60,879 nucleotides of DNA from Candidatus Desulfaltia sp. (GTDB taxonomy: Bacteria > Desulfobacterota > Desulfobacteria > Desulfobacterales > ETH-SRB1). Positions 1 through 60,879 of the stretch are shown here, in pieces. The DNA lies in NCBI GenBank assembly GCA_030656555.1, contig JAUSPN010000032.1, forward strand, positions 1-60,879. Direction: 5' to 3'. The notes beneath the pieces were generated by a model that was not told where the DNA came from, ran no database searches, and was given only the letters and a program-made list of their open reading frames with translations. The first letter of the stretch is position 1. Each line of letters begins with the position of its first letter. The position numbers and the translations under genes are program-made.

Positions 1-18
1 TTTTCATGAACACCTCCT
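1..18 (-). other. Start of an off-window gene (RBS and ATG)
   Basis: On the minus strand a strong ribosome-binding site, AGGAGGTG, is followed after three bases by ATG at positions 7 to 5, then A-rich sequence to the window edge. This is how a gene reading leftward out of the window would begin. Only its first codons are present, so nothing can be said of the product. Confidence 0.55.
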
Positions 19-74
19 GGGTTATAGGTGTCCATGAGTATGAACGTGATAGCTATTCGATTGTCAAAGAACTA

Positions 75-164
75 TTAATAAAAGTCTACGATGTCGTGGC
101 ACATCTCGCAGTCCACGATGTTGTGGCACTCAACAATTAAGAAATAAATCAATGATATTGGATA
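75..164 (-). pseudogene. Possible remnant of a multihaem cytochrome C-terminus
   Basis: Between two stops, a 29-codon minus-strand frame reads ...VECHNIVDCEMCHDIVDFY and then TAA. It holds one full CxxCH haem-attachment motif (CEMCH) and a second CH preceded by Ile where the first Cys should be. The two CH blocks are also a 15-bp direct repeat at DNA level (88-102 and 115-129, one mismatch). There is no start codon or RBS, so at best this is the tail of a decayed c-type cytochrome. Chance similarity cannot be excluded for so short a piece. Confidence 0.3.
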
Positions 165-523
165 TCATATATTATTTCCTGATTTTAATTTTATAGTATA
201 TATCGCATTTTTTTTAATGAAAAAGCAATAATTATGTAATTCCCTGTAACCCACAATCCAACAGATGTTTCCTGTCCTTTAATCATTGTTTTATTTATGC
301 TTAACCAAGGTAAAAGTTGCGTCAAGAAACCCAAACCTATATTGTCCGCATCAATAAATTCTTACGTCTGAAAAAAGCTTAAACGCAAGGTTTATTAAAA
401 AATATTGAGCTGTTTGCTTAATTAAGATATTATAAACCGGTTTAAGGTTTTTCCTTGACAGCGGGCATTTCAACTTATTAACTATTTTGATGGTAAAAAC
501 ATATTTCTGCAGAGGTAAAAATC
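165..523. promoter_or_regulatory. AT-rich gap with a possible panB promoter
   Basis: No gene is seen here. A perfect TTGACA lies at 455-460; the downstream -10 candidates are poor (TATTAA at 476-481 with 15-bp spacing, or TTAACT at 478-483 with 17-bp spacing). It lies about 45 bp before panB, so it is the best promoter candidate for that gene, but a weak one. The rest is AT-rich with no repeat or RNA structure that I could support. Confidence 0.3.
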
Positions 524-1312
524 ATGGAATCTCGAGTTATGCTTACAACTCTTTATAAAATGAAGGAAAAGGGCGAAAAAATCGTCGTTCTAACAGCCTA
601 TGACTACCCGTTTGCAAAGATTGCCGACGAATCCGGAGTACATATTATCCTTGTTGGGGATTCACTGGGCATGGTAGTCCAGGGAGAATCAAGCACCCTG
701 CCTGTTACGATGGACCAAATGATATATCATACCAGGATTGTTTCCAGAGCCGCAAAAATTGCCATGATTATTGGTGATATGCCGTTTATGTCTTACCAGG
801 CAAGTATTAAACAAGCGGTTGTAAATGCAGGACGCTTTCTTAAAGAAGCCGGCGCCGGTGCTGTAAAGCTGGAAGGAGGAGCGGCTGTCAGTGAAACAAT
901 CAAGGCAATTTCAGACGCTGGAATTCCCGTGCAGGCCCATATCGGCCTTACCCCGCAATCTGTTCATAAAATGGGAGGCTACAAGGTTCAGCGTGACGAA
1001 GAACAGCTCATGAGCGATGCTCTTGCGGTGCAATCGGCAGGAGCGTTTTCGGTTGTTTTAGAAGGCATTCCATCGGATATTTCCAAAAAAATCACCAAAG
1101 CCTTAACTATTCCGACAATAGGAATTGGAGCAGGCCCTCATTGTGATGGGCAGGTACTTGTTCTGCACGACCTTCTGGGATTAAACCAGGGGCATGTCCC
1201 AAAATTTGTAAAACAATATGCTGCTATCGGAGATACAGCCGGAACCGCAATTAAACAATACGCAAATGATGTTCAGACAGGCAAATTCCCAGCCAAAAAA
1301 CATTGCTATTAA
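524..1312 (+). CDS. panB: 3-methyl-2-oxobutanoate hydroxymethyltransferase
   Basis: Converts 2-oxoisovalerate and 5,10-methylene-THF to ketopantoate, the first committed step of pantothenate/CoA synthesis, in the cytoplasm. The 262-residue length is normal for PanB. Visible family landmarks are the N-terminal [15 protein letters not shown] block, the VGDSLGMV metal/substrate segment with its conserved Asp, KLEGG near residue 115, the HIGLTPQ loop and the [16 protein letters not shown]-terminal block. The ATG has AGAGG eight bases upstream. A DUF2520 gene follows after nine bases, so the two are probably cotranscribed; panC and panE are not in the window. Confidence 0.97.
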
Positions 1313-1321
1313 AAAAACTTT

Positions 1322-2200
1322 ATGAAACCTTTTATTGCCATAGTTGGTTGCGGTAAAGTCGGCACAGCCATTGGAAAATTTCTTGCAGAGGCGGGTTACA
1401 ATATAGCCGGTCTTGCAAGCAAAAGCCTGTTATCAGCCGAAAGGGTTGCCGATATTGTTAAAACAAACAATGTCAGCGAGATTCCGTGGGAGATAACAAA
1501 AAAAGCGGATATCGTTTTTTTAACAACACCTGATAATGCTATAGCCGATACATGCAATAGTATCTCTATCCATTCCGGCTTCCGTAAAAACGCCGTGGTA
1601 TTGCACTGCAGCGGCGCACTTCCATCTACCATTTTATCATCTGCAAAAAAATGTAACGCCTTTATCGGCTCAATGCATCCTCTCCAGAGTTTTGCTTCAA
1701 CAGCGCCTGCCGGTAATCCCTTTAAAGACATAATAATATCGGTTGAAGGTGAAAAAGATGCGGTAAATAAGGCAAGAAAGATCGCCACAGACCTTGGAGC
1801 CGAGTGCTTAATAATAAAAACAGAGGCAAAGGCCCTTTATCATGCTTCGGCCGTAGTCGCGTCAAATTACCTTGTAACTCTGCTTGATCTTTCTTTCAGG
1901 TTAATTAAGGCGGCGGGAATAACCGACAGGGAAGCATTTAAGGCATTAAAACCGCTGATACAAGGAACCCTTTCCAATGTTGAAAAAGCCGGAATTGTAG
2001 ATGGGCTGACCGGCCCTATTGTCAGGGGTGATATTGAAACTTTAAAAAAGCATGTTGAAAAAATAGGGGCAATTACGCCCGATCTTCTTGATTTTTACAA
2101 AACCTTGGGCTTTTACACAATAGATATAGCTGCCGCCAAAGGCTCTCTTTCAAAAGAAACTATCAAAAAGCTCAAAGAATTTTTTTCTTTAAAAACCTAA
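1322..2200 (+). CDS. Rossmann-like, DUF2520 domain protein (putative reductase)
   Basis: A 292-residue protein with an N-terminal Rossmann fold (GCGKVGTAIGKFL, residues 9-21) and a C-terminal all-helical DUF2520 domain from about residue 165. The pairing resembles the F420-NADP oxidoreductase/6PGDH-like superfamily, in which the C-terminal helices form part of the substrate pocket (VLHCSGALPS, GSMHPLQSF). The substrate is not established. Its position directly after panB invites the inference that it could act on ketopantoate, since no PanE is nearby, but co-localisation is the only support. Its stop overlaps that of the convergent M16 peptidase by a few bases. Confidence 0.85.
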   Translation: MKPFIAIVGCGKVGTAIGKFLAEAGYNIAGLASKSLLSAERVADIVKTNNVSEIPWEITKKADIVFLTTPDNAIADTCNSISIHSGFRKNAVVLHCSGALPSTILSSAKKCNAFIGSMHPLQSFASTAPAGNPFKDIIISVEGEKDAVNKARKIATDLGAECLIIKTEAKALYHASAVVASNYLVTLLDLSFRLIKAAGITDREAFKALKPLIQGTLSNVEKAGIVDGLTGPIVRGDIETLKKHVEKIGAITPDLLDFYKTLGFYTIDIAAAKGSLSKETIKKLKEFFSLKT

Positions 2201-5200
2201 ATCCTGTAAAGCGTTAGCTGACTGTGATCAGGCAGTTTTTCGTTTGCCTCTTTTAATTTCTGCTCACCAGATATAACCGCCGCAGAGCGCTCACTCTTGT
2301 TTGGATCAAAATATTTTCCAGCAACCTCTACTACCTTGTTTCTGGTTAACGAAAGAAGCCTCTCTTTAAAAGCCTTGCGCGCTTCATCCGATAATGAAAC
2401 AACTTTTCTGTAAAATGCCTTTTGAGCCGCGACCGCCGGTGTATCCGGCCTGTCGATTCCGGAACATACCTGCAAAATCGCTTCCTTGACATCTTCGTCA
2501 ACAAAGCGCCCGGAATTTATGAAATCTACAGCGCCATCGTACACCTTAAGGGTAGCAGATATGTGCGGATCCCTGTAAGATCCGAAACTAAATATACCGT
2601 CCTCGGAATTATATGTTGCAAATCCGCCGTATGCCCCGCCTTTTTCCCGAATCTCACGATGAAGATACATTGAGCGAAGTATTTTACTTATAACAGATAA
2701 AGCAGGAGCATCTTCATGTCCCATTCTCACGGTCTTAAACGCCTGGGCCACAAATGAAACCGCAGAAGATGTGCTCCAGCCTTCCATAATAATTTTATCG
2801 TCAAATTCGATTTCAGGGCTCGCAAAACCGTTTGCTGGAACACCCCCCTTGCCCCCCTCGAGGGGGGAATGAAATAGTGCTTTTTGCACAGACGCCGCCA
2901 GGGAAGATGCTGTTGACAAGGAATTGTCTTCGCCGATCAGCGCCATTTTTAAATTGCTTCGCGTAAAAAGGTTTTTTCCGATTGATAATAAATCGCCGGA
3001 GATAGACTTTAGTTTATCTTCTGCAAGATCATCGGTTAAACTCTTTATGGTCTGCAGCTGATGAATACCGTGCCATATTTCATTGAGTGCGCAGGTAATT
3101 GATAAGTTTCTCGAAGCAAGCGACATTGCCAGCATGTGCCCGTTTCGCACGACCATTGATTCCAATTCAGCCCTGTATTCATACAAAAGGCTCTTTAAGC
3201 GGGCAAAATCTGAAAAATCCAATTTGCATAAAAGCTCCTGAATAATTTCAAACATCCTGCCCTGATTTCTGACAAGGCATTTTCCGCTAAAGGAGATAAG
3301 CGGCAAACAAAGGCCATTATCTTCAAAGCTGGTGCAGGAATGAGAAGACAACCCAATGCCGCCTGTATATGCATCAATGAGCTGCGCCATTTCCGTATAA
3401 TCATGCACGGCTGTCCCTGTTCTGGGAAGAGCAAAGCAGAAAAAAGGGATAAGCGGAATCAACTGTTTTCTGAAAGATCCGGCTCCTATCGCCGCCTCAA
3501 AATAAAAGATGCCGGAGGTTGGTTGATTATAACAGGCAGCTGCTGCGTTGTATCTGGTCGTCTCCTTTACGCTTTTAACAGATGGGGGAATATCTACAAG
3601 CTCAAGGGTCGGAAGGCAGGAAACATCCTCTATGCTTTCCTGGAGTTGCCTTAAAGCTTTAGCATCCTCCTGTATTTTTTTTATATCGGATTTGCTCAAT
3701 GATGCCCTGACACTGTCGAGTTCCGCCGCGACCCTGTTGTTTTCTTTACTTTCCATCAATTGATCAGGAGCCAGTGTAAAAAGCACCCTGTGGGGATTAT
3801 CCAGAAAATAGCTTTTTATTCTGTTTTCAAAAAATGAGCCGATGGAAAGCTCTCTTTTAAGCCTGTCAAGATCTGCGTCAAGCCGTAAAATCCTTTCAGG
3901 ATCGCCGCCGTGAAACCAGCATTCTGAAATGGTTAAAAGCAGTTTTATGCCGTATGGATATGGTGTGTTTGTTACTTCCTTGCGATGAAATTCTATCTGA
4001 TGAATGGCCGATTCGATCAATTTTTTATCAACACCTTTATCAACAAGGCCTTTCAGGGTATCAAAAATAATGGTTTCAATTTTTTCTGCTGCAGACTCCT
4101 CCACATCTTTGAGTCCGCATACGAACATGGTGTCCCTGTTATCGTCATGAAAGCCTGTCCCGTCGGATAGATCAGTTCCAAGCTCCGAATCTATCAATGC
4201 TTTGTGCAAAGGAGAGGCTGAATTCCCTATAAGAATCTGCTCAAGCAGTATAAGAGCCAGAACTTCAAAAAAGTCCTTGATATCCGCGGTCAGCCACGCC
4301 ACGCAAACCTGGCATTTTTTTGATGGATCTTCGCTGTCTCCAAGCGGATATTTTTTTATTATCTTTCTGGGCTTGTTCCAGCGGGGTTGAGAAAGAACAT
4401 CTGTTTTTGGATCGATCCGCTCAAATTTTTTTAAGATTTTTTCCTGTATGAAATTAAGATGTTCCTTTAACGGCATATCCCCGTATGTATAAAAAAAAGA
4501 GTTGCTTGGGTGGTAATGCCGCCTGTGAAAAGCCTTTAATTGATCATGTGTCAAACTTGGGATTACAACAGGGTCTCCGCCTGAGTTGTGGCTGTATGTT
4601 GTGTCAGGGTAGAGGGCTTTTAAAAGAAATTGTACCAGTACCTGATCCGGCGATGACATGGCGCCCTTCATCTCGTTATATACAACGCCTTTATAAACAA
4701 GCTTCATAGAACCGGCATCTTTTAAATCATCTTCGATTTCCAGGCGATGACCTTCCTGGTTGAAGCTGAGCTTATCTATTTTTGGGAAAAATGCCGCATC
4801 AAGATAAACATCCATAAGGTTGTAAAAGTCTTTCCTGTTCTGAGTGGAAAAAGGATACATGGTCCAGTCCGATGATGTAAAGGCGTTCATGAATGTGCTC
4901 AAACTTCTCTTTAACATGGAAAAAAATGGATCGCGCACAGGGAATCTGTTTGAACCGCATAAAACAGTATGTTCCAGAATATGTGCAACGCCGGTTGAAT
5001 CAACCGGAACAGTCTTAAAAGCTACGCCGAATGTGTTTTCTTCGTCATTTTTACTGATATGGATGTGCCTGGTGCCTGTAAGTGTATGCTCAAGTTCATA
5101 AAAAACTGAGTTTATTTCCTCAAGCTTCGCAACCTTCTTAATAAAATAACCGGATATATTGTCGCCCTGTTTCAGCCCCGGGTTGTTTTGATCCAAAATT

Positions 5201-5208
5201 TCATTCAT
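2197..5208 (-). CDS. M16C family zinc metallopeptidase (PreP/Cym1-like)
   Basis: A 1003-residue insulinase-type protease. The inverted zinc motif HxxEH is seen as HILEH near residue 76, with the distal Glu in the NEMKGAMSS segment (about residue 178). Two M16 halves and the M16C-associated linker domain account for the length, typical of presequence-protease relatives that degrade peptides in a closed chamber. No signal peptide is visible, so it is probably cytoplasmic. The upstream region has only a weak AGG. An in-frame insertion with a perfect 16-bp palindrome interrupts the C-terminal half (about residues 775-790). Confidence 0.93.
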   Translation of the reverse strand: MNEILDQNNPGLKQGDNISGYFIKKVAKLEEINSVFYELEHTLTGTRHIHISKNDEENTFGVAFKTVPVDSTGVAHILEHTVLCGSNRFPVRDPFFSMLKRSLSTFMNAFTSSDWTMYPFSTQNRKDFYNLMDVYLDAAFFPKIDKLSFNQEGHRLEIEDDLKDAGSMKLVYKGVVYNEMKGAMSSPDQVLVQFLLKALYPDTTYSHNSGGDPVVIPSLTHDQLKAFHRRHYHPSNSFFYTYGDMPLKEHLNFIQEKILKKFERIDPKTDVLSQPRWNKPRKIIKKYPLGDSEDPSKKCQVCVAWLTADIKDFFEVLALILLEQILIGNSASPLHKALIDSELGTDLSDGTGFHDDNRDTMFVCGLKDVEESAAEKIETIIFDTLKGLVDKGVDKKLIESAIHQIEFHRKEVTNTPYPYGIKLLLTISECWFHGGDPERILRLDADLDRLKRELSIGSFFENRIKSYFLDNPHRVLFTLAPDQLMESKENNRVAAELDSVRASLSKSDIKKIQEDAKALRQLQESIEDVSCLPTLELVDIPPSVKSVKETTRYNAAAACYNQPTSGIFYFEAAIGAGSFRKQLIPLIPFFCFALPRTGTAVHDYTEMAQLIDAYTGGIGLSSHSCTSFEDNGLCLPLISFSGKCLVRNQGRMFEIIQELLCKLDFSDFARLKSLLYEYRAELESMVVRNGHMLAMSLASRNLSITCALNEIWHGIHQLQTIKSLTDDLAEDKLKSISGDLLSIGKNLFTRSNLKMALIGEDNSLSTASSLAASVQKALFHSPLEGGKGGVPANGFASPEIEFDDKIIMEGWSTSSAVSFVAQAFKTVRMGHEDAPALSVISKILRSMYLHREIREKGGAYGGFATYNSEDGIFSFGSYRDPHISATLKVYDGAVDFINSGRFVDEDVKEAILQVCSGIDRPDTPAVAAQKAFYRKVVSLSDEARKAFKERLLSLTRNKVVEVAGKYFDPNKSERSAAVISGEQKLKEANEKLPDHSQLTLYRI
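2841..2867. repeat. Palindromic element inserted in frame in the M16 gene
   Basis: At 2852-2867 six C, TCGA and six G form a perfect 16-bp palindrome, preceded by another C-run (2843-2848). In the minus frame it encodes HSPLEGGKGGV, a Gly-rich stretch unlike the flanking protein. SPLEGG-type peptides from such C/G-run palindromes are what one expects from a dispersed repeat that landed in a coding region without breaking the frame. Confidence 0.7.
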
Positions 5209-5269
5209 ATATACTGCCTTTATATATACCGCCTTTTAAGTTGACTATCTCAGATTATAAACCAGACCA

Positions 5270-5650
5270 TTAAGAACTAATATAAATGCCGCGATTCTTG
5301 CGCTTAATCTTGTTCATATGATTTAATCGGAAAATAATATTGCGAAGTTTTTTCTCGTCAAAGCCTGTTTTGGCCTGGATCTCGGCAAAACCTGCTCCGT
5401 TTTTGTATGTCTTTATAATATTAAAGACAATATCTGACGCTGTTGCAGAAGATTTGTCAGACAATGCTTTGTCTTTACTGGAAACACGTCCGCTTTTGGC
5501 AGGACGGGCTGTAGCTTTAATTAACTTCTCCAGCATGTCAAACCTGGCCATAAGATGGTTTATATCCTTTTTTGTCGGGATATTATACTGCCGCATGAAA
5601 AATTTCACCATTGTATCGAAACCTACCTGTTTACTCCTTTTTTTATTCAT
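5270..5650 (-). CDS. Small protein with C-terminal winged-helix domain
   Basis: I do not recognise a named family. The 126 residues split into a helical N-terminus (FFMRQYNIPTKKDINHLMARFDMLEKLI, about 15-45), a Lys/Ser/Ala-rich linker (45-68), and a C-terminal segment (70-125) with the spacing of a winged helix: AGFAEIQAKTGFDEKKLRNIIFRL as helix-turn-helix, then IKRKNRGIYIS as a wing. It could be a DNA-binding regulator. The start is well supported by AAGGAGG seven bases before ATG. Confidence 0.75.
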   Translation of the reverse strand: MNKKRSKQVGFDTMVKFFMRQYNIPTKKDINHLMARFDMLEKLIKATARPAKSGRVSSKDKALSDKSSATASDIVFNIIKTYKNGAGFAEIQAKTGFDEKKLRNIIFRLNHMNKIKRKNRGIYISS

Positions 5651-5697
5651 AAGAGCCTCCTTGTAATGGTTGACGGTTTTATAAAAAACCAGTTAAA

Positions 5698-5726
5698 TAA
5701 CTATTTAATAATGCGGGGAAAGTCAA
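5698..5726 (-). promoter_or_regulatory. Candidate sigma70 promoter for the winged-helix gene
   Basis: On the minus strand TTGACT (5726-5721), a 17-bp spacer and TAGTTA (5703-5698) lie about 50 bp upstream of the small winged-helix gene. Five of six -35 bases match; the -10 is only fair. Confidence 0.4.
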
Positions 5727-5792
5727 GCGATCTTGTCTCGACCTGAGGAGAGAGTAAAATCAAAAATGATTCATTGAAAACAATAAGAAATC

Positions 5793-6296
5793 ATGTTAAT
5801 TTTTAACTTTATGAAAAAAAATAACTCAACCAAAATATGGCAACGGGGCATGAGCCCTAAAAAAAATATCCGTCAGGTTATCACCCGTTTCAAGGAGCTT
5901 CAGGGCGATCCGCATTATATTGCCATGGGAATGGCTATCGGCATTTTTGTGAGTATAACGCCTACTATCCCATTCCATACAGTTATAGCTATAGCACTGT
6001 CATTTCTTTTAAACGGCAGCAAAATAGCTGCCGCAATTGGAGTCTGGTTCAGCAACCCAATTACCATACCGTTTTTCTACCTTGGGAGTTACAAGACAGG
6101 GCTTTTTGTTTTTGGCAACTCAGTACCGTTTGACATAAAATATGAATCGATTACAGAACTTATGAAACTGGGAATGAATGTAACCTGCATCATGGTAACA
6201 GGCGGAATTATTTTAGGTATTGTTCCGGGTATTGCTGCATATTTTATAACACGTAAAATAGTTGTACAAATCCGCTCACAGAGGCTGAAACAATAG
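5793..6296 (+). CDS. DUF2062 domain membrane protein
   Basis: A 167-residue protein with the DUF2062 pattern: a basic N-terminus, GDPHYIAMGMAIGIFVSITP, a segment with conserved Asn-Pro (WFSNPITIPFFYL) and a last hydrophobic helix (about 128-150). Three hydrophobic stretches suggest an inner-membrane protein; function is unknown. The start is uncertain: a second ATG six codons on (5811) is as good and neither has a clear RBS. Its TAG overlaps the GTG of rsmA, so the two are translationally coupled. Confidence 0.8.
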   Translation: MLIFNFMKKNNSTKIWQRGMSPKKNIRQVITRFKELQGDPHYIAMGMAIGIFVSITPTIPFHTVIAIALSFLLNGSKIAAAIGVWFSNPITIPFFYLGSYKTGLFVFGNSVPFDIKYESITELMKLGMNVTCIMVTGGIILGIVPGIAAYFITRKIVVQIRSQRLKQ

Positions 6297-7159
6297 TGAC
6301 TTCCCCAAGAACAATTCTTAATGCCTGGAGTTTGTTTCCTAAAAAGCAGCTTGGTCAAAATTTTTTATCTGATCCATCCACTGCCAAAATGATAGCAGGT
6401 CTTGCCGAAATCACGCCGGAAGACGTTATACTGGAAATCGGCGCAGGTCTTGGAGCCTTGACGATTCCAATTGCCCAGGCAGCAAAAAGGGTCTATGCCG
6501 TTGAAAAGGACAGTCAGTTAACCGGTCTTTTAAAAACAGAACTCCTTGCAAACAGGCTTTCAAATGTTGAATTAATGGAAGAGGATATACTGAAATTTGA
6601 CATTATGAAGCTGGCGGAAAATGAAGGCCGCAGAATACTGGTCATGGGAAACCTTCCCTACAACATTTCTTCTCAGATTATTATCAAGCTTATTGAATCC
6701 AGAGCTGTTGTTATTAAGGCTGTTCTTATGTTTCAGAAAGAACTGGCCATGCGCATCATTGCTCAGCCGGGTGGCAAGGATTACGGGCGGCTCGCAGTCA
6801 TGCTTGGGTACTGCGCAAAAATAAAAAAACTCGCTGATGTTAAGGCGCATCAATTTTTTCCAAAACCAAAAGTAGATTCACAGCTTCTTGAAATAAAATT
6901 TTTAGAAACTGTAAAACATCCGGCAAATGATGAAGCTTTACTTTTCGCGATTATAAAAGGGGCTTTTTGCCAGAGGAGAAAAACTCTTAGGAATGCTCTT
7001 GCAGGAAGCGAAATGAATATTGATACAAAAACCGCGCAAAACATGCTGGACGAGGCAGGTATCGATCCTTCCCTGCGCGCCGAGGCTTTAACAATATCTC
7101 AGTTTGTAAGACTAAGTAATGCATTTAAGAATCTGGAAAGCTCTGACACGAATTTTTGA
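6296..7159 (+). CDS. rsmA: 16S rRNA (adenine(1518)-N(6)/adenine(1519)-N(6)) dimethyltransferase
   Basis: KsgA/RsmA dimethylates two adjacent adenosines in helix 45 of 16S rRNA, late in 30S assembly. The 287 residues show the N-terminal KKQLGQNFL signature, the SAM-binding motif I EIGAGLGALT (about residue 46), the acidic motif II VEKD, and catalytic motif IV NLPYNISS (about residue 119). The GTG start overlaps the stop of the DUF2062 gene. No internal Met precedes the KKQLGQ block, so this start is the only one that keeps the conserved N-terminus. Confidence 0.96.
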   Translation: MTSPRTILNAWSLFPKKQLGQNFLSDPSTAKMIAGLAEITPEDVILEIGAGLGALTIPIAQAAKRVYAVEKDSQLTGLLKTELLANRLSNVELMEEDILKFDIMKLAENEGRRILVMGNLPYNISSQIIIKLIESRAVVIKAVLMFQKELAMRIIAQPGGKDYGRLAVMLGYCAKIKKLADVKAHQFFPKPKVDSQLLEIKFLETVKHPANDEALLFAIIKGAFCQRRKTLRNALAGSEMNIDTKTAQNMLDEAGIDPSLRAEALTISQFVRLSNAFKNLESSDTNF

Positions 7160-7208
7160 AGACCGTAAGGAGATTGGCCATTTTTAGATTCGCTCATTAT
7201 TGCGGTTC
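7159..7208. repeat. Dispersed repeat at the rsmA/oleD 3' ends
   Basis: The segment starting GACCGTAAGGAGATTGGCC and ending TTGCGGTTCA is a diverged copy of sequence inside the 431-residue gene at 39794-39881 (GACCGTAAGGAAGTTTGCT ... TTGCGGTTCA), including a shared AGATTCGCTC. It lies exactly between convergent rsmA and oleD and encodes the last codons of OleD (NRNNERI). Confidence 0.6.
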
Positions 7209-8218
7209 AACCAGTCTTCAAGACGTATCATGCCTTCTTTGGTTGATACCCTCGAAACATACCCAAGATCTTTTTTTGCAGCGCTTATGTCGAACCAGTG
7301 CGCTGTAGCAAGCTCCTCTGCCACAAAACGCGTCATCTGCGGCTCACCGGGCAGTTTGAACAATTTGAAGCAGGCTTCAAGCATGGCCCCTATCACCCAG
7401 GCCGTTTTCCGTGATATTGAACGCTTTACAGGATCAAATCCTGCTGCTTTTAAAATATCATTTACCATATCCCACAAAAAAACAGGTTCTCCCTGGCTTA
7501 TGAAATAGACATTGCCTGAAAGCTTGTGGTTTTCTTCCAGTCTGTCCGCCGCCAGGATATGGGCATCAACAGCATTGTCTATGTAGATTGTGTCCACAAG
7601 GTTTTTGCCTTCTCCAACCCTGACCAGACTTTTTGCTCTGGCAATAATTCTCGGAACAAGATGGTTGTCATGCGGGCCCCATATTAAATGAGGTCTTAAT
7701 ACAATCGTCATCAAATCATCTCTTGCGGCATTTATAACATTTTGTTCGGCAATTGCTTTTGTTTTTGGATAATTAGCATGAAACTTATTTGAATAAGGAA
7801 CCGATTCATCCACCCCCTCCATGTCGGTTCCGTTAAAGATAACACTTGGCGAACTTGTATAGACAAGCCGTGAAATTTTGTGTTTAATGCAGGCAGCAAT
7901 GACATTTTCAGTTCCTGTAACATTTGTCTTAAAATACTCGGAATAATCGCCCCATACCCCTGCCTTTGCCGCAACATGAAAAACAAGATCTATTCCTTTG
8001 CATGCCCCTTCAACAGCATCTTTGTCTTCCAGATCGCCTTGAACCTGCTCAACTCCCAGGGAAGCAAGTTCCGGGTAAAAGCCGCGCGAAAAGCTGCGGA
8101 CATGCTCGCCCCTTTCCACAAGACGTCTTACTATTGCGCTGCCCAGAAAACCTCCGCCTCCTGTAACCAGAACTTTCTGCCCCGCTTTTTTTGTCATATA
8201 TTTTTCGGCATACTTCAT
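7184..8218 (-). CDS. oleD: 2-alkyl-3-oxoalkanoate reductase OleD
   Basis: Short-chain dehydrogenase of the 3-beta-hydroxysteroid dehydrogenase type. In head-to-head hydrocarbon synthesis OleD reduces the 2-alkyl-3-ketoacid made by OleA to the 2-alkyl-3-hydroxyacid, using NADPH. Visible features are GGGGFLGSA (NAD(P) loop, about residue 20), VFHVAAKAGVWG, and the catalytic YPKTK (YxxxK) after an upstream YTSSPSV. The 344-residue length fits. It begins eight bases after oleC on the same strand, so it is last in the ole operon. Taken alone this would be a generic epimerase; the three neighbours make the OleD call strong. Confidence 0.9.
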   Translation of the reverse strand: MKYAEKYMTKKAGQKVLVTGGGGFLGSAIVRRLVERGEHVRSFSRGFYPELASLGVEQVQGDLEDKDAVEGACKGIDLVFHVAAKAGVWGDYSEYFKTNVTGTENVIAACIKHKISRLVYTSSPSVIFNGTDMEGVDESVPYSNKFHANYPKTKAIAEQNVINAARDDLMTIVLRPHLIWGPHDNHLVPRIIARAKSLVRVGEGKNLVDTIYIDNAVDAHILAADRLEENHKLSGNVYFISQGEPVFLWDMVNDILKAAGFDPVKRSISRKTAWVIGAMLEACFKLFKLPGEPQMTRFVAEELATAHWFDISAAKKDLGYVSRVSTKEGMIRLEDWLNRNNERI

Positions 8219-8226
8219 TTGTCAGT

Positions 8227-9885
8227 TTACAACTTCAACTTCTTCCCAGCCCACAGTGCCAGCTTTTCGCGAAAGATCTTTGAATTATGGCGTATGTCAA
8301 CCGGGAATGCTTTCTTAAACAGGATTGTATCAATATCTTTTGTTAAAGGGCTTTTCTTTGCCAGCGCAAAAAGCTCTGCCATAAGCCTTTTTTTGTCGCT
8401 GCCGCTATCGTCTGATTCCAGCTCTATGCATATCACAGGTCTTTGTTTTGGCGGCGATCCTATCCCCACAAGGGCGCTTCGAAACACCCCCGGGTGATTG
8501 TTAAAGATTGCCTCGCACGGAATGGTAAAAAGCGTGCCTTTTTCAGTAATTACGCGGTGATTTTTGCGGCCGCAAAACCAGATTCTCCCTTTTTTATCCA
8601 TCCAGCCAAGATCTCCCATCCTGTGCCATATTCTGCCATTGTCTTTGATCTTTGAAAGCGCATCTGCACGAGTGTTGTTAAAATATTGTCTTGTTACAAG
8701 ATCTCCGCTAACCGCAATCTCACCGATATCATTGTCGGAAACCATAAGGCTGTCCGACCATTTTTCAATCGGCTCGTCACTTATCTCAATAATACGAACG
8801 TCTATTCCATCAAGCACGCGACCAACGCACATGCCAAATCCCTGTTCGCTTAGCTTTCCGGTTTCAGAAAAAATTTCATTGCTGGCAATTGATACTATCG
8901 GCACAGCTTCGGTCGCGCCGTAAGGTGTATGAATCTCCGCATCATCACGCAACATTGTGGAAAACCGCTTAATATTGGATGGAGATACAGGCGCGCCGGC
9001 TGAAACAACCCTTTTTAAAGACAGAAGTTTTATGCCTTTGCTTTTTCCATAACGTCCCACACGATTAAGCAGAGCAGGCGAAGCAAACATGTTTGTAACT
9101 CCCTGGTTTATTATCGCCTCGATGATCTTTTCAGGATTTACGAGCGCTGGTTTTGTAGGGTCCATATCAGGTATTACCGCAGTCATCCCCAGCGCGGGAT
9201 CAAACAGGGCAAAAAGCGGAAAGGTTGGAAGATCGATTTCATCCTCTGTTATGTTGAAGTGAGATTTTATATGACGTATCTGGGCATCAAACATGCCGTG
9301 AGTATATACTACCCCTTTTGCAGGGCCTGTGCTTCCGGTTGTAAACAGGATGGCCGCTGTTTCATCATGGGCGGTTTCAGCCGCTGCATACGATTGCCAT
9401 GGAATCTGCCGGATATGTCGAAGAGTAAGCCCTCCCCAGAACCAGCGCCTGCCTATTGTAATGCTTGTTTTTACTGTTCTGAAATATTTTGGAAACAGAA
9501 CTCGAAGTGCGTGTGCGACCGGAATACCGATAAAAGCATCTGGCTTGCTTTCTTTAAGGCACAGAAGCATGCGGCCTATTCCCATTCCCGGATCGACCAC
9601 AACAGGTATTGCGCCTACTTTGAATATCGCAAATGTTAAGGAAAAAAATTCCGGGCCCGGTTTTACCATTAAAATGGTTCTTGTCCCGCGCGTAATCCCG
9701 GCCTTTTCCAGTCCGTGTGCCAGACAGTCGGATTCCCTGTCAAGCTGCTGAAATGTAAGATGACAGTATGCAACCCTTTTGTATTCATCCCGCACCACAG
9801 GATAGACAACAGCCCTTTTATACGGCTGCACGTGGGCCATGCTTTTCAAATAAGACGAAATATTTACAATATTATCATTCTTCAT
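8227..9885 (-). CDS. oleC: Beta-lactone synthetase OleC (AMP-forming ligase family)
   Basis: OleC adenylates the 2-alkyl-3-hydroxyacid and cyclises it to a beta-lactone. The 552 residues show the acyl-adenylate P-loop ILFTTGSTGPAKGVVYTHG (about 183-201), the PYGATEAVP block, and WHRMGDLGWMDKKGRIWFCGR near the hinge to the C-terminal domain. Pairing with OleA, B and D distinguishes it from ordinary acyl-CoA synthetases. The start has no strong RBS. Confidence 0.9.
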   Translation of the reverse strand: MKNDNIVNISSYLKSMAHVQPYKRAVVYPVVRDEYKRVAYCHLTFQQLDRESDCLAHGLEKAGITRGTRTILMVKPGPEFFSLTFAIFKVGAIPVVVDPGMGIGRMLLCLKESKPDAFIGIPVAHALRVLFPKYFRTVKTSITIGRRWFWGGLTLRHIRQIPWQSYAAAETAHDETAAILFTTGSTGPAKGVVYTHGMFDAQIRHIKSHFNITEDEIDLPTFPLFALFDPALGMTAVIPDMDPTKPALVNPEKIIEAIINQGVTNMFASPALLNRVGRYGKSKGIKLLSLKRVVSAGAPVSPSNIKRFSTMLRDDAEIHTPYGATEAVPIVSIASNEIFSETGKLSEQGFGMCVGRVLDGIDVRIIEISDEPIEKWSDSLMVSDNDIGEIAVSGDLVTRQYFNNTRADALSKIKDNGRIWHRMGDLGWMDKKGRIWFCGRKNHRVITEKGTLFTIPCEAIFNNHPGVFRSALVGIGSPPKQRPVICIELESDDSGSDKKRLMAELFALAKKSPLTKDIDTILFKKAFPVDIRHNSKIFREKLALWAGKKLKL

Positions 9886-9950
9886 TTATAACCCAAAAAA
9901 TATACTAATTTATTATTATACAGAAAACTATCTGCGGTTGCAAAAAACTC

Positions 9951-10031
9951 TTACCACAGAGATCACAGAGTACACTGAGATTTTTTATAAAAAAAACATT
10001 TTCTCTGTGGTCTTTGCGTGCTCAGTGGTAA
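9951..10031. repeat. Inverted repeat of the CCACAGAG family
   Basis: The arms TTACCACAGAGATCACAGAG (from 9951) and CTCTGTGGTC...CTCAGTGGTAA (10002-10031) face each other around an AT-rich loop in the oleB-oleC gap. A similar hairpin occurs at 44622-44686. It looks like a dispersed non-coding palindrome; it could also slow transcription inside the ole operon. Confidence 0.7.
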
Positions 10032-10035
10032 AATA

Positions 10036-10938
10036 TCATAAACTATGCCTGGTTAAAAAATCTTTAACAAGCAGACAGATCTTTTTGGGTTCATCTTCCA
10101 TAACATAATGGCCTGCATCTGAAAATAAATTGACCTCTGCCTCCGGAAAACGGCGCTGCCACTCGGCAAGGTACGACACATCAAAAACAAAGTCGTGTCT
10201 ACCCCAGCATATGAGCATCGGAATGCCCCCAAGTTTGTGCAGATTTTCATCCACATATTTTACAAGACCATAGCTTGGATCATTTTTACACACAGGAATA
10301 TCCTGGACAAAACAAAGGGTTGCTATCCTGTTTTTCCAGCAGTTGTACGGAGCAATGAGCCCTGATTTTACATCCCTGGAAAGCCCTTTGTGTGACGCCA
10401 TAAACAGGGCGCTGTATGCAAAAAGATTAAAACCAAGGACCGCAACAGTTGCAAACGGCCTTATATTTCGCACAATCCGCAGCCTGAAAGGAAGCCTCTT
10501 TTTGCCCGGCGGGAAAAAACCCGCGGTATTCATTATCACTATGCGGCTTATCCTTTCCGGATGCCTCAAAGCATAGGCCATGCCAATCATCCCGCCCCAA
10601 TCATGGAGTATAAGCGTAACCTTTTCCGATAACTCAAGGTGGTCAAACAGGGCTTCAATATCATTCACACGGCTCTTGAGACTGTAATTGTATTTATTTT
10701 TATCTGGTTTGTCGGAAAGGCCGCATCCAATATGATCAATTGCAATTGCTCGAAAATTTGTTGAAAGCTCTTTAACCAGTTCGCGATAATAGAAAGACCA
10801 TGTAGGATTTCCGTGTATCATTACAACAGGATCGCCGGTTCCTTCATCAATAAAATGATACTTCAAACCTTTAAGGTTCATGTAATGGGATTTAAACGGA
10901 TATAGATGACGAAAAGGCGATATATCGACAGGTTTCAT
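10036..10938 (-). CDS. oleB: Beta-lactone decarboxylase OleB (alpha/beta hydrolase)
   Basis: OleB decarboxylates the cis-beta-lactone from OleC to the cis-olefin and CO2. The protein is of the haloalkane-dehalogenase type: MIHGNPTWSFYYREL carries the oxyanion-hole HGNP, the nucleophile elbow is HDWGGMIG with Asp as nucleophile (about residue 112), and the catalytic His is in DAGHYVMED near the C-terminus. The 300-residue length is typical. An Asp rather than Ser nucleophile agrees with OleB and with dehalogenases; the gene order favours OleB. Confidence 0.9.
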   Translation of the reverse strand: MKPVDISPFRHLYPFKSHYMNLKGLKYHFIDEGTGDPVVMIHGNPTWSFYYRELVKELSTNFRAIAIDHIGCGLSDKPDKNKYNYSLKSRVNDIEALFDHLELSEKVTLILHDWGGMIGMAYALRHPERISRIVIMNTAGFFPPGKKRLPFRLRIVRNIRPFATVAVLGFNLFAYSALFMASHKGLSRDVKSGLIAPYNCWKNRIATLCFVQDIPVCKNDPSYGLVKYVDENLHKLGGIPMLICWGRHDFVFDVSYLAEWQRRFPEAEVNLFSDAGHYVMEDEPKKICLLVKDFLTRHSL

Positions 10939-11022
10939 ATTTTGTAACTACTAAGGTTCACGTTTCACGGCCCACAGCTGACAGTTTTATGTTTTGATCA
11001 ACCGTGAACTGTTAGTTTGTTT

Positions 11023-12066
11023 TTACCAGTCAATACCGAGCATAATGCAGTTAAGACCGCTACCGATTCCCAAAAATCCAACCAGATCATTCGGCACAAG
11101 AAACTCACGTTCTGATGCTATTGCAGCGGTAATTGGCAGAGACACGGTGCCGATATTTCCAAGAAACTCAAAGGTGGTAAAATCCTTTTCTTTTGAAATC
11201 CCTATGGATTCAAGCAGAGTTCTCTGGTGTGTTGCTCCCACCTGATGACAAATAATTTTATCCGGCTTATCATCTGGCAGTGAAAGCTCTTTTCTAAAAT
11301 CATTGAACGTTTTTATCCCCAGAGTCACGCCGTTTTGCAACACACCTACAGAATCTGTTTCCATGGTATTCAGCCCTCTGGCAGATACGCCTGTGTCCGG
11401 CCCCCAGCTACACAATTTATAATGCTCTGCGGCGCTTCTTATTACTCCTCCGACAACACGATGACTGCCACTACCTGCAATAGAGTCGTTCGTTAAAAGC
11501 ACAGCTACAGCTCCTGAGCCACCGGTCAGGGTGGCAATTTTTTTCTTAAAATTATCCATATTTCCGGCTTCAAGGAGCTGCTCAATAGTAGTGTCAATTA
11601 TCTCTCGTGAAGACTCGCATGACGTTACAAGGCCGGCCCTGATCTGGCCAAGCTCAATTGCATTGGCCACCTGCACCATTCCGTTTAAAACTCCCAGACA
11701 CGCATTTGACACATCATAAATCAGGGTTTCAGGGCTCAGGCCAAGACCGTGTGATACAGCGCACGCAGTTGCAGGCTCTAAATTATCCCTGCAAACTCCA
11801 CCGTAAATTAGCATACCGATATCCTTGGGGGAAAGGCCTGAGGCTTCGATAGCCTTTTGTGCCGCCTTAATTGCCCCTTCAGACATTTTATAACCCGGAT
11901 CCCAGAATCTGCGTTCGGAAATTCCTGTTATAACCTCCAGTTGCCCCTTCTGAAAATGGAGAGTTTCATAAAGCGGCTCCAGGCGCTTTTCAAGATCATC
12001 TGATGTCACTATGTTGGGAGCAAGCTCATAACCAAAAGACTCTATGTAAACCTTAGAATATCGCAT
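11023..12066 (-). CDS. oleA: Acyl-CoA head-to-head condensing enzyme OleA
   Basis: Thiolase-superfamily enzyme that condenses two long-chain acyl-CoAs to a 2-alkyl-3-ketoacid, the entry to the olefin pathway. It shows the catalytic Cys in VSNACLGVLNG, the His in ICHQVGATHQ and the Asn in FLGNIGTVSLP, with GISERRFW near the N-terminus. The frame opens upstream at GTG 12126, but that codon lies in a dispersed repeat and has no RBS; the family N-terminus matches from ATG 12066 (MRYSKVYIES), with GAGG just upstream, so I placed the start there. ATG 12075 is an alternative. Confidence 0.9.
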   Translation of the reverse strand: MRYSKVYIESFGYELAPNIVTSDDLEKRLEPLYETLHFQKGQLEVITGISERRFWDPGYKMSEGAIKAAQKAIEASGLSPKDIGMLIYGGVCRDNLEPATACAVSHGLGLSPETLIYDVSNACLGVLNGMVQVANAIELGQIRAGLVTSCESSREIIDTTIEQLLEAGNMDNFKKKIATLTGGSGAVAVLLTNDSIAGSGSHRVVGGVIRSAAEHYKLCSWGPDTGVSARGLNTMETDSVGVLQNGVTLGIKTFNDFRKELSLPDDKPDKIICHQVGATHQRTLLESIGISKEKDFTTFEFLGNIGTVSLPITAAIASEREFLVPNDLVGFLGIGSGLNCIMLGIDW

Positions 12067-12103
12067 TTGCCTCATATTTGCTTGATTATATTTTACAATT
12101 AAA

Positions 12104-12127
12104 TTAATGAACTCGTAAAAAGTCACG
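12104..12127. repeat. Copy of a dispersed motif TTAATGAACTCGTAAAAAGT
   Basis: Related copies, some shortened or diverged, occur at 17157-17168, 21238-21256, 23281-23296, 23397-23415, 44602-44616 and 55949-55966, all in gaps or at gene ends. Consensus: TGA(A/T)(C/T)TCGTAAAAAGTC. It overlaps the longest possible start of oleA, which argues against that start. Confidence 0.6.
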
Positions 12128-12225
12128 AATTTAACTCCAACAGGTTCTTGCCATACCAGAACTCAGGTAAAAGGCAAGAACTATTTGATTTGATTCTTAC
12201 GGATAATAATTTATAACATATTGAA

Positions 12226-12489
12226 ATGAAAGCAATGATATTAAATAAAATCTGTAGTATTGAAAAAAACATGACCCCTCTGGAGTTTAAAAACCTGCCT
12301 GATCCGGTTCTCGAGGAAAAGGAAATTTTGGTGAAAATTCTGGTCTGCGGGGTTTGCCATACAGAACTGGCTGCTGAGATGCAGCTTATACCGGAAATAC
12401 AGGAATATAGCCTGAAAGAGGCAAACAAGGCATTAGCCGACCTGAAAACAAAAAGAATCAGGGGCGCAAAAGTTCTAAGAATTAACTAA
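12226..12489 (+). pseudogene. Zinc alcohol dehydrogenase with a large in-frame internal deletion
   Basis: The 87 codons join two ends of one family. Residues 1-48 are the N-terminus of a zinc-dependent alcohol dehydrogenase, ending in the zinc-ligand block CGVCHTEL. From residue 49 the frame reads as the extreme C-terminus of the same family (IPEIQEYSLKEANKALADLK...KIRGAKVLRI type). About 230 middle codons, including the NAD fold, are missing, so it cannot be active. The junction lies at 12369 in GGCTGCTGA, the exact start of the 126-bp repeat shared with 16409-16534. Confidence 0.8.
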
Positions 12490-12494
12490 ACCAG
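12369..12494 (+). repeat. 126-bp direct repeat, copy 1
   Basis: Matches 16409-16534 at 120 of 126 positions by eye, with a constant offset of 4040 bp. Both copies encode the alcohol dehydrogenase C-terminus plus TAAACCAG after the stop, then diverge completely. The pair frames the gatB remnant and the substrate-binding protein/kinase genes. Confidence 0.9.
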
Positions 12495-12498
12495 ACAG

Positions 12499-12774
12499 GC
12501 AACAGAAGAAATTATCGAACAATTCGGTTTCAGGCAGGTTTCGGATATGGATGCTCTTGAGTCTATTGTAAAACAGGTAATCGAAAAAAATCCTTCTGCG
12601 GTTGAAAATTATAAAAACGGGAACAAAAAATCCATGGGTTTTCTGATTTGTCGGTCCATGAAGCTGTCCAAAGGCAACGCCAATCCCGAACGTCTATAGG
12701 AAATTTTGAAAGAAAAGCTCATTCAAATCACGGGTGACCGGTTAGCCTGTCATCTTGGCCGGAGATCTTTGTAA
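12499..12774 (+). pseudogene. C-terminal remnant of gatB (Asp/Glu-tRNA amidotransferase subunit B)
   Basis: The frame from 12499 reads ATEEIIEQFGFRQVSDMDAL, then ESIVKQVIEKNPSAVENY, KNGNKKSMGFL and KLSKGNANPERL, then TAG (12697-12699), then EILKEKL. This is the order of the GatB/YqeY tail domain, whose end usually reads KG(K/N)ANP...EILKEKL. The stop sits inside the conserved block and there is no start or upstream gatB body. It is a dead fragment joined to the alcohol dehydrogenase repeat. Confidence 0.8.
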
Positions 12775-12795
12775 AAACACAAGGAGGGTTGAGTC

Positions 12796-13881
12796 ATGTT
12801 GAAATCGCACAGAATGGAGAGACCTTTTGGTAAATATAGCAGTAATTGTGTGTATCTTTTTTTTACATTCATCATATTATTATGTCTTTTGTTTACTTAT
12901 AACGGAATCGCATCAGATTCCCCGGCTGAGCCTAAAGGTAAGAAGATTAAGATTCTTCATATCATGAGCTACCACTATCCATGGAAATGGACGGAAGACC
13001 AATTAAACGGTTTCAAATTTGCTCTTAAGGATGTGGATATTGAATACAAGATATTCCAAATGGATACAAAAAGAAAAAGTGATGAAGCCTGGAAACAAAA
13101 GGTTGCTAATGAAGCCATTGAACTGATCAAAAACTGGAAACCTGATTTGGTTTACACAAATGATGATGTTGCCCAAAAATATGTAGTAACAAAATTTGTT
13201 AACCACGAAATCCCTTTTGTCTTTAGTGGCGTCAATGCTGATCCGGCAGAGTATGGTTTTGTGGGTAGTAAAAATATCACGGGGGTACTGGAACAAGAGC
13301 ATTTTATAGCGTCGGTAAATTTATTAAAAAAAATTGATCCAAGAGTAAAGAAAATAGCTGTTATTTTAGATGATGGACCGACCTGGCCGGGAGTCACTCG
13401 CCGCATGAAATCAAAATTAAACCAGATACAGGATGTTGAATTTATTCGCTGGGAAGTAATAAAAACTTTTTCCCAATATAAAGACACGATAACATCACTT
13501 CAAAACGAGGTTGATGCTATTGCACTATTGGGGATTTTTACCTATAAAGGTATTGATGGAAAGAATGTAGAATATACCGATGTGCTTAAATGGACGGCTG
13601 AAAATAGTCGGTTGCCGGATTTTAGCTTTTGGGCGGATAGAATATCATACGGCACGCTTTGTACCGTAACTGTTTCCGGATATGAGCAAGGCTTGGCAGC
13701 AGGTAAAATGGCAAGAAAAATATTAATTGATGGAGATCGCCCAAACAGTATTCCAATGGTTCCCACGCTGAAGGGAGAACCTGTGGTAAGCCTTGCCAGG
13801 GCGAATAAACTTGGTTTGACTTTGGAAACAGAAATTTTGCTCTTTTCTCAAGTCATCGATAAATTTAACTGGGAAAAATAA
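12796..13881 (+). CDS. ABC-type substrate-binding protein (PF04392-like), sensor partner
   Basis: The 361 residues open with a basic stretch and a hydrophobic signal/anchor (about 19-38), then a two-lobe periplasmic binding fold beginning KIKILHIMSYHYPW. Family marks are the PDLVYTNDDVAQKYV and IPFVFSGVNADPAEYGF segments and a late GYEQGLAAGKMARKIL. No permease or ATPase genes follow; instead a membrane kinase starts immediately after the stop, so I infer that it delivers a ligand signal to that kinase. The ATG has AAGGAGGG about nine bases upstream. Its base composition is more AT-rich than its neighbours. Confidence 0.85.
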   Translation: MLKSHRMERPFGKYSSNCVYLFFTFIILLCLLFTYNGIASDSPAEPKGKKIKILHIMSYHYPWKWTEDQLNGFKFALKDVDIEYKIFQMDTKRKSDEAWKQKVANEAIELIKNWKPDLVYTNDDVAQKYVVTKFVNHEIPFVFSGVNADPAEYGFVGSKNITGVLEQEHFIASVNLLKKIDPRVKKIAVILDDGPTWPGVTRRMKSKLNQIQDVEFIRWEVIKTFSQYKDTITSLQNEVDAIALLGIFTYKGIDGKNVEYTDVLKWTAENSRLPDFSFWADRISYGTLCTVTVSGYEQGLAAGKMARKILIDGDRPNSIPMVPTLKGEPVVSLARANKLGLTLETEILLFSQVIDKFNWEK

Positions 13882-16257
13882 ATGAAGTCCACGTTACGAA
13901 TCAAAATCCTTATAATTACCATATCCATTGTTATTCTGTCGATCAGCGCAAACAGTGTGATTAACAGTGTAATTTTTGTAAATGAATACACCAATGTTCT
14001 TGGTGAGAAATCCTTTGCCGTTGGTCAATCACTTAAAATACAGCTTGATCGCCTATTGAGGCTAAATATCCCCCTGGACAAATTGGTCGGATTTGAAAAA
14101 CAATGCTCGGATTTGGTGAATACGTATGACGGCATACTTTATGCGGCGGTACTGGACACAAATAATATAATCCTCTTTCATAATGATATGTCTCAACATG
14201 GAAGGAGACTCTATTATATTCCTAAATCCGACATCCATTCATTTAAACAAAAATTTTTTGAACTGAAAAATGAAGCATCTGAAACAATTTATCAATCAAG
14301 AATCCCTATAATCGATAGCCATAATGAATATCAAGGAATGGTGATCATTGGATTCTCGGATGAGGTTATTAAAGCCAAAAGAAACCGTATGGTTTTCGCC
14401 TCAATACTCATAGGTATGTTCTCTGTGGCATTTGCTACCTGTTTGGTTATTTCCTTAATCCATTTAATCTTTTCTAAACCTCTCAATAAATTTATATCAG
14501 ATATTCAATCAATTCGATCTGCTAAAGCCGATGAATTGCAGCTGATAAAATCTCAATCAAATGGTGAGATTGGACAGTTAAAGAAAGCATTTAATGACTT
14601 GATGACTGATTTAAATGCGTCAAATAATAAAGTTAAGAAATATACCGAACAGCTTGAATCAGAAATACAGGCTCGTACTGCTGAATTAACCATAGCCAAT
14701 CAAAATCTTCAGCAAGACATGATTGTCATCAGAGATACAGACAAAGCGCTTAAAAAAAGTGAATCCAAATACCGCTCAATGATGGAATCCATGACCGATC
14801 CGGTTTATATCTGTTCTCCTGATTTTAAGGTTGAATACATGAATCCGGCAATGATTAATCGCGTTGGGCGGGATGCTGTTGACGAGCCCTGCTACAGCGC
14901 CATACACGGTCTGAACGAAAAATGTAAGTGGTGCGTTTTCGATAAGGTTGCAAAAAACGAAACAATCGAAACAACTGTTCTGAGTCCACTTGATAAAAGA
15001 AACTATCGCCAGATCCATATGCCGATCATTCATCATGATGGAACAGTGTCGAAAATGAGCCTCTTTCGGGATATAACCGACCTTTTAATTGCTGTTGAAG
15101 AAAAAGAAAAGGCCAACGCCCAGCTGCTGCAATCCCAAAAGATGGAATCTATCGGCACTCTCGCGGGCGGTATTGCCCATGACTTTAATAACCTGATGAC
15201 AACCATTATTGGCAATGCTCACCTGGTATTAATGTCAACAGGCAAAGATGATCCGGCTCGTAAAAAGATAGAAGCTATTAAAGCTGCCGGGGAAAGAGCC
15301 GCTGATTTGACCCGGCAGATTCTCGCCTTCAGTCGTAAACAGATGATTCAGCCTAGGATTTTAGATCTCAATGAAGTGTTAATGGGCACAAAGAGGATGC
15401 TCGTTCGTTTGATTGAAGAGCATATAGACATGAAGATGGTTTACGAACCTGCCTTATGGTCCGTAATAATGGACCCTGCCCAGATTAATCAGATAGTCAT
15501 GAATCTTGTTACCAACGCCAGGGACGCTATGCCGACAGGAGGGAAGCTTACCATTGAGACGGCTAACGTGAATCTGGACGAAAACTATTTTCGCGAGCAC
15601 GGTGTTGAAGAACAGCCAGGCTTTTATGTGATGTTGGCTGTGAGTGATAACGGGACAGGGATGGACAAAGAAACCCAGGAACACATATTCGAACCTTTCT
15701 ATACCACCAAGGAAGTGGACAAGGGCACGGGTTTGGGCTTGTCCACAGTATACGGCATTGTTAAACAAAACAAAGGTTTTATATGGATCGACAGTGAACC
15801 AGGGCAAGGATCAACCTTTAAGATATACCTGCCTGCAACAAAGGACGATCTTGTGGCAGAGAAAAAAGACCCAACTTGTGAGTACGCATCCAAAGGCTCT
15901 GAAAACATTTTAATCGTGGAAGATGATATTTCAGTTCGCAAGCTGGTATGCAATTTTCTCGATCAATACGGATATCAGATACTGGAAGCTGAAAATGGTG
16001 AAAAAGCCATGAGGGTGGCCGGAGAGTACAATGGCCCGATACATCTGTTGATAACCGATGTGGTGATGCCGAAGATGGGTGGTCGTGAAGTTGCGGACAA
16101 CCTGAAATCATATCGACCGGAAGTTAAGGTCCTTTACATTTCAGGGTATACGGACAGAGACATGTCCGGCTTTTTGGAAAAAGGTGCTAATTTTCTTAAA
16201 AAGCCGTTTTCACCGGAAGCTTTGGCGTACAAGGTACGGGAGGTGCTGGATAGTTGA
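13882..16257 (+). CDS. Hybrid sensor histidine kinase (membrane sensor, HAMP, PAS, HK, REC)
   Basis: The 791 residues run: TM1 (about 8-30), periplasmic domain, TM2 (about 172-195), HAMP and coiled coil (200-290), PAS (300-405), HisKA with the phospho-His in GGIAHDFNN (His433), HATPase with DNGTGMD and GTGLGLSTV, and a receiver domain with phospho-acceptor Asp726 in ITDVVMP. The PAS domain contains a Cys cluster (CYSAIHGLNEKCKWC). The start abuts the stop of the binding-protein gene. The end is odd: the stop codon lies inside the first codons of the following alcohol dehydrogenase remnant, so the gene's 3' edge is a recombination junction. Confidence 0.92.
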   Translation: MKSTLRIKILIITISIVILSISANSVINSVIFVNEYTNVLGEKSFAVGQSLKIQLDRLLRLNIPLDKLVGFEKQCSDLVNTYDGILYAAVLDTNNIILFHNDMSQHGRRLYYIPKSDIHSFKQKFFELKNEASETIYQSRIPIIDSHNEYQGMVIIGFSDEVIKAKRNRMVFASILIGMFSVAFATCLVISLIHLIFSKPLNKFISDIQSIRSAKADELQLIKSQSNGEIGQLKKAFNDLMTDLNASNNKVKKYTEQLESEIQARTAELTIANQNLQQDMIVIRDTDKALKKSESKYRSMMESMTDPVYICSPDFKVEYMNPAMINRVGRDAVDEPCYSAIHGLNEKCKWCVFDKVAKNETIETTVLSPLDKRNYRQIHMPIIHHDGTVSKMSLFRDITDLLIAVEEKEKANAQLLQSQKMESIGTLAGGIAHDFNNLMTTIIGNAHLVLMSTGKDDPARKKIEAIKAAGERAADLTRQILAFSRKQMIQPRILDLNEVLMGTKRMLVRLIEEHIDMKMVYEPALWSVIMDPAQINQIVMNLVTNARDAMPTGGKLTIETANVNLDENYFREHGVEEQPGFYVMLAVSDNGTGMDKETQEHIFEPFYTTKEVDKGTGLGLSTVYGIVKQNKGFIWIDSEPGQGSTFKIYLPATKDDLVAEKKDPTCEYASKGSENILIVEDDISVRKLVCNFLDQYGYQILEAENGEKAMRVAGEYNGPIHLLITDVVMPKMGGREVADNLKSYRPEVKVLYISGYTDRDMSGFLEKGANFLKKPFSPEALAYKVREVLDS

Positions 16258-16529
16258 AGCCTTGAAAAACACGCAACCTGGCGGCAGACTGGTTGTAAAC
16301 GCTATTCGCAAGGAAAATGCGGACAAAGAGTACCTGCTGAACGATGGAAAAGGAGATAAAAAGCGTGGCTAATGCCACCAGAAAAGATATAAGCGAATTC
16401 CTTGAACCGGCTGCTGAAATGCAGCTTATACCGGAAATACGGGAATATAGCCTGAAAGAGGCAAACAAGGTATTAGCCGACTTAAAAACAAAAAGAATCA
16501 GGGGCGCAAAAGTGCTAAGAATTAACTAA
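16253..16529 (+). pseudogene. C-terminal third of a zinc alcohol dehydrogenase, frameshifted
   Basis: From 16253 the frame reads VEALKNTQPGGRLVVNAIRK, the end of the dinucleotide fold of zinc alcohol dehydrogenases. At about 16342 a small deletion shifts the frame; the next frame resumes with MEKEIKSVANATRKDISEFL and runs to the family C-terminus IRGAKVLRIN. The first frame stops at 16372. With the N-terminal scrap at 12226 it implies an ancestral dehydrogenase gene broken by rearrangement. Confidence 0.8.
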
Positions 16530-16534
16530 ACCAG
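16409..16534 (+). repeat. 126-bp direct repeat, copy 2
   Basis: Partner of 12369-12494; see that entry. Here the repeat forms the natural continuation of a longer dehydrogenase fragment, so this copy is probably the original context and the upstream one the duplicate. Confidence 0.9.
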
Positions 16535-16569
16535 CCGTGCTGCAGGGAGCATCAACATCTAAAAAATAG

Positions 16570-17073
16570 CTATCCCTCTAATTCATGCTTTTTTTTAAAT
16601 GAGGTTGTACTATAATTAAGTAAAAACTTTGTTGTGTTATTTCCTATGAGCTCCTCACGCTTATACCCGAGAAGTATTGTTTGTGCTTTATTGCAATCCA
16701 CAATATTGCCCTTGGCATCCAGCACTTCCACTCCGTCAGGTGCGGCCTCAAACAACATTTTATAGTTTTCTTCCTTTTGAAGGTTATCGTTGATTTCCCT
16801 TACCAAGTTGAATAATTTATAGTTCTCCAATGCGTTAGAACTGTTAAGCAGAATAATGGAAAGTATTGATAGCGTCATATCGGGAATATTTCTGTCCCCT
16901 TCTTCCAGTAACCCTACGAACATTCCCCTTATTCTAGAACTTGTAATCATAACATGGAAAATGAATCGGCGTTTGTGTTGTTCCGTTGAAACAACAACAG
17001 GCCTTTTCTCTCTCAAAGCCCAGGCAAATATTCCTTTATTTGTCTGCAGAGAGGTCCGGCAGAAAAATTGTGT
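16570..17073 (-). pseudogene. Truncated sensor protein fragment with PAS domain
   Basis: The minus frame is open from 17073 but its only start codon is TTG at 17016, with no RBS. Residues FAWALREKRPVVVS through the NSSNALENYKLFN helix resemble the GAF-like sensory part of a signal protein, then a PAS domain begins (YKMLFEAAPDGVEVLDAKGN, CNKAQTILLGYKREELIG). It stops within the PAS domain, with no output domain. Both ends appear lost, so I call it a remnant; expression as a 148-residue protein is possible. Confidence 0.65.
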
Positions 17074-17101
17074 TTAAGTGTTATCTTTATGAATCGAATA
17101 A

Positions 17102-17130
17102 TTGACAAATTATATAAAAATACCTATTCA
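17102..17130 (+). promoter_or_regulatory. Candidate promoter upstream of kdsD
   Basis: TTGACA (17102-17107), 17 bp, TATTCA (17125-17130), about 190 bp before kdsD. The -35 is perfect, the -10 moderate. Confidence 0.4.
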
Positions 17131-17156
17131 TTACAATCTAACTAATATATATTAAT

Positions 17157-17260
17157 AAATTCGTAAAAGCACTGATTCTGGGAATCAGTGCAAAAATACC
17201 GTGCGTAACTATAAGTAATTACTGGATTCCAGCCTTTTATGGAATGACAAGAGCAGGTAT
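17157..17260. repeat. Hairpins in the gap before kdsD
   Basis: A perfect 10-bp stem with a 3-base loop, GCACTGATTC TGG GAATCAGTGC, lies at 17172-17194 beside a copy of the TCGTAAAA motif. It is followed by TGGATTCCAGCC...TGGAATGAC (17224-17250), a common type of dispersed bacterial palindrome. No T-run follows the first stem on the plus strand, so it is not a clear terminator. Confidence 0.55.
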
Positions 17261-17317
17261 ATTTAATTTTTTACCAGATCGTCAATCATATAAATAAAAC
17301 AAGGCAACAGGTAGCAG

Positions 17318-18292
17318 ATGATTATACAGGAAGCCATTAATGTCCTTAAAATAGAGGCGGAAGGGATACTTAAATTAACAGAGCGTATTGATGATAATTT
17401 CTCTAAAATGGTGGAGATTATATGCGATTCCACCGGACGCCTTGTAGTTTCAGGTATCGGAAAGTCCGGAATAGTGGGGCGGAAAATAGTAGCGACTTTA
17501 AACAGCACAGGAACAAGATCCGTGTTTTTGCACCCTGTCGAAGCCATGCATGGAGACCTGGGCATTGTGGGTCGTGAGGATGTGTTTCTCGCCCTTTCCA
17601 ACAGCGGTAAAACCGACGAGCTTAACATGCTGATACCAAGTATTCGCAGGATAGGGTGTAAAATTATAGCCTTTACAGGCGATAAAAATTCCCCGCTGGC
17701 AAAACAAAGCGATATTGTAATCAATGTTGGCGTGGAAAGGGAGGCATGCCCTTTAGGCCTTGCCCCCACTGCAAGCACAACCGCCCTGCTCGCCATGGGA
17801 GACGCCCTTGCCGTGGTATTAATTAATAAAAAGCATTTCAAATCAAGCGATTTTAAAAAGGTTCATCCCGGCGGCATGTTAGGCCGGCGACTGGCCGGCA
17901 AAGTTAAAGATATTATGTTAACAGGCGAAACCATACCTTATGTTTTTGCTGAATCATCCATGGAGGATGCTATTAACAAAATTGAGCGTCTTGAACTGGG
18001 AGTTACTTTTATTTTAAAATCAGATTTCACACTTGCCGGCATAATAACCGATGGCGATATAAGGCGTTGTGTTGTTAAGAAAAAGCCTATTTATGAATTG
18101 AAGGTCGAAGATGTCATGACAAAAAACCCGCTAACTATAACTTTGGATTCTCCGGCCTATGATGCTTTGAATATGATGGAGTTGCACCAGATTACAGTTC
18201 TTCCGATAACAGATTCTTTTGGCAAGGTTCAAGGGATTTTACATCTTCACGATATATTGGGGAAAGGCGAATTTAAATTTAATGGAAGTTAA
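17318..18292 (+). CDS. kdsD: D-arabinose-5-phosphate isomerase (KpsF/GutQ family)
   Basis: Interconverts ribulose-5-P and arabinose-5-P, the first step to KDO for lipopolysaccharide. The 324 residues hold an N-terminal SIS sugar-isomerase domain (GIGKSGIVGRKI about 48-59; HPVEAMHGDLGIV; LSNSGKTDEL) and two CBS domains from about residue 205 (IMLTGETIPYV and VMTKNPLTITLD). The ATG has AGGT six bases upstream. WaaA, which transfers KDO to lipid A, is encoded 1.4 kb away. Confidence 0.95.
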   Translation: MIIQEAINVLKIEAEGILKLTERIDDNFSKMVEIICDSTGRLVVSGIGKSGIVGRKIVATLNSTGTRSVFLHPVEAMHGDLGIVGREDVFLALSNSGKTDELNMLIPSIRRIGCKIIAFTGDKNSPLAKQSDIVINVGVEREACPLGLAPTASTTALLAMGDALAVVLINKKHFKSSDFKKVHPGGMLGRRLAGKVKDIMLTGETIPYVFAESSMEDAINKIERLELGVTFILKSDFTLAGIITDGDIRRCVVKKKPIYELKVEDVMTKNPLTITLDSPAYDALNMMELHQITVLPITDSFGKVQGILHLHDILGKGEFKFNGS

Positions 18293-18309
18293 AAGTATTA
18301 AGAGGGGTT

Positions 18310-19644
18310 ATGAACTATAATAATATTGACACAAAAATACCGATTCTGGGAAAGTCGAAAATAGCCTCTCCGATCCTACAAACAGACAGAGGCTCATACA
18401 ACCAGAACTTTATTTCCGACAACGACAGGGTATTAATCGACGTAAATTTATCTAATGTCACAAAGATGATTAAGGACGGCAAAAAGCTTTCCGCCTTTGA
18501 ATTGGCCGGTCCCAGAAAAAAAATATACTTTGACCCAAGCAAACTGCGGTGTGCTCTTGTAACCTGCGGAGGACTTTGTCCTGGTGTTAACGGAATAATT
18601 CGATCAATTGTTCTGGAACTTTATTATACGTATGGAATCCAGAATATTTACGGTATTCAGCATGGACTGCAAGGCTTTATTCCAGAATATGGCCATGATA
18701 TCCTATCCCTTACACCTGACATGGTTGAAGATATTATCAGGAAAGGCGGATCCTTTTTAGGGTCTTCGAGAGGGCCGCAGGACATTAATAAGATTGTCGA
18801 TTGTATGGAAAGGATGAATATCGGGGCGCTTTTTATGATCGGCGGCGATGGCACACTGCTGGCTGCATCAAAAATAAATGATGTCTTAGAAAGAAGAGGC
18901 CTTAAAATCAGTATTATAGGGATACCAAAGACCATTGATAATGATATTTATATGGTATCAAGGTCTTTTGGCTTTGATACTGCGGTTGACATTGCTACCC
19001 AGGCAATCAGGGCTGCGCATAATGAAGCGCAGGGATATCCAAACGGCATCGGTCTTATAAAGCTGATGGGCAGGCATTCCGGCTTTATTGCGGCAACAGC
19101 CGCATTGGCACAGCAGGATGTAAACTTTGTTTTGATACCTGAGGTCGATATTGACCTTAAGGGGCATGGCGGTTTTCTTTCAACTCTTGAAAAACGCATT
19201 AAAAGCAGAAGACATGCGGTAATAGTTGCGGCGGAAGGGGCAGGCCAGAATCTGTTCAAAACGAGCAAAAACAAAAAAAATATGTACGATGAATCGGGAA
19301 ATATCAGGCTGCAAGATATCGGTCTATTCCTAAAGGATGCAATTGCAACTTATTTCAAAGAAAAAAATATTTCCATAACCCTTAAATATATCGATCCCAG
19401 CTACATAATCAGGAGTTTGCCGGCCAATTCCAACGATCATGTGTTTTGTAGTTTTTTAGGACGCGATGCTGTTCATGCAGCCATGACCGGCAGGACAAAT
19501 ATGCTTATTGGCCACTGGAACGACCATTTTGTGCATATTCCAATCAGCCTGTCGGCAGGTAAGCGAAAAAAGATTGATCCGCACGGAAAGCTTTGGCTCA
19601 ACGTCCTTGAAGCAACAGGGCAGGGCTCATTGAAAAACAATTAG
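18310..19644 (+). CDS. ATP-dependent 6-phosphofructokinase, plant-like/long type
   Basis: Phosphorylates fructose-6-P in glycolysis. The 444-residue length and N-terminal extension fit the long PFK group rather than the 320-residue E. coli type. The phosphoryl-donor site reads GGDGT (MIGGDGTLLA, about residue 177), where Gly favours ATP over the Asp of pyrophosphate enzymes, and the substrate motif reads PKTIDNDI with Lys, the combination seen in ATP-using long PFKs. Further marks are GFDTAVDIATQAI and LMGRHSGFIA. It follows kdsD by 17 bases with AGAGGGG before its ATG. Confidence 0.9.
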   Translation: MNYNNIDTKIPILGKSKIASPILQTDRGSYNQNFISDNDRVLIDVNLSNVTKMIKDGKKLSAFELAGPRKKIYFDPSKLRCALVTCGGLCPGVNGIIRSIVLELYYTYGIQNIYGIQHGLQGFIPEYGHDILSLTPDMVEDIIRKGGSFLGSSRGPQDINKIVDCMERMNIGALFMIGGDGTLLAASKINDVLERRGLKISIIGIPKTIDNDIYMVSRSFGFDTAVDIATQAIRAAHNEAQGYPNGIGLIKLMGRHSGFIAATAALAQQDVNFVLIPEVDIDLKGHGGFLSTLEKRIKSRRHAVIVAAEGAGQNLFKTSKNKKNMYDESGNIRLQDIGLFLKDAIATYFKEKNISITLKYIDPSYIIRSLPANSNDHVFCSFLGRDAVHAAMTGRTNMLIGHWNDHFVHIPISLSAGKRKKIDPHGKLWLNVLEATGQGSLKNN

Positions 19645-19685
19645 CGTCTGAACGAAAAGTATTTTTTCCAATACCGGCAATAGTT

Positions 19686-21005
19686 TTAGTTTATTTTAAG
19701 CAGCCGATATATTACATTTGCATGCTTGCCGGCGGCTCCTTTATGAGATATCACGGCTTGAGCTGCCAATTTGCCGATAGCAACCGCTTTGTATGGATTG
19801 GCAAGATAGTATATCGCTTTTTCAGTTAGTTCCTGGCCATCCTTTACCTGAATGCCGCCGCCTGTTTTTTCGAGAAGATCCTTTGCATCAAGAAAATCCT
19901 CCATTGAAGGGCCATAGAAAACAGGTTTGCCCCAGACCGCCGCTTCCAGTACGTTTTGTCCCCCAAGCGGCACCAGGCTGCCACCGCAAAATGCTATCGA
20001 GGCGATGCTGTATGTGTTCAGAAGCTCTCCGATCGTGTCCACAATAACTATGGGAGCTGTCCTTAAACAGTTTTGTTTGTCAAGATCGCTTCTTAGCTGA
20101 CACGCAAAACCCTGCTCTTTAACCAGCTTTTTTATGTGATGCACCCTTTCAACATGTCTTGGCGCAAGAATTAAAAGGGTTTCAGGGAAGGATTTAATTA
20201 TTTTGCCATAAACATCAAGAATGATTTTTTCCTCAGACTTTCGGGTGCTTCCTGCCACAAAAACAGGTTTATCTCCTTTAACATTATAGATATTTTCCAT
20301 TTTTGCTTTAATTTTTACATCAGCCTGGTTTAACAAAAGATCATATTTTGCGTTTCCGTTTATTTCTATCCTTTCTCCTGGCGCGCCGATCATTTCTATG
20401 CGATGAGCATCAGCCTTATTTATCATGCTAAACGCGTCAACAAGGTTTAATGTTGCCTTCATTAAAGGCCTGATTTTTAAGTACCACTTAATTGTTCTAA
20501 CGGAAATTCTGCCATTAACAAGGGCTGTTTTAATGCCCAGTCTGTGGGCCTCAACCAGCCAGTTCGGCCATATCTCAGTTTCAAGACATACCAGGACGTC
20601 CGGTTTCAGGATAGATAAAGCCTTACGGGCAGATAAAATAAAATCAACCGGCGCATAAATACAGGTCGCCATTGGTAGGCGCTCATGGGCGCTCAGTTTG
20701 TTTTTGGCAAAGGCCTGCCCATGTTCTGTTGTGGTCGAAAGTATAACAGCACAATCCGGCATTAAAGCTTTGAGTGATTCAATAATGGGTATTGCCGAGC
20801 TCACTTCTCCGACTGAAACCGCATGTATCCATATTCGCGGCGATCCGGAAATAGTCCGTACAAGCTGATCAGGGTATAATCCGATACGCCGGCTTATGCT
20901 TTGGCTATATCTGCCGGTTATGCGTGAATAAAACCAGAAAGGCGGGAAAAGTAATAGAAAAACGGATGTGCTAAGAAATTTGTATGCTGTATATGCAATA
21001 TTCAT
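19686..21005 (-). CDS. waaA: 3-deoxy-D-manno-octulosonic acid transferase
   Basis: Transfers KDO from CMP-KDO to lipid A precursors at the inner membrane. The 439 residues begin with a hydrophobic membrane anchor (about 8-25), followed by WIHAVSVGEVSSAIPII, in which the Glu is the conserved catalytic base, then ILSTTTEHGQA, and in the C-terminal lobe FVAGSTRKSEEKII and LVPLGGQNVLEAAVWGKPV with the sugar-nucleotide Glu. Convergent with pfk. Confidence 0.96.
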   Translation of the reverse strand: MNIAYTAYKFLSTSVFLLLFPPFWFYSRITGRYSQSISRRIGLYPDQLVRTISGSPRIWIHAVSVGEVSSAIPIIESLKALMPDCAVILSTTTEHGQAFAKNKLSAHERLPMATCIYAPVDFILSARKALSILKPDVLVCLETEIWPNWLVEAHRLGIKTALVNGRISVRTIKWYLKIRPLMKATLNLVDAFSMINKADAHRIEMIGAPGERIEINGNAKYDLLLNQADVKIKAKMENIYNVKGDKPVFVAGSTRKSEEKIILDVYGKIIKSFPETLLILAPRHVERVHHIKKLVKEQGFACQLRSDLDKQNCLRTAPIVIVDTIGELLNTYSIASIAFCGGSLVPLGGQNVLEAAVWGKPVFYGPSMEDFLDAKDLLEKTGGGIQVKDGQELTEKAIYYLANPYKAVAIGKLAAQAVISHKGAAGKHANVIYRLLKIN

Positions 21006-21020
21006 ATTTTTACGAGGTAA

Positions 21021-21235
21021 CCGTTCACGGGTTCAGAGGTTCAAGGTTCAAAGGTTCAGGATAAAGCTATTAGCCATTAGCTGAATGTGTTAACTGTTTG
21101 ATTTTTTAAGCTAAAGGCTAATTGCTAAAAGCTAACTGCTAACAATCTTCGATTTGAAAATATTGGTGCATAGCAGTTAGCCCGGCGCTCCAAGAAAAAT
21201 AACCCTGAACCTCTGAACCGTGAACCTGTGAACGG
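21021..21235. repeat. Nested inverted repeats in the waaA/lipoprotein gap
   Basis: The outer arms are CCGTTCACGGGTTCAGAGGT (21021) against CCTCTGAACCGTGAACCTGT...CGG (ending 21235); inner arms are AGCTATTAGCCATTAGCT-like against TAAGCTAAAGGCTAATTGC. Each arm is itself a run of near-repeats of GGTTCA or GCTAA. Cruciform-prone filler of this type recurs in other gaps. Confidence 0.7.
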
Positions 21236-21251
21236 CTACTTTACGAGTTCA

Positions 21252-23231
21252 TTAATATTCGAGTTCAACAAATTTTTCGCCCTTTATGCGAAGAAGATAT
21301 AGCCTTTTTTTAGCCTCTCCGTTATTATTAAACGATGTAATGCCTGTTACGCCCTGAAAATTGTTAAGATTTATTAATGCATTTTTGATGGAGCTTCTAT
21401 ATTGAATGTCAGGCCTGCTTATAATCTGGAACAATATCATTGCCGAGTCATAAGCTATAGCCTCTATAAATTCCGGTTTCTCTTTAAAGGCTTGTTCAAA
21501 AACAGCCACAAAATCAGCGACCTGTTTTAAAGAGCTTTCCGCAAAAAAAACATCCGGCATAATCGCATTCCGGACATAACGTCCCGCCATCTTAATCAAA
21601 CTGTCACGATGCCACAGGTTGGTGCCTAAAAGATACACATTCTCAACATCATAAAATGCCAGCTGTGGTATAATTAATCCTGCCCGTTCCGGTGCATCGG
21701 GGATGAAGATAGCATCAAAATCGACAATTGGTTCAGGTTTTTGCCCCTCTTTGTTTTTTTCCGCCTCTTTATTTATATTATCTTCTTTACCTGCTTCTTT
21801 GTCTTCGGCCACACTATTTTCATCGTTTTCAATCAATATATCCATTGGTTTTAGATCTTCAGGGACTTCATAATAAAGACCAACCAGTTTTTTGATGGAA
21901 TCGGCAAAATCTGTATGCTCGACATTATATGATTCAACACCGACAACCTTTCCCCCACAAGCTGTAACTTCATCCCAAAACAGATTCATAAATGTTGTTC
22001 CATAATTATCGTCAGGATAAAGGATCGCAAAATTGCCAACCCCCAGTTTTTCAATTACATAAGATACAAGAGTATGAACCTGCATCATGGGAGTGAAGAA
22101 ATTGCTAAAAACATAGTCTCCAATATTGGCAACATTATTCTTTTGGGTTATGGTAATGATTGGAATGCTTTTGTCCTGTGCTACCAGAGCGGCAGATTCC
22201 GCCGTAAAAATTGGGCCGATAATTGCCGCAACATGCTCCTCGAACAATTCCTTTGCAGCCGCGGCAGCCTTATCTGCATTAGACCCCGTATCTTTTATAA
22301 TCAGCTTTACAGCAGGTTGAATGCCCTGTGAGCAAAATTGATTCATAGCGAGTTCAATGCCTTTTAATGCCTTGCGGCCGAAACTTTCGTAGGGACCGCT
22401 TAGCGGCAGCAAACATCCTATTGTGTATTTACTGTATGCAGCCTTTTTTTTAATCTCCTCTACCAGTTTTTGAGCTTTTGATGCGTTTTCGTGTTCCGGG
22501 AACTTTTCTATAAATTGCGACAATATTTTTTTAGCATCATCATATTTTTCTTTTTCAGCTTTGTTTTGGCCCAACCGGTACATAAGATAACCGGCAGGCG
22601 GTTTGTCTCCCAGCTGATTTAAAAAAGATATGATATCGTCTGTACCAAGCGGCCCGGCAGCTTCATTTATTTTTGCAATTATAGGTTCTTTTGCAGGGGC
22701 CTTTGCTTTGTTAAGCGCTAAAATATAGAAACTAACGGCATCTTTCGGGGAGCCTGTCGCAAGATGAGCATCGCCAAGAAGGATATATGTTCTGACAATA
22801 TTAATCCCTGCAATATTACTTCCTATTATATCATTTGCCTGCTTGATTGCTTCATTGTATTTGCCTTCGTTGTACAGCACAACAAGAGCTTCGACCATGG
22901 CATCAGGCATAAAAGGGCTTTTTGGATAATTAGCGATTAAACTATTATAACAATTTAGCGCTTTTGCATTATTGCCAAGATCAGACCAGATAGTCCCTGT
23001 TTTCATCAGAGCTGCATCAGCCAGGCGCCCCTTTGGAAACCTGGAAAGATATTCAGTGTACTTGATTATGGCTTTTTCATATGATTTTGCCTGAAACAGA
23101 TCTTCAGCCTGTGCAAAGAGGATGTCTTCCGGATCAACGTATACAGCCCTGGCGGGTTGAAGCTGTTTTGGCGCGCATGCCGCAATAAATAAGGCCGTGA
23201 TAAGAATTATAATCGTATTTTTTAAGCTCAT
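21252..23231 (-). CDS. LpoA-like lipoprotein: TPR plus periplasmic-binding domain
   Basis: A lipoprotein with signal and lipobox (IIILITALFIAAC), then a TPR/YbgF-like helical part (DILFAQAEDLFQAKSYEKAI... SRFPKGRLADAAL, up to about residue 270), then a type 1 periplasmic-binding domain (IGCLLPLSGPYESFGRKALKG, residue 280 on). This order is that of penicillin-binding protein activators such as LpoA, so a role in peptidoglycan synthesis is possible; amino-acid binding is the alternative. A Glu/Lys/Asn-rich insert (about 480-520) interrupts the binding domain. The frame extends to TTG 23252, but ATG 23231 directly precedes the signal peptide and is preferred. Confidence 0.85.
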   Translation of the reverse strand: MSLKNTIIILITALFIAACAPKQLQPARAVYVDPEDILFAQAEDLFQAKSYEKAIIKYTEYLSRFPKGRLADAALMKTGTIWSDLGNNAKALNCYNSLIANYPKSPFMPDAMVEALVVLYNEGKYNEAIKQANDIIGSNIAGINIVRTYILLGDAHLATGSPKDAVSFYILALNKAKAPAKEPIIAKINEAAGPLGTDDIISFLNQLGDKPPAGYLMYRLGQNKAEKEKYDDAKKILSQFIEKFPEHENASKAQKLVEEIKKKAAYSKYTIGCLLPLSGPYESFGRKALKGIELAMNQFCSQGIQPAVKLIIKDTGSNADKAAAAAKELFEEHVAAIIGPIFTAESAALVAQDKSIPIITITQKNNVANIGDYVFSNFFTPMMQVHTLVSYVIEKLGVGNFAILYPDDNYGTTFMNLFWDEVTACGGKVVGVESYNVEHTDFADSIKKLVGLYYEVPEDLKPMDILIENDENSVAEDKEAGKEDNINKEAEKNKEGQKPEPIVDFDAIFIPDAPERAGLIIPQLAFYDVENVYLLGTNLWHRDSLIKMAGRYVRNAIMPDVFFAESSLKQVADFVAVFEQAFKEKPEFIEAIAYDSAMILFQIISRPDIQYRSSIKNALINLNNFQGVTGITSFNNNGEAKKRLYLLRIKGEKFVELEY

Positions 23232-23280
23232 ATTAAACCAACTTTTTTGCAAATTTTCTACATGTCAAATATTGATGGCG

Positions 23281-23415
23281 TCGTAAAAAAGTCAAAAAAC
23301 CACTTTTTGCGAAACGTGTTAAGTGTTAAGAATATGATTAAACAGGCAATTGCTTTAGCCTAACACCTAACACTTTACAGTTAACACCTGATGGATTCGT
23401 TTTTTTACGAATTTA
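23281..23415. repeat. Inverted repeat cluster before the DJ-1 gene
   Basis: CGTGTTAAGTGTTAAG faces CTAACACCTAACACTTTACA across about 45 bp, bracketed by copies of the TCGTAAAAAAGTC motif in opposite orientation (23281 and 23397-23415). The remainder of this gap is AT-rich without a visible gene. Confidence 0.6.
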
Positions 23416-23546
23416 TCAGTATAGAATAGAAGGATATTTTTGTAAAATCAACATGAAAGCTATTTAGATGTTGCAGAAATAGTACAATCTGGTATTTTAA
23501 AAAGATAAAAAAAACATTAAATAATAACAAATTCAAGGAGAAATAT

Positions 23547-24098
23547 ATGTCTAAAAAAGTCCTTGTGCCGATAGCAGACGGCATCGAAGAAATTGAAGCC
23601 ATGTGTATTATTGATGTTTTGAGAAGGGCGGGTGCTTATGTGACTGTTGCATCCGTGAACAAATTACAGGTTACCGCGGCTCATGGAGTAAAACTGGTTG
23701 CAGATAAACTTATTTCTGACTGTACGGAGATTGTATATGATTTAATTGCTTTACCGGGTGGTATGCCCGGAGCTGAGCACTTGCGTGACTCGAAAGAATT
23801 GGAGCTGATCTTAAAACGTCAGCAGCGCGAAGGAAGATTTTATGCGGCTATTTGCGCCTCTCCCGCAGTTGTTTTTCAACACCACGGATTAATAGGTCGG
23901 AGAAAAGCGACCTGTTACCCGAGCTTTGCAAAGCAACTTGATAATACCGATGCAGTTGAAGACAGGGTGGTTGTGGATGATGAATGTATTACAAGTCAGG
24001 GTCCTGGAACAGCTTTGGAGTTTGCAATAAAATTAGTGGAGTTGCTTTACGGCAAGCAAAAAGCAAAAGATGTAGCCTTTCCTATGCTGGCCGGATAA
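23547..24098 (+). CDS. DJ-1/PfpI family protein
   Basis: The 183 residues match the DJ-1 class: KVLVPIADGIEEIEA with the conserved Glu near residue 16, LIALPGGMPGAEHLRDS, and the nucleophile elbow AAICASPAVV with Cys near 104. Members are described as protein chaperone/glyoxalase-like or oxidative stress proteins, so the exact role is uncertain. AAGGAG lies a few bases before ATG. It stands alone before a kinase gene. Confidence 0.92.
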   Translation: MSKKVLVPIADGIEEIEAMCIIDVLRRAGAYVTVASVNKLQVTAAHGVKLVADKLISDCTEIVYDLIALPGGMPGAEHLRDSKELELILKRQQREGRFYAAICASPAVVFQHHGLIGRRKATCYPSFAKQLDNTDAVEDRVVVDDECITSQGPGTALEFAIKLVELLYGKQKAKDVAFPMLAG

Positions 24099-24099
24099 T

Positions 24100-24190
24100 T
24101 AGTTCATTTGAAACTTGAAATTGGAAAGTAGAAATTGGGAAGAACAGTACAAAAGCATGAAGGCCAAATTTCTATTTTCTAATTTCAACG
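24100..24190. repeat. Low-complexity inverted repeat before the kinase cluster
   Basis: AACTTGAAATTGGAAAGTAG faces CCAAATTTCTATTTTC...AATTTCAACG. The longest reading frame of the next gene starts at GTG 24195, at the edge of this repeat, which is one reason for moving its start inward. Confidence 0.55.
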
Positions 24191-24230
24191 TTCCGTGAAC
24201 GCTTACCATAAAACCGATGAGGTGAGACCT

Positions 24231-27200
24231 GTGAAAATTAAACATTTTTCAAAGCTCTCAGTATCTATAGTCTGCCTGACCGTAGCTTTATTTTTTACCT
24301 TGACGGCAGCATGCATTGCGCTGGCAAATGACGATCAGGTAAAAATCGGAGTTCTTGCCAAAAGAGGAATTGAGCTATGCTTGGAAAAGTGGTCGCCTAC
24401 CGCAAAATATCTTACAGACAAGATCCCCTGCAAAACCTTTGTGATTATACCGCTTGAGCACGAGCAAGTTCGTCTTTCTGTTAAAAAAGGAGAGATCGAT
24501 TTTATTCTGGCCAACTCATCCTTTTATGTAGAACTGGAATACCAGCATGGAGCAAACCGTATCGCTACATTGAAAAACTGGTGTTTCGATAACTTTTATA
24601 CCGAATACTGGGGGGTGATTTTCTGGAAGGCGGATCGGAGCGACATGCGCCGGATTAATGACCTCAAGGGCAAAAGTTTTGCGGCCACGGCAGAAGGCTC
24701 TTTTGGCGGCTGGAGGATGGGATGGCGTGAATTAAAAGAAAAGGGGATTAATCGGTATAGAGATTTCAAATATCTTAAATTTTGTGAAACACAGGATGCT
24801 GTTGTTTACGCTGTCAGAGACGGCGAGGCAGATGCCGGAACAGTGAGGTCAGATACATTTTTGAGAATGCATAATGAAGGGAAGATCGATATACAAAACT
24901 TTTATGTGGTTCATGAACAACACGGCGGTGAGGTTGTGAATTGTCCTCCATTTCCTCACTCAACCAGAGGATATCCTGAATGGCCCATGGCAAAACTCAA
25001 ACATACTCCCGATAAACTGGCAAAGGAAGTTGCAGTAGCCCTGCTTGAAATGCCTGCGGACTCCCCTGCGGCTATAGCGGCAGAATGCGGGGGATGGACC
25101 ATACCCATGAACTATCAATCAGTACATGAGTGTTTAAAGTATCTAAAAGTCGAGCCTTACAAGGATTTTGGTAAAATAACCCTGACAAAAGTTTTTAAAA
25201 ACTACTGGTATTGGTTTTTATCCGCAGCAATTATATTTGTTGTTATGTTGGGTTTTATCATTGCAATCCTGCGTCTAAACTGGGGGCTTTCAGCATCCCG
25301 TATCAGACTTGAGAAAGAGGTTTCCTTTCGTGAGCAGGCAGAGATAGACCTGATTAAAACAAAAAAAGCCGCGGAATCGGCTACTGAAGCAAAAAGTTCG
25401 TTTCTGGCCAACATGAGCCATGAAATCAGGACTCCTATGAACGGAATAATCGCCGCCGCCGACCTGGCACTGAGTGAAGATTTGCCTCCCAAAATTAGTC
25501 ACTATCTGGAAATCATACAATCTTCAGCCTATTCACTGCTGGAACTCATAAATGATATTCTTGATTTTTCAAAGGTTGAGGCAGGCAGGATTGATCTGGA
25601 ATCACGGCCTTTTATGCTCGATGTAGTAATGGATAGAGTAACGGACATGTTCATCAAAAAGGCCTCTGAGAAAAATATAGAATTTCTTGTTGACATGGAT
25701 CTGAAAACGCCGAATGCGCTTACAGGCGATTCGCTGCGTCTCCAGCAAATTATCAAGAACCTGGTAGACAACGCAATCAAGTTTACAAAAAAGGGTGGCA
25801 TTATCCTTGTGGGAGTAAAGGCTTTGGAGGAACCCTCAGACCAGGTAACGCTTGCATTTTTTGTAAAAGATACAGGTGTTGGGATAGCGCCTGAAGATCT
25901 CTGCAAACTTTTTAAACCTTTCAGTCAGGCTGATGTGTCCACTGCGCGAAAATATGCCGGCACGGGATTGGGGCTTAGCATCTGCAAGCAGCTTGTTGAG
26001 TTGATGGGTGGTAAAATCTGGGTTGAAAGTGACTTAGGCAAGGGAAGCACTTTCCATTTTACGGTCGTTTTCAAACGCCGGGATAAAGGGCACAGACGCA
26101 GGTTGATGCCGCCGCTTGATATCCAGAAGTTAAAGATATTGGTTGTGGACGACCGACCTGACAGCAGAGCCATCATGCAAAAGATGCTGGAATCTTTTGG
26201 TTTCAATCTGGAATTGGTCTCGTCGGGCGAAGAGGCCATTGACATGCTTTACGAAAACCATACCATGAAAGAACCGTTTGATCTGGTGATTATTGATTGG
26301 CGCATGCCTGAAATGGATGGGATTGAGGCTTCAAGAATAATCAGGCAGGATTTGAAGCTTACTATTCCGATAATCATGATGACCGCATTTGGAAGAGAAG
26401 CCGAAAAGCTGGAGGCTAAAAAGGCAGGAATCAACACTTTTCTGACCAAACCCATATTCCAATCAACCATTTTTAATGCTATAATGGATGCCTTTGGAAA
26501 GGAATCGAGGGAAACAAGACCCTGCAAAGAAATCACAACAAAGGCATCAATATACAAGAAACACCTGAAAGGTGTTAAGATTCTTGTGGCAGAGGATAAT
26601 CCTACAAACCAGGAAATTGCAAAGGCAATACTGGAGGGAGCAGGAATCATTATCGAAATTGTTAATAATGGGGAGGAGGCGGTCGAGGCAGCAAGAAAAG
26701 GCCGGTTTGATGCCGTGCTAATGGATGTCCAGATGCCGAAAATGGATGGGTATGAAGCCACAGCTAATATTCGAAAAATTCCGGAATTGAAATCGCTCCC
26801 GATAATTGCAATGACAGCCCATGCTATGAAAGGCGATGAAGAAAAATGTCTGGAAGCCGGAATGGATGCCTACATTAGCAAACCCATAAATCAGGACAGA
26901 TTATTTCATACAATATGGAAAACTATAAAATCACAAAAAGGGCTGCCGGATGACAAAGAATCTGAAACAGTTGTTCAGAAAGAAGCTATGGATACCTCTG
27001 TTGTCGCAACCGAGGTTCTTCCGGCTAAACTGCCTGGGATAAACATACAGGACGCCTTGAAAGCGCTGGATATTGGTGCCGATGTTTTTAAACGTATACT
27101 CATTGGATTTCTCAGAAACAATAAGGACGTTTCCAGCAACATAAAGGATCTATTTGATAAGAAAGATTGGGAATCACTTATGCATTTGGCTCACAGCCTC

Positions 27201-27614
27201 AAAGGGAGCGCAGGCAATATCGGAGCTGTTGATTTGCAAGAGGCTGCATTTCAGCTTGAAAAAGCAAGCAGTAAAGGAGCACCAGGGGAAAATCTGGCAG
27301 ACAATGTGGCGGCGGCGCTGAACCAGGTGCTTGAATCTTTGCAGTCTCTTGCTGACATGGAAAAAAGCGAGCCGTCGGATGTTAAAGCCGGTTCTGTTGA
27401 TCCTGCAAAGGTCATGCTCTTATTAAAACAGCTTGCCGATGCCCTTGAACTTGCCGATCCTGAAGAAATTAATAGTAGTTTTATAGCCGTTAAGAAACAT
27501 CTGGATTTCTCAACATACCAGGAACTTGAAAACAGGTTAAATGATTATGATTATGGCAAGGCTCTGAAAAGCCTGGAAGAAATTGCGTCAAAGATGGACA
27601 GGCGGTTAAAATAA
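24231..27614 (+). CDS. Hybrid kinase with PhnD-like sensor, two receivers and Hpt
   Basis: From GTG 24231 (GAGGTGAG upstream; the frame is open to 24195) the 1127 residues run: signal/TM (about 5-26), PhnD-type periplasmic binding domain (35-310; VKIGVLAKRG, DFILANSSFYVEL), TM (about 325-348), HisKA with SHEIRTPMNG (His397), HATPase (DTGVGIAPEDL, GTGLGLSI), REC1 (Asp689 in IIDWRMPEMDG), REC2 (Asp832 in LMDVQMPKMDG) and Hpt (His988 in AHSLKGSAGN). A conserved tail of about 67 residues follows. It probably senses an oxyanion or small organic ligand and feeds a phosphorelay; the next gene, a receiver-phosphatase, is the likely output. Confidence 0.92.
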   Translation: MKIKHFSKLSVSIVCLTVALFFTLTAACIALANDDQVKIGVLAKRGIELCLEKWSPTAKYLTDKIPCKTFVIIPLEHEQVRLSVKKGEIDFILANSSFYVELEYQHGANRIATLKNWCFDNFYTEYWGVIFWKADRSDMRRINDLKGKSFAATAEGSFGGWRMGWRELKEKGINRYRDFKYLKFCETQDAVVYAVRDGEADAGTVRSDTFLRMHNEGKIDIQNFYVVHEQHGGEVVNCPPFPHSTRGYPEWPMAKLKHTPDKLAKEVAVALLEMPADSPAAIAAECGGWTIPMNYQSVHECLKYLKVEPYKDFGKITLTKVFKNYWYWFLSAAIIFVVMLGFIIAILRLNWGLSASRIRLEKEVSFREQAEIDLIKTKKAAESATEAKSSFLANMSHEIRTPMNGIIAAADLALSEDLPPKISHYLEIIQSSAYSLLELINDILDFSKVEAGRIDLESRPFMLDVVMDRVTDMFIKKASEKNIEFLVDMDLKTPNALTGDSLRLQQIIKNLVDNAIKFTKKGGIILVGVKALEEPSDQVTLAFFVKDTGVGIAPEDLCKLFKPFSQADVSTARKYAGTGLGLSICKQLVELMGGKIWVESDLGKGSTFHFTVVFKRRDKGHRRRLMPPLDIQKLKILVVDDRPDSRAIMQKMLESFGFNLELVSSGEEAIDMLYENHTMKEPFDLVIIDWRMPEMDGIEASRIIRQDLKLTIPIIMMTAFGREAEKLEAKKAGINTFLTKPIFQSTIFNAIMDAFGKESRETRPCKEITTKASIYKKHLKGVKILVAEDNPTNQEIAKAILEGAGIIIEIVNNGEEAVEAARKGRFDAVLMDVQMPKMDGYEATANIRKIPELKSLPIIAMTAHAMKGDEEKCLEAGMDAYISKPINQDRLFHTIWKTIKSQKGLPDDKESETVVQKEAMDTSVVATEVLPAKLPGINIQDALKALDIGADVFKRILIGFLRNNKDVSSNIKDLFDKKDWESLMHLAHSLKGSAGNIGAVDLQEAAFQLEKASSKGAPGENLADNVAAALNQVLESLQSLADMEKSEPSDVKAGSVDPAKVMLLLKQLADALELADPEEINSSFIAVKKHLDFSTYQELENRLNDYDYGKALKSLEEIASKMDRRLK

Positions 27615-27628
27615 AACAGGTGACAACC

Positions 27629-29200
27629 ATGAAAAAAGTTAAGCCTTTAGTTTTGATTGTTGATGATAATCCAATTAATATCGACCTGCTGGTGAATACA
27701 TTGAAAAACGATTACCGGTTGGGAATAGCCAAAAACGGGGCAAAAGCTATTGAATACGCAAACAAATACCTGCCGGAACTGATCCTTCTGGACATCATGA
27801 TGCCTGAAATGAATGGATATGAGGTATGCACCCGGCTGAAAGCTGCTATAAAAACCAAAGATATCCCGGTAATTTTCATCACTGCAATGAGTGAAGAGGG
27901 GCACAAAACCAGAGGATTTGAAGCAGGTGCGCTGGATTATATCACTAAACCGTTTCATGCAGCTGAAGTAAAAGCAAGGGTTAAGACACATCTGTCTCTT
28001 AAAGAAGCGCGTGATCAGGAAATATATATAGCCTCCAGAATTCAGCAAGCCCTTCTGCTCGGTCAACCCCCACATAATATTCAGGGAATTCAGATAGCCC
28101 ATTTAACAGCTGCTTCACAAAAGATTGACGGTGATTTTTACGATTTCTTTAAACACAGTGACCTGTGTTTTGACGTTGTGGTTGGAGATGTTATGGGCAA
28201 GGGAATCCCCGCAGCCATTTTGGGTGCGGCATTAAAGAGTCATCTTTTGCGTGTTTTGAATGAACTAAGTTTTTTAACCAACAAGAATAATCTACCTGAG
28301 CCGGCTCAAATTATTTCATCTCTACACAAACAAGTGATCGATCAGATCGAGGATTTGGAAACCTTTGCAACCCTGTGTTATGCGAGATTCGATATGGCCA
28401 GATATGTGTATAGCTTTGTTGATTGCGGTCATATGAGGACTATTCACTTTAATAATGATACAAACAACTGCAGCCTGCTCCGCGGGGTTAATATGCCACT
28501 TGGTTTTCCGGAAAAGGAACCATTCAGGCAGAAAACCGTTCGATTCAAACCAGGAGACCTTTTTGTGTTCTATTCAGACGGCATAACAGAATCCAAAAAT
28601 CGGGACGGCAATCTTTATGGCGAGAAACGTCTGGTCGATTTTGTACAGATAAACGCAAAAATTGAGCCGGAAAATCTTATAAACGGTATATGGAACGACA
28701 TTGTCGCATTTTCAGAATCCGAAACCTTTGATGATGATGTTACATGCGTTTTGGTCAAGATTGATAAGATGGCATCATACTCCGCTCTGCCAACCAAGTC
28801 AAAACTTGAGATAATAAGCGACCTGAAAGAGCTGGAAAGGGTCAGAGCCTTTGCCAGAGAGTTTTGCGCCGGGGTAGAGGATTATCCATTGGATGCAAAG
28901 CGTATAGGCATGATCGAACTGGCTGTTACCGAAGTTACGGTAAATATAATTAAACATGCATATAAAAGCCGCAGCGGTGAAATGATTCAGATCAATGCCG
29001 AAGCATCGGCTGATGAAATTGAGATTCGGTTTTACGACCGGGGCGAACGGTTCGAGCCGAAATCGGTTCCACAGCCGGTATTTGACGGATCACATGAAGG
29101 TGGATTTGGTCTTCACATAATTGCTCATGCTGTAGACGAAGTGCTATATTCTCGGGATGATCAAGGTAAAAATTGCACCTGTTTGAAAATTAAACTATAG
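27629..29200 (+). CDS. Response regulator with PP2C phosphatase and anti-sigma-type kinase domains
   Basis: The 523 residues run: receiver (phospho-acceptor Asp55 in LILLDIMMPEMNG, Lys in YITKPFHA), SpoIIE-type PP2C phosphatase (about 150-385; DGDFYDFF and GDVMGKGIPAAI bind metal, FYSDGITE) and a C-terminal HATPase of the RsbW/SpoIIAB type (ELAVTEVTVNIIKHAY N-box, GGFGLHII). Phosphatase and kinase against STAS proteins are thus joined in one receiver-controlled protein. The frame begins at GTG 27620, but AGGTGA sits correctly before ATG 27629. The TAG stop is part of the MITE-like element that follows. Confidence 0.92.
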   Translation: MKKVKPLVLIVDDNPINIDLLVNTLKNDYRLGIAKNGAKAIEYANKYLPELILLDIMMPEMNGYEVCTRLKAAIKTKDIPVIFITAMSEEGHKTRGFEAGALDYITKPFHAAEVKARVKTHLSLKEARDQEIYIASRIQQALLLGQPPHNIQGIQIAHLTAASQKIDGDFYDFFKHSDLCFDVVVGDVMGKGIPAAILGAALKSHLLRVLNELSFLTNKNNLPEPAQIISSLHKQVIDQIEDLETFATLCYARFDMARYVYSFVDCGHMRTIHFNNDTNNCSLLRGVNMPLGFPEKEPFRQKTVRFKPGDLFVFYSDGITESKNRDGNLYGEKRLVDFVQINAKIEPENLINGIWNDIVAFSESETFDDDVTCVLVKIDKMASYSALPTKSKLEIISDLKELERVRAFAREFCAGVEDYPLDAKRIGMIELAVTEVTVNIIKHAYKSRSGEMIQINAEASADEIEIRFYDRGERFEPKSVPQPVFDGSHEGGFGLHIIAHAVDEVLYSRDDQGKNCTCLKIKL

Positions 29201-29320
29201 ATTTTCAGATAAATAATTTCACTGCGTTATCGGTCGGACTTCTCGACTACGTACTGACATGTACGACTTACTCGAAGTCTTCCCTTTAGCCTTGTGAAAT
29301 GAATTATCTGAAAGTCTATA
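29196..29320. mobile_element. MITE-like 125-bp palindromic element
   Basis: The ends are 27-bp terminal inverted repeats that match at 24 of 27 positions: TATAGATTTTCAGATAAATA... and the reverse complement of ...TTATCTGAAAGTCTATA. The interior has a second imperfect palindrome around GACTTCTCGACTACGTAC and GTACGACTTACTCGAAGTC. No coding capacity. It fills the gap between the phosphatase and STAS genes and its first bases contain the phosphatase stop codon. Confidence 0.65.
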
Positions 29321-29336
29321 ACCGGAGGTAATTAAG

Positions 29337-29672
29337 ATGGAATTAAGCACGGAAGAAATTGGTGACATTACTGTTGTAGCAGTGCTAACAGAAGTTCTTG
29401 ACGCCGGCAATGCTGATGAATTCAAGACAGGCTTTGCTTCTATACTTAATGAAAGCAATAAAATGGTATTTGAAATGAGTCGTGTAAGATTTGTCGACAG
29501 CTCCGGTTGCGGAACACTGCTGTTTTGCCAAAAGCAGTTAAGTAAGCTGGGAGGCAACCTCAAACTCTGCGGAGTTCAGGAGTCGGTTCGTTCACTATTT
29601 GAGCTTGTTCGGATGGATAGAATAATTGATATTTTTGACTCAAAAGAAGAGACTATTAAGTCATTTCAATAG
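29337..29672 (+). CDS. STAS domain anti-sigma factor antagonist-like protein 1
   Basis: The 111 residues form a single STAS domain of the SpoIIAA/RsbV type. The phospho-acceptor Ser follows Asp in FVDSSGCGTLL (about residue 57). Such proteins, when unphosphorylated, bind an anti-sigma kinase. The neighbouring phosphatase/kinase protein is the obvious partner. A good GGAGG lies ahead of ATG. No sigma factor or separate anti-sigma factor is encoded in this window, so the downstream target is unknown. Confidence 0.92.
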   Translation: MELSTEEIGDITVVAVLTEVLDAGNADEFKTGFASILNESNKMVFEMSRVRFVDSSGCGTLLFCQKQLSKLGGNLKLCGVQESVRSLFELVRMDRIIDIFDSKEETIKSFQ

Positions 29673-29681
29673 GTTAAGTCA

Positions 29682-31910
29682 ATGAGAAACCCGATTGATG
29701 AATTTTTGAAAAGCACAAGAATGCGAACCAAGATGTTTGTAGTCACCGTTGTCCTCGTGGGTTTCTTTATGGGTCTTAGTCTTTATCAGAGCCTTATAAT
29801 ACATAAAAAGACCGCTATGGACCAGGTAACACGCTCTTCATACAACCTCATGGAAAATATTTACAGCGCTATCAAGTTCCCCATGTCGATAGGAGATGAG
29901 AAAACAATAAAAGAGCAGATGAAACATGTCAAAGAACATATAGACGACATCCAGGTCTACATTTTAGACTTTCGCCAGCAAATCTCTTATGCATCAGAAA
30001 AGGAACGCGTTAACAGTAGCATGGAAAAGTATCTCAATGGAAACGAGTCGCGCAAGGCTTTGGTTCAAGCGCTGGCAACCGGTAAAGCCCCTGGAGAATC
30101 ATTTCCAGACATAGAGAACAAAAAACCTTTTCTGGTAACCATTAAACCGATTCTTAATGAATCATCCTGCCGCCACTGTCATGGAACCGGCAGAAAGGTC
30201 CTTGGCGCAACGGTCATCAAACAGCATGTCGGGGATGTACTTGCGGCAATTGTTCAGACCAGAAACAGACTTGTTATCTATTTTGCGACCGCTCTTGTCG
30301 GACTGGTGCTCTTCATCAATTTTTTCTTTTCCAGGCTGGTTTCACAGCGTATCCGCCTGCTTGGGAAAAAAACCGGCCAGGTAGCCGCAGGTGATGTTAC
30401 TGTAAAGGTTATCGATGATCATCAAGACTCGATCGGAGCATTGTCTCGCAACTTCAACCAAATGGTAAAAAGCATACGAGACCGGATGGAATATGCCAAC
30501 AGCCTCAAGCTCGGGATTTCCGATCCCTTCTTCACAGTCGATCCGGAGATGAATGTGGTATTCATAAATGAGGCTGCAGCACGTCTGGTAGGTTTGTCAC
30601 ATGAAGAGGCAACTGGAATGCCGTGTTGCGAAGTGTTTCATGGTTCGATCTGCAAAGACGAGTGCCCTATAAAAAAGGCTCTGGAAACTGGTGAGGCTAC
30701 AGTGGGCCAACGGGCAACCATAAAAAATCAAAAAGGCCGCGAGATCCCAATAATGGCCAGCTCCGCTCTCCTGAAGGATTCTTTAGGAAAAGTTCTGGGC
30801 GGATTCGAGATCATCCGCGATTTGACCGCTGAGGTTGAAGCAGAAAAGAGGCTTAAGCACGCGTACATTCGGGAAGGGAAGGCTAAACTGGCCGCTGAAG
30901 CCGCTGCCAGAGCCAAGAGCGACTTTTTGGCCAATATGAGCCATGAAATTAGGACACCCATGAACGGGGTCATAGCCGCCACCGACCTGGCGATGGGTGA
31001 GGATTCCCCTCCCAAAGTGAAGCATTATTTGGGGATAATTCAATCGTCAGCCTATTCACTGCTGGAAATCATTAATGACATCCTCGATTTTTCAAAGATC
31101 GAAGCTAATAAGCTCAACATAGAAACACACCCTTTTTTGTTAGACGAGGTAATAGATAGAGTAAATAACATGTTTATGAGTAAGGCTGTCAAGAAGGGGA
31201 TCGAGCTTCTCGTTGATATTGATCTTGAAGCGCCAAATGCTCTTGTCGGCGATTCTTTGCGTCTTCAGCAAGTTATCAAGAATTTGGTAGACAACGCAAT
31301 TAAGTTCACAAAAAAGGGCGGCAGCATCCTTGTTGGAGTAAAGACTTTGGGGAAAACGTCAGACATGGCAACACTTGAATTTTTTATAAAAGACACCGGT
31401 GTTGGGATAACGCCTGAATACGTCGACAAACTTTTTAAACCTTTCACCCAGGCTGATACCTCATCCACGCGAAAACATACCGGCACAGGATTGGGGCTTA
31501 GCATCTGCAAGCGGCTTGTGGAGTTGATGGACGGCAGGATCTGGTTTGAGAGCGAATCAGGCAAGGGAAGTACTTTCAGCTTCACAGTGCGTCTCGGTCG
31601 GCAATCTGCGGATCAGAAACGAAAGTTCGTGGTTCCTGGTAAAACAGTTGTTCAGGAAGAAGCTATGTATACCCAGGTTATTGCAACCGAGGTTCTTCAG
31701 ACAAAGGTTATGCCTTTGTTGAAACAGCTTGCCGGTGCCCTTGAACTTGCCGATCCTGAAGAAATTAATATTAGTTTTAAAGCTGTTAAGGAACATATGG
31801 ATTTCTCAACACTCCGAGAGCTTGAAAATCAATTAAATGATTATGATTACGGTAAGGCTCTGAAAAGCCTGGAAGAAATTGCGGCAAATATAGGCGGTCG
31901 GTTAAATTAA
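29682..31910 (+). CDS. Sensor histidine kinase with CxxCH motif in the periplasmic sensor
   Basis: The 742 residues run: TM1 (18-38), periplasmic domain with CRHCH (Cys163-His167), a c-type haem attachment motif in the setting PILNESSCRHCHG, TM2 (about 205-225), HAMP, PAS with a Cys cluster (PCCEVFHGSICKDECP), HisKA (SHEIRTPMNG), and HATPase (DTGVGITPEYV, GTGLGLSI). It has no receiver or Hpt. The kinase core and the last 67 residues are close copies of the kinase at 24231, so it is a duplicate from which REC-REC-Hpt was lost. It may sense redox state through haem. It lies between two STAS genes. Confidence 0.92.
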   Translation: MRNPIDEFLKSTRMRTKMFVVTVVLVGFFMGLSLYQSLIIHKKTAMDQVTRSSYNLMENIYSAIKFPMSIGDEKTIKEQMKHVKEHIDDIQVYILDFRQQISYASEKERVNSSMEKYLNGNESRKALVQALATGKAPGESFPDIENKKPFLVTIKPILNESSCRHCHGTGRKVLGATVIKQHVGDVLAAIVQTRNRLVIYFATALVGLVLFINFFFSRLVSQRIRLLGKKTGQVAAGDVTVKVIDDHQDSIGALSRNFNQMVKSIRDRMEYANSLKLGISDPFFTVDPEMNVVFINEAAARLVGLSHEEATGMPCCEVFHGSICKDECPIKKALETGEATVGQRATIKNQKGREIPIMASSALLKDSLGKVLGGFEIIRDLTAEVEAEKRLKHAYIREGKAKLAAEAAARAKSDFLANMSHEIRTPMNGVIAATDLAMGEDSPPKVKHYLGIIQSSAYSLLEIINDILDFSKIEANKLNIETHPFLLDEVIDRVNNMFMSKAVKKGIELLVDIDLEAPNALVGDSLRLQQVIKNLVDNAIKFTKKGGSILVGVKTLGKTSDMATLEFFIKDTGVGITPEYVDKLFKPFTQADTSSTRKHTGTGLGLSICKRLVELMDGRIWFESESGKGSTFSFTVRLGRQSADQKRKFVVPGKTVVQEEAMYTQVIATEVLQTKVMPLLKQLAGALELADPEEINISFKAVKEHMDFSTLRELENQLNDYDYGKALKSLEEIAANIGGRLN

Positions 31911-31930
31911 GCTTGGCAGAGGTAGTTGAT

Positions 31931-32263
31931 ATGGAATTAAGCACCGAAAATATTGATGATGTTACTGTTATTTCATTGCTGACGGAAGTGCTGGATGCTT
32001 CTAATGCCGATGAATTCAAAACAGGCTTTGCTTCCATAGCTGAAGAAAGCAAAAAGATAATATTAGAGTTGAGCCGGGTGAGATTTGTTGACAGTTACGG
32101 ATGCGTGAGTCTTTTATCATGCCTTAGGCGGGCCAAGGGTTCTGGTGGAGACCTGAAGATATGCAGAGTGCAGGAAACAGTCGGCGCAGTATTTGAACTT
32201 GTCCGGTTGGACAAAGCAATTGATGTCTTTGAATCAAGAGAAGAGGCAATAAAGGCATTTTAA
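31931..32263 (+). CDS. STAS domain anti-sigma factor antagonist-like protein 2
   Basis: A 110-residue STAS domain, a close paralogue of the one at 29337 (ELSTENIDDVTVI...LTEVLDASNADEFKTGFAS). The acceptor Ser after Asp is kept in FVDSYGCVSLL, with Tyr instead of Ser at the next position. The frame opens at TTG 31913, but GAGGT precedes ATG 31931 and the paralogue aligns from there, so that start is used. Confidence 0.92.
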   Translation: MELSTENIDDVTVISLLTEVLDASNADEFKTGFASIAEESKKIILELSRVRFVDSYGCVSLLSCLRRAKGSGGDLKICRVQETVGAVFELVRLDKAIDVFESREEAIKAF

Positions 32264-32268
32264 CTTTG

Positions 32269-33543
32269 CTAAGACCCGTAATAATTAATTAAAATCTGTT
32301 CAATCTTTTCTTCGAGCATTTCATATGAAAGATAACGCCATCCAAGCATATAGTTTTTTTCAGCCATTTGAGCAATACGTTCAGGGTTTTTTAACAGATC
32401 GTTTATGTCGTCTATAGTTTTTTGTGTTATATAGCTGTTAAAAGAAACTACATCAAAACCTTTTGGTTCAATGTCTGACACAAAAATTGAATATCTGTTA
32501 ACAGCTATGGGCTTTCTGAAATATATGGATTCGACAAAGGCATTGCCGTATCCTTCATATGCAGACGGATAGGTTACAAGATTTGCGTGTTGATACACAT
32601 CCCATAATGTGTATATCTTCCTCCCGTTTTCATCAAACCCCCTTTTTAATCCGATCCTGTCGGATATTATTTTAAGATCAACACCTATTAATTTTACGAA
32701 CTCTTCAATGCGCATTAAATAATCCTGACCTTCATCTCCGGCTTTATGGCTTATCACAAGGGAAGCCTTTGGGCGGTCAAGCCTTTTTACAATTTCAGCG
32801 GCGGTTTCTATCCCTTTTCTTGAAATAACCCTTGTTGGTTGAAGTACCAAAAGAGAGTCCTCGTCAAGGCCGATTTCTTTTTTTAAATCGCGATTATAAT
32901 CATCTATTTGTGGGGGGAGAACTTTAAAGTCAAGAACATTTGGAATTAACGTCCAGCTTGCGCCTGTAAAACTGCCAAACTTTTGTCCGGCTATAGAATT
33001 AATTACCACATGTTGTATCTTTGGATGAACCGGCGGAAATGCGGCTCTTAAATAGTCTGTAGCAAGCGGGCTGTAGAATCTTTCCCTTTCCCAGAAGAAG
33101 TCATGATGATGAGCTATTGTGGGTATTCCTGTTTCAATTATAAATTCTGTTATCGCAAGACCGAGCGGGATATTTACAGGAATTGCCAGAGCATTTTCTA
33201 CAACCAGGATTTCAAACCCAAAATTTGAATGGAATTTTGCAATCTCAACTTTCAGCTCTTCTTTAATCTGCTGAATTCTTCTGCTGATTGCAGGGGTGCG
33301 TTTTTTTTCTACGAAAATAGCCTGTTGTATTTCAACTATTTCTTCGTGATTAAAAAATGCTTTAGGCGCAAGATGAGAGATTTCGGGATCGGTATCAAGC
33401 AGTCCTGCCATAAAATATACAGGACAACCCTTTGAGGTAAGCATCTCAGCCCATTTTTGTGTTTCAAGCGAAACCCCGTCTAACCCGGCAAATCTTGTAG
33501 AAATAAACCCGAATGAAGGTTTTTTGCGATCCCAAATGCTCAT
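32269..33543 (-). CDS. Glycosyltransferase, GT4-like
   Basis: A 424-residue GT-B protein. N-terminal FISTRFAGLDGVSLETQKWA is the acceptor-domain glycine-rich loop, and the C-terminal lobe carries LQPTRVISRKGIETAAEIV and the nucleotide-sugar segment YPSAYEGYGNAFVESIYFRKPI with the ExxxxxxE pattern of retaining GT4 enzymes. Donor and acceptor cannot be told from sequence. It ends next to the last STAS gene on the opposite strand and is followed upstream by tatA, 33 bases away. Confidence 0.88.
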   Translation of the reverse strand: MSIWDRKKPSFGFISTRFAGLDGVSLETQKWAEMLTSKGCPVYFMAGLLDTDPEISHLAPKAFFNHEEIVEIQQAIFVEKKRTPAISRRIQQIKEELKVEIAKFHSNFGFEILVVENALAIPVNIPLGLAITEFIIETGIPTIAHHHDFFWERERFYSPLATDYLRAAFPPVHPKIQHVVINSIAGQKFGSFTGASWTLIPNVLDFKVLPPQIDDYNRDLKKEIGLDEDSLLVLQPTRVISRKGIETAAEIVKRLDRPKASLVISHKAGDEGQDYLMRIEEFVKLIGVDLKIISDRIGLKRGFDENGRKIYTLWDVYQHANLVTYPSAYEGYGNAFVESIYFRKPIAVNRYSIFVSDIEPKGFDVVSFNSYITQKTIDDINDLLKNPERIAQMAEKNYMLGWRYLSYEMLEEKIEQILINYYGS

Positions 33544-33576
33544 GATAAGTTTTTTAGTATGAATAATAGAAATAGA

Positions 33577-33759
33577 TTAGGATTTATTTCCTTCATCAAT
33601 TTTTTCGTTCTTTTTTTCCTCTTTTTCTGTTGTGGCACCCTTGAAGTTCTTTATGGCCTTGCCCACTCCTGCTCCAATTTCAGGAAGTTTGCCGGCCCCA
33701 AAAATTATCAGAATGATAACGAGAATAATGATTAGTTCAGGCATTCCGATTCCAAACAT
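33577..33759 (-). CDS. tatA: Sec-independent protein translocase subunit TatA/E
   Basis: The 60 residues have the TatA plan: a short hydrophobic N-terminal helix ([14 protein letters not shown]), the hinge GAGKLPEIG, an amphipathic helix ([11 protein letters not shown]) and a charged tail. It exports folded redox proteins across the inner membrane. AGGAGG precedes ATG. tatB and tatC are not in the window. Confidence 0.93.
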
Positions 33760-33789
33760 AGAATCCTCCTATTTGTTTAGTCTGATTAT

Positions 33790-33911
33790 GAGACCTTTGC
33801 AAAACCGATGTTTTAGCCGTTCTGAGAGGTGATGCGACTTATTAACGTATTAGTATTATGAGATTGCTTTGCTTCGCTCGCAATGACAATATAGGCATTT
33901 TTCAAAGGTCT
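33790..33911. repeat. Inverted repeat upstream of tatA
   Basis: The arms GAGACCTTTGCAAAA (33790-33804) and TTTTTCAAAGGTC (33898-33910) enclose AGATTGCTTTGCTTCGCTCG with CAATGACA (33861-33887), the core of a widely dispersed bacterial palindrome. A related core is at 55906-55939, and a partial arm (TTTTTCAAAGGTCTC) at 41502-41516. No gene is seen in the gap from here to ssrA. Confidence 0.65.
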
Positions 33912-34071
33912 AATTGTTTGTTGGTTAACGTCAAAAAGCTGAAAAACACATTGTATGTTAAACAGCGGCTAATATTGATTTTTTATTTATAAAACATAAC
34001 ACCGGCTTGTTTATGTGTCAATCATTTACAGCTATTTATAATTATCTGTCTATAATGTTTAAGCGAAAAGT

Positions 34072-34100
34072 TTGACAAATTGAACGCGCTGGTTTAATAT
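34072..34100 (+). promoter_or_regulatory. Strong sigma70-type promoter of ssrA
   Basis: TTGACA (34072-34077), 17-bp spacer, TAATAT (34095-34100), about 55 bp before the mature 5' end of tmRNA. Both hexamers and spacing are near ideal. Confidence 0.8.
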
Positions 34101-34155
34101 ATAATATAAAGTTTTTTTAATACGTCTGTGTTTTCACCCTTTTTCGTTTTTTATG

Positions 34156-34508
34156 GGGGGCGAAACGGCTTCGACGGGGATAAGGAAGCTAAGGTTGCAT
34201 ATCGAGCTCCTGTCAGCTCGTAAAAATGGCGGGGATTTAAAATAATCGCAAATGATTATAACTACGCTTTAGCCGCTTAGACGGCTAACGTCCTGTCGGA
34301 TTATTCCTGCGTATCCGATAAGGGCGCCGATTAGCAGGATAGCCGTCCGGATTGCCTGTTAAAGGATTGGCGAAATTTTACAGGATAGTCTTTCAAGTAG
34401 CCTGCCTAAGGGGGACTTGAAAAGGCGAAAGCTAAAGCTTGGGCTAAATATGTAGATACCTTTGTGGAATATTACCGGACGCGGGTTCGACTCCCGCCGC
34501 CTCCACCA
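34156..34508 (+). ncRNA. ssrA: Transfer-messenger RNA
   Basis: The 5' end GGGGGCGAAACGGCTTCGAC and the 3' tRNA-like end GCGGGTTCGACTCCCGCCGC-CTCCACCA are diagnostic; the acceptor stem GGGGGCG pairs with CGCCTCC (one G-U) and CCA is encoded. The tag frame 34248-34280 reads ANDYNYALAA followed by TAG, the normal proteolysis tag length. It rescues stalled ribosomes together with SmpB. This is the one-piece form. It lies convergent to cbiA/dsrN with only five bases between, and no clear terminator separates them. Confidence 0.97.
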
Positions 34509-34513
34509 TAATT

Positions 34514-35956
34514 TTAGAATCCATTTTTTGATTTGTTTCTATAGGAAATAGCGTTTTGAACCAGAGCATCTGCCCAGTAAGGTGTGCCTAATGCATGTAT
34601 ATGTGTATATGTCGCCAGCACGTTTTTATAACAAACACCGTCATTTTTATTAATAAAGCCTGCCCCCCTTTTCATGGAAAAAACCAGGTCATTGTCAGTC
34701 CCTGTCCATTCTAAAACCTTGGAATAGTGAAATTCATGGCCTCTGATTTCAGTGCCGACTTTAAAATAGGGGTTTTCTCTTTTGACTTTTATAATTGTAT
34801 ATCCATGCCCCTGAGGCCTTTTGGAAAATCCGAAAATAACAGGTAAAACATCTGCCATTGGATATGATTTTCCGTCAAGAACAAGCTCCTTTCCGAGATA
34901 CATCAACCCACCGCATTCAGCATATATTGGAAGTCCGTCTTCAGCCAATGATTTTAATTGTTGTTTGAATGCAACCTTTTCAGCCAGTTCTTTTGCATGG
35001 GTTTCAGGGAATCCGCCTCCAATATATATGGCATCTACAGGTGGAATTGTGCTGTCGGAAAAAGGACTGATAAATACAATCTCGGCACCTAATGAAATAA
35101 GAGCCTCAATATTTTCCGGATAGTAGAACTGGAATGCTGAATCCCTGACTATGCCAATCCTTGGCGTTGGTTGCCGGTCGCCGGTTGCCGGTTGCTGGTC
35201 GCCGGTTGCCGGTTGCTGGTCGCTGGATGATGTGGCGGCTTGATTTGCGATTTTCTCTATTGCGGACAGGTCAAGATACTGCGATGCTGTTTGAGAAGCA
35301 GCGGCAATTGAATCTTTTGCCCAACCGTGCTCAGGCATTGGCACGAGACCCATATGGCGTTCCGGAAAACTCTGCTTGTCCAGTTTCGGTACAGCCCCTA
35401 ATACAGGCACACCACAGTACTGTTCTATGCTTTTGCGAATTATATTTTCATGCCTTGACCCGGCGATACGGTTTAATATAACCCCGCTTATCTTAACATC
35501 AGGATCAAACTGCATGCAGCCGAAAACAACCGCAGCCATAGTTCTTGTGGTTTTTGTGCAGTCAATACACAAAACAACAGGGGCGTTAAGCAGCTTAGCA
35601 AGCTCCGCGGTGCTGGTGCTTCCTTCAATATTTAAGCCATCATAAAGCCCTCGGTTGCCTTCTATAACTGCGATATCTTTGTTTATGGAATGTGAAAGAA
35701 ATGAATTAAGGATTTGCTCTTCTTTTATCATGAAGGTGTCTAAATTATAGCAGGGTCTGCCGGCTGCCAGCGCGAGCCAGCCAGCATCAATATAATCAGG
35801 ACCTTTTTTGAAAGGAGCCACTTTTTTCCCAAGATCAGTCCATGCGGCAATAATCCCAATCGATAGTATGGTTTTTCCCGCTCCTCCCCGCAAAGCTGTA
35901 ATAATAATTCTGGGAATATCCATATATTTTAATCCACAGACCCGCCTGCCATGCAT
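34514..35956 (-). CDS. dsrN: CobB/CbiA-type glutamine amidotransferase (DsrN-like)
   Basis: The 480 residues have an N-terminal ATPase (ALRGGAGKTILSIGI about 18-32, KGPDYIDAGW, VIEGNRGLYDG) and a C-terminal type 1 glutaminase with catalytic Cys in AECGGLMYLG and His in GHEFHYSK. This is cobyrinate a,c-diamide synthase. Lying directly after dsrABD it fits DsrN, thought to amidate sirohaem for sulfite reductase; a cobalamin role cannot be excluded, so the symbol rests on context. The start may be ATG 35923, directly before the ATPase fold. A 7-residue tandem repeat fills the linker between the two domains. Confidence 0.85.
   Translation of the reverse strand: MHGRRVCGLKYMDIPRIIITALRGGAGKTILSIGIIAAWTDLGKKVAPFKKGPDYIDAGWLALAAGRPCYNLDTFMIKEEQILNSFLSHSINKDIAVIEGNRGLYDGLNIEGSTSTAELAKLLNAPVVLCIDCTKTTRTMAAVVFGCMQFDPDVKISGVILNRIAGSRHENIIRKSIEQYCGVPVLGAVPKLDKQSFPERHMGLVPMPEHGWAKDSIAAASQTASQYLDLSAIEKIANQAATSSSDQQPATGDQQPATGDRQPTPRIGIVRDSAFQFYYPENIEALISLGAEIVFISPFSDSTIPPVDAIYIGGGFPETHAKELAEKVAFKQQLKSLAEDGLPIYAECGGLMYLGKELVLDGKSYPMADVLPVIFGFSKRPQGHGYTIIKVKRENPYFKVGTEIRGHEFHYSKVLEWTGTDNDLVFSMKRGAGFINKNDGVCYKNVLATYTHIHALGTPYWADALVQNAISYRNKSKNGF
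35169..35224. repeat. 21-bp tandem repeat inside the DsrN/CbiA linker
   Basis: Two 21-bp units (35183-35203, 35204-35224; GGTTGCCGGTTGCTGGTCGC plus one base, one mismatch) and a 14-bp partial unit (35169-35182). In the coding strand each gives seven residues (GDQQPAT), so changes in copy number keep the frame. Confidence 0.9.
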
Positions 35957-35989
35957 TGTAATTACGTTAACAGTAAAAGCACGTTTATA

Positions 35990-36215
35990 GACACCCGATT
36001 ATGAGACTTCGATAAATCCATACAAAGGCATTGCGGGCAGGTTACGCCTGCAACTGCGAGGCACAAGCGGGCAGGTACAGATTTTTCTGCCTGTGCCTGA
36101 AAAAAAAACGGCATAAGGCACAGGCTTAGCAATAAAAAAATAATGCAAAACGCCTTACGCCTTATGCCTTACAATAAAATCTATTTTTTGTTATAGCGCA
36201 AAATGCCCAAAAAGT
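35990..36215. repeat. Inverted repeats in the dsrD-dsrN gap
   Basis: GGCATAAGGCACAGGC (36112) faces GCCTTACGCCTTATGCC (36151-36167); a second set is built of GCGGGCAGGT and GCCTGTGCC. The outer ends are TATGAGACTTCG-like and AAGTCTCAAA. The block separates dsrD from dsrN by 276 bp and could attenuate read-through. Confidence 0.6.
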
Positions 36216-36232
36216 CTCAAACTGGAAATCTT

Positions 36233-36472
36233 TTAGTCTTCGCCTTCGCCGTGAGCCTGTTTTCCGGCCCCTTTAAGCCCATACATTGACGTGCTTCCGC
36301 TTGACCAGTATTCAAGGACTCCGTCTTCTATCATCTTGTTAATAAACTGCTTCGCGGCTCTGGGCTTTTCATCAAGTATTTTAGCGAGATCGTTGAAATA
36401 AAATTTTGATTTTGTTTTTGATTTCTTTTCCAGCTCTTCAACAATTTTCTTGGTTGCTTCAGCTTGATCCAT
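36233..36472 (-). CDS. dsrD: Dissimilatory sulfite reductase-associated protein DsrD
   Basis: The 79 residues form a compact winged helix (KSKTKSKFYFNDLAKIL, PRAAKQFINKMIEDGVLEYWSSGST). DsrD is an allosteric activator of sulfite reduction by DsrAB and marks reductive, not oxidative, dsr systems. This is the best single indicator that the host reduces sulfate or sulfite. ATG is preceded by AAGGGGC. It directly follows dsrB. Confidence 0.96.
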   Translation of the reverse strand: MDQAEATKKIVEELEKKSKTKSKFYFNDLAKILDEKPRAAKQFINKMIEDGVLEYWSSGSTSMYGLKGAGKQAHGEGED

Positions 36473-36539
36473 TATCTTGCCCCTTTTCTATTCAAAGCAG
36501 GGAACACGGTTTGTGTCCCCTGCCGGTTATATATCTTCT

Positions 36540-37685
36540 TTAGAACTTAAAGTTTGTTGTCTGACGCCATGTATAATAGGCAGGATCGCGGAAATCATCG
36601 ATAAGATGATGGGTAAATTCAAGTTCGCATTTCTCAAAGAATCTTTCCCATCCGATCCTTTCTGCCCACTGGCCGAGACGTTCATACTTATTGGCGTCTT
36701 TTGAGTAAGCATCTATCATTCTCTTTATTGTAGCGGTCATGGTAGGCCAGCGAGGCTGTTCGTTTTTAATATAGGCCACAACCACCTTGGAGAATTTCGG
36801 CGCGTCTTTCCTGTTGGAAATTTTACCGCCGGCCATTAGCACTATTCCGTCGCCTTCAGTATCAGCAAGAGGCATGGATGGGCACATTGTGTAGCAGTTG
36901 CCGCAATACATGCACTTTTCCTCTCTGACTGAAACAGTTTTCAGTTCTTTGCCGCCTATCTCAATCTTGGTCGGCTTGATTGCCGCGGTAGGACATGCGG
37001 CAATAGCCAGAGGAATTTCGCACATCTTGTCGATATATTCATGATCGATCATCGGCGGTTTGCGGTGATAGCCTAAAATCGCGATATCAGAGCAATGGAC
37101 CGCGCCGCACATGTTCAGGCAGCAGGCCATGGATACGCGAAGTTTTGCAGGGAGCTTCATGTCGGTAAATTGATCAAAGAGCACATCCATGGTAGCTTTT
37201 ACAGTTCCTGATGCGTCGGTTGCCGGTGTGTGGCAGTGAATCCATCCCTGTGTGTGCACGATATTGGTAACACCTGCGCCGGTTCCGCCAATGGGAAATT
37301 TGTAACTCCCGCCAGCGAACTTCCTGCTCAGAAGATCCTCCTTCATAGGCTTTACGTTCTCTTCTTTATCCGTCATGAACTCGATGTTATTCCTGGTCGT
37401 AAACCTTAAGTATCCATCACAATATTTGTTTGCGATTTCATTAATTTCACGTATATGGGTTACGCTCATTAAACGACATCCACCTACTCTAACAGTATAA
37501 ACTTTGTCGCCTGATTCTGCGACATGGACCAGAATGCCTGGCTCAAGAATTTCATGATACAGCCATTTACCCTTGTTTTTTGCAATAACAGGAGGGTAAA
37601 ATTCATCAAATTTTCTCGGACCGATGTCGGTTATTCTGTTTTCCATCGGTTTTTTTGGATTGTATCCTGATGATATAAATGCCAT
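36540..37685 (-). CDS. dsrB: Dissimilatory sulfite reductase subunit beta
   Basis: Partner of DsrA in the cytoplasmic alpha2beta2 enzyme that reduces sulfite on sirohaem-[4Fe-4S] centres, with transfer to DsrC. It shows the sirohaem/cluster ligands in [14 protein letters not shown] and a ferredoxin insert [12 protein letters not shown] with the remote CP in [10 protein letters not shown]. Although the frame is open to 37760, AGGAGGGG lies eight bases before ATG 37685 ([10 protein letters not shown]), the family start; this gives 381 residues. It starts just after dsrA. Confidence 0.97.
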
Positions 37686-37698
37686 GATTATTCCCCTC

Positions 37699-39015
37699 CT
37701 ATCTTTGATGAAATTTTCTAAATTCGTTAATATCACGCTTAAATCCGCCAGGAACCTCATCTTCTTTCCAGAAGATGTACGGATTGGACCGTGGTTCCCG
37801 AATCATTCGCGGATCTGCTTTAAAACCGGTTACCTCGAGTATCTTCTGAAAACCTTCGCGTTTGAGTAATTCGCCAAGACGCTCGCGGTTTTTGCCTTCT
37901 TCCATCCACCAATCCCAAATAGGCTCAATTACTGTTTCCTTGATTTCAGTATAAGGTTCTTCAATCTTGATAAAAGGAACAAGAAGTGTGGCCATTTGCG
38001 CGCCATCAAGAATAGGGGCCTTGGCGCCGACCAGAAGAGAGGCGCCTTTGTCATTGCCAACTCTGAGGGCTCTCGGCATGACATTAATACAATGCATACA
38101 CCTTGTGCATTCAGGTGTGTTGATTTCAAGCTTTCCATCTTCATACCGCATACATTTTGTGGGGCAAAGATCTATAACCTCTTTTTGAATATCAAACGGA
38201 CCCCAGTCGCGACCTGCATGAGCTCCGGCATTTGGCGGAAATTCTCCACCGATATATGCCTTAACGGCTTTCTGGTCGATGCGTATATCATCCCGCCATG
38301 TGCCGATAAAGGAAAGGTCTGATCGCGCAATAGATGCCACACAGCAGTTAGGACATCCGTCAAACTTGAATTTAAATTTATATGGAAATGCCGGACGATG
38401 AAGCTCATCCTGGTATTCATTGGTAAGATCATGGCATATCGCCTGTGTGTCATAACATGCAAATTCACAACGCGAAGAGCCGAGACAGTCGGAAGGAGTA
38501 CGCAGGTTTGACCCGGAGCCCCCCAGATCCTGGTTCAGGTTATGTCCCAGTTCCCAGAAGACCTCTTCGAGTTGAGGCGTTGTTGTTCCAAGAAAAATAA
38601 TATCTCCTGTTGCGCCATGCATGTTTGTAAGACCGCTCCCGCGGCGTTCCCAAAGATCGCAAAGATCTTCAAGATATTTAGCGGTATAATACTTGCCAGC
38701 GGGCTGGCTTACACGCATTGTATGGAAATGCGCAACGCCCGGGAACATTTGAGGCTGATCAACATATCTTCCGATAACTCCGCCTCCATAACCAAATACA
38801 CCTACGATTCCACCGTGTTTCCAGTGAGTCCTGCCGTGCTTATAGGATAATTCAACCACGCCCAAAAGGTCATCACAACAATCCTGCGGGATCTGGTATT
38901 CAATATTTCTCTCATTCTTTGCCCTTGATTCAGCCTCCTGCTTCAGGTCGGACACGAAACTCGGCCATGGCCCGCTTTCAAGCTGGTCTAAAAAAGGGGT
39001 TTCATGTTTTGCCAT
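37699..39015 (-). CDS. dsrA: Dissimilatory sulfite reductase subunit alpha
   Basis: The 438-residue alpha subunit: N-terminal [20 protein letters not shown], sirohaem-[4Fe-4S] ligands [11 protein letters not shown] and GCPNCCVAS, and the ferredoxin domain [11 protein letters not shown]...[12 protein letters not shown]. The complete ligand set suggests an active enzyme. AGGTAAT stands before ATG. First gene of the dsrABD group, with a 310-bp gap upstream that probably holds its promoter. Confidence 0.98.
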
Positions 39016-39325
39016 TGTTTATTACCTCCATTATTTTGAAAATTAGCCGTTCTGACTACAAAGAAATTTTACCTCCCCTTTCGGGCTTTTCCGGTCACCT
39101 CCTCTCACTTTGCAGTTATATTTTTTTTACAATTTTATCTTGGCAACTTAATGCTATTAATATGTATCATATTTTATGAACTTTTAAAATTAATTTTGAT
39201 TATTGTCAATAAAAAAAGACTGGTTTCATAAGGTTATTAACAATAAAATATTTATTACTGATTTAAGCATCCCATCTTGAGGATCAACCTGCAACATATT
39301 CCATATATTGTGTGCTGAACGATTA
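39016..39325 (-). promoter_or_regulatory. dsrA upstream region with candidate promoter
   Basis: On the minus strand a perfect TTGACA lies at 39209-39204; with a 17-bp spacer the -10 is the weak TAAAAG (39186-39181). The 165-bp leader is AT-rich, then pyrimidine/purine-biased near 39070-39110 (AGGTGACCGGAAAAGCCCG on the minus strand). No gene is seen. Confidence 0.4.
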
Positions 39326-40621
39326 TTACTGCCTGGTTACGACATCGAAAAGAATCTTTGCATGTTTCTTTATATTCTGCCTTATCACAGGGATTTCAGG
39401 CGCTAATGGATTGTATGAATCAACAATAGCTAATGATAAATCATAAAAATCCTTCTCAGTACAGGATGATAATAGATAATCATGAAAATAAGTATCAAAA
39501 GAATCAGAAAACAAACCGGTTGAATCTTTCCGGCGCAAACCCTGAAAAAAACCTTTCAGGGTTCCTTGAACGGCAATATCGTCAGACCACACAATATCGC
39601 CGACCCCATCTATCCTGTCGAGCCGCATCCTGATTGAAAGATTTAATAAAAATACCAGCATCGCCTCCAGTATCATTTCAACATTTTTGCCTGTATCTTC
39701 ATCCTCTTCTTTTTTTGCAAACATGGGCGCATATTGCCTGACTGTTATAAGCTTTAATTGAAGCTCCCCGCAGCAAGCTGCGGGGAATCTTCGACCGTAA
39801 GGAAGTTTGCTATTTTCAGATTCGCTCGCAAACCCCGCAGCAAGCTGCGGAGAATGCGCTCTCTTTTGCGGTTCAGCCTTATTATTTTGCAGCCTTATAA
39901 CAAAGTCTCCGGCAGCATGATGCCAGGGAAATATCTGCTCAAAGGATTCAATATTATAATAACCGGTCAAAATCATGGCTGCCTGCCTGTAAAGTTCCAG
40001 GGTATTATCAGGAGAAAGAAAATAGTTGCCCTTCTCAGAATCCCAGACTAATATTTTGTACTTATTGTCTGTCTTATCCTGGGAAATATGAAACTCGTTA
40101 AAACCTTCAAACCATTCACCCAGAAACATGCTCATCATATGCCTGCTTTTTTTGACACGAGTTTCTCCATAGCCATAAACCTCTGGAATAAATGAAAACG
40201 AAAAATCATTCCCCAGCCTTTTAAGACAGATGTATTCTCTTTCGATACCATCCCTGCCTGCAGCGGATATTGCAACATTTAAGACAAATTTATAACTTTC
40301 TTTATTCAAAATAGCTTCAACTAAGGAAGGATGATAAAATTCTCCGTGTTTTACCAGGCAAACTCGAATTTCTTCGATTTCTTCAGGAATTATCTGACGA
40401 TTTATGCTTTTAGAAAAGGCGGAAATCAGGATTTTAAATCTGTTTTGTTCCAGAAAGGAACGGACTGCGGAAAAATAATCATTGTATGTTATTGAAAGGG
40501 AACACTCTTCCGGTGGCTGCCGCCTGCTCATGGGAAGGGGAACCGTCCAGATCCTGCTGTTTTTCTTTATTAGATTGTCTAATCGGTAAAGAAAATACTT
40601 GAATTGAGGTTTATTGGGCAT
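39326..40621 (-). CDS. Unrecognised 431-residue protein, possibly kinase-fold
   Basis: I cannot name the family. The order of motifs loosely recalls aminoglycoside-phosphotransferase/protein-kinase folds: FVLNVAISAAGRDGIEREY then LKRLG (about 110-145) as an N-lobe, FIPEVYGYGE, a hinge-like MFLGEWFEGFNEFHIS, and WHHAAGDFVIR (about 238) where a catalytic HxD loop would lie. That is a weak inference, as no clear metal-binding DFG is seen. A repeat insertion (about residues 254-287) is coded in frame. It lies 134 bases after the TPR gene and 310 before dsrA, all on one strand. Confidence 0.7.
   Translation of the reverse strand: MPNKPQFKYFLYRLDNLIKKNSRIWTVPLPMSRRQPPEECSLSITYNDYFSAVRSFLEQNRFKILISAFSKSINRQIIPEEIEEIRVCLVKHGEFYHPSLVEAILNKESYKFVLNVAISAAGRDGIEREYICLKRLGNDFSFSFIPEVYGYGETRVKKSRHMMSMFLGEWFEGFNEFHISQDKTDNKYKILVWDSEKGNYFLSPDNTLELYRQAAMILTGYYNIESFEQIFPWHHAAGDFVIRLQNNKAEPQKRAHSPQLAAGFASESENSKLPYGRRFPAACCGELQLKLITVRQYAPMFAKKEEDEDTGKNVEMILEAMLVFLLNLSIRMRLDRIDGVGDIVWSDDIAVQGTLKGFFQGLRRKDSTGLFSDSFDTYFHDYLLSSCTEKDFYDLSLAIVDSYNPLAPEIPVIRQNIKKHAKILFDVVTRQ
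39766..39881. repeat. Palindromic repeat inserted in frame in the 431-residue gene
   Basis: Two copies of CCCCGCAGCAAGCTGCGGGG (perfect 9-bp stem; 39766-39785, and 39833-39852 with one change) flank GACCGTAAGGAAGTTTGCT...AGATTCGCTC. In the minus frame the block encodes a Ser/Ala/Arg-rich, Cys-containing stretch (AHSPQLAAGFASESENSKLP, then YGRRFPAACC). The same element, without its hairpins, lies at 7159-7208. Confidence 0.8.
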
Positions 40622-40639
40622 TTTTGGTTAAGCAAATTC

Positions 40640-40738
40640 AGCCACAGCCCCACGCAGGCAGTCACCAGACATGATAAAGAAAACTGTGTTGCCTGGCCCC
40701 GTAAGTCAGGATGATCGTACTGGGGTGTGTCTGTGGCT
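40640..40738. repeat. Long hairpin between the TPR and 431-residue genes
   Basis: AGCCACAGCCCCAC (40640-40653) pairs with GGGGTGTGTCTGTGGCT (40722-40738). On the minus strand it would fold in the leader of the 431-residue gene. It could be a dispersed palindrome or a transcript structure; no T-run supports a terminator. Confidence 0.5.
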
Positions 40739-40755
40739 AAAAAATAATAACTTGA

Positions 40756-41376
40756 TTACCGGTGTGTTTCTATCTCTTTCAAAATTTCAGGGGCTACTTT
40801 ATAACCAAGACTAATCGCTTTATCACAATGCTTGACAGCCATGTCATATTCCTCATTTTCAAGATATGCTATTGTGAGGTTATTGTGTGCGACAGCAAAG
40901 TTTGGCTCCAGCTTCAGGACTTTAAGATTTGTTATAATACTCTCTTTAACTAACCCTTTCATCAAATAAGCATTTGCCAATGTAGCATAAGCCTGCAAGA
41001 ATTTGGAATTATATACAATAGCCTTTTGAAGCGATGTAATGGCTTCGTCAACATTCCCCATCTGAAGATGCACAAAACCTATATTTCCATAACCTTCAGA
41101 AAATCCAGCCCTTACCTTGGTCGCATGTTTGTTGTATTCAAGACAACCGTCAAGGTCGTCCCGCTGCAAGCAAAGCCCGCCTAACTGTACAAATGCTTCA
41201 GCAAGATTTGGGCTGCAATCGATTGCGGCATGAAGCTCATTTTCAGCTTCCTCATATTCTTTAATGCCCAGAAGGGCAACAGCAAGGTTGTAATGGGTCG
41301 TGCCGCATTCAGAATTTGAAGCTATTGCAGATCGCAGGTTAGCAATATATTCTTTCGCATTTTTTGCTTTTTGCAT
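40756..41376 (-). CDS. TPR repeat protein
   Basis: The 206 residues carry about five tetratricopeptide repeats (for example AHYNLAVALLGIKEYEEAEN-type units beginning at about residues 22, 56, 90, 124 and 158, each with the W/L-G-Y-A-P spacing: NLAEAFVQLGGLCLQRDDLD, FSEGYGNIGFVHLQMGNVDE). No signal peptide is seen, so it should be a cytoplasmic scaffold. E. coli YcaO has a TPR region fused at its C-terminus; here the TPR gene follows the ycaO-like gene, suggesting a separate but equivalent partner. Confidence 0.9.
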   Translation of the reverse strand: MQKAKNAKEYIANLRSAIASNSECGTTHYNLAVALLGIKEYEEAENELHAAIDCSPNLAEAFVQLGGLCLQRDDLDGCLEYNKHATKVRAGFSEGYGNIGFVHLQMGNVDEAITSLQKAIVYNSKFLQAYATLANAYLMKGLVKESIITNLKVLKLEPNFAVAHNNLTIAYLENEEYDMAVKHCDKAISLGYKVAPEILKEIETHR

Positions 41377-41426
41377 AATTATATCCTTAATAAAGTTACA
41401 AGTGAGCTAAATTGCCTAAAGTGAGT

Positions 41427-41469
41427 CCCGCCAATTATAGGCGGGATTGAGAAATGCGCCTTTGGCGCA
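41427..41469. repeat. Two short palindromes in the YcaO-TPR gap
   Basis: CCCGCC AATTATA GGCGGG (41427-41445) and TGCGCCTTTGGCGCA (41455-41469). The rest of the gap is AT-rich. Confidence 0.5.
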
Positions 41470-41568
41470 AACAATTTTGACTTTAACTTAAATTGAGTGA
41501 TTTTTCAAAGGTCTCAATGAGTATCAATTAATTTTTTTTAGCTATTATGATGTCATCCTGATGTCAAG

Positions 41569-41591
41569 AAAAAACGGAAGCCAACGGCTTC
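41569..41591 (-). terminator. Rho-independent terminator after the YcaO gene
   Basis: On the minus strand GAAGCC GTT GGCTTC (41591-41577) is followed by CG and TTTTTT (41574-41569). The stem begins at the stop codon, so transcripts of the YcaO gene may largely end here and the TPR gene may have its own promoter. Confidence 0.7.
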
Positions 41592-42904
41592 TATACAAAA
41601 AAACTCTGCATTATCTTCCTGAACCTTGCTCCACGCCATGCAGAAGAGGGTCTTGTTGCTTCAGATACGAGAATGTCTTGATTCAAGAAAGGTAAAAAGT
41701 CAGAAATCCGTGGAATAATTACTCTTATTACCGGAAAGTTCAATATTGGATGGGTGTGGTCGAGTATTATGCAATCGGTATTGAACAGTTTACATATTCT
41801 CTTGATTTCCTCAATCTCGCCAAAAATATCCTTGATTTTACCGTTCCTGTAAGCGCCAACTTCGCCTTGCTCAAGAAATGAGATATCTTTTGGAGAAATA
41901 CCACATTTCATTAACAGGTAATAATTGTTAACCTGAGATCGATGGACAACCGGTTTGTCCAACTGTGGACGTGGAGCCAGTAGAGTTTCACGGCCCTGCA
42001 TGCTTTCCGTAAAACACCTTGTCAAGCCTTCGTCCGGATTGAAAGATGCGCCCGGTATCAGTATTCTATGTTCCAGTCGATCAGGAGGCAAATTGTGGTT
42101 GATGAACAGGACGCCTACGCAGGGCAACAGTCCATCAAGGGAAAGATCCTTGATTATTACATCAACGTTCTTTTTCTGATAAAAGTTAATCATATCCTTT
42201 ATGACGCCATTGTCCACAGAATCCAGATCAATTGATGGAACAGTTTTTTCAGGTTTAATTATTTGTATTTGGACATGACGTTCAAATATTTCACATAAAG
42301 CCTGAATCATCGCCTCTTCGATGGTATTTCCTGCCGCCATCCCGTTAGAAGCATGAATATATGCAACAAAATTGATTGGAATTTTTACTGTCTCTTCATG
42401 AACTATTGAAAAACCATCAACCCAATGTTTAGCCATGTGGCTGTTTTTGATATGCTCAATGTCCTTATCCGTTAAATGACTTTCGTTTGCCAGCAGGTCT
42501 TCTATTCTTAAAACATTTTCTTTCAAATCATCCTGATGGGCATGCACATATCCCTCCCTCCATTCAAAATTAAGGAACCTGTTGGTCTCCTCATTATAAA
42601 GGGCCGGGATGTTAAACCTCACCCGTTCTTCAAAGACCGGATAGAAAAGCCCCGCGCTGAAACGTTCAGCCAGCTCTGCGTATGCACTGGCCTCCGCAAG
42701 CTCCGGGGTAATGCCTTTTCCATTACAGACTATCCTTATTGAATCAATCCATATCCGCCCCCAATAGATGTTGTCAGATACTCGAAAGCCGGAGTATTCA
42801 ACATCGAGATTCAATTTTCGTAACCCGTCCTTTATTCTGCTAATCGTATTGGACGGAAGATCACACTTGCCATACTTGTTTCTGACACAATTCTGAAATT
42901 CCAT
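41591..42904 (-). CDS. YcaO-domain ATP-dependent backbone-modifying enzyme homologue
   Basis: YcaO enzymes activate peptide backbone amides with ATP, giving azolines, thioamides or amidines; E. coli YcaO acts with RimO in S12 methylthiolation. The 437 residues show the ATP-site pattern: ASAYAELAERFSAG (Sx3E and ExxE, about residues 77-90), and AMIQALCEIFERHVQ (ExxxR, about 205-219). The C-terminus has no PxPxP, the mark of azoline-forming members, so thioamidation or an S12-type role is more likely. No precursor peptide or TfuA gene lies nearby. The setting beside dsr suggests a sulfur-related task, by inference. Confidence 0.9.
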   Translation of the reverse strand: MEFQNCVRNKYGKCDLPSNTISRIKDGLRKLNLDVEYSGFRVSDNIYWGRIWIDSIRIVCNGKGITPELAEASAYAELAERFSAGLFYPVFEERVRFNIPALYNEETNRFLNFEWREGYVHAHQDDLKENVLRIEDLLANESHLTDKDIEHIKNSHMAKHWVDGFSIVHEETVKIPINFVAYIHASNGMAAGNTIEEAMIQALCEIFERHVQIQIIKPEKTVPSIDLDSVDNGVIKDMINFYQKKNVDVIIKDLSLDGLLPCVGVLFINHNLPPDRLEHRILIPGASFNPDEGLTRCFTESMQGRETLLAPRPQLDKPVVHRSQVNNYYLLMKCGISPKDISFLEQGEVGAYRNGKIKDIFGEIEEIKRICKLFNTDCIILDHTHPILNFPVIRVIIPRISDFLPFLNQDILVSEATRPSSAWRGARFRKIMQSFFV

Positions 42905-42949
42905 TAAAACTGTTACTCCTCACCAGGATGATTAAATTTATTATATACT

Positions 42950-43093
42950 ATGAAAATTTATACCACATCAACCATTCAATACACAAGATATAAACGAGGT
43001 AAAGTTCGAGGCCAATTACCGGTGGCAACATCACTTCCGATTGAATATCCGCTGTATCAAATATCCGAAACAGCGAGAAGATTCTTGACATAG
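42950..43093 (+). CDS. Possible 47-residue protein
   Basis: An open frame begins ATG at 42950 (MKIYTTSTIQYTRYKRGKVR) and ends ...PIEYPLYQISETARRFLT. The composition is protein-like and basic, but no RBS is seen. The next promoter overlaps its stop. I do not recognise it; it may be chance. Confidence 0.3.
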   Translation: MKIYTTSTIQYTRYKRGKVRGQLPVATSLPIEYPLYQISETARRFLT

Positions 43094-43113
43094 ATTAAAA
43101 TACTTAATATAAA
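43085..43113 (+). promoter_or_regulatory. Strong sigma70-type promoter before the 110-residue gene
   Basis: TTGACA (43085-43090), 17 bp, TATAAA (43108-43113). It should drive the 110-residue gene and the dapA-like gene, leaving a leader of about 100 bases. Confidence 0.7.
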
Positions 43114-43217
43114 ATCTTTTAATATTTATTTGGATAGTTAAAAGAGCTTATCATGTTCTCAAAGCTTTCGTTAATCAAAAAATTAGAGATTATTAACATT
43201 AAACAGGAGGTAATCAA

Positions 43218-43550
43218 ATGGCGGATTTTTACATTAATATTTTTTTAGATGCTGAAAAACTAAAGAAAATTGAAGGAGCGGGATTGTCCAGTGAGGTTAA
43301 GGAAATAAACGGCAAAAAGGCGATTCAGGTGGAAGTCTCAAAAAAAGAGCAAAAAAAGCTTCTAAAGGGATTCCCGGATTTAACCTTTGACGATTTAAAT
43401 GCCTGTGTGCTCCCTGAAAAAGGAGAAAATATCCTGCTGAACATTATACTGGATATAAAGATGGTGGATGTAATGAAAGTAGCGATTATAAAGCTTTACA
43501 ACCCTCTTGCTGGCAGGGATATTTCCGGAAGGGGCACCGGCGGCAGATAA
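43218..43550 (+). CDS. Unrecognised 110-residue protein
   Basis: No family is recognised. The protein begins MADFYINIFLDAEKLKKIEG and has alternating short beta and charged helical segments (KAIQVEVSKKEQKKLL; ENILLNIILDIKMVDVMKVAI), with a Gly/Arg tail (DISGRGTGGR). It has no signal or TM segment. The start is strong (ACAGGAGG, seven bases). It is 14 bases from the DapA-like gene and shares its promoter, so a partnership is possible. Confidence 0.75.
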   Translation: MADFYINIFLDAEKLKKIEGAGLSSEVKEINGKKAIQVEVSKKEQKKLLKGFPDLTFDDLNACVLPEKGENILLNIILDIKMVDVMKVAIIKLYNPLAGRDISGRGTGGR

Positions 43551-43564
43551 TTATAGGAGGAGTT

Positions 43565-44599
43565 ATGTTTAAGGGATGTTTTACAGCGCTTGTAACGCCA
43601 TTTATTGATGATGCTGTTGATTATGAAGGTCTTGGAAAACTTGCGGATTTCCAGATAAAAAACGGAATAACCGGAATCCTGGCTGTTGGAACTACAGGTG
43701 AAAGCCCGACTTTGACGTGGGATGAACATAACAAGGTCATTGAAAATGTAGCGAAAAAAACACGGGGAAAATGTATCTGCATAGCTGGAACCGGAAGCAA
43801 TAATACAGCAGAGACACTTGAATCATCAAAGTATGCTGTTGATGCCGGGGTTGAAGCTTTATTGCTTGTAGATCCTTATTATAATGGGCCAAGCTCTCTT
43901 GAAATCAGGCGAGAATATGTTGCACCTGTTGCCAGAGCCTTCCCTGAGGTGCAGATTATCCCTTATGTAATTCCCGGCAGGACCGGCGCGCAGTTACTCC
44001 CGGAAGATCTTGCAATCCTTAACAGGGATTTTGATAATGTTAATATGGTGAAAGAAGCTACAGGAAGCATTGAAAACATGAAACGCACAAGAGCATGTTG
44101 CGGTACGGATTTTACGATATTTTCCGGTGATGACGGCCTGACCTTTGAAATGATGACAGACCCGGAAATAATGGCAGCAGGTGTTATCTCCGTTGCTTCA
44201 AATGTCGCTCCCGGACCTGTTACTGAAATGGTCAGACTGCTTGAGCAGGGGAATCAGGCTGAAGCCAAAAAGATATTATCTGCTCTTGAACCTCTTTTCG
44301 GGCTTGTAACAATTAAAACAAAGGAAAAAACAGCTTATGGAGAGGTTGTATGCAGGGCCAGAAATCCGCTGGGCATCAAGACTCTTATGTCAATTCTTGG
44401 TATGCCTTCAGGAGGCTGCAGGCAGCCTTTGGGTAAAATGACAAAAAATGGGCTGGAAAAGGTATTGGAAGCGGCCAGGAAAGTACAGTCTGATAATCCT
44501 GAAATATTTAAACCTGTATCCGATTTTTTTGCTGTCGATATAACTGACCGTTTAAACAGCCTTTCAAGTATAGAAGATCTTTATTATGAGGAATATTGA
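43565..44599 (+). CDS. Dihydrodipicolinate synthase family aldolase
   Basis: A class I aldolase of the DapA/N-acetylneuraminate lyase family. Seen: GTTGESPTLTWDE (the TTGE pyruvate-binding loop), IPYVIPGRTG (Tyr and Arg of the active site), and the Schiff-base Lys in NMVKEATGS (about residue 163). The 344 residues exceed the usual ~292 by a C-terminal extension (about 295-344; SDNPEIFKPVSDFFAVDI). It could be true DapA in lysine and peptidoglycan synthesis, or a related aldolase; no other dap genes are near. AGGAGG is well placed. Confidence 0.88.
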   Translation: MFKGCFTALVTPFIDDAVDYEGLGKLADFQIKNGITGILAVGTTGESPTLTWDEHNKVIENVAKKTRGKCICIAGTGSNNTAETLESSKYAVDAGVEALLLVDPYYNGPSSLEIRREYVAPVARAFPEVQIIPYVIPGRTGAQLLPEDLAILNRDFDNVNMVKEATGSIENMKRTRACCGTDFTIFSGDDGLTFEMMTDPEIMAAGVISVASNVAPGPVTEMVRLLEQGNQAEAKKILSALEPLFGLVTIKTKEKTAYGEVVCRARNPLGIKTLMSILGMPSGGCRQPLGKMTKNGLEKVLEAARKVQSDNPEIFKPVSDFFAVDITDRLNSLSSIEDLYYEEY

Positions 44600-44621
44600 T
44601 GGTCTTGTAAAAAGTCGGTTT

Positions 44622-44686
44622 TTCACCACAGAGAACACAGAAAAAATTGCGTCTTTAAAGAGTTATCTCTGTGCTCTCTGTGGTAA
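44622..44686. repeat. Inverted repeat of the CCACAGAG family
   Basis: TTCACCACAGAGAACACAG (44622-44640) faces CTCTGTGCTCTCTGTGGTAA (44667-44686). It lies between the convergent dapA-like and YkgJ-like genes, next to a copy of the TCTTGTAAAAAGTC motif (44602). It may act as a bidirectional terminator. Confidence 0.65.
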
Positions 44687-44696
44687 ATTCATCAGG

Positions 44697-45518
44697 TCAT
44701 GAAGTTTTTCTTGCAACTCCAGCGTTTTTATTCATTTCAAACTGATCTTCGCTTGCCTTCTTAAAAAGAAGCGATTTTAACCAGTTAATCCCAAATTCCA
44801 GCCGGGCGATTTCATCTTCTTTTATTTTTTCCACAGTTTCACTGTCAATTTTATATCGATCCAGAAATGAACTCTCAAAAATAAATTTTTTAAATTTATC
44901 AGTGTTATAACTTACTAAAAAAAACATCTTCTTGCTCTGTTCCGTTAACATTACATTCTTCGGAAAGGATCTCTTTCTGACGATCAGGTCTGTCCAGCCG
45001 GCGTTTATTTCGTCATGAATATCAACCCCCTGATCCTTGCGCCATTCACGAACTGTCCATTCCTTATCCTCTTCAAAACCAAGGCAATGAGGTTCGTGAA
45101 CAAAAAAATAGAATCCTTCATCGTCAGCTCCTTCTTTGTGGCTGAGTGAAGCGACACCAAGCGGATAATAGCGGCATGTGGTGGGCCTGTCTTCATAAAT
45201 GATACATCCATCTTCTCTGACAAAAGGGCATTTCTTTTTATCAGACTCAGATGCGTCATCATCTAAAAGCTTTAAAGTGATTATCGGCAGATCTGTTTTT
45301 TCTAAAAGCTGCGGCTCTGTATAAATGGCTAAAAACTCTTCTGATGAAAGTTGCAGACGATTTTTTAGCCTGATAATGTCATAGGGTGTCAGTATAATAT
45401 TAATATCCCCGCAACATTTGGTAAAACATTTTATCCTTTTATGACATTTGAATTTAAATCTGCTGTCAAGTGAAAGTTTGACCGGTTCTATGCTGGCCGT
45501 TGTATTGGGTATGTCCAT
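44697..45518 (-). CDS. YkgJ-family Fe-S/zinc cluster protein
   Basis: The 273 residues contain the CxCxCC-type cluster of this family: KFKCHKRIKCFTKCCGDINI (Cys about 24-35), then KCPFVREDGCIIYEDRPTTCRYYPLG (about 96-120). The helical C-terminal part, with LARLEFGINWLKSLLF near its end, is not recognised. Role unknown; metal binding is the only safe inference. Confidence 0.88.
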   Translation of the reverse strand: MDIPNTTASIEPVKLSLDSRFKFKCHKRIKCFTKCCGDINIILTPYDIIRLKNRLQLSSEEFLAIYTEPQLLEKTDLPIITLKLLDDDASESDKKKCPFVREDGCIIYEDRPTTCRYYPLGVASLSHKEGADDEGFYFFVHEPHCLGFEEDKEWTVREWRKDQGVDIHDEINAGWTDLIVRKRSFPKNVMLTEQSKKMFFLVSYNTDKFKKFIFESSFLDRYKIDSETVEKIKEDEIARLEFGINWLKSLLFKKASEDQFEMNKNAGVARKTS

Positions 45519-45760
45519 AGTTTCCCCCTTCCTTTCCTTATTTTAATTTTTTCTTATATCCCAGATAAAATATTCAATGTCAATTATTTGATAAACATTT
45601 AGCAAAACATTCCCTGTTTTTTGCCGATACTTGTAGGAAATCTTCAATTAAATCTTGATTTAAGCGTAAGTTTGCTATATCTTTAAAAAGTAAAAATAAG
45701 CAAAACAAAAGAAGTTATTTAACCCTTTTTTATATTCCGGCTTACCCGGGTCAGGATATT

Positions 45761-46198
45761 GTGATGAAAGAACTTTCCTGTTTTGAATTCCAGCAGGGAC
45801 GTATTTTTGTAGGCCGTCTTCCTCACGGCAGAGATTTGATTCTTTCTGTCGAGGAGTTCTGTGAGGATGCCTCGATCCAGATGGCGATCTTTTCAATTAT
45901 CGGCGCTGTTTCTTCCGCCACTATAGGCACTTACGATCAAAAGCAACAGGTTTATGTAACCGTTAAAGAGGAAGCGCTATTTGAAATCGTAAGCTGCATG
46001 GGCAATGTTTCGTTAAAGGAAGGCAAACCGTTTATCCATGCTCATATTCTACTTTCCGATGAACAGGGGAAAACAATCGGCGGGCATCTCTTTTCTGAAA
46101 CTATTATTTATGCCGGAGAAATAAATCTGCAGGAATTAACAGGCAAACCAATGGAAAGAACCTATGATAATGATACAGGGCTTATGCTTTGGAAATAG
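45761..46198 (+). CDS. PPC/DUF296 domain protein
   Basis: A 145-residue single PPC domain (as in plant AT-hook proteins and bacterial homologues): GRIFVGRLPHGRDLILSVEEF, FSIIGAVSSATIGTYD, and the metal-site PFIHAHILLSDE...GGHLFS with the two His. The start is GTG 45761 or ATG 45764. Function is unknown. ilvE follows after 14 bases. Confidence 0.88.
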   Translation: MMKELSCFEFQQGRIFVGRLPHGRDLILSVEEFCEDASIQMAIFSIIGAVSSATIGTYDQKQQVYVTVKEEALFEIVSCMGNVSLKEGKPFIHAHILLSDEQGKTIGGHLFSETIIYAGEINLQELTGKPMERTYDNDTGLMLWK

Positions 46199-46212
46199 CC
46201 CAAGGAGATTAA

Positions 46213-47274
46213 ATGCAACTGACAATTACAAAATCGAACACACTTAAACCCAAACCTGATAATTCAAATCTTGGTTTTGGGATTATATTTACCGATCACA
46301 TGTTTAATATGGATTATAATCCTGAAAACGGCTGGCATAATCCACGAATTGAGCCATATGCCCCTATTGAAATGGATCCTGCAACAGCAGTTCTCCACTA
46401 TGGCCAGGCGGTATTTGAAGGGCTAAAGGCTTACAGGACAGATTCTGGCGCTGTCCGGTTTTTCAGGCCAAAAGATAATTTCAAGCGGCTGAACCGATCC
46501 TGCCGGATGCTTTGTATTCCTGAATTTGACGAGGGCTTTGTCTTTGATGCCATGAAACAGTTAATTGCGCTGGAAAAAGACTGGATCCCAGGCGCGCCGG
46601 AAACCTCCCTGTACATAAGGCCGACAATTATTGCAACAGATCATTTTCTGGGTGTGCGCGCTTCACATACATATCGTTTCTTTATCATTCTTTCCCCTGT
46701 AGGTGCATATTATGCCGAAGGCTTTAATCCGGTTAAAATCTGGGTGACAAAGAACCATGTCAGGGCTGTACGCGGCGGAATAGGCGAGGCCAAAGCAGCC
46801 GGAAATTATGCGGCAAGTCTATATGCAGGAGAAGAAGCCCACAAAAACGGTTATACACAGGTGCTGTGGCTTGATGGCGTCCATCAGAAGTACATTGAGG
46901 AGGTCGGGTCTATGAATATATTTTTTGTCATAGATGATGAGTTGGTGACTCCCATGTTAAACGGAAGCATTCTGCCGGGCATTACCAGAGATTCTGTAAT
47001 AATTATGGCAAAAAAATGGAATATAAAGGTTAGTGAACGGCTAATCAGCATAAATGAGCTGGTAGATGCGCACGACTCAGGAAAACTGCAGGAAATTTTT
47101 GGGTCAGGAACAGCCGCAGTTATTTCGCCTGTTGGTGAAATGAAATATGGCGATAGAGTTATAAATATAGGTGGCGGCAAAGTCGGGCCTGTGGCAAAGA
47201 GGTTCTATCAAGCCATAACCGACATCCAGTATGGCAGAACAGAAGACACAATGGGATGGATTGAAGAGGTTTAG
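46213..47274 (+). CDS. ilvE: Branched-chain amino acid aminotransferase
   Basis: PLP-dependent class IV transaminase, final step of Ile, Leu and Val synthesis. The 353 residues fit the longer group: HYGQAVFEGLKAYRT (about 62-76), IRPTIIATDHFLGV, the PLP Lys in GEAKAAGNYAASL (about 198) and QEIFGSGTAAVISPVG. AAGGAG stands before ATG. Confidence 0.95.
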   Translation: MQLTITKSNTLKPKPDNSNLGFGIIFTDHMFNMDYNPENGWHNPRIEPYAPIEMDPATAVLHYGQAVFEGLKAYRTDSGAVRFFRPKDNFKRLNRSCRMLCIPEFDEGFVFDAMKQLIALEKDWIPGAPETSLYIRPTIIATDHFLGVRASHTYRFFIILSPVGAYYAEGFNPVKIWVTKNHVRAVRGGIGEAKAAGNYAASLYAGEEAHKNGYTQVLWLDGVHQKYIEEVGSMNIFFVIDDELVTPMLNGSILPGITRDSVIIMAKKWNIKVSERLISINELVDAHDSGKLQEIFGSGTAAVISPVGEMKYGDRVINIGGGKVGPVAKRFYQAITDIQYGRTEDTMGWIEEV

Positions 47275-47294
47275 ATTTCTCACTGGAGCTTATT

Positions 47295-48689
47295 ATGAAA
47301 CAAACCAGAACGTCGAACTACCTGCAATTCTTTATTATGAAGATGAAAAAAGAGGAGTTGCCGCAGGCTGTTATTGATACATTTGCTTATTATTATAAAA
47401 AGGTAGTTGCCGGTGAAACAGGTCTTGTGTTTGATAAAGATATAAGGCCTCTAAATGCGGATGAAATTGAAAATGCGGATAATATCGGCCAATATGCCGA
47501 TGCAGGAGAAAAGGTCTTAAAAAATGCCGTGATGATAATATTAAACGGCGGACTCGGCACTACTATGGGCCTTACAAAGCCCAAATCCATTATCAGGGTA
47601 AAAAACGGCAAAAGCTTTCTTGAGATAATATTAAAGCAGGCTGAAATAAACAATGTCATGCTATCGTTAATGAACAGCTTTAGCACACATCAGGATACTC
47701 TTTCTGCTCTATCGCGAATAAACCCGCCCCGCCTTCCCATAATATTTATTCAGAACAAATTCCCCAAGATACTCCGTGACGGGCTTAGCCCGGCAACCTG
47801 GCTGCAAAATCCGGACATGGAGTGGAATCCACCCGGCCACGGTGATGTCTATACAGCCCTTTATACATCAGGGACCCTGCAATATCTGCTTGACAGAGAA
47901 ATAAGATATGCTTTTATCGCCAATTCGGATAACCTGGGCGCTACAATGAATGCTTCTCTTCTTGGTTACTTTTCCGAAAACAGGTTCCCGTTTATGATGG
48001 AGGTAGCTGAAAGAACGCCGGCTGATTTAAAGGGAGGGCATATTGCCAGGCATAAAAGCGGCAATTTGATTTTGCGTGAAGCAGCCCAGTGTCCGGAAGA
48101 TGAACTGGATGCCTTTAGAGATATAAGCAGGTACAGGTATTTCAACACAAACAATATCTGGATCAACCTGCCGGTATTAAAGGAGGTTATTGAAGAATAT
48201 GGGATAATCCGCCTTCCAATGATACTGAACCCAAAGGCCCTTGACCCAAGAGATGAATCCAGTCCAAAGGTATACCATGTCGAAACCGCAATGGGGGCAG
48301 CTTTATCCCTTTTTAAAAACACACCGGCGATTAAGGTGCCAAGAACACGTTTTTTTCCTGTCAAAAACTGCAGTGATCTGCTTGCGGTCCGGTCGGATCG
48401 CTTTGTTTTTTCAGAAAAGCAAACATTGATTTTAAACCCAAATATGAAATCGGATTTAATCAGGATAAATCTTGATCCAGGATATTACGGGACAAGAGAC
48501 AAGTTGAATGAAAGATTTCTTATTGATGGGGTTCCATCCTTAATTGATTGTGAATCTCTTACCATAAAAGGGAATGTTTTTTTTGAGAAAAACGTAATAA
48601 TAAAAGGAAGGGTTGCAATAACAAACAGCGGCAAATCTCCGGCAACAATAAAGGCAGGCACTGTTATAGACAGCGACTTAATTCTGTAA
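47295..48689 (+). CDS. UTP--sugar-1-phosphate uridylyltransferase (UDPGP family)
   Basis: The 464 residues match the eukaryotic-type UDP-glucose pyrophosphorylase/AGX family: IILNGGLGTTMGLTKPKSII (nucleotide-binding loop, about 77-96), MNSFSTHQD, PPGHGDVYTALY, FIANSDNLGATMN (sugar-nucleotide site) and a left-handed beta-helix-like C-terminus. Makes UDP-glucose or a related sugar for surface glycans. Confidence 0.9.
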   Translation: MKQTRTSNYLQFFIMKMKKEELPQAVIDTFAYYYKKVVAGETGLVFDKDIRPLNADEIENADNIGQYADAGEKVLKNAVMIILNGGLGTTMGLTKPKSIIRVKNGKSFLEIILKQAEINNVMLSLMNSFSTHQDTLSALSRINPPRLPIIFIQNKFPKILRDGLSPATWLQNPDMEWNPPGHGDVYTALYTSGTLQYLLDREIRYAFIANSDNLGATMNASLLGYFSENRFPFMMEVAERTPADLKGGHIARHKSGNLILREAAQCPEDELDAFRDISRYRYFNTNNIWINLPVLKEVIEEYGIIRLPMILNPKALDPRDESSPKVYHVETAMGAALSLFKNTPAIKVPRTRFFPVKNCSDLLAVRSDRFVFSEKQTLILNPNMKSDLIRINLDPGYYGTRDKLNERFLIDGVPSLIDCESLTIKGNVFFEKNVIIKGRVAITNSGKSPATIKAGTVIDSDLIL

Positions 48690-48739
48690 TTAGCGCCTGA
48701 ACGAACACCCTTGCGGCGATTAAATAGGAGCATTTTTTC

Positions 48740-48768
48740 TTGACATAATATAATCATACTATTAAACT
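48740..48768 (+). promoter_or_regulatory. Candidate promoter of the ffh operon
   Basis: TTGACA (48740-48745), 17 bp, TAAACT (48763-48768; four of six bases), 34 bp before the ffh ATG. Confidence 0.55.
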
Positions 48769-48802
48769 AAAAGCTTTTAATAATCATTCTTTGGATACAT
48801 TT

Positions 48803-50131
48803 ATGTTTGATAATTTAACCGACAAGCTTACAGCTGTGTTTAAAAAGCTAAAAGGACACGGCAAATTAACGGAAAAAAATATTGAAGAGGGCCTAAAAGA
48901 AGTCCGTATAGCCCTTCTTGAGGCCGACGTTCACTATAAAGTTGTAAAAAAACTGATTGCAGACATAAAGAAGCGTGCCATCGGTCAGGAGGTCATGGCA
49001 AGTCTGACGCCAGGCCAGCAGGTTGTAAAAATAGTTAATGATGAGCTGACACAGCTTATGGGTTCCAGTTATGAGGACTTGCGCCTGTCCGGTTTGCATC
49101 CGGCGTCTATTATGCTGGTGGGCCTGCAGGGTTCCGGCAAAACAACTACAGCAGGCAAGCTGTCTGTTTTATTAAGGAAAAGAGGGAAAAAACCGTATCT
49201 GGTTCCGGCAGATGTTTATCGCCCTGCAGCTATTGATCAGTTAAGAAAAATTGGGCAGCAACTCGATGTCCCTGTATTCCCGTCAAGCATGGAAATGAAT
49301 CCTGTTCAGCTTTGCAGGGAGGCCAGGGCAGTAGCACATCAGGAAGGGTATGACACTCTGCTCATCGATACTGCTGGGCGTCTGCATATTGATGATAAGT
49401 TGATGGCAGAGCTTTTAAGCATAAAGGAGGTTGTCCAGCCATCGGACATACTCCTTATAGCTGATGCAATGACAGGACAGGATGCTGTTAATATTGCGAA
49501 ATCATTTGATAAGGCTCTTGATATCGGAGGCGTTATTCTTACCAAGATGGATGGTGATGCCCGTGGTGGAGCAGCTATTTCCATAAAGTCAATAACAGGC
49601 AAACCCATAAAATTCATAGGGGTTGGTGAAAAACTTAGCGAACTGGAAACCTTTCATCCGGACAGGATGTCCTCAAAAATACTGGGCATGGGCGATGTCC
49701 TTACAATTATTGAAAAAGCCCAGTCAATGATTGATCATGAAAAGGCGGTTGAACTTGAAAAGAAGCTTAGAAAAAACCGATTTACATTAGATGACTTTAG
49801 TAATCAGATGGTTCAAATACGCAAGATGGGCTCACTCGACGATCTTTTAAAAATGATGCCAGGTGGCAACAGCAAACATCTCAAAAATTTTAAATTAGAT
49901 GAAAAGGAGTTTGTCAGAGCCGAAGCTATCATCAATTCAATGACATTTCAGGAACGGTGTCAATATACAATAATAAATGGGCAGCGACGGAAAAGAATCG
50001 CAAAAGGCAGCGGAACAACTGTTCAGGATATAAACAAGTTGCTTAAAAATTATACCCAGGTTATGAAAATGATTAAGAAATACAGCAAAGGCGGCATGCG
50101 CGGGATAAGCCGTGGCATGTTGCCGATTTAA
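48803..50131 (+). CDS. ffh: Signal recognition particle protein Ffh
   Basis: The SRP54 GTPase that targets membrane proteins to FtsY/SecYEG. Features: N domain, G domain with GLQGSGKTTTAGKL (about 105), DTAGRLH, TKMDGDARGG, and a Met-rich M domain (MVQIRKMGSLDDLLKMMPG). ATG 48803 (MFDNLTDKL) is the family start; the frame extends to TTG 48791. First gene of the ffh-rpsP-rimM-trmD-rplS operon, a common bacterial order. Confidence 0.97.
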   Translation: MFDNLTDKLTAVFKKLKGHGKLTEKNIEEGLKEVRIALLEADVHYKVVKKLIADIKKRAIGQEVMASLTPGQQVVKIVNDELTQLMGSSYEDLRLSGLHPASIMLVGLQGSGKTTTAGKLSVLLRKRGKKPYLVPADVYRPAAIDQLRKIGQQLDVPVFPSSMEMNPVQLCREARAVAHQEGYDTLLIDTAGRLHIDDKLMAELLSIKEVVQPSDILLIADAMTGQDAVNIAKSFDKALDIGGVILTKMDGDARGGAAISIKSITGKPIKFIGVGEKLSELETFHPDRMSSKILGMGDVLTIIEKAQSMIDHEKAVELEKKLRKNRFTLDDFSNQMVQIRKMGSLDDLLKMMPGGNSKHLKNFKLDEKEFVRAEAIINSMTFQERCQYTIINGQRRKRIAKGSGTTVQDINKLLKNYTQVMKMIKKYSKGGMRGISRGMLPI

Positions 50132-50143
50132 AGGAGAAAAGAG

Positions 50144-50374
50144 ATGTCGGTTAAAATCAGACTGGCCAGGTTCGGTGCAAAGAAAAGACCAATTTATCGA
50201 ATTGTTGTAGCTGACAGTGAAAGTCCAAGGGATGGCAAGTTCCTGGAAACCGTCGGCACATATAATCCATTGCTTGATCCTGTTGAGGTTTCATTCAAGG
50301 GCGAGCGTGTAAAGTACTGGATAGATCAGGGAGCTATTCTTACAGACACGGTAAAAAATCTTTTGAAGAAATAA
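50144..50374 (+). CDS. rpsP: 30S ribosomal protein S16
   Basis: The 76 residues begin [20 protein letters not shown] and continue [12 protein letters not shown], the S16 signature. It binds 16S rRNA early in 30S assembly. AAGGAG is six bases before ATG, and ffh ends 12 bases upstream. Confidence 0.98.
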
Positions 50375-50403
50375 GATTTTTTTGCAAATAAGGAGACGGA
50401 GCT

Positions 50404-50634
50404 ATGAAAGATCTGATAAAATACATTGCACAAGCACTGGTTGACAATCCGGATCAAGTAGAGGTTTCAGAAGTAGAGGGTAATCAGACTTCGGTTTTAG
50501 AACTTAAAGTAGCCAAAGAGGATTTAGGCAAAGTTATCGGTAAGCAAGGCCGTACTGCACGGGCAATGCGTACTATATTAAGCGCTGCTTCTGCCAAGAT
50601 AAAAAAACGCACGGTCCTTGAAATTATAGAATGA
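50404..50634 (+). CDS. khpA: KH-domain RNA-binding protein KhpA
   Basis: A 76-residue single KH domain with the loop [18 protein letters not shown]. KhpA proteins bind RNA, often with KhpB, and the gene is usually found between rpsP and rimM as here. ATAAGGAG lies upstream. Confidence 0.94.
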
Positions 50635-50638
50635 AACC

Positions 50639-51148
50639 GTGGAGGAAACCAACCTGCTCCTTATTGGAAAGATCGTTGGCGTTCATGGTCTTAAGGGAAC
50701 CGTTAAGGTCTGTTCCTATGCCGAGTCTTTATCCGCTTTTAAGCCAGGCGGTTTGATTCTCGCAAGAGATAGTAAAAGCCGGGATAAAACCTATGTAATA
50801 CGGTGGGTTAAACCCCATACACGAACTATTCTTTTATCTCTTAAAGGGGTGGATAATTGCGACATATCTGAAACCCTTGTCGGGTTCGATCTTTTTATTG
50901 AAAAAGCAAAGCGTTTAGAACCTGAAGACGGGTCATGTTACTGGTTTGATATTATAGGGCTTTCTGTTTATACAACCGATGAAAAATTTATCGGTCGTGT
51001 TGAATCGATAATTCCTACAGGAAGCAACGACGTCTATGTCGTCAAAAACAATGATGATGAAATACTTATTCCAGGTCTCGAATCTGTGGTTAAAGAAATC
51101 GATCTTAAACAGAAAATCATGCGGGTTGACCTGCCTGAAGGTTTGTAA
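50639..51148 (+). CDS. rimM: Ribosome maturation factor RimM
   Basis: Binds S19 and aids 30S head maturation. The 169 residues show GKIVGVHGLKGTVKVCSY at the N-terminus and a PRC-barrel with DIIGLSVYTTDEKFIGRV and DVYVVKNNDDEILIPGL. Start GTG 50639, four bases after the khpA stop, without a visible RBS; coupling is likely. Confidence 0.95.
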   Translation: MEETNLLLIGKIVGVHGLKGTVKVCSYAESLSAFKPGGLILARDSKSRDKTYVIRWVKPHTRTILLSLKGVDNCDISETLVGFDLFIEKAKRLEPEDGSCYWFDIIGLSVYTTDEKFIGRVESIIPTGSNDVYVVKNNDDEILIPGLESVVKEIDLKQKIMRVDLPEGL

Positions 51149-51163
51149 AGAGATCTTTGACAA

Positions 51164-51955
51164 GTGATTAATTTTATTGCTCTTACTATTTTCCCGGAAA
51201 TGTTTAATTCGTTTTGGAGTTATGGAATTATTAGAAGGGGGATAGAACAAAAGAAGATTAGTGCTTCAACTATAAATATCAGGGATTTTGCAGAAGGCAA
51301 ACACCGGGTTACTGATGACAGACCTTATGGCGGTGGTTGCGGAATGGTCATGAAGCCTGAGCCTCTGGCGGAAGCTATCCGGGCTGCCAGAAAGAAAGCT
51401 CCATCGGCGAAAACCATACTGCTCACTCCTCAGGGGCGTGTTTTTAATCAAAATCTTGCTTATGAACTTGCATCGTTTGAAGGGCTTATCCTTGTATGCG
51501 GCCGCTACGAGGGGATTGACGAACGGATTTGTCATGATCTCATAGATTATGAAATTTCAATCGGTGATTATGTGCTCACGGGCGGAGAGCCGGCAGCCAT
51601 GGTTGTCATTGATGCTACGGCAAGATTAATCCCGGGCATGCTTGGCGGCAAAGATTCAGCGGAAAATGATTCATTTTCAAACGGCCTCCTGGAATATGCG
51701 CAATATACAAGACCGAGAACCTTTGAAGGGTCTGAAGTTCCGGAAGTGTTGCTGTCGGGCAATCACATGGAAATTGAAAAATGGAGGCTCGAAGCATCTT
51801 TGATACGCACCTTCCTGAAAAGAAAAGACCTTTTAGAGAAAAGGCCTTTAAGCAAAAATGAGGTTGAAATCCTGGAAAAATGGCGCCGAGATATTGAAAA
51901 AATCATACATGCCAAATCTTTACGTAGCCCTGACACATTATCCGGTAGTAAATAA
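51164..51955 (+). CDS. trmD: tRNA (guanine(37)-N1)-methyltransferase
   Basis: A SPOUT enzyme that makes m1G37 and prevents +1 frameshifting. The 263 residues hold ALTIFPEMF, RPYGGGCGMVMKPEPL, the knot segments GRYEGIDERICH and EISIGDYVLTGGE, and PEVLLSGNH. Start GTG 51164. Its last 47 bases overlap the next methyltransferase gene. Confidence 0.97.
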   Translation: MINFIALTIFPEMFNSFWSYGIIRRGIEQKKISASTINIRDFAEGKHRVTDDRPYGGGCGMVMKPEPLAEAIRAARKKAPSAKTILLTPQGRVFNQNLAYELASFEGLILVCGRYEGIDERICHDLIDYEISIGDYVLTGGEPAAMVVIDATARLIPGMLGGKDSAENDSFSNGLLEYAQYTRPRTFEGSEVPEVLLSGNHMEIEKWRLEASLIRTFLKRKDLLEKRPLSKNEVEILEKWRRDIEKIIHAKSLRSPDTLSGSK

Positions 51956-52463
51956 GAATGGCAGAACAATAGCTTCTGCCGTGACAAACCTTGATCTGCA
52001 CGATATGTCAAGAGCGGCAAAAACATACGGTGTGCGATCATTATATGTTATAACTCCTCTGGAGGATCAGAAGGCGCTTGTTGAGAAGATAGTTTCACAC
52101 TGGTTAAGCGGATACGGCTCAACATATAATCCCCAAAGGGGAAAAGCCCTTGAACTGATTTGTATAAAAGACTCGTTAGATGATGTCATAGACCATATAT
52201 GCAGCAATGGTGAAGGGGCGCCAAAAATCGTTGCTACTTGCGCCAGGGATAGTCATGGCAGCATAAATTTTGGAAAGTTTCGTGAAATGCTTAAAAGCGG
52301 CAAGCCCTATCTGTTGGTTTTTGGCACAGCATGGGGGCTGTCGGAAGATTTTATTGCCGGCGCCGACTACATACTTGAACCGATTAAGGGTAATACCGGC
52401 TACAATCACCTTTCGGTTCGGTCTGCGGCAGCCATTATACTTGACAGACTTATGGAAAATTAA
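51909..52463 (+). CDS. TrmD-like SPOUT RNA methyltransferase (PF09936-like)
   Basis: A 184-residue protein from ATG 51909 (MPNLYVALTHYPVVNKNG), which is the likely start inside the trmD 3' end. It looks like the RNA methyltransferase family with a TrmD-related knot: TNLDLHDMSRAAKTYGV, KIVATCARDS, PYLLVFGTAWGLSEDFI and GNTGYNHLSVRSAAAIILDRL. It lacks the TrmD tRNA-binding C-terminal domain. The RNA target is unknown. Fixed between trmD and rplS. Confidence 0.85.
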   Translation: MPNLYVALTHYPVVNKNGRTIASAVTNLDLHDMSRAAKTYGVRSLYVITPLEDQKALVEKIVSHWLSGYGSTYNPQRGKALELICIKDSLDDVIDHICSNGEGAPKIVATCARDSHGSINFGKFREMLKSGKPYLLVFGTAWGLSEDFIAGADYILEPIKGNTGYNHLSVRSAAAIILDRLMEN

Positions 52464-52466
52464 AAA

Positions 52467-52502
52467 GTTCAGCCACTAAGACACAAAGCTTTGTGGCTGA
52501 AC
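52467..52502. repeat. Hairpin between the SPOUT gene and rplS
   Basis: GTTCAGCCAC (52467-52476) pairs with GTGGCTGAAC (52493-52502). An inner CACAAAGCTTTGTG palindrome overlaps it. No T-run follows, so it is likelier a dispersed palindrome or processing site than a terminator. Confidence 0.6.
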
Positions 52503-52533
52503 CATTACGAAAATTACAATTGAGGATATTATT

Positions 52534-52884
52534 ATGCAAACAATAGAACAGATAGAAAGAGAAATGATGCGGTTTGATTTGCCTGCTTTTGCTCCAGGAG
52601 ATACTGTTAAGGTATATGTCAAGATAAAGGAGGGCGAAAAAGAGCGCATTCAGGCTTTTCAGGGGGTTGCAATAAGCAAACGCAAAGGCAGAAGTAACGC
52701 TACATTTACAGTACGCAAGGTTTCATACGGTATAGGTGTTGAGCGTATTTTTCCTTTCCATTCACCGCTTATCGATAAAATCGAGGTTATTTCCAAAGGC
52801 CGTGTGCGGCGCGCAAAGATCTATTATCTGCGCAAACTGAGAGGGAAGGCCGCCAGAATAAAGGAACGGCGTTTTAACAAATAG
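52534..52884 (+). CDS. rplS: 50S ribosomal protein L19
   Basis: The 116 residues contain [42 protein letters not shown] and [17 protein letters not shown]-like segments typical of L19, at the subunit interface. GAGGATATT precedes ATG. Confidence 0.98.
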
Positions 52885-52903
52885 TCTATATGAAAAAGAC
52901 TCC

Positions 52904-53530
52904 ATGAAACCGGACCCGTGGTTTTTTGAAAAAAAAAGTATTGAAAGGGGGTTTGTAACAGTTGCCGGCATTGATGAAGCCGGCCGTGGCCCCCTGGCAG
53001 GGCCTGTTGTTTCCGCAGCAGTTATATTGCCTTCCTCTTTTCAGGTTTCAGGTATAAAAGATTCAAAAAAATTAACGCCTGGGAAAAGAGCCTATCTATA
53101 TGAAAAGATTTACGAGAATGCAATATCCGTAGGTATAGGAATAGTTGACTCGATAGAAATAGATCGCATCAATATACTTAAGGCATCACTCATGTCGATG
53201 GCCATGTCTGTTGACAATCTTAACCCCCAACCGGATTATCTTCTTATCGACGGCAAATTCCGAATATCTTCAAACCTGCCACAGGAGCCGGTTATAAAGG
53301 GTGATTCTCTGAGCATCTCCATTGCCGCCGCTTCTATTGTCGCCAAGGTAACCCGTGACAGGCTGATGGAAATATATCATTTGTATTATCCGGAGTTTGA
53401 ATTCGCCAGACACAAAGGATATCCAACCAAAGCTCATAAAGAGGCCATCAGGAAATTCGGCCTATGCCCCATACACAGGCGTAGTTTTAGAACTACGTTT
53501 CCTAATCCCTACCGCTTAAAACGAATATGA
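52904..53530 (+). CDS. rnhB: Ribonuclease HII
   Basis: Removes ribonucleotides and RNA primers from DNA. The 208 residues carry GIDEAGRGPLAGPVV (catalytic Asp-Glu), LLIDGK and VIKGDSLSISIAAASIVAKV (third Asp region), and the ARHKGYPTKAH C-terminal loop. Its last 29 bases overlap the convergent YihY gene. Confidence 0.97.
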   Translation: MKPDPWFFEKKSIERGFVTVAGIDEAGRGPLAGPVVSAAVILPSSFQVSGIKDSKKLTPGKRAYLYEKIYENAISVGIGIVDSIEIDRINILKASLMSMAMSVDNLNPQPDYLLIDGKFRISSNLPQEPVIKGDSLSISIAAASIVAKVTRDRLMEIYHLYYPEFEFARHKGYPTKAHKEAIRKFGLCPIHRRSFRTTFPNPYRLKRI

Positions 53531-54365
53531 TCTCTGCTGTAAAAAGTATCATGGAAGCAAGATAGAATACCCAGAGAACAATATATATAAGCGCGTTAAG
53601 AGGCCCGTACACAAAGTTGGCCGGATTGCCGCCGGATGAGAGATAGAGGCCGAACAGGTGCTTTGCAATTTCAAGGAGGACTGAACAGATAATCCCACCC
53701 ATAAGCGCATGTGAAAAGTAAATCTTCTTGTTGGGGATAAACTTAAATATTAGTGTGAAGAAAACAATAGCAACAGAGATGGGAATTATATGCCGGATTA
53801 GCGTGGCATTTACTATAAGATTGCTTATGTTAATTCCGAATAGAACCAATTCGGTATTCTCTATCATCACCGCTGCAATATTTATTAAAATGGAAAAAAG
53901 AATGGCAACAACTCCAAGAGGTATAACAGCTACAGCAATCAGGATTGATTTGAAAAAAAAGCGACCCTTTTTATTTACACGGAAGATAATAGTAAAGGCG
54001 ACATTCAGAGAATAGAATATCATCGTGGAAATCCATAAGAGAAATGCAAATCCGACCCACCCCAACACCCCGCAGGTTTCTGACAGGTTTTTTATTCCCA
54101 GAAGCAACCTGTCTTCCATGTAGGGATGAACCTGTCTTACAAATTCAACAACGGCGGTATATGCGCTTTCGGAAGAGCCGAGAATAAGTCCGCTGGCAAA
54201 AAGAATGAAAAAAATAATTGGAATGACTGACAAAATGGAATAGAATGCAATGGCAGCCGACAGGTTAGGGCAATTATCTCTAAAAAACGCTCGAAACGCT
54301 TCAAAAAGAACATTTCGTGAGAGCTTGCCGTAATATTTTAGAGAACTTCCTATATCTCTTGACAT
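53502..54365 (-). CDS. YihY/BrkB family inner-membrane protein
   Basis: The 287 residues have six hydrophobic spans (near 35-58, 90-115, 135-160, 180-205, 215-235, 245-275) with family marks LSAAIAFYSILSVIPI and FKFIPNKKIYFSHALMGG. Earlier called a ribonuclease BN in error; function as transporter or permease is unproven. It follows the GAPDH gene by 30 bases on the same strand. Confidence 0.92.
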   Translation of the reverse strand: MSRDIGSSLKYYGKLSRNVLFEAFRAFFRDNCPNLSAAIAFYSILSVIPIIFFILFASGLILGSSESAYTAVVEFVRQVHPYMEDRLLLGIKNLSETCGVLGWVGFAFLLWISTMIFYSLNVAFTIIFRVNKKGRFFFKSILIAVAVIPLGVVAILFSILINIAAVMIENTELVLFGINISNLIVNATLIRHIIPISVAIVFFTLIFKFIPNKKIYFSHALMGGIICSVLLEIAKHLFGLYLSSGGNPANFVYGPLNALIYIVLWVFYLASMILFTAEIIFVLSGRD

Positions 54366-54395
54366 TTTATATCCATATTCTGGATTAGAGCAAAG

Positions 54396-55646
54396 TCACA
54401 TATTCTCAGCTATTGAAACTATTCTGTCTCCCAGCAGGTTAACATAGCTGGCCATTTCATTGTCGTACCATCCATATATAACGGCCTGAGTTACCGGTAT
54501 TTTGACGACTGTGTTTTTTAGCGAAGATATGATATCTTTTTCCAGCCCCGGCGCATTTTTTAGGTCTATTGTTACATTTGCCGTGCGGGTATGTGTCTCA
54601 TGGCCCTCAATAACAGCCGCAACCAGGGGCATGCCGATTATATCCCCGGAAACATTCTGCTTGTCCGTATAATAGAGATATCCCCTTGGATCATCTGATG
54701 CAGCCTGCCTGTATATATTGTTGATTAATTCCCTCCTTATCGATTCGCCGGACAATTCCTCCTGGAGATTAAGAACAAGAATGATAAGAGAGCCTGTATT
54801 GGTGGGTATCCTAACCGACTCTGCAATGAATCCTATATGCTCCATTTCAGGTATAACAAGCCTGAGTGTATTGGCGGCGCCGGTTGTGGTAAGGATAATG
54901 TTATTCATTACGCTTCTGTTTTTTCTCAGATCAATTGATCCTGTTTTCGGCAGCCTGTCAAGGACCTGCTGTGAACCGGTGGCCGCATGCACCGTAGCCA
55001 TGGAGGCTGAGAGTATTTTGTCCGCGCCGAAATAATTAAGAAGAGGTTTTATCATATGGGCAAGGCATGTAGTAGTGCAGGATGCATTTGATATAATGTT
55101 ATGGCGCCTTGGATCATAATCACCATCATTTATACCCATTACGGTTGTCACGGCATCCTCGGGCATGGCAAGCCCTTTATCCTTGATCTTAAAAGGGGCG
55201 GAGACTATCACCCTTTCCGCTCCTGACTCGATATGTCCGCGCACCGACCCTTTAGGATGTTCCGGCGGAAGAGTCGGATCAATAAATTGTCCGGTAGTAT
55301 CTACCACCAGCTTTACGCCGTGTTCTCTCCAGTTTATTTCGCCCGGATTTCTGGCAGTTCTTAAAAACTTTACCTTTATCCCATCGATTGTCATCAAACC
55401 GCTTTTTTCATCCAGATTTTCAATAAAAGGTTTGGCCTTATAACCGTACAAGTAGGCATGAAATAAGCCGTAAGTTGAATCCCTTTCCGCATAATGCGCA
55501 ATATCCTCAAGGGATGTGCCGACCTTACGACCAACATTTACCACAATTTCATTAAAATATTTTCGCCCGATATTGTGCCATAAGGTAAGCTTTCCAATTC
55601 TGCCAAAACCGTTTATCCCAAGCTTTAACCCTTTATTTTTGTACAT
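54396..55646 (-). CDS. gap: Glyceraldehyde-3-phosphate dehydrogenase, long variant
   Basis: Type I GAPDH fold with NGFGRIGKL (about 11-19), the catalytic Cys in SNASCTTTC (about 190), its His in VHAATGSQQV and YDNEMASY near the end. At 416 residues it is about 80 longer than the usual enzyme; the extra parts lie mainly at 50-80 and 310-345. Where the NAD-type has INDL after the second strand, this reads NVGR, lacking the acidic residue and giving Arg, which suggests NADP use. It may be the anabolic enzyme. AAGGAGG precedes ATG. Confidence 0.9.
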   Translation of the reverse strand: MYKNKGLKLGINGFGRIGKLTLWHNIGRKYFNEIVVNVGRKVGTSLEDIAHYAERDSTYGLFHAYLYGYKAKPFIENLDEKSGLMTIDGIKVKFLRTARNPGEINWREHGVKLVVDTTGQFIDPTLPPEHPKGSVRGHIESGAERVIVSAPFKIKDKGLAMPEDAVTTVMGINDGDYDPRRHNIISNASCTTTCLAHMIKPLLNYFGADKILSASMATVHAATGSQQVLDRLPKTGSIDLRKNRSVMNNIILTTTGAANTLRLVIPEMEHIGFIAESVRIPTNTGSLIILVLNLQEELSGESIRRELINNIYRQAASDDPRGYLYYTDKQNVSGDIIGMPLVAAVIEGHETHTRTANVTIDLKNAPGLEKDIISSLKNTVVKIPVTQAVIYGWYDNEMASYVNLLGDRIVSIAENM

Positions 55647-55684
55647 GGCAGCCTCCTTGATTGTCTATTTCTTAACTTTGATTG

Positions 55685-55902
55685 TATAGGAATTTCCTTT
55701 CCTTTCCTGAAACAACAAATAACAAATCACAAATATCAAACAAATTACAATGACCAAAATTCAAAATCCCAAACCCCGTATATGACCTAAATTTGAAACT
55801 CCAAACATGTTTTGGTCATTGAATATTGAAATTTGGGATTTATTTGTAATTTGATGCTTGTAATTTGGGATTTTATAAGTTCATTATATAGGAATTTCCT
55901 TT
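55685..55902. repeat. Low-complexity inverted repeat bracketed by a 16-bp direct repeat
   Basis: TATAGGAATTTCCTTT occurs exactly at 55685-55700 and 55887-55902. Between lie A-rich CAAATTACAATGACCAAAAT and its inverse TTTTGGTCATTGAATATTG..., ending in GTAATTTGGGATTTTAT. The exact flanking repeat resembles a target duplication around an inserted palindromic unit, though it contains its own GGAATTTCC palindrome. Confidence 0.7.
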
Positions 55903-55903
55903 T

Positions 55904-55966
55904 TGAGATTGCTTCGTCGCCAACACTCCTCGCAATGACTTGGAACGCGACTTTTTACGAATTCAT
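55904..55966. repeat. Dispersed palindrome supplying a stop codon
   Basis: GAGATTGCTTCGTCGC...CTCGCAATGAC (55905-55939; relative of 33861-33887) and a copy of the TCGTAAAAAGTC motif (55949-55966) adjoin. On the minus strand the latter reads ATG AAT TCG TAA, giving the last residues and stop of the 1401-residue protein. Confidence 0.65.
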
Positions 55967-58900
55967 CTGACTTTCTTTGATACCAATAAAATCATGATAA
56001 ACAGAGCCTTCACGACCGTCAATACTTATATAATCACCGGTTGTTAATGATATATTGTTAAACAGGCAGTTTTTTTTCTTTTCATTACAGACAAGATCCA
56101 CGCATCCAACCACACATGTTTTGCCAAGCCTGTGAGCCACGACAGCGGCATGGGAGGTTAACCCTCCACGCGCCGTAAGCAGGCCGTCGGAGGCATATAT
56201 CTCCCGAATATCATCTGGAACCGTATCTGATCTTAGAAGGATTAAAGATGTTTCCGGCTCCAGCTTTCTCCACTTATCGATTTCATCCAGGCTGAAAACC
56301 ACCCTGCCGCTCATTGCCCCGCCGCTGACTCCGATACCGTGTCCTAAATATTTCTTATCTGATATTTGCCCTGGATCAAAGGTCAAAACCTTTTTCCTGT
56401 CTCTCATAGTCATATCTCTGGCCTGGAGCAGATAGAGATCCTTTGTTGAATGGCCTTCAAATGTAAACTCGATTTCCTGCGGGCCCCAACCTTTTTTATA
56501 GACTAATTCATTCGACCAATCTTTCAATGCCTTGAAAATAAGCGGAAAATGTGACTCAAGGGTTATGTCGGTCTGCCGCATTTCAATATTCTGCTGATTG
56601 ATTGAAATCGGCATGGTATTGACAAGCCCTGAAACCACGTCTTCACCCTGATTTCCGAGCGTAAAATCGCCCCACAACCTTAAGATATCTCCGGACCATC
56701 TTGGATTATGGGTAAAAAAGACTCCTGAACCTGTCTGTCGGCCAAGATTGCCGAAAACCATTTTCTGAACAGTAACGGCCGTGCCCCAGTCATCCGATAT
56801 GCCCATAATTTTACGGTAAGCTTTGGCTTTTGATGATTCCCATGACCCAAGAACGCTTTTTATTACCAGATACAGTTGTTCGAACGGATCTTCTATAATA
56901 TTAATCCCGCTATCCCTTATCATATCCTTATAAGCCAGAGCCACTTTTCTCATCTCCTGGCCGGGGAACCCTCTTTTATAAGGAATGCTCAGGCGTTGCT
57001 TGAACCCATTAATAATTGCGTCAAAATCATTCCTGTCAATATTAAATGACATGCCATAACACTGGAGAAACCTGCGATAACTATCCCAGGCAAACCAGCT
57101 GTTGCCGGTTTGCGAGGCAATCCCGGCTGTAATTTCCTCGTTTAATCCGACATTAAGGAAAGTATACATCATCCCAGGTTGTGAAACAGCCCCTCCGCTT
57201 CTAACAGAAAGGAGCAAAGGGTTTTTCGGGTCTCCAAACACTTTTTTCGTAACCTTTTCCAGGTCGGATATCTGGTTGCAAATCTGTTTTCTGAAATACT
57301 CCCGTGCCGGAGGAAAATTGTCGATTACCTCTCTTGAACGAAACACCTCTGTAGTAATAATAAAACCCGGAGGCACCGGCATACCATAATTTTTCAGCTT
57401 AATTATGTTAAGCCCTTTACCGCCTAAATATATCAATCCAAAAACTTTTTTGTTTACCGGCGCAAAAGGGCACAAAGCCCGTTGAGGATCATAGTTGAGA
57501 AGCTGGTGGAGCTTGTCTTTGGGCAGTTTGTCCGACTGGTGAAAAAGTGTATTTAGTATTTGACCTAAAAACAGGTCTAACTGCTGAAGCCCCAGTGACA
57601 GCGCCAGCCTGTCGCGGAAGAAAACTTCCGATACCATGTGCGCCGTTTCTTCAGACTCAATCATCCCCTCTTTGGGAAGATATTTCTCCATAATATGGTC
57701 AACAGGGGTTTGAGCCAGTATTACGGTCAGGTTCTGCTCATGAATATTATGAAAATAGTCATTAGTTATATTTTTTACAGCAAGTGCAAAACCTTTAAAT
57801 ATATCGACATACTGGGTAAAGGTAAAGCCCCTTACCTCAAGCAGATGCGCTAAAAGATCGAGTTGACGCTCCATTTCGATTGATGAAATTCCATCTAACT
57901 GCAATGCCTTGTTAAATAATAGTAACCGGTCGTAAATCTGATAAAAAGTGGCTCTGGTGATAATGCTGAGATCAATGCTTTCAATAAATTCCTCAAACAG
58001 CGCATTGACTATCGATTCTATCCGAAAGGTAAGCCCAAGCGCATCAAATTTTCTTTCGTGATAAAACCCGTATATAGACGGTATATCAACAGCAAAATGT
58101 CTTTTCTTATAAATATCTTCCCTAACCTCATACGATTTTGAAGAAATTATGATTTTTTTGAGCAACTCAAGATAATCAAGCAGCATGCAAAGTTTTTTCT
58201 GTAAATCAGGTTCAATGAGAGCTTCTTTAAGCGCATCTATATCCGGAAATGCATCGATTTTAAACTGTGAAAGATAATGGTCGATTTCGCTGTTTGATTT
58301 TAAGCTGAATATGAGGTCGTATTTTTGATGTAAAAGTTTGTAAAAGGATATGGCCAGTTTCACCCTCTTAATATCTTTTTCAGATACCTTTGAAATATCT
58401 GCTGCATGGGTTTGCAGTTCTTTTTCATTTAAAGCAATGAGGTCGTCGGGTAAACATAGCTTCTTTGCTTTAAGGTGTAACATTACCCTGTGAACGCCAT
58501 CAATATAAGGGCCTCGGGTATTGATTTGATCAAAAATACCGGGCGGGATAAAAGGCTTTAGAATCTCTCTGTTTCTGGTTTGCCAGAAATTAATAACCGC
58601 TTCCATAAAGCCGATCATCCTGCTGCTGCTTTCAACATGGCTCTGTTTTCGCAGAAAATGTATAAGAACATCCTTTTGGTGTGTTAATTCATCTAACTGT
58701 GTTGATATATCCCTTAGCATTCCTTCAGCGCCTATATCATTAAAATACACAGGTAAAAGCCTTGCGAGCTGTTTTGCAAGATTATATACAGATCTGATAT
58801 CGTTGTTTAAAAATCGTGTAATGTCGCGGGGAAACAGGTCGGTATCCTTGATAAAAACACCGCATAGAGACAGATGAATCGTCAGGTGGGAAATAAGCCT

Positions 58901-60160
58901 TGTTGACCATTTGGGGTTAAGCTCAATAAGCTCCAGCCATGTCCTTATATTTTGCATGTGTGCGCTGTTGACCTGTATCTGCCAGTCGCTTCCCACACCT
59001 TTTATCATTGGTGACTGAAAACCAAGGGCAACTACGTGATCAATAAAAAAATTCACAAGGTCGATTTGATCTGTTTTATATACTCCCTTACCCATATTAA
59101 GGACGCAGTTTAAAACAGTGGCAGGAAATTTATCGGTCAGCCCTCTTAATATGGAAAAGGTTTTCTCTATCAGTTTGCGGATATTCCAGTCTTTTTCATG
59201 CTCTATAAGCTGGGAAAGGGTTCTATTAATATCTCTTAAAGCTTCTTCGTAAACGATCGAAAGCCCGGGTGTCTTCATTATATGGAAAAGAAATATAAGT
59301 TTCCACAGGTTGCCTTTGCTGTTTTTCGTATCTGCTTCAACCAGTCTTTGCGGGACATCCTTGTATATTTCAACAATCTGACTGTATGCCGGCAGTTCTA
59401 ACAGGTTTTGTAAAACTTTTTTAGAGTCGATACCATTTTGCAGGGCGATTTTGCCTGTCATTGACTGCCATTTGTTAATTTGCCTATGGGATATATATTT
59501 AAAAATTTCATCAAACGGTTCTTTGTCGTCAATATCACCGGCCTCGTTTTTAAACCAGTCAAACGGATCTTTCTCGCTTAGCCAGTAAGAATATGTATGC
59601 TTGAAATATTTTAACAAAAGCAGGTTGATTGCCTGGTAATTTACATTTGTGAGTTCATGCGTATGATTTAAAATCGCTTTAGCCAGTCTTTTTATCTGAT
59701 AGAAGCTTTTAATAAACAGAAAGAAACTATCTTTTTTGTAACTCCTGATGCTGTCAAAAGCGCTATCGATCACAGGCATGAATCTTTTGATATCTTGGCC
59801 GGAATCTTTTATAATTTTTTGCAGGAAAAGAAGAAGATTGTCCACAGCATCGGCTTTGACCTCAATATTGCTTCCAGATACAATGGCATCGCTAAAGATG
59901 TTTACCAAAAGAGCTGCTGCATCAGGCCCTTTAGGATGGTTTTTAAGAAGATGAAAATAATTCAGGGAATAATTTCTTGCTTCCCTGACAATAAATTCCC
60001 AGTTTTTATAAGGGTGAGAAAGCTCCTTTAAAAAGGTATTTAAACCGTCCATAACTCCATAGTACTTGGACATTACCTCCTGAAGGACTAAATATTTGTC
60101 CTCTATGGCAACATCAACACGATAGCATTCCAAGTTTATTTCAAGGGCTTTTGATTTCAA
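55955..60160 (-). CDS. Giant PEP-synthase-like ATP-grasp/phosphohistidine protein
   Basis: The 1401 residues have three parts: an all-helical N-terminal region of about 900 residues that I do not recognise; a pyruvate-phosphate-dikinase type ATP-grasp domain from about 910 (YLGGKGLNIIKLKNYGMPVPPG, LLSVRSGGAVSQPGMM, GNQGEDVVSG, IEFTFEG); and a swivelling phosphohistidine domain near the end (TARGGLTSHAAVVAHRLGKTCVVG, His of TSHA). There is no C-terminal PEP/pyruvate TIM barrel, so it is not a full PPDK or PEP synthase; it should phosphorylate another acceptor. TTG 60160 overlaps the stop of the upstream RACo gene; a later start is possible. Confidence 0.85.
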   Translation of the reverse strand: MKSKALEINLECYRVDVAIEDKYLVLQEVMSKYYGVMDGLNTFLKELSHPYKNWEFIVREARNYSLNYFHLLKNHPKGPDAAALLVNIFSDAIVSGSNIEVKADAVDNLLLFLQKIIKDSGQDIKRFMPVIDSAFDSIRSYKKDSFFLFIKSFYQIKRLAKAILNHTHELTNVNYQAINLLLLKYFKHTYSYWLSEKDPFDWFKNEAGDIDDKEPFDEIFKYISHRQINKWQSMTGKIALQNGIDSKKVLQNLLELPAYSQIVEIYKDVPQRLVEADTKNSKGNLWKLIFLFHIMKTPGLSIVYEEALRDINRTLSQLIEHEKDWNIRKLIEKTFSILRGLTDKFPATVLNCVLNMGKGVYKTDQIDLVNFFIDHVVALGFQSPMIKGVGSDWQIQVNSAHMQNIRTWLELIELNPKWSTRLISHLTIHLSLCGVFIKDTDLFPRDITRFLNNDIRSVYNLAKQLARLLPVYFNDIGAEGMLRDISTQLDELTHQKDVLIHFLRKQSHVESSSRMIGFMEAVINFWQTRNREILKPFIPPGIFDQINTRGPYIDGVHRVMLHLKAKKLCLPDDLIALNEKELQTHAADISKVSEKDIKRVKLAISFYKLLHQKYDLIFSLKSNSEIDHYLSQFKIDAFPDIDALKEALIEPDLQKKLCMLLDYLELLKKIIISSKSYEVREDIYKKRHFAVDIPSIYGFYHERKFDALGLTFRIESIVNALFEEFIESIDLSIITRATFYQIYDRLLLFNKALQLDGISSIEMERQLDLLAHLLEVRGFTFTQYVDIFKGFALAVKNITNDYFHNIHEQNLTVILAQTPVDHIMEKYLPKEGMIESEETAHMVSEVFFRDRLALSLGLQQLDLFLGQILNTLFHQSDKLPKDKLHQLLNYDPQRALCPFAPVNKKVFGLIYLGGKGLNIIKLKNYGMPVPPGFIITTEVFRSREVIDNFPPAREYFRKQICNQISDLEKVTKKVFGDPKNPLLLSVRSGGAVSQPGMMYTFLNVGLNEEITAGIASQTGNSWFAWDSYRRFLQCYGMSFNIDRNDFDAIINGFKQRLSIPYKRGFPGQEMRKVALAYKDMIRDSGINIIEDPFEQLYLVIKSVLGSWESSKAKAYRKIMGISDDWGTAVTVQKMVFGNLGRQTGSGVFFTHNPRWSGDILRLWGDFTLGNQGEDVVSGLVNTMPISINQQNIEMRQTDITLESHFPLIFKALKDWSNELVYKKGWGPQEIEFTFEGHSTKDLYLLQARDMTMRDRKKVLTFDPGQISDKKYLGHGIGVSGGAMSGRVVFSLDEIDKWRKLEPETSLILLRSDTVPDDIREIYASDGLLTARGGLTSHAAVVAHRLGKTCVVGCVDLVCNEKKKNCLFNNISLTTGDYISIDGREGSVYHDFIGIKESQMNS

Positions 60161-60879
60161 TTCCTTAATCCCTTCCGGGCTTTGATGCGGGCTTTGAGTC
60201 TTGGAAATTTATTCATGTCTGTATGCGGCAAAAAGAGGGAGGCCATATAATTATTCATATATGATGCTGTTTCCGATAGCTCAAAGTTTGTTATCTTCTT
60301 TATTACCTCTATCACATCTTTTCTTATATGGTTTGCCAGACAGATCATTGTTGCGCCGGTAAGTGATCCATTGCCGATAAAAACAACCTTGTCAGGATCT
60401 ATTTCAGGCAGCAGACCAATCGTCGTTGCCTTTTCCAGGTCCACATAACTTCCAAACCCGCCTGCCAGAATAATGCGGTCAATATCATGAATGCTGAGCC
60501 CGACCTCTCCGAGAAGAGTCATGCATCCGCTGAACATTGCGCCCTTTGCTCTGATAAGATTATCGATATCCGGTTCGGCAATGACAATATCCCTGTCTAT
60601 GTGTGTAACATCCGCCTTTGCGAGCACATACTCATATATGCCGTTATTTTGCCTTATACGATCTGTATCAAGACTGCGATCAAATCTGCCGATGTTATCA
60701 ATAATTCCCTGCTCAAACATTTCAGCTACAATATTGATAAGGCCGCTGCCGCATATCCCTTTTGGCCGGACATTTCCTATGGTTATATTCATCGGCTCAA
60801 ACGTAAGAGGGTCTATAGAAAAATCTTCAATCGCCCCATTTACAGCGCGCATTCCGAATTTTATGCCGCCCCCTTCAAA
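60157..60879 (-). CDS. RACo-like corrinoid protein reductive activator, C-terminal part
   Basis: The frame runs open to the window edge, so the N-terminus (expected [2Fe-2S] domain) is outside. The visible 240 residues begin FEGGGIKFGMRAVNGAIEDF and show GNVRPKGICGSGLINIVAEMF, IILAGGFGSYVDLEKA and FIGNGSLTGA, the ASKHA ATPase blocks of DUF4445/RACo proteins that reductively reactivate cobalamin in corrinoid proteins. The role would fit Wood-Ljungdahl or methyltransferase metabolism of a Desulfobacterota host. Overlaps the next gene by TTGA. Confidence 0.88.
   Translation of the reverse strand, partial: FEGGGIKFGMRAVNGAIEDFSIDPLTFEPMNITIGNVRPKGICGSGLINIVAEMFEQGIIDNIGRFDRSLDTDRIRQNNGIYEYVLAKADVTHIDRDIVIAEPDIDNLIRAKGAMFSGCMTLLGEVGLSIHDIDRIILAGGFGSYVDLEKATTIGLLPEIDPDKVVFIGNGSLTGATMICLANHIRKDVIEVIKKITNFELSETASYMNNYMASLFLPHTDMNKFPRLKARIKARKGLRN

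Follow-up and report, generated by a model that had tools for sequence, protein, structure and literature searches.

The sulfite reductase DsrAB catalyzes the step that yields most biological sulfide. In sulfate reducers, dsrD, dsrN, and dsrT are linked to dsrAB and have been connected with the activation of DsrAB or the amidation of siroheme, and to our knowledge little has been learned about how DsrAB is built and tuned beyond siroheme amidation (DsrN) and activation (DsrD). Among described YcaO enzymes, the Escherichia coli protein is the uL16 Met82 thioamide synthetase, and its dimerization is mediated by its TPR region (PMC13063428). For the YcaO that thioamidates McrA, TfuA is not obligatory (PMC5589413). 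In Desulfovibrio vulgaris, loss of the YcaO-TPR fusion DVU2210, which belongs to a different subfamily from the YcaO considered here, led to molybdate resistance in a sat mutant, and the protein was dispensable for sulfate respiration (PMC7774982).

The window analyzed here, a 60,879-nucleotide stretch of Candidatus Desulfaltia sp. (contig JAUSPN010000032.1), carries on its minus strand a ycaO gene (41591..42904, 437 aa), a gene for a TPR protein (40756..41376, 206 aa), and a gene for a protein of an unnamed family, here called UNK (39326..40621, 431 aa), which lies directly upstream of dsrA (37699..39015; TIGR02064, 597 bits, above the cutoff). These are followed on the same strand by dsrB (36540..37685; TIGR02066, 487 bits, above the cutoff), dsrD (36233..36472; PF08679, 5.7e-29), and a candidate dsrN-type siroheme amidase gene (34514..35956; CbiA plus GATase_3). 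The start of dsrB was placed at MAFISS; a longer open reading frame starts at 37760. A CxxCxxCC protein (PF03692) is encoded at 44697..45518 on the minus strand, and the divergent neighbor of ycaO/TPR encodes a DUF6955 protein (PF22271; 43218..43550, plus strand). The co-directional gene order described in a first-pass annotation held; the annotation also gave a terminator after ycaO that might separate the transcripts. A terminator-like hairpin, GAAGCCGTTGGCTTC then CGTTTTTTCT (41577..41591, minus strand), abuts the ycaO stop, and ycaO is probably its own transcript; sites of this type were no more common in the window than in shuffled sequences.

A survey of related genomes showed that the three genes are not one unit and that the stable part is TPR plus UNK, two genes that are conserved as a unit and tied to dsrAB. 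Several lines of evidence were apparent. First, of 80 Desulfobacterales loci, about 75 had TPR adjoining UNK; the gap was at most 30 nt in 34 of 74 loci, and its median in relatives was 33 nt. Second, the distances of UNK, TPR, and DsrA were correlated (r, 0.71 to 0.90). Third, among 296 genomes of the phylum, UNK was found in 47 and dsrA in 146, and both were found in 46 (Fisher P = 3e-15); G142 was the sole genome with UNK but without dsrA, and the complete relatives G028 and G031 had neither. Finally, 31 of the 46 genomes had UNK no more than 10 kb from dsrA, in four relative placements, which means that the linkage was kept through rearrangement; in the remaining 15, UNK was away from dsrA or the contig was too short to tell. 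The pair is directly upstream of dsrAB in Desulfobacterales, and in other lineages it is still beside dsrAB in a different arrangement (downstream of dsrB or convergent). A PF03692 CxxCxxCC protein was encoded near TPR/UNK in 43 loci, and in a second arrangement a different PF03692 protein directly adjoined TPR, so that PF03692 was next to TPR in both. The pairing with dsrAB is too consistent for chance, and the TPR/UNK pair therefore probably helps DsrAB to be built, modified, or controlled. No description of the pair beside dsrAB was found in the literature outside subscription journals.

The functional tie to dsrAB proposed in the first-pass annotation was thus borne out by co-occurrence and linkage. 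The broader expectation that all three genes follow dsr-bearing genomes stood in part: TPR and UNK are almost confined to dsrA genomes (46/47), but they are missing from most of these, and ycaO is scattered. About two-thirds of the dsrA genomes in the phylum were without UNK, which means that DsrAB can mature without it; one genome (G408) has YcaO-TPR-dsrAB with UNK missing there. Two other ideas about the pair were dropped. Apparent UNK-TPR fusions in G238 and G298 (frames of 605 to 632 aa) had no TPR signal and were merely long stop-to-stop frames, and a derivation of the TPR protein from the TPR part of a fused YcaO found no special kinship (24% identity over part of the length).

UNK had no match to any Pfam or NCBIfam family in profile searches and is a new protein family, with a predicted protein-kinase-like fold and an apparently noncanonical, strongly conserved pocket. 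Its family motifs are KHGxFYHP, WFxGxxEFH, PWHHAAGDF, LITVRxY, and RxRLDRxDGxG. The AlphaFold2 model (pLDDT, 89.8) was a two-lobed kinase fold whose matches among solved structures were N-acetylhexosamine kinase (Z = 13.7), choline kinase (11.8), and Rio1 (11.2), in agreement with an earlier guess of a kinase fold. All of 120 homologues were invariant at G93, W170, E176, H178, W193, W233, G238, D239, R257, and D296, among others, and K91 was nearly invariant. The places of the beta-3 Lys, the HxD Asp, and the DFG Asp appear to be taken by N115, H234, and T255, as read from the order of secondary structures rather than from an inspected superposition; in an alternative register, D239 may be the catalytic Asp. 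A FolB-like N terminus was considered and set aside, as PF02152 matched only 6 of 69 members (best E value, 0.003; against the PDB, 0.22). The UNK gene of the window also contains an in-frame 116-bp palindromic dispersed repeat (39757..39872, minus strand) with 40 matches in the genome; this copy supplies 37 to 39 of the 431 residues, compared to homologues of about 390 to 400 aa, and the insertion falls at a beta-hairpin turn of the model.

YcaO itself is a standalone, nonazoline YcaO. It matched PF02624 with 182 bits (gathering cutoff, 25.7; 2.8e-53), and the motifs S73xxxE77, E77xxE80, E205xxE208, and E205xxxR209 were located, invariant in a ten-member alignment, and PxPxP was not found in the protein or in the C-terminal alignment, as the first reading of the gene had it. 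Likewise, the earlier argument against a RiPP stood, since neither a peptide nor a shared neighbor pointed to one; no precursor peptide or E1-like partner was recognized among the ycaO neighbors, in a search that was less than exhaustive for very short ORFs. The sequence ends after the YcaO domain with no TPR in cis, and its pI is 5.91 (range, 5.3 to 6.1). Scores were below the cutoffs of NF040716 (E. coli type, uL16/S12; 115.8 bits against 700) and TIGR03266 (McrA thioamidating; 79 bits against 365), and the nearest solved structures were MJ1094 (80 bits) and E. coli YcaO (79 bits). TfuA (PF07812) was not found in the genome, which encodes RimO and a second YcaO with TPR in cis (L001, contig C99; 576 aa, 28% identical to the YcaO of the window).

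The ycaO gene is an optional, laterally mobile passenger at TPR/UNK/dsr loci. A good example of this is the ycaO cassette of the window (41580..43015, minus strand), which is 92.5% identical in DNA to that of another genus (G010), compared to 68 to 77% for all flanks; this means that the cassette moved between genera on its own. An initial impression that ycaO always lies beside dsr (3 of 3) was weakened by the order-wide survey: of the 44 genomes in which its position could be resolved, 21, from six families, had ycaO beside TPR/UNK/dsr, and the other 23 copies were unlinked to dsr and had no common neighbor. Most UNK genomes had no ycaO. Sequence comparison of DsrA and DsrB found no residue marking ycaO-bearing genomes. 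The C-terminal GRGTGGR tail of the DUF6955 protein was rejected as a YcaO substrate, being missing in a ycaO-bearing genome (L215) and present without ycaO nearby. It is possible, though somewhat unlikely, that ycaO serves another process, either the modification of a ribosomal protein, like the thioamidation of uL16 by E. coli YcaO (PMC13063428), or another client, and that it reached the dsr genes by neighborhood drift near an easily reached locus. The 23 copies away from dsr, the single-gene transfer, and the presence of RimO are consistent with this. However, the linkage recurs in six families and several arrangements, and both the pI (5.3 to 6.1, compared to a very acidic 4.4 for the uL16 enzyme) and the NF040716 score (116 bits) argue against a ribosomal role.

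The properties of UNK allow two further readings. A regulatory role is rather unlikely: the kinase-like pocket of UNK would serve as a sensor for a nucleotide or a metabolite of sulfur, and UNK would, via TPR, switch DsrAB activity or dsr expression on or off. The place upstream of dsrA, where accessory and regulatory genes are frequent, the strong conservation of a ligand pocket that seems to lack the canonical kinase residues, and the patchy presence of UNK, which suits a condition-specific role, all fit. However, there is no DNA-binding or receiver domain, other lineages have the pair downstream of dsrB or convergent, and the frequent metal-binding PF03692 partner suits cofactor handling better. 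Activity of UNK as an atypical kinase or nucleotidyl transferase on DsrAB, DsrC, or a cofactor precursor is less probable again; the predicted fold is near small-molecule kinases, and invariant D239, D296, and R257 with nearly invariant K91 could make a different active site, but N115, H234, and T255 in the secondary-structure order appear to stand in place of the usual catalytic residues. Least likely of these, and abandoned as the core of the locus, is the split YcaO/TPR enzyme of the first-pass annotation, with UNK as third partner modifying a Dsr protein: the adjacency of ycaO and TPR in the window and in L195 (dsrA-dsrB-ycaO-TPR, gap of about 60 nt) and the dimerizing TPR region of E. coli YcaO (PMC13063428) speak for it, but TPR is constantly partnered by UNK and dsrAB in dozens of genomes without window-type ycaO, ycaO is transferred alone and unlinked in 23 genomes, a terminator-like hairpin separates it from TPR, and the genome already has L001.

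The preferred reading, to which we give a probability of roughly 0.4, is that TPR and UNK are a lineage-specific DsrAB accessory module for biogenesis or quality control, with YcaO as an optional, separate, ATP-dependent backbone-modifying enzyme of some lineages. Newly made DsrA or DsrB, or subunits not yet fully loaded, would be held by the TPR protein, and UNK would bind a ligand or nucleotide in its remodeled ATP-site region, this binding driving assembly, siroheme/4Fe-4S cofactor loading, or quality control of DsrAB; the CxxCxxCC metal-binding protein would be a frequent third member. YcaO, probably separately transcribed, would phosphorylate a backbone amide of DsrAB or of another TPR-held client and swap oxygen for sulfur, using sulfide made by DsrAB. 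By analogy with characterized YcaOs, conversion of a backbone amide to a thioamide is the most likely reaction. The more specific proposal is a long shot: dsr-linked YcaO in some sulfate reducers would sulfurize a DsrAB backbone amide near the siroheme, and the TPR/kinase-fold pair would present the substrate to it. As the pair tracks dsrAB through several rearrangements, it offers a handle on how DsrAB is built and tuned. The locus also suggests searching Dsr proteins for backbone modifications; the uL16 thioamide was overlooked for decades because its mass shift resembles oxidation (PMC13063428).

Compared to known systems, the TPR/UNK pair resembles dsrD, dsrN, and dsrT in being linked to dsrAB in sulfate reducers, whereas its distribution is much narrower. 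TPR and UNK were absent among the Dsr proteins named in the consulted passages of a survey (PMC10504309). UNK resembles the protein-kinase-like superfamily (N-acetylhexosamine kinase, choline kinase, Rio1) in predicted fold, but it has no significant sequence match to it, and the canonical catalytic residues are apparently replaced. The combination of YcaO and TPR in a sulfate reducer recalls DVU2210, whose apparent relative here is the separate L001 and not the YcaO of the window. The latter is similar to E. coli YcaO across the whole YcaO domain (79 bits) and shares the absence of PxPxP and of an obvious peptide precursor; however, the E. coli protein has TPR in cis and a pI of 4.4, whereas this one has no TPR, a pI of 5.9, and a score far under the NF040716 cutoff. 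Like the McrA-thioamidating YcaO (MJ1094; Methanosarcina acetivorans YcaO-TfuA), it is standalone, has no precursor peptide, and in some genomes has its gene close to those for a tetrapyrrole-dependent key enzyme of anaerobic metabolism; unlike it, it is bacterial, lies beside dsrAB rather than mcr, and occurs in a genome without TfuA. If YcaO does act on DsrAB, DsrAB would join McrA and uL16 among the very few thioamidated proteins. Should the more specific proposal of sulfurization near the siroheme hold, a third system of protein-backbone thioamides would stand beside those of MCR and of uL16 in the ribosome, and both of the great tetrapyrrole enzymes, one of anaerobic sulfur metabolism and one of anaerobic methane metabolism, would carry this rare modification.

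Directly upstream of dsrA, all three genes claimed by the first-pass annotation were found on the minus strand: a standalone ycaO (41591-42904; 437 aa), a TPR gene (40756-41376; 206 aa), and the gene for an unnamed 431-aa protein, here called UNK (39326-40621). They are followed on that strand by dsrA, dsrB, dsrD, and a dsrN-type gene, in a complete-looking genome of 2.73 Mb, which its nearest relatives place with Candidatus Desulfaltia and Eth-SRB1 (Desulfobacterales). The protein sequence and alignment bore out the intact ATP/Mg motifs of YcaO and its lack of PxPxP, and the terminator proposed after ycaO corresponds to a terminator-like hairpin immediately 3′ of it. UNK had been described as an unrecognised family, and its sequence indeed gave no significant family match in Pfam, NCBIfam, or the PDB.

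The expected association of the trio with dsr held for TPR and UNK, though with a restricted distribution. Among 296 evenly drawn genomes of the phylum, with dsrA counted above the curated cut-off, UNK was found in 47 and dsrA in 146, and 46 of the 47 UNK genomes have dsrA (Fisher p 3e-15, treating genomes as independent and ignoring kinship). The sole genome with UNK but no dsrA match (G142, locus L200) is 99% complete. UNK lay ≤10 kb from dsrA in 31 of the 46 genomes having both: upstream on the same strand in 10, downstream and facing dsrAB in 16, divergent in 4, and downstream on the same strand in 1. A second arrangement has the order dsrA-dsrB-TPR-(PF03692 protein) with UNK facing them. 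Because the linkage is preserved through such rearrangements, the sequence comparison speaks for shared function rather than inherited order. The protein distances of UNK, TPR, and DsrA also correlate (r 0.71 to 0.90). What did not hold was generality: UNK is absent from 100 of the 146 dsrA genomes and is therefore a lineage-specific addition, not a general requirement.

Within its lineage the arrangement is well conserved. UNK is nearly general among 58 relatives, TPR is immediately upstream of it in nearly all 40 loci examined, and dsrA is directly downstream in 28 of these, most others stopping at a contig border. When 84,980 species genomes were scanned, 310 encoded relatives emerged. The best 80 are all named as Desulfobacterales, as deltaproteobacteria, or by an equivalent older name, apart from one on a 3-kb contig binned as Delongbacteria, and the order TPR-UNK-dsrA-dsrB recurs in their neighbourhoods. 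Since the TPR-UNK gap is short (median 33 nt; ≤30 nt in 34 of 74), the two genes are probably one transcript. A CxxCxxCC protein (PF03692, "putative zinc- or iron-chelating"; 44697-45518, minus strand, in the window) occurs near TPR/UNK in 43 window-type loci. A different PF03692 protein (L195:9549-10196) directly adjoins TPR in the second main arrangement, its gene beginning a few nucleotides after TPR. Such a companion fits cofactor handling and proves nothing. DUF6955 (PF22271) is a frequent divergent neighbour of the locus; in the window its gene (43218-43550, plus strand) adjoins ycaO and TPR. It occurs in 57 of the 296 genomes, and also a few kilobases from dsrA in genomes without UNK (G093, G127, G153, and G213).

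The kinase fold suspected for UNK was supported by an AlphaFold2 model built from an alignment of 69 homologues (mean pLDDT 89.8). The best structural matches of this predicted kinase-like fold were N-acetylhexosamine 1-kinase (Z 13.7), choline kinase (11.8), and Rio1 (11.2), and many protein kinases also matched. Assigned by secondary-structure order (Eth-SRB1 numbering), the positions of the catalytic Lys, HxD Asp, and DFG Asp hold N115, H234, and T255; in a second register, D239 may be the catalytic Asp. G93, W170, E176, H178, W193, W233, G238, D239, R257, D296, and G300 are identical in 120 of 120 aligned sequences, and K91 is conserved in 119. This conserved predicted pocket suggests that UNK binds a ligand or carries out an unusual reaction rather than serving only as a scaffold. 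About 37 to 39 of the 431 residues, at a β-hairpin turn, come from a 116-bp palindromic repeat that is read in frame (39757-39872; two CCCCGCAGCTTGCTGCGGGG-type palindromes; 40 matches in the genome), and homologues are ∼390 to 400 aa long. Further copies lie inside long open frames in this and same-genus genomes.

By analogy, we infer that TPR and UNK would act jointly on DsrAB, in its biogenesis, cofactor loading, or quality control; a regulatory role for the pair is a serious rival. No paper describing the pair beside dsrAB was found in the literature searched.

The link of ycaO to dsr is recurrent yet optional. With all surveys pooled and counted by hand, and linkage taken as a distance of ≤6 kb from TPR, UNK, or dsrA, the window-type subfamily was found in 55 genomes: linked in 21 (six families), elsewhere in 23, and not callable because of contig ends in 11. 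Two of the 23 are ∼20 kb from dsrAB, apparently on the same contig, and the unlinked copies compared have no general neighbour in common. Besides the window order, ycaO-TPR-UNK-dsrAB, we found dsrAB-ycaO-TPR (G254), ycaO-TPR-dsrA-dsrB with no UNK at the locus (G408, L319), ycaO downstream of dsrAB (G508), and ycaO divergent from TPR (family f41). In G008, ycaO is directly upstream of dsrA with TPR-UNK on another contig, and in G016 a C-terminal UNK remnant separates ycaO from dsrAB, with full UNK on another contig (loci L224 in G008, L226 in G016, L046, and L044). Between the window and genus g3, DNA identity reaches 92.5% across the ycaO cassette (41580-43015; dS 0.2 to 0.3) compared to 68 to 77% for the flanking genes (dS 1.2 to 3.2); being far closer than its flanks, ycaO therefore moves as a single gene. 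A YcaO client unrelated to dsr is also a serious rival.

By analogy, YcaO would activate a backbone amide and add sulfide. The enzyme belongs to a standalone subfamily (nine other aligned members, 61 to 95% identical) and fell below the cut-off of every curated function-specific model in a profile comparison. TfuA was searched for and is absent from the genome, RimO is present, and thioamidation in methanogens does not strictly require TfuA (PMC5589413). A second YcaO away from the locus (L001; 576 aa) carries C-terminal TPR in cis, and most relatives have proteins in the same length class. Its ATP-binding motif resembles that of Desulfovibrio vulgaris DVU2210, which is dispensable for sulfate respiration and whose loss in a sat mutant gives molybdate resistance (PMC7774982). 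The solved structures nearest to the window YcaO are methanogen MJ1094 (80 bits) and Escherichia coli YcaO (79 bits). The latter thioamidates ribosomal protein uL16 and dimerises through its TPR region (PMC13063428), and is more acidic than the window enzyme (pI 4.4 versus 5.9). Protein-acting YcaO enzymes are a known kind, as are accessory genes at the dsr locus; what is new is that the two occur together with a new kinase-fold family.
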